Of a DNA stretch of 41,790 nt, positions 1 to 41,790 are shown piece after piece. The stretch covers positions 1 to 41,790 of the forward strand of contig JAQCAA010000003.1 of NCBI GenBank assembly GCA_027728645.1, read 5' to 3'. The first letter of the stretch is position 1; every line of letters begins with the position of its first letter. Below the pieces are notes generated by a model. The model was not told where the DNA came from. It did not search any database and saw nothing but the letters and a program-made list of their open reading frames with translations. A program made the translations under genes and the position numbers. This DNA is from Actinomycetota bacterium (GTDB lineage: Bacteria > Actinomycetota > Acidimicrobiia > Spongiisociales > UBA5794).

Positions 1-1
1 T

Positions 2-1081
2 CTTGTCGTGGCGTCTGATCTTCCGCGCACGATGACAACGGCTGAAGCATTCGGGGGCGCTGAACCAGACCCCGGCTTCCGGGAATTCTCCGTCGGACAC
101 TGGGAAGGCCTGACCTCTGTTGAGGTCGCTGAACGTTTCCCGCTTGAGAGGGAAGCTTTCCTCCGCGGCGAAGACGTTGCCCCAGGTGGCGGAGAACAGA
201 TGTCTGCATTTCGTGAACGCGTCGGAAACTCCTTTGATCGTCTGACCGATCGCATGGATGACGGCGACCACGCAGTGCTCGTCACCCATGGCGGGGTGAT
301 TTGGTCGCTCATGAGTCTGGTTCTCGGGCTCGGCAATGGTGCAGCGATGATTCCTTCGCACAACACAGCGTTCTCTCAGATCATCGTCAGCAGTTCCGGC
401 GAGCGAAGGATCGAGGTATTCAACGACGCAACCCACCTCGACACAACCCCAACCCAATTCGGACCTGAAGGAAGCCACGCAACGTTCGTCCGGCACGGTC
501 AGTCGTTTGGAAATGTGGCCGGCAGATGGGACAGCACAACAGACTCCGAGCTGACCGACCTTGGGAAGGAGCAGGCGGCTCTCGCAGCAGCGCATGTCCC
601 GCAGGTCAAGTCGCTCTACAGCTCCCCACTGCGACGGACGAGCCAAACGGCAGGGATCATCGGGTCAGAGATCGGGACGGAGACGGCTCACGACGAGGGC
701 TTGGTTGAGATGTTCTTTGGGGCGTGGGAGGGACTCACAAGTACTGAGATCCTTGCGCTCCACGGAGACGACATTGCCGAGTATGAGAGCGGCAACGGAG
801 ACGACTCTCCTCGCGGAGGCACCGGTGAGTCCCTTACCGGCGCTGGTCTTCGCATGCGTGAGACGGTGCACCGCCTCTCACAGCACTCTGTTGACGGTTC
901 CTTTGTAGCTGTATCCCACGGTGCCGCGATTCGGGCGCTTGCTGTCAATGTGCTTGGGGTCAAAAACGCCGGGAGAGGGAAACTCGCAATCCCTCGGAAC
1001 ACCGCTCAGTCGAAGTTGGTACTCACAGATTCGACTGTCGTTCTTGGGTCGTACAACGTCGCCCCTCACATGGAGGCGTGA
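2..1081 (+). CDS. Tandem histidine phosphatase (phosphoglycerate mutase family), 5' partial
   Basis: Two histidine-phosphatase domains in one chain. The reading frame is open to the left edge and the first domain lacks its RHG motif, so the true start lies outside the window; the GTG at position 8 is internal, because the bases before it already encode the conserved stretch ending SDLPRTMTTAE. Domain 1 keeps the second catalytic histidine (VTHGG near 297). Domain 2 is complete: TFVRHGQS near 490, SSPLRRTSQTA near 622, FGAWEG near 720 and VSHGAAIR near 915. Such proteins remove phosphate from small metabolites or sugars through a phosphohistidine intermediate; the substrate cannot be told from sequence. 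It ends 3 bases before the glycosyltransferase and is probably co-transcribed with it. Confidence 0.85.
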   Translation, partial: LVVASDLPRTMTTAEAFGGAEPDPGFREFSVGHWEGLTSVEVAERFPLEREAFLRGEDVAPGGGEQMSAFRERVGNSFDRLTDRMDDGDHAVLVTHGGVIWSLMSLVLGLGNGAAMIPSHNTAFSQIIVSSSGERRIEVFNDATHLDTTPTQFGPEGSHATFVRHGQSFGNVAGRWDSTTDSELTDLGKEQAALAAAHVPQVKSLYSSPLRRTSQTAGIIGSEIGTETAHDEGLVEMFFGAWEGLTSTEILALHGDDIAEYESGNGDDSPRGGTGESLTGAGLRMRETVHRLSQHSVDGSFVAVSHGAAIRALAVNVLGVKNAGRGKLAIPRNTAQSKLVLTDSTVVLGSYNVAPHMEA

Positions 1082-1084
1082 TCC

Positions 1085-2152
1085 GTGCGGCTCCTGATCG
1101 TGACGAACGATTATCCGCCGAAGCCCGGCGGCATCCAGATGTATCTCCAGAACCTCGTTGATGCCTACCCAGACCCCGTCCACGTTGTGGCACCATCCGA
1201 CGACGAAGCATCGTCAAACGAGATGGGTGTTACTCGTGGGCACAAGGGATACATGCTGCCAACCGCCAAGACATATCGTCTCGTCGCACAGGCAACTTCC
1301 GAATTCCGCCCAGACGCCATTCTCTTCGGAGCACCCCACCCGCTCACACCTCTCGGCCCGAAGCTTCGTGAAGAATTTGATGTTCCATTCGGGATCCTGA
1401 GCCACGGTGGAGAGGTCACTCTTCCTGGAGCTGTGCCGCTCGTCAGCCGATGGCTTGGGAAGACGCTTGCCGCGGCAGATGTCAGATTCGCGGTGAGCCG
1501 ATTCACCGCAGACAAAGTTGCGGCGCTGTCCCACGCACCGGTCACCTTCCTGGGGGCAGGGGTGGAAGTTGCCACGTTCACACCTCCTGCGACGCCGCTC
1601 GCAAACTCCAAACCTGTGATCGGTTGCGTCAGCCGGTTTGTACCGCGGAAAGGGCAGGACCGGCTGATCGAAGCCGTGGCGATGCTCGACATCGAAGTGC
1701 AACTGCTCCTTGTCGGGAAGGGCCGCACCGAGAAAAGCCTTCGGAAGAAGGCAGAAGCCCTCGGAGTGGACGCCCGGTTCGAAATTGATGTTCCATGGTC
1801 CGACCTTGCAGACTTGTACCGGCAGATGGATGTGTTCGTGATGCCCTGTAGGTCACGATGGGGCGGACATGAGATAGAGGGTCTTGGACTCGTCTTTCTA
1901 GAGGCAGCTTCCACCGGTCTTCCTGTCATTGCTGGAGACTCCGGAGGCTCGCCAGAGACTGTGATAGCTGGCAAAACGGGATATGTGGCAACCAAGCCAG
2001 TGGAAATCGCGGCGCTCCTTTCATCGCTGCTTGCCGACCGCCAGAAAGCCTCCACGATGGGTCTTGCTGGAAGGGAATTTGTTACCAGCGAGTTCACCTG
2101 GGATCGGGTGGTTTCACGGTTGCGCGACGGTTTTAGCCCTCACCTGCGCTAG
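1085..2152 (+). CDS. GT4-family glycosyltransferase, PimB-like mannosyltransferase
   Basis: 355 residues, GTG start 3 bases after the phosphatase gene. GT-B fold: the N-terminal NDYPPKPGGIQMYLQNL motif is the acceptor-domain signature of the PimB' group (phosphatidylinositol monomannoside mannosyltransferases). The C-terminal nucleotide-sugar motif EGLGLVFLEAASTGLPVIAG carries the E-x7-E signature of GT4 enzymes, followed by GDSGGSPETV. CVSRFVPRKGQDRLIEA marks the start of the donor domain. Expected to act at the cytoplasmic face of the membrane, moving mannose from GDP-mannose to a phosphoinositide lipid. The family call is firm; the PimB function rests on motif resemblance, and another GT4 acceptor is possible. 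Confidence 0.85.
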   Translation: MRLLIVTNDYPPKPGGIQMYLQNLVDAYPDPVHVVAPSDDEASSNEMGVTRGHKGYMLPTAKTYRLVAQATSEFRPDAILFGAPHPLTPLGPKLREEFDVPFGILSHGGEVTLPGAVPLVSRWLGKTLAAADVRFAVSRFTADKVAALSHAPVTFLGAGVEVATFTPPATPLANSKPVIGCVSRFVPRKGQDRLIEAVAMLDIEVQLLLVGKGRTEKSLRKKAEALGVDARFEIDVPWSDLADLYRQMDVFVMPCRSRWGGHEIEGLGLVFLEAASTGLPVIAGDSGGSPETVIAGKTGYVATKPVEIAALLSSLLADRQKASTMGLAGREFVTSEFTWDRVVSRLRDGFSPHLR

Positions 2153-2173
2153 GTTCCGCCCCGCGTGCCGGTC

Positions 2174-2202
2174 TTGACAGGCACGGCGCCGTGTCGTATT
2201 GG
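2174..2202 (+). promoter_or_regulatory. Candidate topA promoter
   Basis: A perfect TTGACA (2174-2179), a 17-base spacer and TATTGG (2197-2202). Transcription would begin near 2209, downstream of both the GTG at 2191 and the ATG at 2206. This favours the TTG at 2233 as the topA start. Confidence 0.5.
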
Positions 2203-2232
2203 TGTATGCCAACCCTTCCGAATGGAACTGCA

Positions 2233-5001
2233 TTGTCCAAGAAACTTGTCATCGTCGAATCGCCAGCCAAGGCGAAAACCATTGGGGGCTACCTTGGCGC
2301 GGACTTCATCGTTGAATCCTCTGTTGGACACATCAGGGACATCCCATCGAGAAAGAGGGATCTTCCAGAGAGCAGGCAAGACGCGTGGGCTAAGACTCGA
2401 TTCGGCATCGACATTGAGAACGACTTCACACCCATCTATATGGTGTCGGAATCCTCCAAACGCCAGGTGCAACTGCTCAAGAAGCTTCTGAAGGAAGTCG
2501 ACGAGCTCTACCTCGCAACTGATGAAGATCGCGAAGGTGAAGCGATTGCGTGGCACCTGCTTGAGGAACTCAAGCCAAAGGTGCCTGTCCAGAGAATGGT
2601 GTTCCACGAGATCACAAAGAAGGCGATCGAGGAGGCGGCAGCGAACCCTCGCGATCTCGATGTGCCACTCGTCCATGCCCAAGAAACGAGACGAATCCTT
2701 GACAGACTCTTCGGTTTCGAGGTTTCTCCTGTTCTGTGGAGGCGAGTGAGGCGAGGGCTGTCTGCGGGAAGGGTGCAGTCGCCAGCGACCAGGATCCTTG
2801 TCGACCGCGAGCGCGAACGCATGGCGTTCATCCGCTCGGCCTACTCGGGTCTCAAGGCAACGCTTTCGACAAAGGGCGCAGAGTTTCCAGCGCAGCTTCG
2901 CTCGATAGACAGCGTGAGGGTCGCCGATGGAAGCGATTTCGACGACAACGGAGTGCTGAAGAAGGACAGAAGAGCACTGTCTTCGGATGACGCGGTCGGA
3001 CTTGCCCAGGGGCTCAGCGGTGCTGACTTCACCGTTGGCTCGGTCGAGCGCAAACCGTATACCCGTAAGCCATACGCCCCATTCCGTACATCGACCCTTC
3101 AGCAGGAGGCTTCGCACAAACTGCGGTTTGGTGCGAGGCGCACCATGAGCGCCGCCCAAGCGCTCTACGAGCAGGGTTTCATCACGTATATGAGGACGGA
3201 TTCCACAAACCTTTCTGCCACTGCGGTTCAAGCAGCGAGGTCGTTGGTCTCTGATCGATACGGATCGCAATTCCTTCCAGACAAGCCACGTGTCTACGGT
3301 GCCAAAGCAAAGGGTGCTCAGGAGGCCCACGAGGCCATCCGACCATCGGGTGAGCGGTTCCAGGACATGGACCGTGCCGCTGGGCAATTCGGGCCGAATT
3401 CGGATGCGTCGAGGCTGTACGAGCTGATCTGGATGCGGACCGTTGCTTCCCAGATGAAGGACGCTGTTGGAGAAAGTCTCACGGTCAATATCGAAGCTGA
3501 GACTCTCGATGGTCAGACCTGTGCGTTTCGTGCTGGAGGGCGAACGATCACCTTCCCTGGCTTCTTGCGGGCATACGTCGAGGGTCACGACGACCCAGAC
3601 GCAGCGCTCGACGACCAGGAAACCCATCTACCCCAGATGACCGAGGGCGACACCCTCGTTGCGGTCGCACTTGAGCCAACGGACCACGAAACAAAGCCTC
3701 CAGCGAGGTACACCGAGGCTTCACTTGTGAAGCGCATGGAGGAGCTTGGGATCGGCAGACCCTCGACATACGCCTCCATCATTTCAACAATCCTCGACCG
3801 CGAGTACTGCTACAAGCAAGGGACAGCGCTCGTGCCCACGTGGAGGGCATTTGGCGTAATCGGGCTTCTCGAAAAGTATTTTGCTGACTATGTCGACTAC
3901 GACTTCACGGCAAAGATGGAGCAGGACCTTGACCGCATCGCCTCGGGCGACGAGCAGATGGTGCCGTACCTCAAGGCCTTCTACTTCGGGAACGGCCGGC
4001 CTGGCACTGGCATTGTCGACTTGGTGTCAGACGATGCCCTTGAGCGCATCGATCCAAAGGAAGTCAACTCGTTTTTGATCGGTGCCGGCGACGACGACGA
4101 GCCGATCATCGCAAGGTCTGGCCAGTACGGTCCGTATGTCCAACGTGGCGAGGACAGCGCATCGATTCCTCCTGATCTCCCGCCAGACGAGTTGACGGTC
4201 GCCAAGGCAGAAGCGCTTCTGAACGAACCGAAGGACGAGCGGTCACTTGGAAACGACCCAGAGTCAGGGCTCGAGGTGTTCCTCAAGACTGGACGGTTCG
4301 GCCCGTACATCCAGCTCGGCGAACGTATACCCGACTCGGACGAAAAGCCTCGGATGGCCTCGGTGTTCAAGTCAATGAACCCAGAGACACTGACGCTCGA
4401 CGATGCCCTCAAACTGATAACGATTCCACGCGAGCTCGGACCGCACCCCGACGACGCAGAGCCCGTTTTTGCAAAGAACGGTCCTCATGGTCCGTATGTC
4501 AACTGGGGCAAGGAGAACCGCTCGATCGGTTCCGAGGACCAATTGCTCACAATCACTCTTGACGAGGCAATCGTCGAACTCGCAAAGCCTCGTGAACGGA
4601 GAGGCGCCAAGCCGCCGCTCAAGGAGCTTGGCAAGGACCCTGTATCTGGGAAAGACATCGTCGTGAAAGATGGACGATTCGGTCTCTACATGACAGACGG
4701 CGAAACCAATGTGTCGTTCCGGGTGGCAGAGAACCTCGAAAACATCACCCTTGAGCATGCTGCAGACCGTCTTGCAGAAAAGCGTGCAAAGGGTCCTGCT
4801 CCGAAAAAGTCGCGAGCGAAGAAGCCGGCCAAGAAGCCGGCCAAGAAGCCGGCCGCAGCGAAGAAGCCCAAGGTGAACCCAGACTCTGGCGACGGCGGGT
4901 CGAGCCGTCAGAGATGGGACGGGAGCGCCAGCCCGCGTCCTGCCGACGGAGAGCTACACAAGATTATTGGATCGACTCAGAATCGACGAGAAGACGACTA
5001 G
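2233..5001 (+). CDS. topA: DNA topoisomerase I (type IA)
   Basis: 922 residues from the TTG at 2233; the frame is open from 2191 (GTG) and 2206 (ATG). The TTG is preferred because GGAA lies 5 bases upstream, family members begin with SKKLVIVESPAKAKTI, and a good promoter overlaps the earlier starts. The TOPRIM domain holds the VESPAKAKTI glutamate and DEDREGEAIAW (from about residue 97). The catalytic tyrosine is in ITYMRTDST (Tyr319). C-terminal topoisomerase repeats follow (GPYVQRG, GPYIQLG, GPYVNWG, GLYMTDG), then a lysine/alanine/proline-rich tail (about 857-880) and an acidic end, with no zinc fingers. This matches actinobacterial TopA. It relaxes negative supercoils. Confidence 0.97.
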   Translation: MSKKLVIVESPAKAKTIGGYLGADFIVESSVGHIRDIPSRKRDLPESRQDAWAKTRFGIDIENDFTPIYMVSESSKRQVQLLKKLLKEVDELYLATDEDREGEAIAWHLLEELKPKVPVQRMVFHEITKKAIEEAAANPRDLDVPLVHAQETRRILDRLFGFEVSPVLWRRVRRGLSAGRVQSPATRILVDRERERMAFIRSAYSGLKATLSTKGAEFPAQLRSIDSVRVADGSDFDDNGVLKKDRRALSSDDAVGLAQGLSGADFTVGSVERKPYTRKPYAPFRTSTLQQEASHKLRFGARRTMSAAQALYEQGFITYMRTDSTNLSATAVQAARSLVSDRYGSQFLPDKPRVYGAKAKGAQEAHEAIRPSGERFQDMDRAAGQFGPNSDASRLYELIWMRTVASQMKDAVGESLTVNIEAETLDGQTCAFRAGGRTITFPGFLRAYVEGHDDPDAALDDQETHLPQMTEGDTLVAVALEPTDHETKPPARYTEASLVKRMEELGIGRPSTYASIISTILDREYCYKQGTALVPTWRAFGVIGLLEKYFADYVDYDFTAKMEQDLDRIASGDEQMVPYLKAFYFGNGRPGTGIVDLVSDDALERIDPKEVNSFLIGAGDDDEPIIARSGQYGPYVQRGEDSASIPPDLPPDELTVAKAEALLNEPKDERSLGNDPESGLEVFLKTGRFGPYIQLGERIPDSDEKPRMASVFKSMNPETLTLDDALKLITIPRELGPHPDDAEPVFAKNGPHGPYVNWGKENRSIGSEDQLLTITLDEAIVELAKPRERRGAKPPLKELGKDPVSGKDIVVKDGRFGLYMTDGETNVSFRVAENLENITLEHAADRLAEKRAKGPAPKKSRAKKPAKKPAKKPAAAKKPKVNPDSGDGGSSRQRWDGSASPRPADGELHKIIGSTQNRREDD

Positions 5002-5145
5002 CTCAGTCTCAGACCTTCTCATCCGTTCCTGTGTACGGCGGATCTATCGACGTGATGGCAGAGACGCGCCGTTGCCTGACCAAAAAAGCCAGCGAAGAAG
5101 AAGTCGTAGGGTCTCGTCCGCATCTCGGAGGGCTCTGATGACCGG

Positions 5146-5151
5146 TACCGT
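5146..5151 (+). promoter_or_regulatory. -10 box TACCGT of a leaderless tmk transcript
   Basis: TACCGT ends 6 bases before the ATG at 5158 and no Shine-Dalgarno lies between. This is the leaderless arrangement seen at several other genes in this window. No convincing -35. Confidence 0.4.
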
Positions 5152-5157
5152 GTGGGC

Positions 5158-5766
5158 ATGACTGATCTTGCGCGGCGATACATCGCCTTCGAAGGGATTG
5201 AAGGGGCTGGTAAGTCGACGGTGGCGCGTCACGTCGCAGACCATCTCCGCGCCACCGGTCACGAGGTGGTGCTCGTGCGTGAGCCGGGAGGCACCGAAGT
5301 CGGAGAGAGTATCCGGCAGATCCTTCTTGGAGACGGCGAAGCACCTTCACCCCTCGCAGAAGCCGCACTGTTTGCTGCCTCAAGGGCACATTTGGTTCAC
5401 ACGATCGTACGACCCGCCCTCACAGCTGGATCGTGGGTCATCTCTGACCGCACGGCATATTCGTCGCTTGCGTATCAGGCGATCGGGCGCGGACTTGACC
5501 TTGATGCGATCAGAACTCTCAACGACATCGCGATCGGTGGGCTCTGGCCCGGAACGGTGGTTCTCCTCACGGTCGCGACCGATGAAGGTCTCGCCAGGCA
5601 AGCCGTCGACGACCGGATTGGGGGAGAGGCTGTGGCTTTTCACAGAGCCGTCGCAGCCGGATTCGATTCACTTGCCGCAGCCGAGCCCGAGCGCTTTGTA
5701 GTGGTGGACGCCTCAAAAGCGATAGAGGATGTCGCGGCCGCTGTCATAGACCGGCTTGGCTTGTGA
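5158..5766 (+). CDS. tmk: Thymidylate kinase (dTMP kinase)
   Basis: 202 residues from the ATG at 5158; a GTG at 5152 is in frame, but the -10 box at 5146 favours the ATG. The P-loop FEGIEGAGKST is near the N-terminus, followed by VREPGGTEVGE (the DR[YHF]-region equivalents are SDRTAYSSLAYQ) and a lid segment rich in Asp and Arg. It phosphorylates dTMP to dTDP for DNA synthesis. The stop overlaps the holB start by 4 bases (GTGA), so the two are translationally coupled. The tmk-holB pairing is very common in bacteria. Confidence 0.95.
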   Translation: MTDLARRYIAFEGIEGAGKSTVARHVADHLRATGHEVVLVREPGGTEVGESIRQILLGDGEAPSPLAEAALFAASRAHLVHTIVRPALTAGSWVISDRTAYSSLAYQAIGRGLDLDAIRTLNDIAIGGLWPGTVVLLTVATDEGLARQAVDDRIGGEAVAFHRAVAAGFDSLAAAEPERFVVVDASKAIEDVAAAVIDRLGL

Positions 5767-6824
5767 CCCCTTTCTCAGAAGTCATTGGCCACGCGGCTGT
5801 CGTCAGCCTGCTCACGTCAGAACTTGAGAACCCCGCCCATGCGTATCTCTTCGTCGGGCCTTCGAATGTTGGGAAGGCTCTGATCGCCAGAGAGTTCGCA
5901 GCCCATCTCGTCGGGGGAGATGATCCCGATGCTGTGCGGCGAGCCGTCGAGGCGAAACATCCAGACGTCATCGTTGTGGCCCCCGAGGGCAGGTCATCGA
6001 TCACGGTCGATCAAGCACGTTCCGTGGTTTCATCGGCAGTGCTCGCCCCTCTTGAGGCGAACACCAAGGTGTATCTCTTTGAGGAAGCATCGATGCTCAA
6101 CGACGAGGCAGCCAATGCCCTTCTCAAAACGATCGAAGAACCAATCCACTCGTCTTCCTTTCTCCTTGTGGCTGACTCTGAGAACGACCTCCCATCCACC
6201 GTGGCCAGCAGGTGCAGAACGATTGTGTTCGGACGCGTCAGCGAAAGCGATCTTGTGGCTGGCCTCGTGAAGCACGGTGTTGAACCTGATCGTGCCCTTG
6301 AAGCGGCAAAAATCTCGGGGGGGCGCCCAGGTTTGGCACTTGCTCTGGCAACTGAGCCTGCGGTGGCTGCGTATCGAGATGCGTGGATGTCGGTGCCAGC
6401 GGAAGTCACAGACCATCCGGGCGATGCGTACCGGCTTGTGGGCGATGTGCTTGATGCAACAGAGCCGCTGCTTGATGCCATCAAGCGACGCCAAGCAGAC
6501 GAACTGGCTCTTCACCATCCCGATGGGAACGCCCCAAGGACATTCATCGACCGTCAGCAGCGCGAGCTTTCGAGGGCTTCGGATGCGCTGTACGTGACGG
6601 GGCTTGAACTGCTCGCGAGTTTCTATCGTGACACCGCTGCGGCTCAGCTTGGTGCCGAAGTGGTGAACGCAGACGTAGACGTCACGCTCCTGACGCGGCT
6701 CGATGTGCCGACAGCTGTGGCTCGTGCTGAGAGAGTTTTTGGCGCAATCGAGGCACTCGAAGCGAACCAACGACCGAACCTCGCTCTTGCGTCGCTGTTC
6801 GTGGACCTTGGTCAGGATGCCTAG
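5763..6824 (+). CDS. holB: DNA polymerase III subunit delta' (clamp-loader subunit)
   Basis: 353 residues, GTG start overlapping the tmk stop. AAA+ fold: FSEVIGHAAVVSLL at the N-terminus, a P-loop-like GPSNVGKA, the sensor segment VYLFEEASMLNDEAANALLK, and LEEP-type KTIEEP followed by a sensor-1 region ending in SRCRTIVF. The zinc-binding cysteines between P-loop and Walker B seen in many delta' and gamma subunits are absent here. It helps load the sliding clamp during replication. The C-terminal third is divergent, as is usual for actinobacterial HolB. The stop overlaps the following acyltransferase start. Confidence 0.9.
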   Translation: MTPFSEVIGHAAVVSLLTSELENPAHAYLFVGPSNVGKALIAREFAAHLVGGDDPDAVRRAVEAKHPDVIVVAPEGRSSITVDQARSVVSSAVLAPLEANTKVYLFEEASMLNDEAANALLKTIEEPIHSSSFLLVADSENDLPSTVASRCRTIVFGRVSESDLVAGLVKHGVEPDRALEAAKISGGRPGLALALATEPAVAAYRDAWMSVPAEVTDHPGDAYRLVGDVLDATEPLLDAIKRRQADELALHHPDGNAPRTFIDRQQRELSRASDALYVTGLELLASFYRDTAAAQLGAEVVNADVDVTLLTRLDVPTAVARAERVFGAIEALEANQRPNLALASLFVDLGQDA

Positions 6825-7458
6825 GCGGTCCGTAGTTCGACGGGCGATGGATGCCGTGGCTAGGCCCCCAGTGAGGGCCCTGTCGAAGCTTCTCCTCGAT
6901 CTTTCTGTATCAGGGACCGATCATGTACCAGCCGAAGGCGGTTTCATTCTCGCCTCCAACCACTTCTCACACCTCGACCCACCGCTTCTCCAGCTGTACT
7001 CAGGCCACGACGTGCGGTTTCTCGCAGTCGACGAACTCTTCGGCAAGTCGATGTTTCTCGACGCAGCGCTGAAGCACGGCGCCTCGATACCGCTCGACCG
7101 CGATGGCTACCCGGTCGCCGCGATGCGAGAGGCAATCGAGCATCTCGAAGGGGGAAACAGCCTTGGCTTGTTTCCAGAGGGACGTCGCGTCGAGCGGTGG
7201 GGGGTTGGCGATCCGAAGCGGGGAGCTGCTTGGCTGTCGTGGATGACCGGTGCGCCTCTCATCCCCGTAGCGATCCATGGGACTCAGCACACACTTTCAC
7301 CAGCGGACCGCGGGCTGCACAGGACAGCCGTGCGTATCTGGTACGAACCACCATTGTGGTGGCACAACTATTCGGACCGCTTGGATCCCGTCGGCTCGAT
7401 GACAGCTGATTGGTTTGATGCGGTCGACCGTAGGCTTTCAGATTGGATGGAAACATGA
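6817..7458 (+). CDS. 1-acyl-sn-glycerol-3-phosphate acyltransferase (PlsC family)
   Basis: 213 residues from the ATG at 6817, which overlaps the holB stop by 8 bases. Acyltransferase motif 1 NHFSHLDPPLL (H-x4-D) is near residue 46. Motif 3 FPEGRRVE is near 116, and a Pro-rich IPVAIHGTQ block (motif 4) follows. No strong transmembrane segment, so probably peripheral on the inner face of the membrane, making phosphatidic acid from lysophosphatidic acid and an acyl donor. The gene ends in ATGA, overlapping the next start by 4 bases. The family is secure; the acceptor is the usual one for the family. Confidence 0.88.
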   Translation: MPRRSVVRRAMDAVARPPVRALSKLLLDLSVSGTDHVPAEGGFILASNHFSHLDPPLLQLYSGHDVRFLAVDELFGKSMFLDAALKHGASIPLDRDGYPVAAMREAIEHLEGGNSLGLFPEGRRVERWGVGDPKRGAAWLSWMTGAPLIPVAIHGTQHTLSPADRGLHRTAVRIWYEPPLWWHNYSDRLDPVGSMTADWFDAVDRRLSDWMET

Positions 7459-8366
7459 CACAGAAACGGATTGTGATTGCAGGTGGATCCGGATTGATCG
7501 GGTCCGCCCTTACCGAGGCTTTACAGGCGCGAGGGGACACAGTTGTGACGCTTGTGAGGTTTGCACCCGACGCTGGCACAGATGCCGACACGTTTGTTTG
7601 GGGACCGAGGACGGGGGGTCTCGATCCGGCAGCGCTTGAGGGCGCCGACGCCGTGGTGGTTCTCAGCGGTGTCCCTATTGCAGGGAAGCGGTGGACCGAA
7701 GAGCGCAAAGCTCTGATCCTCTCTTCGCGAACCGACTCTGTCGGCACGGTCGCAAGGACCATGGCCGCCATGGACAACCCGCCCCCAGTTCTTCTCGCAT
7801 CTTCAGCCATCGGCTTCTACGGGGAACGCGGCGATGACGTGCTCACTGAAGAGGAGCCGTCGGGGGAAGGATTCTTTGCAGATGTGTGCTCGGCGTGGGA
7901 GGGAGCAGCCCGTCCTGCGAAAGCTGCCGGAGTCCGAGTTGTGAACATGCGGACGGGCCTCGTGATGTCTGGCAACGGAGGAGCGCTCGATCCGATGCTC
8001 CCTCTCTTCAAGCTCGGAATCGGGGGACGAATCGGCAACGGCAAACAATGGTGGTCGTGGGTGTCTGAGGAGGACTGCGTGCGGGCCTTTCTGCACTGCA
8101 TCGATGAGGACATTCGCGGTCCCGTCAATGTCGTATCTCCAAACCCGGTCACCAACGCCCAATTCACAAAGGCCCTCGGCAAGGCAGTCCACCGACCGAC
8201 GTTGCTGCCAACCCCAAGATTTGGCCTCACTGTTCGTCTCGGAAGCGAACTCGCCGAAGCGGTTGGCTACGTGTCCCACAGAGTCGAGCCAGCGGTGTTG
8301 AAGAATTCCGGTTTCGAATTCACCCACGAAACCATCGACACGGCCCTGGAAGCAGCACTCGCCTGA
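7455..8366 (+). CDS. TIGR01777-family NAD-dependent epimerase/dehydratase-like protein
   Basis: 303 residues from the ATG at 7455; the TTG at 7443 is a weaker alternative. Extended short-chain dehydrogenase fold with the Rossmann motif IAGGSGLIGSALTEAL at the N-terminus, GADAVVVLSGVPIAGKRWTE (family-typical), SSAIGFYGERGDD with the tyrosine of the active-site region, and the C-terminal DUF1731-type segment ending in VEPAVLKNSGFEFTH. Relatives are annotated as epimerases or as cell-division inhibitor SulA-like proteins, but the reaction is not established. Last gene of the tmk-holB-plsC-like cluster, followed by a tRNA. Confidence 0.88.
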   Translation: MTQKRIVIAGGSGLIGSALTEALQARGDTVVTLVRFAPDAGTDADTFVWGPRTGGLDPAALEGADAVVVLSGVPIAGKRWTEERKALILSSRTDSVGTVARTMAAMDNPPPVLLASSAIGFYGERGDDVLTEEEPSGEGFFADVCSAWEGAARPAKAAGVRVVNMRTGLVMSGNGGALDPMLPLFKLGIGGRIGNGKQWWSWVSEEDCVRAFLHCIDEDIRGPVNVVSPNPVTNAQFTKALGKAVHRPTLLPTPRFGLTVRLGSELAEAVGYVSHRVEPAVLKNSGFEFTHETIDTALEAALA

Positions 8367-8403
8367 TCCCACGAGGTGGGGGAGACTGTTCAACGGCTGT
8401 TGG

Positions 8404-8409
8404 TATCAT
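8404..8409 (+). promoter_or_regulatory. Candidate -10 box for tRNA-Thr(CGT)
   Basis: TATCAT 11 bases upstream of the tRNA 5' end, the expected place for a short processed leader. No clear -35. Confidence 0.35.
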
Positions 8410-8420
8410 CGCACTCGCCG

Positions 8421-8495
8421 GCCGGGGTAGCTCAGGGGTAGAGCAACGCACTCGTAATGCGTAGGCCGCGGGTTCAAATCCCGCCTCCGGCTCCA
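8421..8495 (+). tRNA. tRNA-Thr (anticodon CGT), CCA encoded
   Basis: 75 bases. The acceptor arms GCCGGGG and CTCCGGC pair with one G-U. D-arm GCTCAGGGGTAGAGC. The anticodon stem ACGCA/TGCGT closes the loop CTCGTAA with anticodon CGT at 8453-8455. The T-loop is TTCAAAT in a GCGGG/CCCGC stem. Discriminator T, then CCA encoded at 8493-8495. Reads ACG. Confidence 0.97.
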
Positions 8496-8505
8496 AACTT
8501 CAAAC

Positions 8506-8555
8506 CGTTTTGGCGTGAGGCACGGGAAGATATTCCCGCTAGCCACGCCAAAAAG
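8506..8555. repeat. Compound palindromic repeat, copy 1
   Basis: An outer inverted repeat (TTTTGGCGTG at 8508-8517 against CACGCCAAAA at 8544-8553) encloses an inner one (8523-8538, CGGGAA to TTCCCG with one mismatch). It lies 10 bases after tRNA-Thr(CGT). The same element, better preserved, is at 17981-18032. Copies are intergenic and carry no protein. Confidence 0.85.
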
Positions 8556-8566
8556 TTCTTTTGGGA

Positions 8567-8588
8567 GCCGCGGGTCCAAATCCCGCCT
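8567..8588 (+). repeat. Duplicated T-arm fragment of tRNA-Thr(CGT)
   Basis: 22 bases repeat 8465-8486 of the tRNA-Thr gene with one mismatch (T to C in the T-loop), exactly 102 bases downstream. The copy includes the T-stem and loop but not a usable acceptor. It also overlaps the stop codon of the cupin gene on the other strand. Confidence 0.8.
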
Positions 8589-8949
8589 ACCGATCGACGT
8601 CTACCACCAACGGACCCGTGCCATCGCCGAAGCGCATAACCACTGCCTCGACATCTTGGTCGGAGGACACCACTTCGCGGTGGACCACCCCGGCAGGGAC
8701 AACAACGAAATCGCCCTCCGTGGCTGTGGCCGTCTCAACGTGACCATCGCCGTGCTCGACAGTGAGTGAGCCAGCCAACATGTAGAACACCGTGGTGTTC
8801 GAACCGTGATGGTGCCAACCGGTCGAAGCGCCAGCTGGAACAGTCGAGAGCCCAGCCCACAGGGTCGGTTCATCAATAGCGGGGCTTCGAATAATCGAAC
8901 CTTGTTCTGCACCTGTTGCACGCGCTTTCTCAACCCTCACGCGATCCAT
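8587..8949 (-). CDS. Cupin-domain protein
   Basis: 120 residues from the ATG at 8949; another ATG at 8955 is in frame, but GGAG sits 6 bases before 8949, the better spacing. Single-domain cupin_2 barrel. Motif 1 is WHHHGSNTTVFYMLAGSLTV, with the metal-binding histidines and the glycine of G(X)5HXH...G. Motif 2 is GDFVVVPAGVVHREV, with the terminal histidine. Such small cupins bind a metal and may be enzymes or sensors; no substrate can be given. The stop codon lies inside the duplicated tRNA fragment, so the extreme C-terminus may have been altered when that fragment arose. Read on the minus strand, against the surrounding genes. Confidence 0.85.
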   Translation of the reverse strand: MDRVRVEKARATGAEQGSIIRSPAIDEPTLWAGLSTVPAGASTGWHHHGSNTTVFYMLAGSLTVEHGDGHVETATATEGDFVVVPAGVVHREVVSSDQDVEAVVMRFGDGTGPLVVDVDR

Positions 8950-9203
8950 CGCCATCTCCCTGAATAGTCACAGCAACCCTACCTGCTCGGGAACGCGTCT
9001 GCGCATAACGGCTGCACACATGCGTTGCTGTGTGTGGGTTTTGACTGCAACCCGGTTGCAACCCAACTGGGTACATCGCACTGAGACTGGATGGGACGAA
9101 GTCCAGCCGGAATCGGTGAAAGACTGCGTACCGCTCGACATCCCGGTAGCTTCGCACTTCTGGCTGTCGGAGGGTTCTGTCCTCTGATTTCCCGGCCCTT
9201 TCT

Positions 9204-9227
9204 CGGTCCTCCCTCGAGGGAGGACCG
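9204..9227. repeat. Perfect 24-base palindrome
   Basis: Twelve bases beginning CGGTCCTCCC are followed directly by their reverse complement, with TCGA at the centre. It could be an extruding hairpin, an operator or a terminator stem, but no T-run follows on either strand. Confidence 0.85.
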
Positions 9228-9279
9228 ATCTGTCCGGACCGAGCCAGCACTGGCGTGAGCGGCTGGCGTAGCCCGAAGC

Positions 9280-9309
9280 CTGAAAGCTGACGGCTGATTG
9301 CTGAAAGCT
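9280..9309. repeat. Degenerate heptamer array A
   Basis: Four consecutive 7-base units: CTGAAAG, CTGACGG, CTGATTG, CTGAAAG, then CT. Consensus CTGANNG. It ends 13 bases before the sigR -10 box. Confidence 0.75.
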
Positions 9310-9322
9310 TGCTCGGCCGCGC

Positions 9323-9328
9323 TACTTT
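9323..9328 (+). promoter_or_regulatory. -10 box TACTTT of a leaderless sigR transcript
   Basis: TACTTT ends 6 bases before the ATG at 9335; the interval TCTTCC has no ribosome site. No GGGAAT-type SigR autoregulatory -35 is visible upstream of it. Confidence 0.4.
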
Positions 9329-9334
9329 TCTTCC

Positions 9335-9898
9335 ATGGCTGATCAGGCGACTTTCGAAGACGATGCGATGGAGTACGCACCTCAGCTGTACTCGGCTGCG
9401 CTTCGAATGACCCGCAATCCAGCCGATGCAGAAGACGTCGTGCAAGAAACGTTCCTCAAGGCGTACCGGGCCTACGGGTCGTACCAGGCCGGAACAAACC
9501 GAAAGGCTTGGCTTTATCGGATCCTCACCAACACCTACATCAACAAGTACCGCAAAGCGCAGCGACGCCCCAACGAGGTGGAACTCGGCGAATTGCAGGA
9601 CATCTACTTGTACAAGCGTCTTGGCGAACAGTCAGGAGCAAGCGTGAGCGCAGAGTTGACGGCGCTCGACATGTTCGTCGATCAGGACATCGTCGAAGCA
9701 ATCGAATCGCTCCCGGAGGCATTCCGTCTGCCGGTTCTCTACGCCGATGTGGAAGGTTTCTCGTATAAAGAGATCGCCGAAATCCTTGATGTTCCGATAG
9801 GAACCGTCATGTCGAGGCTTCATCGGGGAAGAAAAGCGCTCCAAAGGAAGTTGTGGAACTTGGCAGTGGAACAAGGACTTGTGGAGTCGAGCGAATGA
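9335..9898 (+). CDS. sigR: ECF sigma factor of the SigR/SigH (RpoE) group
   Basis: 187 residues. Region 2 is in the first half: [20 protein letters not shown] and [16 protein letters not shown], the latter very typical of SigR/SigH proteins that control the thiol-oxidative stress response. Region 4 is [20 protein letters not shown] followed by [15 protein letters not shown], the DNA-binding helix-turn-helix. The next gene, overlapping by 4 bases (ATGA), encodes an RsrA-type zinc anti-sigma, which strongly supports the subgroup. Expected to direct transcription of thioredoxin, mycothiol and protein-quality genes when disulfide stress inactivates the anti-sigma. The symbol sigR rests on this pairing. 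Confidence 0.9.
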
Positions 9899-10143
9899 AT
9901 GGTTGCGAAAACGCAGTCGAATACGTCTACCAGTACATCGACGATGAGCTGACACTGACGCGTAAAGCTCGGGTGAGGTGGCACCTTCGTCGGTGCGGCC
10001 ATTGCGTCGACGCCTTCCAATTTGAAACGCAGCTGAAGGCTCGGATCAAGATGGCTGGCAAGGAAGAACCGCCTGCAGATTTCTTCACCTCTCTGAGATT
10101 GATGATTGAGGCAGAGCGCGGCGCCGCAGAAAAAGATTGCTGA
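9895..10143 (+). CDS. rsrA: RsrA-type zinc anti-sigma factor
   Basis: 82 residues, coupled to the sigma gene by an ATGA overlap. The ZAS motif HLRRCGHC gives His30, Cys34 and Cys37, and Cys4 supplies the fourth ligand. The spacing Cys4-His30-Cys34-Cys37 equals that of Streptomyces RsrA (Cys11-His37-Cys41-Cys44), where oxidation releases zinc and frees the sigma factor. The protein is short and has no membrane segment, so it is a cytoplasmic redox switch. It ends in a further cysteine (Cys82). Family relationship is from motif spacing and context; both agree. Confidence 0.9.
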
Positions 10144-10239
10144 CCGATCAGACACGTCTGACCCGAAGGATTGCGCTCTCGCCCTACCCCCGAACCCAGC
10201 GTCCGGCACGGGTTCGAACCTACAATTTCGGCTCAGGTC

Positions 10240-10267
10240 GGGAACCTTCTAACCCCCCACAAACGTT
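10240..10267 (+). promoter_or_regulatory. SigR-like promoter upstream of the small zinc-motif gene
   Basis: GGGAAC (10240-10245), 19 bases, then GTT (10265-10267) preceded by C. The SigR/SigH consensus is GGGAAT and GTT with a spacer of about 18, so this is close but one base longer. The nearest gene, 10336, lies about 70 bases downstream. Confidence 0.3.
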
Positions 10268-10335
10268 CTATATGTACGAACATCCGACATGGTGGTCGAG
10301 GAAGCTCGAACCAACACTTGGCTACGGAGGCCACA

Positions 10336-10533
10336 ATGAACGAAACAGCACTCAAGGGACGCAAGTTCACCGGTGCGACGCGTGCACCAAAGACCTACTC
10401 AAACGCTCGAACCTGTGAAGCCAAGGGATGCAAAACCCGGCTCTCGCAGTACAACCGACGCGAGTGGTGCTACACACACGCTCCCACCAAGTATCCACGG
10501 CTTCGCGGGAGAATCGCAAAGGCCGAGGCCTAG
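10336..10533 (+). CDS. Small zinc-motif protein of unknown function
   Basis: 65 residues. Start fixed by GGAGG at 10326-10330, 5 bases before the ATG. Very basic, with one compact motif CEAKGCKTRLSQYNRREWC followed by YTH, giving C-x4-C-x12-C-x2-H. A similar cysteine motif with LSxYN occurs in small actinobacterial DNA-binding and phage proteins and is likely to bind zinc. No other domain is visible; the first 25 residues are probably disordered. It follows the SigR/RsrA pair, and a SigR-like promoter may precede it, so a role in redox or stress regulation is possible. Function unknown. Confidence 0.7.
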   Translation: MNETALKGRKFTGATRAPKTYSNARTCEAKGCKTRLSQYNRREWCYTHAPTKYPRLRGRIAKAEA

Positions 10534-10623
10534 ACGGTCAATCTCGGTACCCAATCGCACAACAGATTCCTCCGATATTCGGTCGGTGTGCTGAGACATG
10601 AGTGTGTCAGCCCGCCGACCGTC

Positions 10624-10629
10624 TATTGT
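10624..10629 (+). promoter_or_regulatory. -10 box TATTGT of a leaderless transcript
   Basis: TATTGT ends 7 bases before the ATG at 10637. This favours that start over the upstream ATG at 10598. Confidence 0.4.
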
Positions 10630-10636
10630 TTCGACC

Positions 10637-10948
10637 ATGCATCGGCATGCGCGCATCATCACCATCGCATTCGTTGCGTCGCTCGTGGTAGGCATTGCGT
10701 CCCCAGCTTTCGGCACAGAATCACCTTCCGATGAGGGTGCCACCACGACAACCGTGAGTATCGAGCCGGTCTTCGAGGGTGAGGCTCCCGCCGTGGTCCT
10801 CGAAGTGGTCGAGGTCGAGGTTGAGGAGCAGCCTTGGACTGTCAGGTTCATATACCCCTTGATCGGTGTGCTAGCCCTGCTCATCATTGGGGGCTACGCA
10901 ATCGGGTACAACAGGTCGATCCGCCGCCGTTACCAGGTTGTCGGCTGA
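10637..10948 (+). CDS. Small secreted or type I membrane protein, unknown
   Basis: 103 residues from the ATG at 10637; an in-frame ATG at 10598 would add 13 residues. A signal peptide (RIITIAFVASLVVGIASPAFG) is followed by a Thr/Glu/Val-rich external stretch of about 45 residues, one transmembrane helix (FIYPLIGVLALLIIGGYAIG) and a short basic tail with RSIRRR. The predicted topology has the acidic middle outside and the basic tail in the cytoplasm. No known domain recognised. It stands alone between the zinc-motif gene and the zincin cluster. Confidence 0.65.
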   Translation: MHRHARIITIAFVASLVVGIASPAFGTESPSDEGATTTTVSIEPVFEGEAPAVVLEVVEVEVEEQPWTVRFIYPLIGVLALLIIGGYAIGYNRSIRRRYQVVG

Positions 10949-10970
10949 CCCAGTCCGCCTTGATCCCTCG

Positions 10971-10976
10971 TAGGCT
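10971..10976 (+). promoter_or_regulatory. -10 box TAGGCT upstream of a tiny leader ORF
   Basis: TAGGCT ends 6 bases before the ATG of the 5-codon ORF at 10983, the same geometry as the leaderless genes in this window. Confidence 0.35.
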
Positions 10977-10982
10977 CAATCT

Positions 10983-11000
10983 ATGAGCAACGTCCGATGA
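10983..11000 (+). CDS. Possible 5-codon leader ORF (MSNVR)
   Basis: ATG AGC AAC GTC CGA TGA. The stop overlaps the zincin start as ATGA. It is placed as a leaderless start behind the -10 box at 10971. It could couple translation to the next gene or be chance. Confidence 0.25.
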   Translation: MSNVR

Positions 11001-12073
11001 GCCATGTCGACTGGGGAACAGCGCGCAACACTTCGAAGCGCTTCGCTGGCGAGTACCCACTTGCTGATACATACCACGCCCACCGCTTTCAACTCCAAGC
11101 CCCCGATCTCGTCGCAAGGGCATCGCAGCTTGTTGCAGAGTCGACTGGCCTCGAGATTCCAGGCCAACCAGAGGTTGGCGTCATTTCACGCCACGACTGG
11201 GTCGTCACCAACACTCATTCATTCGCACGCATGCTGCAACCGATCGAGGACGCCAGCGCGGAAACGAACGGAGACGAATTCGCGGGGACGGACCCTGGCG
11301 ACACCGCACGGCGAAACCTTCCGTCGTTGGCTGGGAAGGCGATGGGCGCACAAATCGGCGCAGTGCTCGGGTTCATGTCCAAGCGCGTTCTCGGCCAATA
11401 CGAGCTCGTGTTGCCAACAGGCGACAACGACTTTGGAGATTCTGTCCTGTTTGTCGGCGCAAACATCATGTCGATGGAGCGCCAGCACCAGTTCAGACCT
11501 TCGAGTTTCCGGTTCTGGGTAGCCCTCCACGAATGCGCCCACCGAGCCCAGTTCACAGGCGTGCCATGGATGCGCCCTTACTTTTTGTCTCTCGTCGAGA
11601 AACTGATCTCAACCGACGAACCGGAAAAGGGACGTCTTCTGAGGATCTCGGCAGAGTTTCGGTCTGCGAGGGAGGCAGGTCTCGACCCAATCGGTGACAA
11701 GGGAATTGTTGGTTTGCTCGCTTCACCAGGCCAGCTTGAAGTTCTCGACAGGGTCCAGGCCCTGATGTCACTTCTTGAGGGCCACGGCCACGTTGTGATG
11801 GATCGTGTAGGCGAGCGCGAGATCGTGGACGTCAAACGGATGTCGAACGTTCTCAAAGCGCGAAGGAAAGACCCAAAGTCGGCCGCGTTCATGAAGCTCA
11901 TCGGTATCGAGATGAAGATGCGCCAGTACGAAGACGGTGCGAAATTCATCAACGAGGTCGAACGCCTCGCCTCGTGGGAGGCTCTTTCGATGGCATGGGA
12001 GTCCCAAGAATCTCTTCCGACGATCGAAGAGATTCGAGACGCAAGACTGTGGCTCGACCGGATGAACGGATGA
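10997..12073 (+). CDS. Zincin-like metalloprotease, DUF2342 (zincin_2) family
   Basis: 358 residues. Belongs to the actinobacterial family annotated as zinc-dependent metalloprotease or as F420-biosynthesis-associated protein. The zinc motif HECAH is at residues 178-182 and EGHGHVVMD lies downstream with a candidate third ligand. The N-terminus MSHVDWGTA matches the family start. No signal peptide, so it is likely cytoplasmic. The gene sits immediately before tilS, overlapping by 4 bases, as in many actinobacteria. Proteolytic activity has not been shown for most members, so the role is open. Confidence 0.88.
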   Translation: MSHVDWGTARNTSKRFAGEYPLADTYHAHRFQLQAPDLVARASQLVAESTGLEIPGQPEVGVISRHDWVVTNTHSFARMLQPIEDASAETNGDEFAGTDPGDTARRNLPSLAGKAMGAQIGAVLGFMSKRVLGQYELVLPTGDNDFGDSVLFVGANIMSMERQHQFRPSSFRFWVALHECAHRAQFTGVPWMRPYFLSLVEKLISTDEPEKGRLLRISAEFRSAREAGLDPIGDKGIVGLLASPGQLEVLDRVQALMSLLEGHGHVVMDRVGEREIVDVKRMSNVLKARRKDPKSAAFMKLIGIEMKMRQYEDGAKFINEVERLASWEALSMAWESQESLPTIEEIRDARLWLDRMNG

Positions 12074-13380
12074 GGCACGATCTCGCGGCCCGCGTCGCTG
12101 CGGCGGTCGGGGACAGCCGATGCGTGGTGGCTCTCGGCGGCGGAGCAGACTCTGCCGTCCTCCTCGCTGCGGCGGTTGAGGCCAGTGGCAACGGAAGCGT
12201 CCGGGCAGTCTTCGCTCACCACGGTCTGGAGGGGTCAGAGATGCTTCGCGAATCGGCCACATTGGTTTCTGCGAGGTTCGGAGTTGATCTCTCAGTCGTC
12301 GAAGCCGTTGTTGAGGACGGTCCCGATCTCGAGGCGCGGGCGCGAAGGGCGAGGTACAAAGCCATCATCGAGAACTTGGCTGACACAGAAGTCTGCTGCA
12401 CCGGTCACACGAGCGACGACCAGGCGGAGACTGTCTTGATGCGGCTTCTACGGGGATCCGGAGCGACCGGTCTCGCTGGAATCCCAGCGACTCGCGGCCA
12501 GTTTCGCCGTCCGTTTCTCGACGTCTCAAGGACTGAGTTGCGTCAGGTCGCGCAAGCAGAGGACCTGCCATTTGCCGATGACCCAGCGAATACCGATGAC
12601 CGATTTCTGCGATCCAGGATCCGGAACGAATTGATTCCCACGATTGAGGCCGGTTACGGAGCGGGCCTCAAATCGAATCTCACGAGGACGTCCACGCTCG
12701 TAGGTGCAGACGACGCTGTCTTGAACTCGGTTGCTGGCGAAATCCCCATCAGGGTAAATCGATGGGAAGTGGGCCTGCCCGTCGGAGCACTCCTCACCGC
12801 CCCAGACGCTGTTGCGTCGCGAGTTGTTCGTCGTGGTTTGAAGGAGTTTCATCGACCGTACAGGGGCGGATTCGAGGATGTTGGCTCAATCATGGCCACA
12901 GCAACTGATGGCGTGAGCCGCACCATCTCTGACGGTGTCGAGTGCGCCAGGGAGAACGCCGAGGTGGTTCTTTTTCGGAAGGAGTGCCTCTCCAAGCTGG
13001 CGCACGAGGTCGGTAGGGCAATTCCAGTCTCGGCTGATTCCTTGTTCGATTGGCTGGACGAGCGCTTCTGTGTATATACATCCGACTCTCCTGCCATCCG
13101 CGCGACGACGAGGCGTCGAACCGGAGTCCGGGCCCTCGCGGGCAACGAGGAAATGACCGTCCGCGGTGTGGCCGAGGGGGATCGAATCGACATTCCCGGC
13201 GGTACCACCCCGGTGGTCGAGCTGCTCCGAAACGCAGGAGTGCCATCTCGCAGGCGTCCGTTTTGGATGGTGGTGAACATTAATGGGAAGATTGCAGCGC
13301 TCCACGGAATCAGGGTTGCGCCGTGGGCACGACCGATCGTCGGGGAATCCGCCATGATCATCGAAAGGGAAGGCCGATAG
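12070..13380 (+). CDS. tilS: tRNA(Ile)-lysidine synthase
   Basis: 436 residues from the ATG at 12070 overlapping the zincin stop (ATGA). It modifies the CAU anticodon wobble cytidine of tRNA-Ile to lysidine, using ATP and lysine. The PP-loop reads ALGGGADSAVLL (residues 21-32), where the usual first serine of SGGxDS is glycine. Other family blocks are present: VFAHHGLEGSE, CCTGHTSDDQAETVLMRLLR, RPFLDVSRTELR and FLRSRIRNELIPTIE. The C-terminal domain runs to about 430. Its stop overlaps the hpt GTG by one base. The gene is essential in most bacteria, so the P-loop change is probably tolerated. Confidence 0.92.
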   Translation: MRHDLAARVAAAVGDSRCVVALGGGADSAVLLAAAVEASGNGSVRAVFAHHGLEGSEMLRESATLVSARFGVDLSVVEAVVEDGPDLEARARRARYKAIIENLADTEVCCTGHTSDDQAETVLMRLLRGSGATGLAGIPATRGQFRRPFLDVSRTELRQVAQAEDLPFADDPANTDDRFLRSRIRNELIPTIEAGYGAGLKSNLTRTSTLVGADDAVLNSVAGEIPIRVNRWEVGLPVGALLTAPDAVASRVVRRGLKEFHRPYRGGFEDVGSIMATATDGVSRTISDGVECARENAEVVLFRKECLSKLAHEVGRAIPVSADSLFDWLDERFCVYTSDSPAIRATTRRRTGVRALAGNEEMTVRGVAEGDRIDIPGGTTPVVELLRNAGVPSRRRPFWMVVNINGKIAALHGIRVAPWARPIVGESAMIIEREGR

Positions 13381-13904
13381 TGAAGATTGGGAGAACGCTG
13401 GTTTCTGCGGAAGAGATCGAAGCAAAACTCACGGAAATGGGCGCTGCGATTTCGAAAGACTACGCAGGCAAGGATCTACTACTCGTCGGAATCCTCAAGG
13501 GTGCGTTCGTTGTGATGGCAGATTTGGCTCGGCACATCACCATCCCTGTCGAGTTCGACTTCATGGCTGTCTCATCGTACGGGTCAGCGACCAAGAGTTC
13601 GGGCGTCGTTCGGACTCTCAAGGACCTTGACCAAGAAATCGACGACCGTCACGTCCTCCTCGTCGAGGACATCGTTGACACGGGGCTGACCCTTCAGTAC
13701 TTGCTCAAGAATCTATCGGTGAGGAAGCCAGCAAGCCTTTCCCTTGCTGCGTTACTTATCAAAGACGGCGTCGAACGGCCCCCGCTGGGCGTTGCCTACG
13801 AAGGATTTCGTATCCCTCCAGAGTTTGTCATTGGCTACGGACTCGATTTCGAAGGCAAATACCGCAACCTCCCCTATGTAGCAGTCGTCGACAGCATCGA
13901 CTGA
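13380..13904 (+). CDS. hpt: Hypoxanthine phosphoribosyltransferase
   Basis: 174 residues, GTG start sharing one base with the tilS stop and preceded by GGAAGG. PRPP motif VLLVEDIVDTGLTLQYLL near the centre, LLLVGILKGAFVVMADL in the N-terminal half, and the hood region ending PEFVIGYGLDFEGKYRNLPY, all typical of HPRT. Salvages hypoxanthine and guanine to IMP and GMP. tilS-hpt-ftsH is a widely conserved order. Confidence 0.95.
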   Translation: MKIGRTLVSAEEIEAKLTEMGAAISKDYAGKDLLLVGILKGAFVVMADLARHITIPVEFDFMAVSSYGSATKSSGVVRTLKDLDQEIDDRHVLLVEDIVDTGLTLQYLLKNLSVRKPASLSLAALLIKDGVERPPLGVAYEGFRIPPEFVIGYGLDFEGKYRNLPYVAVVDSID

Positions 13905-14060
13905 TTCCCGTACCCAGGGTTGGCGGACCATAGAAACGTGGGGTTGGAGCCCACGGAACGAGCGCTCGTGTGCTCTCAGAGTTTTGGACCCGCCGCCACG
14001 ACATGGAGTCCGTCAAGCTGACGCCAGAGTGGATCTGCTCAATTTGACGTATCGGAGCCG

Positions 14061-14066
14061 TACCAT
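14061..14066 (+). promoter_or_regulatory. Candidate -10 box TACCAT upstream of ftsH
   Basis: TACCAT, 10 bases before the ATG of a 10-codon ORF and about 50 bases before the ftsH GTG. TTGACG at 14044 is too close (11 bases) to serve as its -35. Confidence 0.3.
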
Positions 14067-14076
14067 GTGCGACCCG

Positions 14077-14109
14077 ATGGCAATTTGTCGGAATATGCCC
14101 ACTTTGTGA
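14077..14109 (+). CDS. Possible 10-codon leader ORF before ftsH
   Basis: MAICRNMPTL, stopping at TGA 14107-14109, inside or next to the GAGGAG ribosome site of ftsH. Placed just after a -10 box. May be chance; no independent support. Confidence 0.2.
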   Translation: MAICRNMPTL

Positions 14110-14117
14110 GGAGCACC

Positions 14118-16025
14118 GTGACCCGCACGGCAAGAACGATCCTTCTATACGTCGCTTCCATCTTCTTGGTAGTGCTTGCGTTCCAAGTCGTGTTCGGTCA
14201 GGCGCTGTCTCCGACAGAAATTTCTCTCGACGAGTTCAACGAGTATCTCGACAGCGGCCAGGTGTCTGGCGAGATCATTATGAAGGACCGCTCGAACGAG
14301 CTGACCGGCACAATCGACAACGGAGGTGAGCAGTTCGACTTCGTCGTCAGGTACCCAGCCGAGTTCGCTGACAATCTCACGATCAAGCTCCAGAACTCGG
14401 GCGCCTCGTTCAGGGTCGACGGTCAAGCTCCGACAATCTTTGACTACATCCTCACGTTCATTCCTTATGTTCTGATTTTCGGCTTGTTCATCTTCGTAAT
14501 CATGCGGATGCAAGGCGGTGGCAGCCGTGTCATGCAGTTCGGCAAATCGAAGGCCAAGCAGGTATCGAAGGACACGCCAAAGGTGCTGTTCTCCGATGTC
14601 GCTGGGGCCGAAGAGGCTGTTGAAGAACTCGAAGAAATCAAAGAGTTTCTTTCCTCACCTCAGAAGTTCCGGGCGATGGGGGCCAAGATTCCGAAGGGCG
14701 TACTGCTGTATGGCCCTCCGGGAACAGGCAAGACCCTCTTGGCCCGTGCCGTTGCAGGCGAGGCAGGGGTTCCCTTCTTCGCAATCTCAGGATCCGACTT
14801 CGTCGAAATGTTTGTCGGTGTGGGTGCGTCACGAGTCAGAGATCTGTTCGATCAGGCCAAGCAGAATGCGCCATCGATCGTATTCATCGATGAGATTGAC
14901 GCTGTCGGTCGCCACCGCGGTGCCGGACTCGGCGGCGGGCACGACGAACGCGAACAGACCCTCAACCAGCTGCTCGTGGAACTTGATGGCTTCGACGTTT
15001 CTTCGGGCGTCATCGTTATTGCGTCTACCAACAGGCCAGACATTCTCGACCCAGCCCTCCTTCGGCCAGGTCGATTCGATCGCCAGATCGTCGTTGGCCT
15101 TCCAGATATCAAGGGCCGAGAAGCGATCCTGAACGTGCATTCGAAGGGAAAGCCGTTATCGGAGAGCCTTGACCTTGCCGTTCTTGCTAGGCAGACCGCC
15201 GGGTTTACCGGCGCCGATCTTGCCAACCTGATCAACGAGGCTGCGATCCTGTCAGCCCGTGCTGGCGATACCGAGATAGGCATGGCTGCTCTCGAGGAAT
15301 CAGTGTCACGAGTGCTCATGGGACCGGAACGCAAGTCGCAAGTGATGTCTGAAAAGGACAAGGAGATCACCGCGTACCATGAGGGAGGCCACGCACTTGT
15401 TGGTCACGTACTGGCGAATTCCAACCCGATCCACAAGGTGACCATCATTCCTAGGGGACGATCTCTCGGTCACACCCTCTCTCTGCCGATGGACGACAAG
15501 ATCCACAAGCATCGGTCTGAGATGATCGATCAACTCGCGATGGCCCTTGGAGGTCGCGCAGCTGAGGAGCTGATCTTCGGTGACCCAAGCACAGGTGCCT
15601 CAAACGACATCGAAGTTGCAACACAGATCGCCCGCAGCATGGTCATGGAGTACGGCATGAGTGAAAAACTCGGGCCGATTCACTTCGGACGGCCGGCAGG
15701 CGAGGTGTTTCTTGGGAGGGATTACTCGCGGAACGACCATCTGTCTGACGAAGTTGCTGCCGCTGTCGACGACGAGATCCGAGTTTTGATGACCCAGGCG
15801 CACCAAGAGGCGCAAACGATTCTGTCTGCGCACGCAGATGCTCTAGGTCGAATTGCCAAAGCGTTGCTCGAGCGAGAAACTCTTGATGCACGCGAGGTCG
15901 TCGAGATCTTCAGCGATGTGCCGATGTGGGAACACTCTGAGGATGGCTCGATAAGAATCAAAGCCCCCGAGTCTGGCTCGGTTATGGAACCAACCATGGT
16001 GTCTGGAAAAGACGAAATCGCCTGA
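14118..16025 (+). CDS. ftsH: ATP-dependent zinc metalloprotease FtsH
   Basis: 635 residues from the GTG at 14118, chosen for the GAGGAG just upstream; the frame is open from the GTG at 14067. Membrane-anchored hexameric protease that degrades misfolded and regulatory membrane proteins. Two transmembrane helices (about 8-28 and 110-129) flank an external domain. The AAA+ module has GPPGTGKT (199-206), [13 protein letters not shown] (Walker B) and the SRH arginines in RPGRFDRQI. The zinc site HEGGH is at 421-425, with the third ligand in the downstream SNDIEVATQ region. The C-terminal tail is short and polar. Upstream hpt and tilS are on the same strand, but a 213-base gap suggests its own promoter. 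Confidence 0.96.
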
Positions 16026-16139
16026 CAGCTGGAACACCCCAGAGTGTGCGTTCGGTTGTCATCCTCACGCCCTGACTCCTTGATTCTGTCGGCTCAAAAA
16101 TGTCCCCGGTGCGGGTGAGGTAGCGAATACGGTCAACGC

Positions 16140-16145
16140 TATTGT
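16140..16145 (+). promoter_or_regulatory. Candidate -10 box TATTGT before the phosphatase-like gene
   Basis: TATTGT ends 9 bases before the ATG at 16155 that opens an 8-codon ORF, and 28 bases before the gene start. Confidence 0.3.
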
Positions 16146-16154
16146 CCCAATCAG

Positions 16155-16181
16155 ATGATTGTGATTAACGCAGATGAGTAA
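16155..16181 (+). CDS. Possible 8-codon leader ORF
   Basis: MIVINADE followed by TAA, overlapping the start of the phosphatase-like gene at 16174. It follows a -10 box. Similar in layout to the tiny ORFs before the zincin gene and ftsH. Confidence 0.2.
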   Translation: MIVINADE

Positions 16182-16656
16182 GAAATCCACAGGGCTTGAG
16201 CCGAGAGGCTTCCGCTGGGTTATCAAGGATCGGCTCGCTGTATCCGAAAGGGTCGGGGGCTACGGTTTCCAGCACCGAAAAGTTCGGAGAGAAGAGGAAC
16301 TCACCTGGCTGACGGATCAAGGGATCAACTCGATCGTCAGCCTGCTCGGTCCCGCTCAGAGTTCTCAACCGTACGACACGGCTGGGTTCGCATTTGCTTC
16401 CAGCGACGTTCCGGCGGATGTTGAACCCGAAGACGCTGTTGCTGTGTTCGAGCTACTCAGCGAGGCTTTGGCCCCTGCCGGTGCAGTCGTGCTGGTCCAC
16501 AGGGACACCATTGACGACACACTTGCAGGATTGCTCGCCGGGTACTTGATGCACTCCGCGATGCTCGACGACCCAATAGTGGCAACAGATGTAATCCAGC
16601 GAATACTGAGCCGCGCGATCGGTCCCGAGGGACGGCGCCTCATTCCGCAGCCCTGA
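16174..16656 (+). CDS. Dual-specificity-phosphatase-fold protein lacking catalytic residues
   Basis: 160 residues. The overall pattern is that of small bacterial dual-specificity phosphatases: GFRWVIKDRLAVSERVG at the start, DQGINSIVSLLGP, the acid-loop region SSDVPADVEP, and VVLVHRDTIDDTLAGLLAGY where the catalytic loop should be. The signature HCxxGxxR reads H-R-D-T-I-D-D-T (residues 109-116), so the nucleophile Cys is Arg and the phosphate-binding Arg is Thr. It cannot use the known mechanism. It may bind a phospho-ligand or be a structural or regulatory relic. The frame is intact and ends 2 bases before the next gene. Fold assignment is by pattern, not by search. Confidence 0.7.
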   Translation: MSKKSTGLEPRGFRWVIKDRLAVSERVGGYGFQHRKVRREEELTWLTDQGINSIVSLLGPAQSSQPYDTAGFAFASSDVPADVEPEDAVAVFELLSEALAPAGAVVLVHRDTIDDTLAGLLAGYLMHSAMLDDPIVATDVIQRILSRAIGPEGRRLIPQP

Positions 16657-16658
16657 AG

Positions 16659-17975
16659 ATGGCAAGGGCCTTTGTCGGTATCGTTTCCAACGCTGAGGAC
16701 GGTAGGCAACGTCTCGCTAGCGTCCTCGAGTCTCTCCCCAGGCTCGGCACAATCACCTGTGGGTCTCCCATCTACGAGGCCGAGCAAACAGGCGTTGCGG
16801 GCCATGGTCGACTCGAAAGCGCTGTGGTTGGACTCGACACTGGCCTTTCTCCTGACATGCTTCTTAAGGCCTTGCGGGAGATCGAGCGAGAATATGGCAG
16901 ATTTGAGAGCGACCGGGAGGGCGCTCTGGCATTTGACCTCGATCTTCTTTGGTACGACGGACAAGCCATGGATGGCGCGGGTTTCCGAGTTTCACCAACG
17001 CCAATTCGCGATCGGAAGTCTGTGCTTGCCCCGCTCGTCTATGCATCACCTGGGCTTGCGGATGCGACGGGTCCATACGCCATCTCTCTCGGCGCGGTCG
17101 CTGATCAGGTTGTTCGCAAGGTGTCCGGCCAGGTCGATCCAACGGCGCCTCGATGGCGGTCGGGGCTTGCCGACGCCCTTGATCTTGATGGCGGTGACGG
17201 TTCGTACTCGTTCAACCTTGACCGAGACTGGCAGAATCGAACGGAAGCCATGTTCGGCGGCTTCCTTGGGGCTGCCGTGCTCGCTGCTGGCGGGGCGGAG
17301 CACCCCGAGATGGTCCCGACATCGCTGACGTACCGGTATCTCAAGCCGATACTGGCAGGAGGTCGAGCCTCGATTGGTGTCGAGCACAATCGCAGGAGCG
17401 ACCGATCCGCCGACCTTTCAATGTCCGTTTCGGTTGATGGAGTCGAATGTGGCCGAGCCCACCTGTCAACGGTGGTCGACAGAGGCGTCGTCATCGCTTC
17501 CGCAAAGGCGCCAACGGTGATTCCCCTTCACGAGTGTGTGCCGGTGGACGAAATGATCGATGCGTCGGGAGGCGAACCAGGTAACTCGGTGCGCAGTTGG
17601 CGTCCGCTCGAGCGATGGGACATTCCAGATCTCGTCGATGGGGTATCGGGAAAGCTGCGGGCATGGTGCCCGAACCCGGTGGAGGGATCAGACGACGCAT
17701 ACCTGGCGGCCGCTGCGCTGTTCATGCCAATCGATGCACTCATATGGCCCGTAACAATGCTGGCAGCTGGGCGGCTAGGGGGGAAGCCGATCTTCACTCC
17801 GACGATCGAGATATCGGCTCGTTTCGCCCAAACCTCGAATCTTGGAGGATGGTTCCTCGGAGAGGCGAGCATCGACCATCTGACCACCAAATCGGTTGCG
17901 GGTTCCATCCAGGTCTGGGCCGAAGACGGCACCCACGCAGCAACCGGCCGCTCACTGAACCTCACGATCGGCTAG
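16659..17975 (+). CDS. Degenerate FolK-like domain fused to double-hotdog thioesterase-like domain
   Basis: 438 residues in one uninterrupted frame. Residues 1-155 align with 6-hydroxymethyl-dihydropterin pyrophosphokinase: GIVSNAEDG for GxGSNxGD, SPIYEAEQTG, DTGLSPDMLLKALREIEREY and the metal pair FDLDLLWYD (Asp93, Asp95). Residues matching E. coli Asn55, Arg84, Arg92 and His115 are Glu53, Glu83, Leu90 and Thr114, so kinase activity is doubtful. Residues 165-438 resemble acyl-CoA thioesterases with two hotdog halves: AMFGGFLGAAVLAAGG and SLTYRYLKPILAGG in the first, MPIDALIWPV and WFLGEASIDH near the end. The gene stands where folK normally lies after ftsH, but folE, folP and folB are absent here. 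Confidence 0.75.
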   Translation: MARAFVGIVSNAEDGRQRLASVLESLPRLGTITCGSPIYEAEQTGVAGHGRLESAVVGLDTGLSPDMLLKALREIEREYGRFESDREGALAFDLDLLWYDGQAMDGAGFRVSPTPIRDRKSVLAPLVYASPGLADATGPYAISLGAVADQVVRKVSGQVDPTAPRWRSGLADALDLDGGDGSYSFNLDRDWQNRTEAMFGGFLGAAVLAAGGAEHPEMVPTSLTYRYLKPILAGGRASIGVEHNRRSDRSADLSMSVSVDGVECGRAHLSTVVDRGVVIASAKAPTVIPLHECVPVDEMIDASGGEPGNSVRSWRPLERWDIPDLVDGVSGKLRAWCPNPVEGSDDAYLAAAALFMPIDALIWPVTMLAAGRLGGKPIFTPTIEISARFAQTSNLGGWFLGEASIDHLTTKSVAGSIQVWAEDGTHAATGRSLNLTIG

Positions 17976-17980
17976 GGAGT

Positions 17981-18032
17981 ACGTTTTGGCGTGAGGCACG
18001 GGAATATATTCCCGCAGGTCACGCCAAAACGT
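17981..18032. repeat. Compound palindromic repeat, copy 2
   Basis: A perfect 14-base outer inverted repeat (17981-17994 with 18019-18032, ACGTTTTGGCGTGA) encloses a perfect 16-base inner palindrome (17999-18014, CGGGAATATATTCCCG), with unpaired GGCA and CAGG between. It closely matches the copy at 8506-8555, and similarity continues about 12 bases beyond on the right. It lies in the gap after the FolK-like gene. Confidence 0.9.
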
Positions 18033-18089
18033 TTCTTGGAGATGGGTACGCTTCGTGACTCGGACCGATACCCATTGGATCGGAACCAC

Positions 18090-18878
18090 ATGAACATCAC
18101 AATCTATGGACCAGGGCGGGCAGGCGGGGCAATCGCGATTGCCTCAGCAGCAGCGGGACACCGCATCACCGGGATCGACGGTCGAACTCCCGAGCACACC
18201 GAAGCCCTGAGGGCGCTGGTTCACGTTTCCCACGGTGAACCCGATCTCTTGATCATCGCTGTTTCAGACGATGCCCTAGCCACGGCCTCAGAATTCATCC
18301 CGACCAACATCGCCCCGGCAGTTGCCCACCTCTCGGGAGCCGTGCGCGTCGACGTCTTGGACCCTTTTGCTGAGGCTGGCTCACTCATCGGAGCGTTCCA
18401 TCCACTGCAAACGTTTCCCGATGCCCAAACTGGCGCCGAGAGACTGGCAGGTGCGCACGTAGCCATCACAGCCGATGCCCCCCTCAACGACATTCTTAGA
18501 GACTTGGCGTCGTCGCTTGGGTGTCACAGCTTCTCGATATCGGACGACATGAAACCGCTCTATCACGCCGCGGCCGCCGCGTCTGCGAACGCAACCCTTG
18601 CAGCGCTTGCTGTTGCGTCCGATCTTTTTACCGCAGCGGGAGTCGACTTCGCTGTCGCCCGACCACTGGTGGATGCAATCGTCCGAAACGCATTCGACCT
18701 TGGCCCGAGGCACTCGCTGACCGGTCCCATTGCCCGAGGCGACATCGCCACGGTGACTGCCCAGCTCGAGGCAGTTCGCAGCGCAGCTCCCGACCTCGTG
18801 GACGCATTCGTCAACCTTGGACGAGCAACTGCCGCCGTCGCCGGAACATCGCTTGAGTTCGCTGAGGTATGGTCGTGA
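18090..18878 (+). CDS. Rossmann-fold DUF2520 protein
   Basis: 262 residues from the ATG at 18090; the frame extends upstream into the palindromic repeat but has no better start. The N-terminal NAD(P)-binding motif ITIYGPGRAGGAIAIASAAA (GxGxxG-like GPGRAGGA) is followed by the DUF2520 C-terminal helical domain with LIGAFHPLQTFPD and YHAAAAASANATLAALAV. Such proteins resemble short ketopantoate-reductase or pyrroline-carboxylate-reductase-type enzymes. In actinobacteria they are often placed directly before panC, as here, and a role in pantothenate synthesis has been suggested on that basis. The reaction is not established. It overlaps the panC start. Confidence 0.85.
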   Translation: MNITIYGPGRAGGAIAIASAAAGHRITGIDGRTPEHTEALRALVHVSHGEPDLLIIAVSDDALATASEFIPTNIAPAVAHLSGAVRVDVLDPFAEAGSLIGAFHPLQTFPDAQTGAERLAGAHVAITADAPLNDILRDLASSLGCHSFSISDDMKPLYHAAAAASANATLAALAVASDLFTAAGVDFAVARPLVDAIVRNAFDLGPRHSLTGPIARGDIATVTAQLEAVRSAAPDLVDAFVNLGRATAAVAGTSLEFAEVWS

Positions 18879-19765
18879 TCATCGTCAGAACGTTCGGAGA
18901 GGTACGGGCCGCTGCCCATTCGGCTGTATCGCTTGTGCCGACCATGGGCTACCTCCACGAGGGCCATATGAGTCTGATTGGCGCGGCCAGCCAAACAGGC
19001 GACACCACTGTCGTGTCGCTCTTTGTGAACCCGACCCAGTTCGGCGACAGCGCCGACTTCGTCGCGTACCCGCACAACGAGGCAAGGGATGCGGCGATTG
19101 CGGAGGCGGCGGGTTGCGACATTTTCTTCGCTCCGTCTGCCGACGAGGTGTACCCGCTTGGGCATCGAGTCACCGTGTCTGTTGGAGGCGTTGGCGACGC
19201 AATGGAGGGTCGATTCAGGCATGGACATTTCGAAGGCGTGGCCACCGTTGTTGCCAAGCTGTTTGCAGGAGTTCAGCCTCGCCGCGCCTTCTTCGGGCGT
19301 AAGGACGCTCAGCAGCTCGCCGTTGTCAGAACATTGCGCGACGGTCTCAGGTTCCCAGTTGAAGTGATCGGCATGCCAACAGTGCGTGAGCAGGACGGAC
19401 TTGCGCTGTCGAGTAGAAACACACAGATCGGCAAGGGTGTGCGACGCGAGGCCCTCAGCCTCAGCCGAGCACTGTTTTCAGCTGCGGACGCCATCGAACA
19501 GGGCGAGCGAGATTCAGCGGCGATTGCCAAAATCGCGCGATCTGTCGCCGCTGCCACACCTCAGGTTGAGGTCGAATACCTGGAGGTTGCCGATTCGATG
19601 TCGGCCGCTCCGATTGAGGAGATCGATCGGGACGCCTTTGTAGCGATTGCCGCAAAGGTCGGGGGAGTCAGACTGATAGACAATATTGCTGTCGATGCAG
19701 TCACACTCGCCACCGACCGCGGGATCATGCTCGACAAACAAAGCATTCTCTATGAGGAGGACTGA
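18869..19765 (+). CDS. panC: Pantothenate synthetase
   Basis: 298 residues from the ATG at 18869; an in-frame GTG at 18875 would give the classic 4-base overlap with the DUF2520 stop. Joins pantoate and beta-alanine with ATP. The nucleotidyltransferase motif VPTMGYLHEGHMSLI, VVSLFVNPTQFG, FGRKDAQQLAVVR and LSSRNTQIG are all present. The gene runs into coaX with TGATG overlap. No panD (aspartate decarboxylase) follows, though panC-panD pairs are common in actinobacteria, so beta-alanine must be made by a gene elsewhere or by another route. Confidence 0.95.
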   Translation: MVVIIVRTFGEVRAAAHSAVSLVPTMGYLHEGHMSLIGAASQTGDTTVVSLFVNPTQFGDSADFVAYPHNEARDAAIAEAAGCDIFFAPSADEVYPLGHRVTVSVGGVGDAMEGRFRHGHFEGVATVVAKLFAGVQPRRAFFGRKDAQQLAVVRTLRDGLRFPVEVIGMPTVREQDGLALSSRNTQIGKGVRREALSLSRALFSAADAIEQGERDSAAIAKIARSVAAATPQVEVEYLEVADSMSAAPIEEIDRDAFVAIAAKVGGVRLIDNIAVDAVTLATDRGIMLDKQSILYEED

Positions 19766-20538
19766 TGCTGCTCACCGTTGATGTGGGAAATACACAGATC
19801 GCACTTGGAATGTTTGATGGTGTCGAGCTCATAGGTCACTGGAGGGTTTCGACTGACCCGCATGCGACACTTGACGAGATTCGGTGGGAAATGACGGGAA
19901 TCCTGGCCTCAGATGGCTTCTCGCCAGCTGACATTTTGGGTGTTGCGATATCGAGCGTCGTTCCGGCCGTCACGACAAACCTGCGTCGGATCATTCCATT
20001 CATCACGAGCGGTCCGTCCATCGTTGTTGAGGCTGGCGTACGTACCGGTATGGCAATCGAGATTGATAACCCCCGCGAGGTAGGTGCAGATCGAGTCGTC
20101 AACGCCGTTGCTGCGCGCGAGAGGCACGGCACCCCAGTGGTCGTCGTCGACTTTGGGACTTCGACGAACTTCGATGTCGTCGGACCGAGCGGTGCGTACC
20201 TTGGTGGCGTGATCGCCCCTGGGCTCGAGATAGCGACCAATGCGCTGGTTGCTGGCACGGCGGCCCTACGGCGAGTCGAGTTCTCTCCACCCAGGTCCGT
20301 TATAGGGAAGGGCACGGTCGAAGCGATCCAGTCCGGAGCCGTCTTCGGTCATGCAGGAATGGTTGACGGGATCCTCGAACGCATCGCCGCCGAACTCGGT
20401 GAGGACCCTATCCGCGTCGCGACCGGGGGCCTCGCGTCTACCATCGTGCCTCACTGCACAAGCGTCGACACTATCGACGAATATCTGACTCTCGAAGGAC
20501 TCAGAATCATCTTCGACCGCAATCAGGACACCGAATGA
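19765..20538 (+). CDS. coaX: Type III pantothenate kinase
   Basis: 257 residues, ATG overlapping the panC stop by one base, with a strong AGGAGG at 19755-19760. ASKHA-fold kinase: phosphate-1 motif LLTVDVGNTQIALGMFD, phosphate-2 motif VVVDFGTSTNFDVV, GADRVVNAVAA and YLGGVIAPGLEI are characteristic of CoaX. First step of coenzyme A synthesis from pantothenate, following the panC product. The gene overlaps lysS by 4 bases (ATGA), so DUF2520-panC-coaX-lysS behaves as one operon. Confidence 0.95.
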   Translation: MLLTVDVGNTQIALGMFDGVELIGHWRVSTDPHATLDEIRWEMTGILASDGFSPADILGVAISSVVPAVTTNLRRIIPFITSGPSIVVEAGVRTGMAIEIDNPREVGADRVVNAVAARERHGTPVVVVDFGTSTNFDVVGPSGAYLGGVIAPGLEIATNALVAGTAALRRVEFSPPRSVIGKGTVEAIQSGAVFGHAGMVDGILERIAAELGEDPIRVATGGLASTIVPHCTSVDTIDEYLTLEGLRIIFDRNQDTE

Positions 20539-22049
20539 CGGATGTTTCAGAACCGACCGACGACGAACTTGACGATTCCCAATCGCTCGATGACCACCCA
20601 CTAACCCGCGACCGCGTCGCCAAGTACCGCAAGGTCATGGAGGGTGGCGGCTTTCCCTACTCCTTCGAGAGGACAGCCACCGCGCAAGATCTGGTCGACC
20701 GGTTCCCGGACATTGCGCCAGGGGAGGCGACGGGAGAAACCGTGACCGTTGCCGGGCGCCTCAAGAACACCAGAGTCATGGGCAAGTTGATCTTTGCACC
20801 CGTCTCTGACCTATCAGGCACCCTCCAACTTTTTGTGGATGTCCAAACCCTGGGGGAGGAGGGATTTGAGGCGTTTCTCGAGCTCGACGCTGGTGACTGG
20901 CTGGGAGCGACCGGTGAGGTTATTGCGACGAAGCGCGGCGAACTCTCGGTGAAGGTTTCATCGTTTCAGCTCCTCCAAAAGAGTCTGCGGCCCCTTCCCG
21001 ATAAGTGGCACGGTCTCAAGGATGTCGAGGAGCGGTCGAGACGCAGATACGTGGATCTCATGGCGAATGACGACGCTCGAAATGTCGCAATTGCCCGTAC
21101 GACGATCATCAGTGAGTTGAGGAGACAGTTCGAGTTGCGTGGTTACATCGAGGTTGAGACACCGATTCTTCTTCCTGAGGCGACCGGTGCCACTGCTCGG
21201 CCCTTCGCTACCCACCACAACGCTCTCGACATCGATATGCAGCTCCGAATTGCGACCGAGCTCTATCTCAAGCGGCTCGTGGTTGGAGGGCTTGAACGGG
21301 TGTTTGAGATCGGGAGGATTTTTCGCAACGAAGGGGTCGATTCCTCGCACAATCCCGAGTTCACGATGCTTGAGTCGTACGAGGCATTTGCCGACTACAC
21401 GGACATCATGACGCTCGTGGAAGATGTGTTTGCCGCTTGTGCGACGGCGGCCAATGACTCGACAGACGTCGAGCTGGATGGCAGGTGGCTCAGTCTCGCT
21501 GCGCCGTTTGCTCGCATCACAATGCTTGACGCCGTCAGAGACCGCACCGGCCTCGACATTGACTACGACACAGACATCAGTGTTCTTCGAGCGGCTGCCG
21601 GTGATCATGGAGTCCAGCCGGAGGACCACTGGGGTTCGGGCAAGGTGGTGGAGGCGCTGTTTGATGCGGCCGTCGAGTCGACTATCTGGGAGCCGACGTT
21701 CGTGACCGAGCACCCCATTGAGGTTTCCCCGCTGTCAAGAGCCCATCGGTCAAAGCCGCATGTGACTGAGCGATTCGAGCTCTTCATCGCAGGTTCCGAA
21801 TACGCCAACGCGTTCTCTGAGCTGAACGATCCCTTCGACCAGAGAGAGCGTTTTGAAGCCCAAGCAGCGATGAAAGCCGCGGGCGACGACGAGGCTCATC
21901 CAGTCGACGACGACTACATCCGTGCTCTTGAGTACGGACTTCCGCCAACCGGTGGTCTCGGTATCGGCGTCGACAGACTCGTGATGCTGCTCACAGGTAA
22001 GACCCACATCAGGGAAGTCATCCTCTTCCCGACAATGCGTCCGCACTAA
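20535..22049 (+). CDS. lysS: Class II lysyl-tRNA synthetase
   Basis: 504 residues. OB-fold anticodon-binding domain (VTVAGRLKNTRVMGKLIFAP) comes first. Then the class II core: motif 1 around IISELRRQFELRGYIEVETP, motif 2 FEIGRIFRNEGVDSSHNPEF, and motif 3 GLGIGVDRLVMLLTG near the C-terminus. SPLSRAHRSKPHVTERFELF is also family-typical. The N-terminus carries an acidic extension of about 20 residues. It ends only 13 bases from the stop of the convergent lipoprotein gene, with no clear terminator between. Confidence 0.97.
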   Translation: MTDVSEPTDDELDDSQSLDDHPLTRDRVAKYRKVMEGGGFPYSFERTATAQDLVDRFPDIAPGEATGETVTVAGRLKNTRVMGKLIFAPVSDLSGTLQLFVDVQTLGEEGFEAFLELDAGDWLGATGEVIATKRGELSVKVSSFQLLQKSLRPLPDKWHGLKDVEERSRRRYVDLMANDDARNVAIARTTIISELRRQFELRGYIEVETPILLPEATGATARPFATHHNALDIDMQLRIATELYLKRLVVGGLERVFEIGRIFRNEGVDSSHNPEFTMLESYEAFADYTDIMTLVEDVFAACATAANDSTDVELDGRWLSLAAPFARITMLDAVRDRTGLDIDYDTDISVLRAAAGDHGVQPEDHWGSGKVVEALFDAAVESTIWEPTFVTEHPIEVSPLSRAHRSKPHVTERFELFIAGSEYANAFSELNDPFDQRERFEAQAAMKAAGDDEAHPVDDDYIRALEYGLPPTGGLGIGVDRLVMLLTGKTHIREVILFPTMRPH

Positions 22050-22062
22050 CGAGAACGAGCTG

Positions 22063-23451
22063 TCAGGCGGCGTCGGCGTTTTCGTCGACCTCGGACCACT
22101 TCTCGAAGAATGAGCCGACGACTTCGACGGCGAAGCCACCAACCACCGCCCCGGCGAAACAATGAACGGTTCGGGCACCCAGTTCGAACTGGTATGGCTG
22201 GATCCGTCCAGAGATGATTCTGATCTCGGCGCCCGTGGCCGTTCCCTCAACCAGACCACTACCGAACACCTCGCAAGCGTCATCAAAGTCAGTGGAATCA
22301 AATGACGGGTAAGTCTCGAACTCGACACTGACAGAACCGAGGAACTGCAACGAATGAACCGCGTCACAGCTCAACTCAAACTTGGACGATGTTGCAAAGC
22401 ATGCGCCAACTTCAAGTACCCAATCGAGGTCTGTCAAGTCTGCCATTCTCCCAGCGAAGAGCACCTCAGTATCTCCCACATCGTCAAGAATCACGACACA
22501 CGCGAGATATCGATCGCCTCGGTCGAATTCGTCTATATCTGGCATGTAGGTGATCATCGACGGCAGATACTCTTCTTGCGACCGACCGAACTCCTCTGTG
22601 TAGACCTCATCACATCGGTACGAGCGGAGATAGGCGATCTCAAGCCCATCGAATTCATCGAGGTCCGTACCGGTGAACTCGCCGAGCAGAACCTCGGCGT
22701 TGTGCGGTCCGATGCAAGGGACAACCTGGTCAAGCGCGAAAGGCGCATAGGGCATGCGACCGTAGAAGTCTGGTTGGTCCTGCGGAAGGTAGAGACAGTC
22801 ACCAGTGGCCCAAACAGGATTCAGTTCATCGATGTCCCTTCGGGCCTCGAGGTAGCGACGGGCCGCGTCGTTGTCGTCGGATACCGCAATCATTACGCCA
22901 TCGCCTTCACTCCAGAGGTAGAACGTTTCGCCATCGGCCGACTCGACCTCAAGAACTTCATCCGCTTCGTCAGGAACTCCAACATCCGGATTGACTGCCG
23001 TCGCAAAGTGGTAGCTGACATACGGATTTGCCCGGAGGCCGGATAACGGAATGATAGAAACAACAGCGATTCGGTTGTCGTTGTCATCGGCGAAAATGGC
23101 AGCTGCGGCGCCATCGACAATCACGAACGGCATCCAGCCGTCAATGCTCGCTGCCAATTCGGAATCCTCCGCCGTGGGGTTCAGGACAACGGTGAACCCC
23201 TCTTGGAAGCGGAATGCATCGGCCGCAACATCCGATGTGTCGCCAGTTGTTGGAGGCAACAACGCCGGTGGCTTTGTCGTGGTTGTTGGAGGCAACGTCG
23301 TGGTGGTCGTTGGACGCACTGTCGTCGTCGTTGACGGCAGGGCTTCGCTGGTCGTCGTCGGACTCGCATTGGAAGTGCATGCGGCGCCGAGGAGGGGGAC
23401 AAGGACCCAGACCGTCGTGATCTTTGTTCTGTAAGTTCTCAAGTCAGCCAA
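22063..23451 (-). CDS. Lipoprotein with septum-formation-like repeats
   Basis: 462 residues from a TTG at 23451; a second TTG at 23442 is equally plausible and has GAGGGG about 9 bases upstream. The signal ends in the lipobox LLGAAC, so it is lipid-anchored on the outside. A Thr/Pro-rich stalk (residues 30-70) follows. The second half contains WATGDCLYLP, VPCIGPHNAEVLLGEF and further paired cysteines, resembling the Septum_form family (GDCx ... pHxaEv), apparently in two degenerate copies, the second starting near VGACFATSS. No catalytic site seen. Possibly an envelope or division-related protein; the function is not proved. Confidence 0.75.
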   Translation of the reverse strand: MADLRTYRTKITTVWVLVPLLGAACTSNASPTTTSEALPSTTTTVRPTTTTTLPPTTTTKPPALLPPTTGDTSDVAADAFRFQEGFTVVLNPTAEDSELAASIDGWMPFVIVDGAAAAIFADDNDNRIAVVSIIPLSGLRANPYVSYHFATAVNPDVGVPDEADEVLEVESADGETFYLWSEGDGVMIAVSDDNDAARRYLEARRDIDELNPVWATGDCLYLPQDQPDFYGRMPYAPFALDQVVPCIGPHNAEVLLGEFTGTDLDEFDGLEIAYLRSYRCDEVYTEEFGRSQEEYLPSMITYMPDIDEFDRGDRYLACVVILDDVGDTEVLFAGRMADLTDLDWVLEVGACFATSSKFELSCDAVHSLQFLGSVSVEFETYPSFDSTDFDDACEVFGSGLVEGTATGAEIRIISGRIQPYQFELGARTVHCFAGAVVGGFAVEVVGSFFEKWSEVDENADAA

Positions 23452-23508
23452 GCCCCTCGAACATTGCTGGTGCGACCGAGCGCCGGTTCGATCAACTGTA
23501 TTGAGACA

Positions 23509-24582
23509 CTAGGCCGTGCGGGCCGCATCTACACGGTCCAGCAGGTACTGATCGAGACTGGCGAGAACGCCAGATAGGGGGTTGTGTGGGATCTCGTTCG
23601 CTGCTTTCTCAGCAATGCGAATTCGCCCGACGGCTCCGTCCAGCACCGTGTCTATGTAGCCCCCCGAAACAGTGAGATGGATGACCCGTGCAATCGCTTC
23701 TGCCGAATACGGCTTTCCGTTTGCAAGAAGTGCTCGAATCTCGTCGCCATCATCGCCCGCAGCCGCGAGCAGAACAGGGAGGGTGAACGTGCCTTCACCG
23801 ATGTCTGAACCTGCCGGTTTACCGAGGAATTTGTCGCTTGCAACGAGGTCGAGAACGTCGTCCGTGATTTGGAACACCATGCCCATTTCCCATGCCCAGT
23901 CTGATATTGCATCGACTGTGTCGTCGTCGGCGCCCCCCGTAATCGCGCCCAGCCTTGCGGATGTGCGTATGAGAGAGGCTGTCTTGCCGCCAATGACCGA
24001 GTAATAGCCCTCCGGGCCGTGATTGAGATTGTCGGTGTATATCAGTTCGCGCACCTGGCCTTCGCACAGGGTGGCGTAGGTGCGGGCGATGAGGGCAACG
24101 GCCTCTTCGCCGAGCGGTGCAGCAATCTCTGACGCCCTCGCGAGCAGAAAATCACCGGCAAGAATCGCAACCGTGTTGGACCAATTGTGGTTCACCGAGG
24201 GGATGCCCCTGCGGGTTTCGGCCTCGTCAATCACATCGTCGTGATAGAGAGATCCGAGATGGACAAGCTCCACGGACACGCCAGCCTCAATTGGCTCTGG
24301 GCCATCATTTCCGCCAAGTTCCGCCGCAACCTGTGCAAGCAAAGGGCGGTATCTCTTCCCACCAGCGGAAAGTCCATGCTGTGCAATTTCAGTCAGGAAT
24401 TTGGTTTCAGCGACCGTGACCTGTTGGAGTCTCTGCTCCACAGCGGTCATTCGGTGCCATACGCGAGGTATCGGGACGAGCTGCTGGAAGATTGGGCTGT
24501 CCAAAGTCATGCGCTCCGGTGGGGAATGGCGATAGTAGCGCAGGGGTTCCAAGTACCAGCCCGGGGTGGATGAATCGCTCAA
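23509..24582 (-). CDS. Trans-polyprenyl diphosphate synthase
   Basis: 357 residues from a TTG at 24582; an internal ATG at residue 25 (24510) is an alternative. All-alpha isoprenyl-synthase fold. First aspartate-rich motif LYHDDVIDEAETRRG, second motif MVFQITDDVLDLVAS; GGKRYRPLL binds the diphosphate, and GGKTASLIRTSARLGA is present. Condenses isopentenyl diphosphate with allylic diphosphates to make the menaquinone side chain or similar. Chain length cannot be read reliably from sequence alone. It diverges from clpC across a 100-base spacer. Confidence 0.92.
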   Translation of the reverse strand: MSDSSTPGWYLEPLRYYRHSPPERMTLDSPIFQQLVPIPRVWHRMTAVEQRLQQVTVAETKFLTEIAQHGLSAGGKRYRPLLAQVAAELGGNDGPEPIEAGVSVELVHLGSLYHDDVIDEAETRRGIPSVNHNWSNTVAILAGDFLLARASEIAAPLGEEAVALIARTYATLCEGQVRELIYTDNLNHGPEGYYSVIGGKTASLIRTSARLGAITGGADDDTVDAISDWAWEMGMVFQITDDVLDLVASDKFLGKPAGSDIGEGTFTLPVLLAAAGDDGDEIRALLANGKPYSAEAIARVIHLTVSGGYIDTVLDGAVGRIRIAEKAANEIPHNPLSGVLASLDQYLLDRVDAARTA

Positions 24583-24622
24583 GGTGAGGTTCCCTTTCCC
24601 CGTTGTTAGAGGGGTGAGTCCC

Positions 24623-24628
24623 TATACT
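24623..24628 (+). promoter_or_regulatory. Candidate -10 box TATACT for clpC
   Basis: TATACT, 54 bases before the clpC GTG. A weak -35 (CCGTTG) lies 17 bases upstream. Confidence 0.4.
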
Positions 24629-24682
24629 CCGCGAGGCGCACCGGAACTCGGGGCGCCGTAGATGTTTGAGGGGTGAGAGAGC

Positions 24683-27184
<2,502 letters not shown>

Positions 27185-27209
27185 TTGAGTCGGTGCGCCT
27201 CCGGCTTGG

Positions 27210-27237
27210 TTGGACCTTCCGACGTCCAATCTTCTTC
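27210..27237 (+). terminator. Possible terminator after clpC
   Basis: TTGGAC (27210-27215) pairs with GTCCAA (27224-27229) around an 8-base loop; TCTTCTTC follows. Weak stem. Confidence 0.35.
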
Positions 27238-27281
27238 GACATTTCGACTGCGGTAGCGGGGCGCTGTCCGCTCGAATCCGG

Positions 27282-27287
27282 TACACT
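27282..27287 (+). promoter_or_regulatory. Candidate -10 box TACACT for the BMP operon
   Basis: TACACT, about 83 bases before the ATG at 27370. No clear -35. Confidence 0.3.
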
Positions 27288-27369
27288 TGGTGGTGCTTTC
27301 GGCAGGTCGCTGGATTCGTCCTTCTGATACCAACGAGAGCTTCCATTCCCACGAAAGAAAAGGTGCACA

Positions 27370-28497
27370 ATGCGCTCAGGGCTTAAGCGTCGGGGTTTTG
27401 TCCTCGTACTCATGCTCGCTCTCGCTCTTGTTGCTGCGGCTTGCAGCAGCGACACGGCAGACGACACAACAACAACAACAACGACAACTACGGCAGCGCC
27501 TGCGGTGAATGCTGTCAAGACTTGCTTGGTAACTGACCTTGCCGGTGTCGATGACCGATCCTTCAACGCGAGTGCGTGGCAGGGTGTTCAAGACGCTGTG
27601 GCAGCAGGCTTCGCAACGGCTGATTCCTTTGTCCTTGAGTCGACGGACGCCTCGGACTGGCAGCCGAACATCGATCAAATGGTCAGCCAGGGTTGTGAGC
27701 ACATCGTGACCGTTGGGTTCGCCCTCGGAGAGGTGACAGCGATCAACGCACAGGCGCATCCTGACATCACATGGACGATGATTGACAATGTATTGACCGA
27801 CGAGACCTTCGCACCGCTTGGGCTCGCGAATGTTCGTGAACTCGTGTACCAAACGGATGAAGCGGCCTTTGCTGCTGGATATCTCGCAGCTGGTGTTTCG
27901 ACTACGGGGATCACATGCACCTATGGCGGAGCAAACTTCCCCACTGTTGCGATCTTCATGGATGGATTCACTCGTGGCGTTGCTCACTACAACGAGGTCA
28001 AGGGTGCCGCGGTCGAGGTTAAGGGCTGGGACACTGAGGCCCGCGATGGCCTGTTCACCGGTAGCTTCACCGATATGGACCTCGCGCGCTCGACGGCAGA
28101 AAGCCTCTTCCAAGAGGGTTGTGACATCATCATTCCTGTTGGTGGCGCAATTAACCTTCCAGCGGGTGACCTGATTAACGAAGGTCTCGATGCCGCCCTT
28201 ATCGGTGTAGATGCCGATGCCTACTTCGCAATGGACGAGCAGTACCAGCCGACGTGGCTTACGACGGTCGAAAAGGCCATCGCTCCATTCATCACGCTCG
28301 CAATACAGGAGCACGGTGAAGGAACCTGGACTTCAGGGTCGTTCCTCGGAACGCTCGCTAACGGTGGCGTTGGACTCTCCCCATTCCACGATTGGGATGC
28401 ACGAGTATCCGATGAGCTCAGGGCTGAGGTCGCTCAGATCCTTGAGGACATTGCGAATGGCGTCATTGACGCATCGTTCACGCAGGTCGGGTACTAG
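27370..28497 (+). CDS. BMP-family ABC transporter substrate-binding lipoprotein
   Basis: 375 residues. Signal sequence with lipobox ALVAAAC, then a poly-Thr linker. The body is a BMP/Med domain (periplasmic-binding fold): CLVTDLAGVDDRSFNASAWQ at the start, with GLFTGSFTDMDLARSTAESLF and IIPVGGAINLPAGDLI near the middle. In characterised members (BmpA, TmpC) the ligand is a purine nucleoside; the ATPase and the two permeases downstream are of the same class. Terminator-like hairpin 28527-28548 follows, so this gene may be made in excess of the rest of the operon. Confidence 0.92.
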   Translation: MRSGLKRRGFVLVLMLALALVAAACSSDTADDTTTTTTTTTAAPAVNAVKTCLVTDLAGVDDRSFNASAWQGVQDAVAAGFATADSFVLESTDASDWQPNIDQMVSQGCEHIVTVGFALGEVTAINAQAHPDITWTMIDNVLTDETFAPLGLANVRELVYQTDEAAFAAGYLAAGVSTTGITCTYGGANFPTVAIFMDGFTRGVAHYNEVKGAAVEVKGWDTEARDGLFTGSFTDMDLARSTAESLFQEGCDIIIPVGGAINLPAGDLINEGLDAALIGVDADAYFAMDEQYQPTWLTTVEKAIAPFITLAIQEHGEGTWTSGSFLGTLANGGVGLSPFHDWDARVSDELRAEVAQILEDIANGVIDASFTQVGY

Positions 28498-28524
28498 TCC
28501 TTCATAGGACCGAATCAATCAGAA

Positions 28525-28556
28525 GGGGCCTCCACTGCGGTGGGGGCCTCTTCTTC
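28525..28556 (+). terminator. Rho-independent-like terminator or attenuator
   Basis: GGCCTCCAC (28527-28535) pairs with GTGGGGGCC (28540-28548), one G-U, loop TGCG; TCTTCTTCGTTT follows. It lies between the binding-protein gene and the transporter ATPase gene. Confidence 0.6.
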
Positions 28557-28633
28557 GTTTGAAATCGGAGGCGGTGCGCGGCTGCCAGCACCCATCTAAG
28601 GTACTCCTTGGTAGCTGGCGGCAGGAGACGAAT

Positions 28634-30151
28634 GTGACACTGGAATTGCGCGGTATTACCAAGCAGTTTCCTGGCGTCTTGGCGAACGACGATGTCAACC
28701 TTTCTGCCTCCGAAGGCGAGATCGTCGCCCTGCTGGGGGAAAACGGTGCTGGCAAGACAACCCTGATGAACATTCTGTACGGCCTCTACACACCAACGGC
28801 AGGCGAAGTCATCGTCGATGGCAAGGCATTGGTACTCGAATCGCCGGCCGATGCGATCGATGCGGGAATTGGCATGGTTCATCAGCATTTCATGCTTGTC
28901 CCGGTGTTTACGGTCGCCGAGAATGTTGTGCTTGGTGACGAACCGACGAAGCGGATGGGCTGGCTTGACTCCCGGCGTGCCAAGAAAACGGTGACTGATA
29001 TTTCAGGCCGGTACGGTCTCGATGTCGACCCAGACGCAATTGTCGAGGATCTTCCCGTCGGGTTTCAACAACGGGTGGAGATCATCAAAGTCCTAGCGCG
29101 AGAGGCACGATTCTTAGTTTTCGACGAGCCAACTTCTGTCCTTACGCCTCCAGAGGTCGAGCGGTTCTTTGAGATTGTGAATGGGCTCAAAGCCGACGGT
29201 AAGGGGATCATCTTCATCAGCCACAAGCTTGGTGAAGCTCTTGAGATCGCCGACAGAATCGTCATCATGCGCAGAGGCAAGACGGTTGCGGAGGTGAACC
29301 CGCGGGACGTCGACGAACCAAAGCTTGCTGAGCTGATGGTCGGCCGACCCGTTGACCTTGTCGTGAACAGGACCGAGTCCGATCCGGGGGACGTGGTGCT
29401 CTCGGTCAACGATCTCACCGTATTGGATGATCGCGGTAGGAACGCCGTCGATCGGCTGTCGATCGAAGTGCGGGCTGGCGAAATCGTTGGTATCGCCGGC
29501 GTGCAAGGGAATGGACAGACTGAGCTCGTCGAGTCTCTTACGGGCATGCGTCCGTCGCTCGGCGGAGTCGTACGGTTGAAGGGTCTCGACGTCACTTCGA
29601 AATCGCCACGCGCTATTCACAACCTCGATGTAGCGCATGTGCCAGAGGACCGGCAAAAGAGCGGTCTCGTGCTTCAGTTCACAGTCACAGAGAACATTGT
29701 CCTCGATTCCTACCATCAGGCGCCCATTTCACGCGGTGTACGGATGGATTGGGGTCAGGCCACGGATAGGGCGCTGCGACTTGTCGAGGAGTATGACGTC
29801 AGGACTCCATCCACCGAGGTGAAGGTTTCCACGCTGTCTGGAGGCAATCAACAGAAGGTAATTGTGGCGAGAGAGTTCGATCGAGACGTGACGCTGGTGA
29901 TTGCGTCCCAGCCGACTCGTGGAATCGATGTTGGCTCCATCGAATATATCCACAGCCGGATCGTCGAGGAACGTGATGCCGGCGCGGCCGTCCTGATTGT
30001 GTCGTCAGAACTCGATGAGATCATGGCCCTCTCCGATCGCATCCTGGTGATGTACGAGGGTCGAGTGGTTGCAGAGTTTGACGGGTCGGCTTCGACGACT
30101 GATATCGGTTTGGCGATGCTTGGCAGTCGACCGGACGAGGAAGCTTCATGA
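28634..30151 (+). CDS. ABC transporter ATPase, two fused NBDs (nucleoside-type)
   Basis: 505 residues from the GTG at 28634, with GGAG 6 bases upstream. Two nucleotide-binding domains in one chain, as in sugar and nucleoside importers (RbsA/YufO type). NBD1: P-loop GENGAGKTT (about 35-43), MVHQHFMLVPVFTVAENV and a signature region VGFQQRVEIIKVLAREARFL. NBD2: GVQGNGQTELVESL as its P-loop, LSGGNQQKVIVAREF as its signature, then ASQPTRGIDVGSIEYIH. NBD2 looks partly degenerate at the Walker A lysine (GNGQT), as is common in this class. Overlaps the first permease by 4 bases. Confidence 0.93.
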   Translation: MTLELRGITKQFPGVLANDDVNLSASEGEIVALLGENGAGKTTLMNILYGLYTPTAGEVIVDGKALVLESPADAIDAGIGMVHQHFMLVPVFTVAENVVLGDEPTKRMGWLDSRRAKKTVTDISGRYGLDVDPDAIVEDLPVGFQQRVEIIKVLAREARFLVFDEPTSVLTPPEVERFFEIVNGLKADGKGIIFISHKLGEALEIADRIVIMRRGKTVAEVNPRDVDEPKLAELMVGRPVDLVVNRTESDPGDVVLSVNDLTVLDDRGRNAVDRLSIEVRAGEIVGIAGVQGNGQTELVESLTGMRPSLGGVVRLKGLDVTSKSPRAIHNLDVAHVPEDRQKSGLVLQFTVTENIVLDSYHQAPISRGVRMDWGQATDRALRLVEEYDVRTPSTEVKVSTLSGGNQQKVIVAREFDRDVTLVIASQPTRGIDVGSIEYIHSRIVEERDAGAAVLIVSSELDEIMALSDRILVMYEGRVVAEFDGSASTTDIGLAMLGSRPDEEAS

Positions 30152-31389
30152 GTGACGCTGAGATGCCCCAAGAACCCCCAGCCGAACCCGGTATTCCGGA
30201 GGGCGAACCGCCCGAAGATCGGGCCAGTTCGGAGATGTATCGCCGGGTCACCGGAATTGGCACATCGGCTGGACGGGCGATGGTCGTCCCAGCCCTAGCG
30301 GTTCTCACGGCGCTCATTATCGGAGCGTTCATTATTGCGGTGACGGACGTTGACACGCTCTCTGTGTGGGGGGATGACCCAGCCGAAGCGTTCCGTCTCA
30401 CCGTGTCGGGAATCTTCGATGCCTACCGGGCGTTGCTCGTGGGGTCCGTCGGCTCGCTCGATGCCATCAGCGAAACGCTGTTTGCTGCGGCACCGATGAT
30501 CCTCGCTGGGCTTGCGGTCGCCGTCGGATTCCAAGCAGGGCTGTTCAATATCGGCGTCAACGGTCAAATGCACATCGGTGGCATGGCAGCTCTGTGGGTG
30601 GGCTTCACCTTTGCGATTCCAGCCGTCTTCCATGTGCCGCTTGTCATTGCAGCAGCGATCGCAGGCGGTGCGTTGTGGGCCGCGCTAGCGGGGTTCCTAA
30701 AGGCGAGGACGGGTGCCCACGAAGTCATCACCACCATCATGTTGAACTTCATTGCGCTATTCCTTGTCGACTATCTGTTGAAGTCTTCACTTTTTCAAGC
30801 GCCGGGCCGCAATGACCCGATATCCCAGCCTGCGAACCCAACCTCTGTGTTTGTGACTCTTTTCAGCGATTACCGACTCAATATCGGGTTCATTGTCGCG
30901 CTGCTGGCTGTGGCGTTTGTTTGGTGGCTTATGTACCGAACAACGATTGGGTTTGAGTTCAGGGCTGTTGGCTACAGCCCGTCTGGAGGTCGCTACGCAG
31001 GAATGAGCGTGGCATGGGTTTATGTGTCTGTGATGGCAGTGTCCGGTGCTCTTGCTGGGATCGCAGGTGCGAATCAAGTTGTGGGTCTCGAACCCTATCG
31101 CGGCATTTCGAACTTCGCAGGGAACGTCGGTTTCGATGCAATCGCCCTCGCCCTCCTCGGTAGATCCCATCCGGTTGGAGTGTTGTTTGCCGGGTTGCTC
31201 TTCGGGGGGTTGCGTGCAGGTGGTCGAGAAATGCAAGGAGCTGCAGGAATTCCGATTGATCTTGTGCTCGTGCTTCAGGCTCTGATCATCGTGATGATTG
31301 CGGCCCCCGAACTTGTGCGAGCGATCTATCGCGTCAAGACCCCAGACCAAGAGATAACCACGGTCACCTCGACTGGGTGGGGCGCATGA
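30148..31389 (+). CDS. ABC transporter permease 1 (BPD_transp_2, nucleoside-type)
   Basis: 413 residues, ATGA overlap with the ATPase gene. Proline/acidic cytoplasmic N-terminus of about 45 residues, then eight to ten transmembrane helices. Family landmarks: AVGFQAGLFNIGVNGQMHIG, TGAHEVITTIMLNFIALFL, GFEFRAVGYSPSGGRYAGM and GFDAIALALLGRSHPVGV. Resembles YufP-type permeases partnered with BMP binding proteins. The second permease overlaps its stop. Confidence 0.9.
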   Translation: MSDAEMPQEPPAEPGIPEGEPPEDRASSEMYRRVTGIGTSAGRAMVVPALAVLTALIIGAFIIAVTDVDTLSVWGDDPAEAFRLTVSGIFDAYRALLVGSVGSLDAISETLFAAAPMILAGLAVAVGFQAGLFNIGVNGQMHIGGMAALWVGFTFAIPAVFHVPLVIAAAIAGGALWAALAGFLKARTGAHEVITTIMLNFIALFLVDYLLKSSLFQAPGRNDPISQPANPTSVFVTLFSDYRLNIGFIVALLAVAFVWWLMYRTTIGFEFRAVGYSPSGGRYAGMSVAWVYVSVMAVSGALAGIAGANQVVGLEPYRGISNFAGNVGFDAIALALLGRSHPVGVLFAGLLFGGLRAGGREMQGAAGIPIDLVLVLQALIIVMIAAPELVRAIYRVKTPDQEITTVTSTGWGA

Positions 31390-32663
31390 CAGCGGTATCG
31401 GACGCAAGCGAACAGTTGACCAGCACGAGGGCAACGCCAGCTGAGAAGCGTGCTACTGCTGTCGGCATCGTTCTCGTCTTGCTCGCCGCTTTCACATTCT
31501 GGGCCTTCGGTCTCGACGTTGACAGTGGATTCGAATCGCAATTCAACCTCTCGCTGCCTGGCGCTCGCTACGAGAATCTGTCTTGGGTTGTCGACTCGAG
31601 AGCGGTCGGGTTCATCGTTGCTCTCGTACTCGCGTTCCTCGGCGGGTTCATACTCCGGCGCTCGCACCTCAAGTGGACCAACCTCTCACTATCGGTCGGG
31701 CTCGCGCTCTTTGTGTTTTCCTTCCTTACATGGGCTGCCGCTGATGGAGCGTTCAGCTTCGTTGGAATGCTGACCTCGACCGTTGTGCTGTCGGTACCTG
31801 TGACACTTGGTGCGCTCACAGGTCTGATGTGCGAGCGGGTAGCCGTCATCAACATTGCCATCGAAGGACAGTTGCTTACGTCTGCGTTCGTTGGAACGAT
31901 CGTCGGGTCGGCCGCCGGTATTTGGGTCGGTCTGTTCGCCGCAATGCTGACGGGTGCGCTGCTCGGTGCCGTGCTGGCAGTACTCGCGATCAAATACCGG
32001 ATGGATCAAATCATCGCAGGCGTGGTGATCAATATCTTTGCTCTCGGCCTGACTTCGTTCCTCGCCCGTCGCGTTTTGGCACAGTCCCAAGAATTGAACT
32101 CGCCGGGTCGTTTCGGTTCGGTCAAGATCCCATTTCTCGGCGACATTCCCGTGATTGGCCCGATGTTCTTTGACCACAACATGTTTGTGTACATCACATT
32201 CATCTTGGTCATTGCGCTACATTTCGGACTCTTCTACACGCGATGGGGACTTCGGTCACGCTCAGTCGGCGAGCATCCAAAGGCTGCCGACACAGTCGGA
32301 ATCAACGTATATCGCACGCGGTACCGCAATGTGATTCTTGGAGGCGTCATCGCAGGATTCGGAGGTGGGTTCCTTACGCTCGCTCAGGTCTCGAGATTCG
32401 AAGAGAACCTCACTGCTGGAATCGGGTTCATCGGACTCGCTGCGTTGATCTTCGGGCGATGGCGCCCTCTCGGTGTCCTCGCTGCTGGCCTTGTGTTCGG
32501 CTTCGCGAGAGCTCTTCAGCAGAAACTAGGAATCCTTGGGACGCCGATCCCATCGGAGTTTCTTTCGATGACCCCGTACATTGTGACGATCATCGTCGTC
32601 GCTGGCGTCGTCGGACGAGCCCGCCCACCAGCCGCCGACGGCCAGCCGTATATCAAGGACTAG
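31386..32663 (+). CDS. ABC transporter permease 2 (BPD_transp_2, nucleoside-type)
   Basis: 425 residues from the ATG at 31386 (ATGA overlap); a GTG at 31377 is in frame. About ten transmembrane helices. The N-terminal third has an extra pair of helices before the conserved core. Core landmarks: GALTGLMCERVAVINIAIEG, KYRMDQIIAGVVINIFALGL, GLRSRSVGEHPKAADTVGIN and GGGFLTLAQVSRF. Resembles YufQ. Binding protein, ATPase and both permeases form a complete importer, probably for nucleosides. Confidence 0.9.
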   Translation: MTAVSDASEQLTSTRATPAEKRATAVGIVLVLLAAFTFWAFGLDVDSGFESQFNLSLPGARYENLSWVVDSRAVGFIVALVLAFLGGFILRRSHLKWTNLSLSVGLALFVFSFLTWAAADGAFSFVGMLTSTVVLSVPVTLGALTGLMCERVAVINIAIEGQLLTSAFVGTIVGSAAGIWVGLFAAMLTGALLGAVLAVLAIKYRMDQIIAGVVINIFALGLTSFLARRVLAQSQELNSPGRFGSVKIPFLGDIPVIGPMFFDHNMFVYITFILVIALHFGLFYTRWGLRSRSVGEHPKAADTVGINVYRTRYRNVILGGVIAGFGGGFLTLAQVSRFEENLTAGIGFIGLAALIFGRWRPLGVLAAGLVFGFARALQQKLGILGTPIPSEFLSMTPYIVTIIVVAGVVGRARPPAADGQPYIKD

Positions 32664-32686
32664 CGGTCGGTCGCTGCGCGCCCGTG

Positions 32687-32742
32687 TTCACCGTCTACCG
32701 TTCACCGTCTACAGGCTTCGGGCTTCGCCCGCTGGCTTCGCC
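32687..32742. repeat. Degenerate heptamer array B
   Basis: Eight consecutive 7-base units, the first four TTCACCG, TCTACCG, TTCACCG, TCTACAG, the next two GCTTCGG and GCTTCGC, the rest less regular. Confidence 0.7.
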
Positions 32743-32882
32743 AGTGTTGTCGGTTCTGGGGAATCGGGTATCCGCTTCGTAGTCCGTGAACCGATCGCTC
32801 GCTTTGCTCGCTTACCGACCGGAATGGAAGAGGACCGATTCGTCCTAATCGGTTCGTCGGTTATCGGGGTTCGAACAGTCCG

Positions 32883-32903
32883 TCCTCTGCCCTCTGTCCT
32901 CTG
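32883..32903. repeat. Heptamer array C
   Basis: TCCTCTG, CCCTCTG, TCCTCTG in direct succession. The word TCCTCTG recurs at 9180 and in array D at 41407-41448. Confidence 0.75.
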
Positions 32904-32907
32904 AGAT

Positions 32908-33807
32908 CTAGTTCTCTACTCCGTAGATCTCGATGCCTTGGAGGGCGAGTTCTGTGAACGGAGTCAGCTCTCCTGCCGACTGGGCAAGATATGTCGTGGT
33001 GACTTCAATCCTGAGCTTGAATGTTTGCAGGCTTGCGATCGGGACCCGCTGAGGCTCGTTCGAGTTTTGGAGCCGGCCAGGGATGGTGACGTTGAGGTCG
33101 TTGACCTCAATCTGGTAGCCCTGGATCTTGTAGTTGCGTTTGAAGGCTTCGTCATCCTCAACATTCTGAAAGACAATGTCGGTGATTGCCACCGGCGTAG
33201 CAAAGTTGAATTCGAGCCATGCTCCGACTCCTCGCGCCCCATCGTCGTTCCAGCGGGTGTCGGGGTTCCCATCGATGAGGTTTTCCGGTCGATACGAATC
33301 GCTGAGGAACGAACTCGCGGTCACAGATGACGGCACAAGGAGAACTGCTGGCTGTGGAACAGTGGAGCTTGTCGTTGAACTTGTCTCCGTTGGGTCGGAA
33401 GGGCCTGCTGCCACATCCCCGCCGAAGATGTTCATCATCAGGGCAACGAGGGCCACAAGGAGTACGATCGCCAGGAGGACCCCGAGAGCTCGGCCTCCAG
33501 CAGAAGAGCGTGATGCCGGCGCAGGAGCTATTGGCATCGGATCTGAATTCAATCGTGAGCCACACCGCTCGCAGTGATGGTTGTAGGCAGGGTTGTGGGC
33601 GCCGCATGATGGGCAGGTGACGGCCGCGACGTTCTGATCAGAGGTTGTGACGTGCTGTTGACTCACGGCAAGTTCGCCGGTGTTGTCCGCTGATTGTGCT
33701 CGACCCTTGGGTGGTCTGTCGGTGGTCGATTTGTCGGCAGGGGTGTCTGGAAGGTCGAACCTCTCGAAGAGGTCGTCGAATTGATCGTTGCGGTCATCGC
33801 CTTGCAT
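32908..33807 (-). CDS. Membrane protein with zinc ribbon and discoidin-like external domain
   Basis: 299 residues; GAGGAA about 6-7 bases upstream of the ATG supports the start. The cytoplasmic N-terminus is acidic and polar, then a zinc ribbon CPSCGAHNPAYNHHCERCGS (about 65-84), one transmembrane helix (ALGVLLAIVLLVALVALMMN), a Ser/Thr-rich stretch and an external beta domain. That domain has SSFLSDSYRPENLIDGNPDT and RWNDDGARGVGAWLEFNFAT, the pattern of discoidin/F5-8C-type or NADase-type glycan-binding domains. Likely senses or binds something at the envelope while the ribbon faces the cytoplasm. The ligand is unknown. Confidence 0.75.
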   Translation of the reverse strand: MQGDDRNDQFDDLFERFDLPDTPADKSTTDRPPKGRAQSADNTGELAVSQQHVTTSDQNVAAVTCPSCGAHNPAYNHHCERCGSRLNSDPMPIAPAPASRSSAGGRALGVLLAIVLLVALVALMMNIFGGDVAAGPSDPTETSSTTSSTVPQPAVLLVPSSVTASSFLSDSYRPENLIDGNPDTRWNDDGARGVGAWLEFNFATPVAITDIVFQNVEDDEAFKRNYKIQGYQIEVNDLNVTIPGRLQNSNEPQRVPIASLQTFKLRIEVTTTYLAQSAGELTPFTELALQGIEIYGVEN

Positions 33808-33862
33808 TGCGGTTCCTCACCGGTGTCTTGCCCTTGAGCCGTGTCTCAGGCCCATTCGCGGG

Positions 33863-33868
33863 TATTGT
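33863..33868 (+). promoter_or_regulatory. -10 box TATTGT of a leaderless transcript
   Basis: TATTGT ends 7 bases before the ATG at 33876. Confidence 0.4.
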
Positions 33869-33875
33869 GCCACGA

Positions 33876-33995
33876 ATGCCCTTCTTGTCCGAAATACGCA
33901 TCGCTGAACCATGGACCCCCGTCTCGGTGGTCATCGGCGTTGTGCTTCTTGTCGCACTGGTGGGTGGAATCGCATGGTTCATCCGGCGCTCGTGA
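33876..33995 (+). CDS. 39-residue single-helix membrane protein
   Basis: MPFLSEIRIAEPWTP, then a hydrophobic helix (VSVVIGVVLLVALVGGIAWF) and the basic end IRRS. This fits a small inner-membrane protein with its C-terminus inside. The start is supported by a -10 box in the leaderless position. It lies between the divergent zinc-ribbon gene and radA. No family recognised. Confidence 0.45.
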   Translation: MPFLSEIRIAEPWTPVSVVIGVVLLVALVGGIAWFIRRS

Positions 33996-34013
33996 TTTGT
34001 CACAGTCACATCG

Positions 34014-34019
34014 TACGGT
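34014..34019 (+). promoter_or_regulatory. -10 box TACGGT of a leaderless radA transcript
   Basis: TACGGT ends 7 bases before the ATG at 34027; no ribosome site intervenes. Confidence 0.4.
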
Positions 34020-34026
34020 TCGATTC

Positions 34027-35352
34027 ATGAAAGGTAGCGCCAGAACCACCAAACCGACCTACCTGTGTCAGCAGTGTGGGCACAGGTCCACGAAGTGGAT
34101 GGGGTTCTGCCCCCAATGCCGCTCGCCAGAGGCACTCGCCGAGACGGCACCAGTCCGTTCTGGAGCCGGACAGCCTGGTGACTTCGACGTCGTAGCGGCG
34201 AATGCACCAAGGACCACCGTGAAGGACCGGCACCCGACCGGGATTGGCGAACTGGACAGGGTGCTCGGTGGTGGAATTGTCCCCGGCGCAGCGATTCTTG
34301 TAGGAGGTGAGCCTGGAGTTGGGAAGTCCACGCTGCTCCTTCAGGCCGCAGACCGGATCGCTGAGGCATTCGGGCCTGTGTTGGTTGCGACAGCCGAAGA
34401 GTCAACGCATCAGGTCCAAATGAGGGCCCGACGAGTGGGAGTGCAATCAGGAGACGTTTCGATTGCCTCGATCCACGACGTCGACGAAATCATCGCACTG
34501 GCTACCGACCGGTCACCTGCGGTTGTCATTGTCGATTCGATTCAGACCGTTTCGACCCTCGACACATCGGGTTCGGCAGGTGGTGTTGCTCAAGTGCGTG
34601 ATTCGGCGTCCCGTTTGATCTCGTTTGCAAAGGCGAGCGGGACACCGATCGTCCTTGTCGGTCATGTCACGAAGGATGGCTCGATAGCTGGACCCCGGAC
34701 TCTTGAGCACATGGTCGATGTTGTTCTATACCTCGAAGGCGATGCAGACGTGGGGCTGCGGTTCCTGCGGTCAATCAAGAACCGCTACGGGGCCGTGAAC
34801 GAGGTCGGTGTTTTTGATATGACAGCCGAAGGGCTTGCCGAGGTCCCAGATCCAAGCGGTCTACTGGTTGCTCACCGGGACGAGTCCGCTGCGGGGTCGG
34901 TGCTCTTTCCGACTATCGAGGGCAAACGGCCCGTCGTGGTAGAAATCCAGGCACTCGTTGTGGCTTCGGATGCAGCCCAGCCGCGAAGAAGCGTTACCGG
35001 TCTGCCGCCGAGTCGTGTTCACCAGATCCTCGGGGTTCTGTCTCGGCATGGCGGGTTCCCAATGGCGAAACTCGAGGTGTATGTCGCTGTGATGGGCGGC
35101 ATCAAGGTGACTGAACCGGCAGCCGACCTCCCCGTTGCACTCGCAATCGCATCGGCGCACACACAAATTGCCCTCAATCGAATCTCAGCATGGGGCGAAC
35201 TTGGACTGACGGGAGACATCCGCCCATCATCACGGCCAGCTGTCAGAACCGGAGAGATAGAGCGAATTTCCGCTGGTCCGATCATCTCCCCGTCTACTGG
35301 TTACACGAGGTTGTCCGATGCGCTCGCCTCGGCAGCGGTCTCTCTTGTTTAA
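34027..35352 (+). CDS. radA: DNA repair protein RadA
   Basis: 441 residues from the ATG at 34027; the frame extends upstream but the zinc finger CQQCGHRSTKWMGFCPQC (14-31) belongs at the N-terminus. RecA-like core with Walker A GEPGVGKS (94-101), TAEESTHQVQMRARR and VDSIQTVST. The RadA-specific KNRFG motif reads KNRYG. The C-terminal Lon-type (LonC) domain includes PSRVHQILGVLSRHGG and GGIKVTEPAADLPVALAIAS. It promotes branch migration in recombination. The gene precedes disA, the standard actinobacterial order. Confidence 0.95.
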   Translation: MKGSARTTKPTYLCQQCGHRSTKWMGFCPQCRSPEALAETAPVRSGAGQPGDFDVVAANAPRTTVKDRHPTGIGELDRVLGGGIVPGAAILVGGEPGVGKSTLLLQAADRIAEAFGPVLVATAEESTHQVQMRARRVGVQSGDVSIASIHDVDEIIALATDRSPAVVIVDSIQTVSTLDTSGSAGGVAQVRDSASRLISFAKASGTPIVLVGHVTKDGSIAGPRTLEHMVDVVLYLEGDADVGLRFLRSIKNRYGAVNEVGVFDMTAEGLAEVPDPSGLLVAHRDESAAGSVLFPTIEGKRPVVVEIQALVVASDAAQPRRSVTGLPPSRVHQILGVLSRHGGFPMAKLEVYVAVMGGIKVTEPAADLPVALAIASAHTQIALNRISAWGELGLTGDIRPSSRPAVRTGEIERISAGPIISPSTGYTRLSDALASAAVSLV

Positions 35353-35398
35353 GGCGCGTACCCATCGGGCAACGCCTCACGGACATCGAGAATGCGGC

Positions 35399-35404
35399 TA
35401 CTCT
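35399..35404 (+). promoter_or_regulatory. -10 box TACTCT of a leaderless disA transcript
   Basis: TACTCT ends 8 bases before the ATG at 35413. GAAGGG in the gap is too close to be a normal ribosome site. Confidence 0.35.
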
Positions 35405-35412
35405 GAAGGGCC

Positions 35413-36477
35413 ATGATGCCCACTGCAGCTGCACCCCTTCAACTTCTCAGGCGATTTGCGCCAGGTACCCCGTTGCGCACCGCTGCGGAGCTTGTCATGC
35501 AGCAAGGGACGGGGGCGTTGATCCTCTTCGGCTCTGGCCCAACCGTCGAAGCTGTGTGCAGCGGAGGTTTCACGCTATCAAACGCCCCGTACACCGCCCA
35601 ACGGATCGCCGAGCTTGCAAAGATGGACGGCGGGATTGTGGTGAACGACCAAAGCGGCCAAATTCTCCGAGCGAACGTTCACTTCATGCCAGACGCTTCG
35701 ATCGAGACTGCGGAGACGGGAACACGGTTCCGAACAGCCGAACGGTTGTCGAAGCAAACTGGTTGTCCTGTCCTCGCAGTGTCGGAAGAGAGCCATCTCG
35801 TAGCAGTGGTGTTTGGAGGGAACTCTCGGTTCATGCTCCAGTCCACGACGTCCTTACTCGACGAAGCGAATCAGCGCCTTCAGTCTCTTGAACGCCTTCG
35901 GCGCCAGTTTGACGACGCCGTGAGACGGCTCGAACGCTACGAGGTGGATGATCTGGTCTCGTTTCGCGAAGTTGTGAGTGTTATCCAGCGTGCTGCAGTC
36001 ATACGGCTCCTTTCACGAGAGCTTGAACCGATAACGGCCGAACTTGGGGACCAGGCGTCCGTGGTGTCTCTCCAGGCTGGGGATTTGGTGCATGAAGTCG
36101 ATGAGGTTGCCGAGTTGGTGAACATTGACTACCAGAAGCGCAAGCCACGTAAGGGCTCGTCTGTGTACGCACGGCTCGATGCACTTGCAAGAGACGACTT
36201 GTTCGATGCAGCCTCCATCGCTACTGCGCTCGGTTTCGTGCCGATAGAGACTCCAGCTCATCCGAGAGGTGCTCGAGTTCTCGCCAGTGTGCCGCGGCTT
36301 CCCAATTCCGTTGCGGAGGCAATTCTCCAAAAGTTCGGCTCCTATGCACGGCTGAGAGGCGTCTCTGCGGAGGATCTCGCCGCTGTTGGCGGCGTCGGAC
36401 CCATGCGTGCGCAGACCATTCGGGCCTACCTCAGCCGGCTCGAAGAAGTCAGTTTGCTCGGTGATGTCGTCGGCTGA
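35413..36477 (+). CDS. disA: DisA-family diadenylate cyclase / DNA integrity scanning protein, variant active site
   Basis: 354 residues. N-terminal DAC domain, a coiled linker (about 155-190) and a C-terminal helix-hairpin-helix domain (LRGVSAEDLAAVGGVGPMRA), as in DisA proteins that make c-di-AMP and bind branched DNA. The DAC signature motifs differ: DGA is DGG (residues 72-74, MDGGIVVND) and RHR is RFR (105-107, GTRFRTAERLSKQTG). The bases are unambiguous in the frame. Surrounding segments are well conserved (QILRANVHFMPD, CPVLAVSE), so the fold is intact. Whether it still makes c-di-AMP is uncertain. The neighbours radA and carD are the usual ones. Confidence 0.9.
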   Translation: MMPTAAAPLQLLRRFAPGTPLRTAAELVMQQGTGALILFGSGPTVEAVCSGGFTLSNAPYTAQRIAELAKMDGGIVVNDQSGQILRANVHFMPDASIETAETGTRFRTAERLSKQTGCPVLAVSEESHLVAVVFGGNSRFMLQSTTSLLDEANQRLQSLERLRRQFDDAVRRLERYEVDDLVSFREVVSVIQRAAVIRLLSRELEPITAELGDQASVVSLQAGDLVHEVDEVAELVNIDYQKRKPRKGSSVYARLDALARDDLFDAASIATALGFVPIETPAHPRGARVLASVPRLPNSVAEAILQKFGSYARLRGVSAEDLAAVGGVGPMRAQTIRAYLSRLEEVSLLGDVVG

Positions 36478-36502
36478 CGGCCAACTGACCCCACCCGACC
36501 GA

Positions 36503-36508
36503 TACAAT
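36503..36508 (+). promoter_or_regulatory. Candidate -10 box TACAAT for carD
   Basis: TACAAT, 29 bases before the GTG at 36538. GAGG at 36530 serves as the ribosome site. Confidence 0.4.
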
Positions 36509-36537
36509 CAAGAATTCTGACCATCTCATGAGGATCT

Positions 36538-37227
36538 GTGGCAACTAAGAAAACCCCTGCACCAAAGGCGACAGCCAAGGCTTCGACCGCAAACGCAAAG
36601 AAGTCTGGCACTTCCGCGGCGAAGAAAGCCTCTGCAAAGGCTGCTGCTGTGAAGAAGGCTCCTTCTGTGAAGAAGGCTCCAGCGAAGAAGAAGCCTGCTG
36701 CGAAGAAGTCGGCACCGGTTACCTACCCGTTCGCCGTGGGGGACAACGTCGTGTATCCGCACCACGGGGCCGCAACGATCATTCAGAAGAAGCGGATCAA
36801 CTTTGCTGGCGAGAAGCGTGACTACTTCATTCTCGAGGTCGCCACCGACCAGCTGATTATCCAGGTCCCTGCTGAAAACGCTCTTGAGCGTGGTGTAAGA
36901 CCTGTGATTTCACGGAGCAAGGCACAGCAGGTGTTCGCAACGTTCAAGGACGAGCCGCAAGAGGCGGGCTCGAACTGGAGCCGTTGGTACAAGCTACTCA
37001 CGGAGAAGATCAACTCCGGCGACATCTTCCAGGTTGCTGAAGTTGTGCGCGATCTCACACATACACAGCAGGTCAAGGGGATTTCGCCGGCCCTTAAGCG
37101 GATGCTCGCAAAGGCAAGACTCATCATTGTGTCTGAATTGCGGTTCTCGCTGGTTCTCAGCGAGGAAGACGCTATCAAGAAGCTCGACCGGGCTCTGCCA
37201 AAGGTCGAGGTGCCAGAAGACGCTTGA
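36538..37227 (+). CDS. carD: CarD-family RNA polymerase-binding regulator with lysine-rich tail
   Basis: 229 residues, GTG start. Residues 1-61 are a Lys/Ala/Pro-rich tail (repeats like KKAPSVKKAPAKKKPAAKK) resembling histone H1 tails. From about 62 the CarD core begins: YPFAVGDNVVYPHHGAATI (RNA-polymerase-interacting domain), then NWSRWYKLLTEKINSGD and VAEVVRDLTH, and KRMLAKARLIIVSEL of the DNA-binding domain. CarD stabilises the open complex at rRNA and other promoters. Mycobacterial CarD starts directly at the core, so the tail is an addition. The gene is followed by ispD after 22 bases, the usual order. Confidence 0.93.
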   Translation: MATKKTPAPKATAKASTANAKKSGTSAAKKASAKAAAVKKAPSVKKAPAKKKPAAKKSAPVTYPFAVGDNVVYPHHGAATIIQKKRINFAGEKRDYFILEVATDQLIIQVPAENALERGVRPVISRSKAQQVFATFKDEPQEAGSNWSRWYKLLTEKINSGDIFQVAEVVRDLTHTQQVKGISPALKRMLAKARLIIVSELRFSLVLSEEDAIKKLDRALPKVEVPEDA

Positions 37228-37249
37228 TGCACCAGCCGAGGCGCCACCA

Positions 37250-37876
37250 ATGAAGGTGTGGGCCATCGTGGTTGCTGGTGGCTCTGGTTCACGGTTCGGG
37301 GGACCGAAACACGCAGTCCTGCTTGGTGGTGTTCCGCTGTGGCGTCGGTGCGTGCAAACTCTTGAGGCAGCCGGCCTTGAAACTGTCGTGGTGGTTGGTG
37401 ATGTCCCCGGTGGGCTGCCAGGAGGATTGCGCCGACGGGACTCGGTTTCCGCAGGTCTCTCCGTTGTCCCAGACACTGTCGAGTGGGTCCTCGTTCACGA
37501 TGCCGCAAGGCCGTTGGTCTCGATCAAACTCGTTGAACGAGTGATAGAAGCAGCGTCTTCAGCGACTGCGGATGCCGTCATTCCTGTATCGCGTGTCACC
37601 GATACGCTCAAGATTGTTGATGGAGACACCGTGATGGGGACCGTGGACCGTAGTGCACTGGTCGCAGTTCAGACACCGCAGGCGTTCCGCACCACAAAGC
37701 TGAAGAAGGCCCACCTCCGCGATCTCGATGACGACGTCACCGATGACGCCGGGTTGATCGAGCGGGAAGGGGGTATTGTGATGACGGTGCCCGGAGAAGT
37801 AACCAATATCAAGATCACATTCGACGGCGACCTCGAACTGGCCGAGGCATTGTTGGGGAGGCTGCAACTTGAGTGA
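37250..37876 (+). CDS. ispD: 2-C-methyl-D-erythritol 4-phosphate cytidylyltransferase
   Basis: 208 residues from the ATG at 37250. N-terminal nucleotide-binding loop VVAGGSGSRFGGPKHAVLLG; VLVHDAARPLVS; VAVQTPQAFRTTKLKKAH; and VTDDAGLIEREGG are the family landmarks. Transfers CMP from CTP to methylerythritol phosphate in the non-mevalonate isoprenoid pathway. It overlaps ispF by 8 bases. Confidence 0.95.
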   Translation: MKVWAIVVAGGSGSRFGGPKHAVLLGGVPLWRRCVQTLEAAGLETVVVVGDVPGGLPGGLRRRDSVSAGLSVVPDTVEWVLVHDAARPLVSIKLVERVIEAASSATADAVIPVSRVTDTLKIVDGDTVMGTVDRSALVAVQTPQAFRTTKLKKAHLRDLDDDVTDDAGLIEREGGIVMTVPGEVTNIKITFDGDLELAEALLGRLQLE

Positions 37877-38348
37877 TGTGCGCACGGGGTTTGGGTACGA
37901 CGCACATGCCTTCGGCGGGGAAGGCCCAGTGGTTCTCTGTGGCGTGGCGATAGCGCACCCGACTGGAGTGATCGGCACTTCGGATGCGGACGTCTCGGCC
38001 CATGCCGTGTGTGATGCGCTGCTCGGTGCTGTGGCGCTTGGCGATCTAGGACTCCACTTTCCGAGTGTTGCTGAGAGTTCGCTGGACGCGGACTCTCTCG
38101 AAATGCTTACGACCTGTGCCGACATGGTGAGATCTGAGGGGTATTCGATATCGAGTGTTGACGTGACGATCATCGCGCAAGAGGTGCAAGTGAACCCTCA
38201 CAGAGACCTGATGCGCACGAACATCGCTGTCGCTGCCTCGATGCCGATTGAGCGGGTATCGGTGAAGGCAACGACCACGGATCATCTCGGCTGGATTGGA
38301 AGAAGCGAGGGCCTCGCCGCCCATGCGGTGGTAACGGTGAGTCGCTGA
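37869..38348 (+). CDS. ispF: 2-C-methyl-D-erythritol 2,4-cyclodiphosphate synthase
   Basis: 159 residues from a TTG at 37869; an in-frame GTG at 37878 is a close alternative. Zinc site in GFGYDAHAFGGEGP (D-x-H) with SDADVSAHAVCDALLGAVAL supplying the third ligand; the CMP-binding SVKATTTDHLGWIGRSEGLA near the C-terminus is standard. Follows IspD in the pathway, releasing CMP and forming the cyclic diphosphate. Confidence 0.95.
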   Translation: MSDVRTGFGYDAHAFGGEGPVVLCGVAIAHPTGVIGTSDADVSAHAVCDALLGAVALGDLGLHFPSVAESSLDADSLEMLTTCADMVRSEGYSISSVDVTIIAQEVQVNPHRDLMRTNIAVAASMPIERVSVKATTTDHLGWIGRSEGLAAHAVVTVSR

Positions 38349-38349
38349 G

Positions 38350-39078
38350 CTACAGCGCGTCGATGACTGCTCGCCCGACTGCTGGATCGTTGGTGACCAC
38401 AGCAACCACTCCTGCTTGAAACAGATCGGCGATCTCATCTGGGTCGTCAACCGTCCACACCACAACCTTCAGACCTGCCCTATTCGCCCTTTTCACGGTC
38501 CTGCTTGGATTCTTGAGAAGGTGTGTCCGTGGGAGATGAACGGCATGATGTCTTGCCGTCTTGGCCCACCGGATGGCCACCCAATCGGGAGTCGGGTCAG
38601 TGACAAGAAGTCCCCGCAGGACGTCTGGGGACACGACACCCGCTCGACGGACAGATGACGGGTCAAAAGACGACAGCAGAATCCTTTTGAGATCGTCTCG
38701 ATTCTCGAGCTCAGCAATGGTTTGGTCGACGATGCCCCGACTTGAATCGAACCCGGGTTCGCCTCGATGGTTCTTGATCTCGCCGTTGACGTACATCGAC
38801 CCCGGAATGGCCGCCAGTCCTTCGGCGAGGGTGGCGATCAAGGGGTCGGCCTCTCGAATCTCATGATACGTCCGCTCCGACAGCGGTCCGAGGGCAGGGT
38901 GGCTCGCATCGTGAGCCAAGATAAGTCTCCCATCGGAAGTACGCCTGACATCGAGTTCGATCCCATCCGCCCCGGCCTCGGCCGCGAGCGTAAACGCCTC
39001 GATTGAATTGCCTCGAGCGTGTGCGAAGTCGCCCCGGTGAGCGTAGATAAAGGGACCGGGGTCGAGTGGGGTTGGCAT
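38350..39078 (-). CDS. Glycerophosphodiester phosphodiesterase family protein
   Basis: 242 residues from the ATG at 39078. TIM-barrel GDPD domain. The first catalytic block is FIYAHRGDFAHARGNSIEAF (HRG, with N and E). DGIELDVRRTSDGRLILAHD carries the metal-binding E-x-D and second catalytic His. MYVNGEIKNH supplies a further metal-binding glutamate, and VVWTVDDPDEIADLFQAGV is the usual C-terminal motif. No signal peptide, so cytoplasmic hydrolysis of phospholipid head-group diesters is likely. It interrupts the otherwise co-directional ispF-cysS order and diverges from cysS across 59 bases. Confidence 0.9.
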   Translation of the reverse strand: MPTPLDPGPFIYAHRGDFAHARGNSIEAFTLAAEAGADGIELDVRRTSDGRLILAHDASHPALGPLSERTYHEIREADPLIATLAEGLAAIPGSMYVNGEIKNHRGEPGFDSSRGIVDQTIAELENRDDLKRILLSSFDPSSVRRAGVVSPDVLRGLLVTDPTPDWVAIRWAKTARHHAVHLPRTHLLKNPSRTVKRANRAGLKVVVWTVDDPDEIADLFQAGVVAVVTNDPAVGRAVIDAL

Positions 39079-39088
39079 TTCACGTCGC

Positions 39089-39094
39089 ACAGTA
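39089..39094 (-). promoter_or_regulatory. Candidate -10 box for the GDPD gene
   Basis: Read on the minus strand, TACTGT ends 10 bases before the ATG at 39078, close to a leaderless layout. Confidence 0.25.
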
Positions 39095-39125
39095 ACCGAT
39101 GTGGTCTGTGCGCTGAGGTGTCGGG

Positions 39126-39131
39126 TACCAT
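39126..39131 (+). promoter_or_regulatory. -10 box TACCAT of a leaderless cysS transcript
   Basis: TACCAT ends 6 bases before the ATG at 39138; the gap CCCGCC cannot serve as a ribosome site. Confidence 0.45.
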
Positions 39132-39137
39132 CCCGCC

Positions 39138-40503
<1,366 letters not shown>

Positions 40504-40529
<26 letters not shown>

Positions 40530-41244
40530 TCTCGAAGGCTTCCATTCGGTAAGGGCGGCGCTCACCGCTGGGCGAGTTAGAACAATTTCAGTTGAACGCA
40601 ACCGTGTCCGGCATGCTGAAGTGGTTGAACTGGTTGAGGATGCGAGAGCGCGTGGAGTCAGGGTCGAACTCGTCGATGACGTGAGAGATCGAGCCGTGAC
40701 TGGGGCGCCGCAGGGAATTGTTGCGACCGCCGATTCACTCCCAACGATGTCGTTGAAAGAGGCTGTTGCCAGTTCGGACAATCCGGCGCTTCTCGTCGTC
40801 GACCACGTTGAAGATCCGCGCAATATCGGAGCCGCCGCGAGGTCCGCGGTCGCTTCTGGGATGACAGGCATTGTTGTATCGCGTAACCGATCGGCCCCTC
40901 TCGGAGCCACTGCGTTCAAAGCTGCTGTTGGGGCGTTCGAAGTGTTGCCGGTGGTCATGGTGTCATCTGTTGCTGACGCCCTCAAGCGACTGAACCAGCT
41001 CGGACTGTGGTGTGTCGGACTCGACGGATCTGGTGATCGCTCGATTCTTGGACTTGAACTTCTTGCACAGCCCGTTGCCGTGTGTGTTGGTGCTGAAGGC
41101 TCGGGGCTGTCCCGCCTGGCTGCGGAGCGCTGTGATGTCATCGCAAGCATCCCGATGATTGGACCGGCGGAGAGTCTGAATTCATCCGTTGCGAGCGCGC
41201 TCGCGTGTTACGAGGTTGCTCGCGTCCGGGGTTGGGTATCCTGA
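40504..41244 (+). CDS. rlmB: TrmH/SpoU-family RNA 2'-O-methyltransferase (RlmB-like)
   Basis: 246 residues from the ATG at 40504, within the end of cysS. SPOUT methyltransferase. N-terminal RNA-binding domain with EGFHSVRAALTAGRV. Motif 1 VEDPRNIGAAARSAVASG, motif 2 CVGAEGSGLSRLAAE and motif 3 IPMIGPAESLNSSVASALA form the knotted AdoMet site. Expected to methylate 23S rRNA G2251 (E. coli numbering). cysS-rlmB is the common actinobacterial order, which supports RlmB over other TrmH paralogues. Confidence 0.9.
41237..41242 (+). promoter_or_regulatory. Candidate -10 box for tRNA-Thr(TGT)
   Basis: TATCCT 9 bases before the tRNA, inside the last codons of rlmB. Confidence 0.25.
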
Positions 41245-41251
41245 CGACTTC

Positions 41252-41325
41252 GCTGGCGTAGCTCAGTTGGCCAGAGCAGCCGCCTTGTAAGCGGCAGGTC
41301 ATGGGTTCGAGTCCCATCGCCAGCT
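41252..41325 (+). tRNA. tRNA-Thr (anticodon TGT)
   Basis: 74 bases. Acceptor GCTGGCG/CGCCAGC fully paired. Anticodon stem GCCGC/GCGGC with loop CTTGTAA; anticodon TGT at 41286-41288. T-loop TTCGAGT. Discriminator T; the following CAA means CCA is not encoded, unlike the tRNA-Thr at 8421. Confidence 0.97.
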
Positions 41326-41334
41326 CAACTCGTC

Positions 41335-41394
41335 CAGAGGACAGACCGGTCGCTGTGCTCCCTTTCAGAGGACAGACCGGTCGCTGTGCTCCCT
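41335..41394. repeat. 29-base direct repeat, two copies
   Basis: Identical 29-base units at 41335-41363 and 41366-41394, separated by TT. Each begins CAGAGGACAGACCGG. The first 12 bases are the reverse complement of GTCTGTCCTCTG in the following array, so stems can form between them. Confidence 0.85.
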
Positions 41395-41406
41395 CACGGA
41401 CTTTCG

Positions 41407-41448
41407 TCCTCTGTCCTCTGACGTCTGTCCTCTGACTCCTGTCCTCTG
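41407..41448. repeat. Heptamer array D
   Basis: Six consecutive 7-base units: four are TCCTCTG, the other two ACGTCTG and ACTCCTG. It lies between tRNA-Thr(TGT) and the transporter promoter. Confidence 0.85.
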
Positions 41449-41458
41449 CCGTATCCGG

Positions 41459-41464
41459 TACAAT
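41459..41464 (+). promoter_or_regulatory. -10 box TACAAT of a leaderless transcript
   Basis: TACAAT ends 7 bases before the GTG at 41472, 10 bases after array D. Confidence 0.45.
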
Positions 41465-41471
41465 CCGATTT

Positions 41472-41790
41472 GTGGACGACGAACACAATGGCGCTGGGGA
41501 ATCCTCCGATCATGACTTAGGGGCGGTTGTGCGGCGTCTGGGTATCTTTTCGTGGTCGATCATCGGAGTGCTGATTCTGACGTCCGGAGTCTTCTGGGCA
41601 CTCAGCCACGGTCGCATCATTCTTGCGCCGCTTCTGTTAGCGGTTGTCATTGTCTTTGTTCTGAACCCAATTGTGAGTTGGTTTGCAAATCGGGGGATTC
41701 CGAGGATTGTTGGGGCAATGATCGGGTTCCTTGCATTCTTCGCCGGCATCACCCTTATCGTGCTGATAGTCGCCCCAGGCATCGTCGAAC
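41472..41790 (+). CDS. AI-2E family transporter (PerM-like), 3' partial
   Basis: The first 106 residues are in the window; the gene runs off the right edge. From the GTG at 41472: a polar acidic N-terminus (DDEHNGAGESSDHD), a first transmembrane helix (FSWSIIGVLILTSGVFWAL), then ILAPLLLAVVIVFVLNPIVS, typical of the DUF20/PerM/AI-2E exporter family, and RGIPRIVGAMIGFLAFFAG. The start is set by a -10 box 7 bases upstream, in the leaderless arrangement. The substrate of most family members is unknown despite the AI-2E name. Confidence 0.8.
   Translation, partial: MDDEHNGAGESSDHDLGAVVRRLGIFSWSIIGVLILTSGVFWALSHGRIILAPLLLAVVIVFVLNPIVSWFANRGIPRIVGAMIGFLAFFAGITLIVLIVAPGIVE

Follow-up and report, generated by a model that had tools for sequence, protein, structure and literature searches.

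A degenerate HPPK domain fused to a double-hotdog thioesterase-like domain in a folate-pantothenate operon without folP

The window, that is, the whole stretch of 41,790 nucleotides that was analysed, contains a gene in the place of folK in which a single frame encodes an HPPK (FolK) domain followed by a thioesterase-like domain, and in which residues of the HPPK active site are replaced. The locus raises the question of whether the HPPK fold has been given a new task in this protein, as an earlier note on the sequence had proposed, or whether it is what is left of a folate enzyme. The account favoured here, which is considered probable, is that the gene encoded a bifunctional protein of the folate operon, that its HPPK half has been decaying after the loss of folP, and that this half is carried by a thioesterase half that would still be under selection.

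The fusion gene and its operon

The continuous frame described in the earlier note was confirmed as an open frame with Pfam domains in both halves (Table 1). The HPPK family PF01288 matches residues 6-127 (42.8 bits, E 8e-11; cut-off 25.7), and the NCBIfam folK model (TIGR01498) gives 44.5 bits, under its cut-off of 54.1. In the rest of the chain there are two hotdog domains, PF13622 over its cut-off and PF20789 just below it in the window copy (23.3 bits for a cut-off of 24.1). As the earlier note had supposed, an HPPK fold is predicted for residues 1-155: the AlphaFold model has pLDDT values mostly above 90 across them, and its best Foldseek match is the HPPK 2qx0 (E 2.7e-9, TM 0.85 by target length), a match that rests on an input alignment made of the window protein and 55 HPPKs. 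The C-terminal half is poorly modelled (pLDDT mostly below 60) because this alignment held HPPKs only.

In the family the gene order tilS-hpt-ftsH-folP-[160 aa]-folK(-TE)-DUF2520-panC-coaX-lysS is conserved, and the occurrence of FolK in pantothenate operons is known from earlier work (PMC1971073). The true start of the DUF2520 protein is probably further in than the position in Table 1, given that its homologues align from about residue 27. The 160-aa protein (homologues L053-L070) is found in every family genome examined and is kept where folP has been lost; it looks like a dual-specificity-phosphatase-like fold in which the catalytic Cys is replaced (HRDxxDDT). Elsewhere in the window, at 30000-34000, the AT skew is about -0.2, coinciding with ABC transporter membrane-permease-like frames (30148-32663).

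It is extremely improbable that the gene is an artefact of assembly or sequencing, be it a chimera or a set of errors in the HPPK half. The genome is a draft of 158 contigs, but the frame is open, third-position GC is alike in the gene and in its sister (0.57 and 0.60), the changes are distributed across the whole HPPK half, and the gene order on either side agrees with the operon of the relatives.

Table 1. Features of the fusion gene, its neighbours and related loci (positions in the window unless a locus is named)
Feature	Position	Strand	Remarks
ftsH	14067..16025	+	Peptidase_M41 and AAA
Interval from ftsH to next gene, place of folP in relatives	16026..16173		148 bp
Conserved 160-aa protein gene	16174..16656	+	no Pfam family; ends 2 bp before fusion gene
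HPPK-thioesterase fusion gene	16659..17975	+	438 aa; ATG at 16659, stop 17975, no internal stop
HPPK (FolK) half, degenerate active site	16659..17123	+	residues 1-155; PF01288; predicted HPPK fold
First hotdog, 4HBT_3	17220..17465	+	residues 188-269; PF13622, 26.4 bits
Second hotdog, 4HBT_3C	17637..17951	+	residues 327-431; PF20789; profile alignment
Rossmann-like/DUF2520 protein	17991..18878	+	PF10728, PF10727
panC, pantoate-beta-alanine ligase	18869..19765	+	PF02569
coaX, type III pantothenate kinase	19765..20538	+	PF03309
FolK-FolE (HPPK-GTP cyclohydrolase I) cluster, SDR-folB-folKE-moaA	L035 7468-8622, 8612-8983, 8980-9711, 6428-7585	-	
Thioesterase remnant in G040	L053 8483-8605	+	41 codons, broken by stops; between 160-aa gene and DUF2520

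The two halves compared across the family

The architecture is recurrent: it was found at the same operon position in 13 of the 50 family genomes, distributed over six genera (three genomes in g1, five in g2, two in g15 and one each in g7, g16 and g19), with 12 full copies, the window included, and one cut by a contig end. In the alignment of the fusions, HPPK is matched in 12/12 sequences, 4HBT_3 in 11/12 and PF20789 in 7/12 (E<=0.01). Matches above 300 bits to the thioesterase half are restricted to the family, with none in the other 88 order-level genomes or in the class-level draw, and beyond the family the next matches reach at most 109 bits. Scanning the genome contigs with the fusion protein returned nothing, and scanning them with the alignment returned at least 80 plain HPPKs. 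An origin of the thioesterase from a gene lying beside folK elsewhere was rejected, as the flanks of the standalone relatives in the class (17 of the weaker loci) match no gene of the operon; some of these relatives adjoin crotonase-like or acyl-CoA-synthetase-like frames.

Other forms of FolK also occur in the family. In two genomes (G023 and G049), HPPK is fused at the same operon position to a uracil phosphoribosyltransferase (UPRTase; L066 2255-3415, + strand, and L065 3775-4947, - strand). Elsewhere FolK mostly stands alone with a hydrophobic helix at its C-terminus (L016-L019, L021-L025, L027, L029-L032), for example ...LLLVVLGALAIWWIGDWLL, which suggests a membrane-anchored HPPK in many members.

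The residues of the HPPK half were compared with those of E. coli HPPK and of 28 HPPKs from the family (E. coli numbering, with T1 as the first residue). The pterin-pocket contacts T42, P44, N55, W89 and F123 have become A, Q, S, E and S in the window copy. At the ATP site (R82, R84, R92, H115, R121) the window copy has R, E, L, P and R, so that two of five residues are kept. The full list of losses is G8V, T42A, P44Q, Q50H, N55 to S54, R84 to E83, W89E, R92 to L90, P114S, H115 to P113 and F123S, and the residues kept are S9, N10, E77, R82, R121 and the metal-binding pair Asp95/Asp97, present as D93/D95. The earlier note had thus read R84, R92 and the metal aspartates correctly, and was one column off in giving Glu for Asn55 and Thr for His115; its concern that the catalytic residues might in fact be conserved is settled by the alignment in favour of a real loss. 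Among 40 positions that are at least 90% conserved in the 28 family HPPKs, the window copy is altered at 15 and retains 25, and each of the other 28 sequences shows 0-6 changes. In SaHPPK structures the equivalents of T42, N55, W89 and F123 surround the pterin (PMC3261883), so that the window copy has lost its pterin pocket, some of its ATP site and, as judged from the alignment, its HPPK active site.

This loss is not a property of the fusion. Of the other fused copies, 11 have a complete HPPK half, and in each of these the active site is intact, including the copies of two species in the same genus (G046 and G048); it is thus very probable that HPPK was functional in the ancestral fusion. 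The view of the earlier note, if applied to the fusion itself as a degenerate FolK retained for scaffolding, is not supported.

The change is also specific to one domain. The HPPK half of the window copy is 36-52% identical to its fused relatives, compared with mostly 45-65% among the others, and the identity of its thioesterase half is not lowered. On a topology fixed to that of the thioesterase-half tree, the terminal branch leading to the window species measures 0.885 substitutions/site for HPPK versus 0.151 for the thioesterase half, and that of the sister G046 measures 0.292 and 0.345. From these four branch lengths, the HPPK half would have evolved about 7-fold faster than the sister-scaled expectation, and the acceleration is confined to the branch of the window species. 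In a Tajima-type count with G048 as outgroup, private changes number 30 vs 12 in the HPPK half and 17 vs 34 in the thioesterase half. Synonymous sites are saturated for dN/dS per domain; therefore the rate data show a shift in one domain and do not separate relaxed from changed constraint.

As for the thioesterase half, a profile search gives 3rqb, 3cjy, 3rd7 and 3bbj as the nearest solved structures. In the second hotdog, a conserved acidic position is occupied by Glu384 here and by Asp or Glu in every fused copy; it corresponds in the alignment to an Asp of 3rd7 that we take to be at the position of TesB Asp204. Two of three aligned standalone relatives of the class retain the QQML motif, whose Gln stands in the place of TesB Gln278. 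The catalytic triad of TesB is Asp-Thr-Gln (PMC516016); in all fused members the Gln position is occupied by other residues, and the position of the Thr is not firmly alignable. Given the conserved acidic residue, but with the Gln lacking a counterpart, acyl-CoA hydrolysis is plausible, and from its family membership this half probably binds or hydrolyses acyl-CoA, albeit without the TesB-type Gln.

folP and the rest of the folate pathway

De novo folate synthesis is commonly recognised by the presence of HPPK together with DHPS (PMC1971073). Strong matches to a DHPS-type folP are present in 40 of the 50 family genomes, and 47 have any Pterin_bind match, in seven of them other or partial matches only. 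In most relatives folP lies directly upstream of folK, as it does in the folP-containing genomes that were mapped, including all three other genomes of the genus as far as their contigs reach. In the window species it is found neither between ftsH and folK, as the earlier note had reported for this locus, nor elsewhere in the assembly, and a search of the interval between ftsH and the next gene found no trace of a folP remnant. This absence holds within the bounds of an assembly that is 93.8% complete, so that a folP elsewhere is possible.

A parallel case is provided by G040, in which folP and folK (the HPPK half) are missing and most of the thioesterase is gone (Table 1). Taken together, the window species and G040 imply at least two losses of folP and the folK fusion, differing in extent, and the thioesterase half, also lost in G040, is not indispensable within the family.

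The earlier note expected folE and folB between ftsH and folK; in this family they normally lie in a separate SDR-folB-folKE cluster. The window genome has this cluster on contig C137, with FolK-FolE, folB, SDR and moaA, and a search for separate copies of the three folate genes thus recovers folE and a second folK as one FolK-FolE protein, and no folP. FolK-FolE, full length or partial, is present in nearly all family genomes. Its HPPK half keeps N55, R82, R84, R92, D95 and D97, and H115 and W89 are missing in every sequence aligned. It is retained in the folP-less genomes G000 (the window genome) and G040, and therefore may serve something other than folate. A pterin-dependent aromatic hydroxylase served by FolK-FolE and folB was considered and discarded, as none of 15 genomes contains PF00351. 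FolC is present in the window genome; neither a clear PabB nor, in its assembly, a methionine-synthase-type Pterin_bind domain was found there. The loss of pabB was rejected as a marker of folate loss, since pabB was not found in G046, G037 or G044 either, all of which contain folP.

Competing explanations and their meaning

The preferred reading is supported because the HPPK sites are lost only in the window copy, the acceleration is specific to one domain, folP is absent and G040 offers a parallel. The gene would descend from a bifunctional protein of the folate-pantothenate operon whose N-terminal half, to judge from the intact catalytic residues and the gene order of the relatives, made 6-hydroxymethyldihydropterin diphosphate for the adjacent FolP. 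The deletion of folP in the window species would have left this half without a purpose, and the pterin pocket and several ATP-site residues would then have been replaced; the two losses apparently coincide, which suggests the one as the cause of the other. The half would persist by being in frame with the double hotdog, perhaps needed for the folding or expression of the latter, which was retained at a normal substitution rate. The cell, which keeps FolC, probably imports folate or one of its precursors. Against decay stand the open frame, the 25 conserved positions that are left, including the metal Asp pair, R82 and R121, and the retention of folE, folB and a second HPPK domain (FolK-FolE), which is odd without folate synthesis.

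The first of these points would also suit the proposal of the earlier note, in which the HPPK fold, without kinase activity, is repurposed to serve the thioesterase in binding a nucleotide or acyl-CoA, in regulation or in dimerisation, as would the predicted integrity of the fold and the kept Asp pair, R82 and R121. However, the downstream half requires an open frame regardless, fast change is expected from lost constraint, and the altered form is known from one genome only, so that a new conserved motif cannot be shown. With five pterin-site contacts (T42, P44, N55, W89, F123) and three ATP contacts (R84, R92, H115) gone, in a half that evolves several-fold faster, a binding or scaffold role is considered unlikely. 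The broader idea, that the fusion truly connects folate with acyl-CoA metabolism as a bifunctional protein of the folate-pantothenate operon and that the dead HPPK fold has here become a part of a new double-hotdog enzyme that serves regulation or binding, is considered more doubtful still. The retained folB and the FolK-FolE protein, with its six kept residues and its wide occurrence, would fit a cell that still makes folate, with FolK-FolE performing the HPPK step, folP hidden in a gap of the assembly or its place taken by an unrelated enzyme, and the HPPK half of the window protein redundant. Yet the HPPK half of FolK-FolE has neither H115 nor W89, folP is missing exactly at its expected place on a continuous contig, and in folP-containing relatives FolK-FolE stands beside an intact operon FolK, so that redundancy by itself has not freed the operon copy from constraint there; this alternative is given little credence.

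Compared with known systems, the window protein shares with HPPK (E. coli HPPK, 2qx0) the fold, the metal Asp pair, R82 and R121, and differs in the replaced N55, R84, W89, R92, H115, F123, T42 and P44 and in the fused thioesterase-like half. With the 12 other fusions of the family (L004-L015) it has in common the architecture, position and linker, and a thioesterase half that is 31-68% identical, but in those relatives the HPPK site is intact and folP, if the contig extends far enough, lies immediately upstream; the window copy has neither feature. HPPK is also part of a bifunctional protein in HPPK-DHPS (3mco, plant 7mpy) and DHNA-HPPK (2cg8), in which the partner is another folate enzyme and not a double hotdog. 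The actinobacterial double-hotdog acyl-CoA thioesterases (3rqb, 3cjy, 3rd7, 3bbj) and the standalone relatives (L209-L217) likewise consist of two hotdogs and carry the conserved acidic residue in the second one, whereas all fused members are without the QQML Gln and are joined to HPPK.

In agreement with the earlier note, no description of a fusion of HPPK with a double-hotdog thioesterase was found in the literature searched. An annotated HPPK match is no proof that this lineage makes folate. The locus may be regarded as a natural experiment, in which a fused domain would have lost its constraint upon deletion of the gene of its pathway partner while the other domain was retained, and both halves can be tested with the help of sister species that have the intact form.
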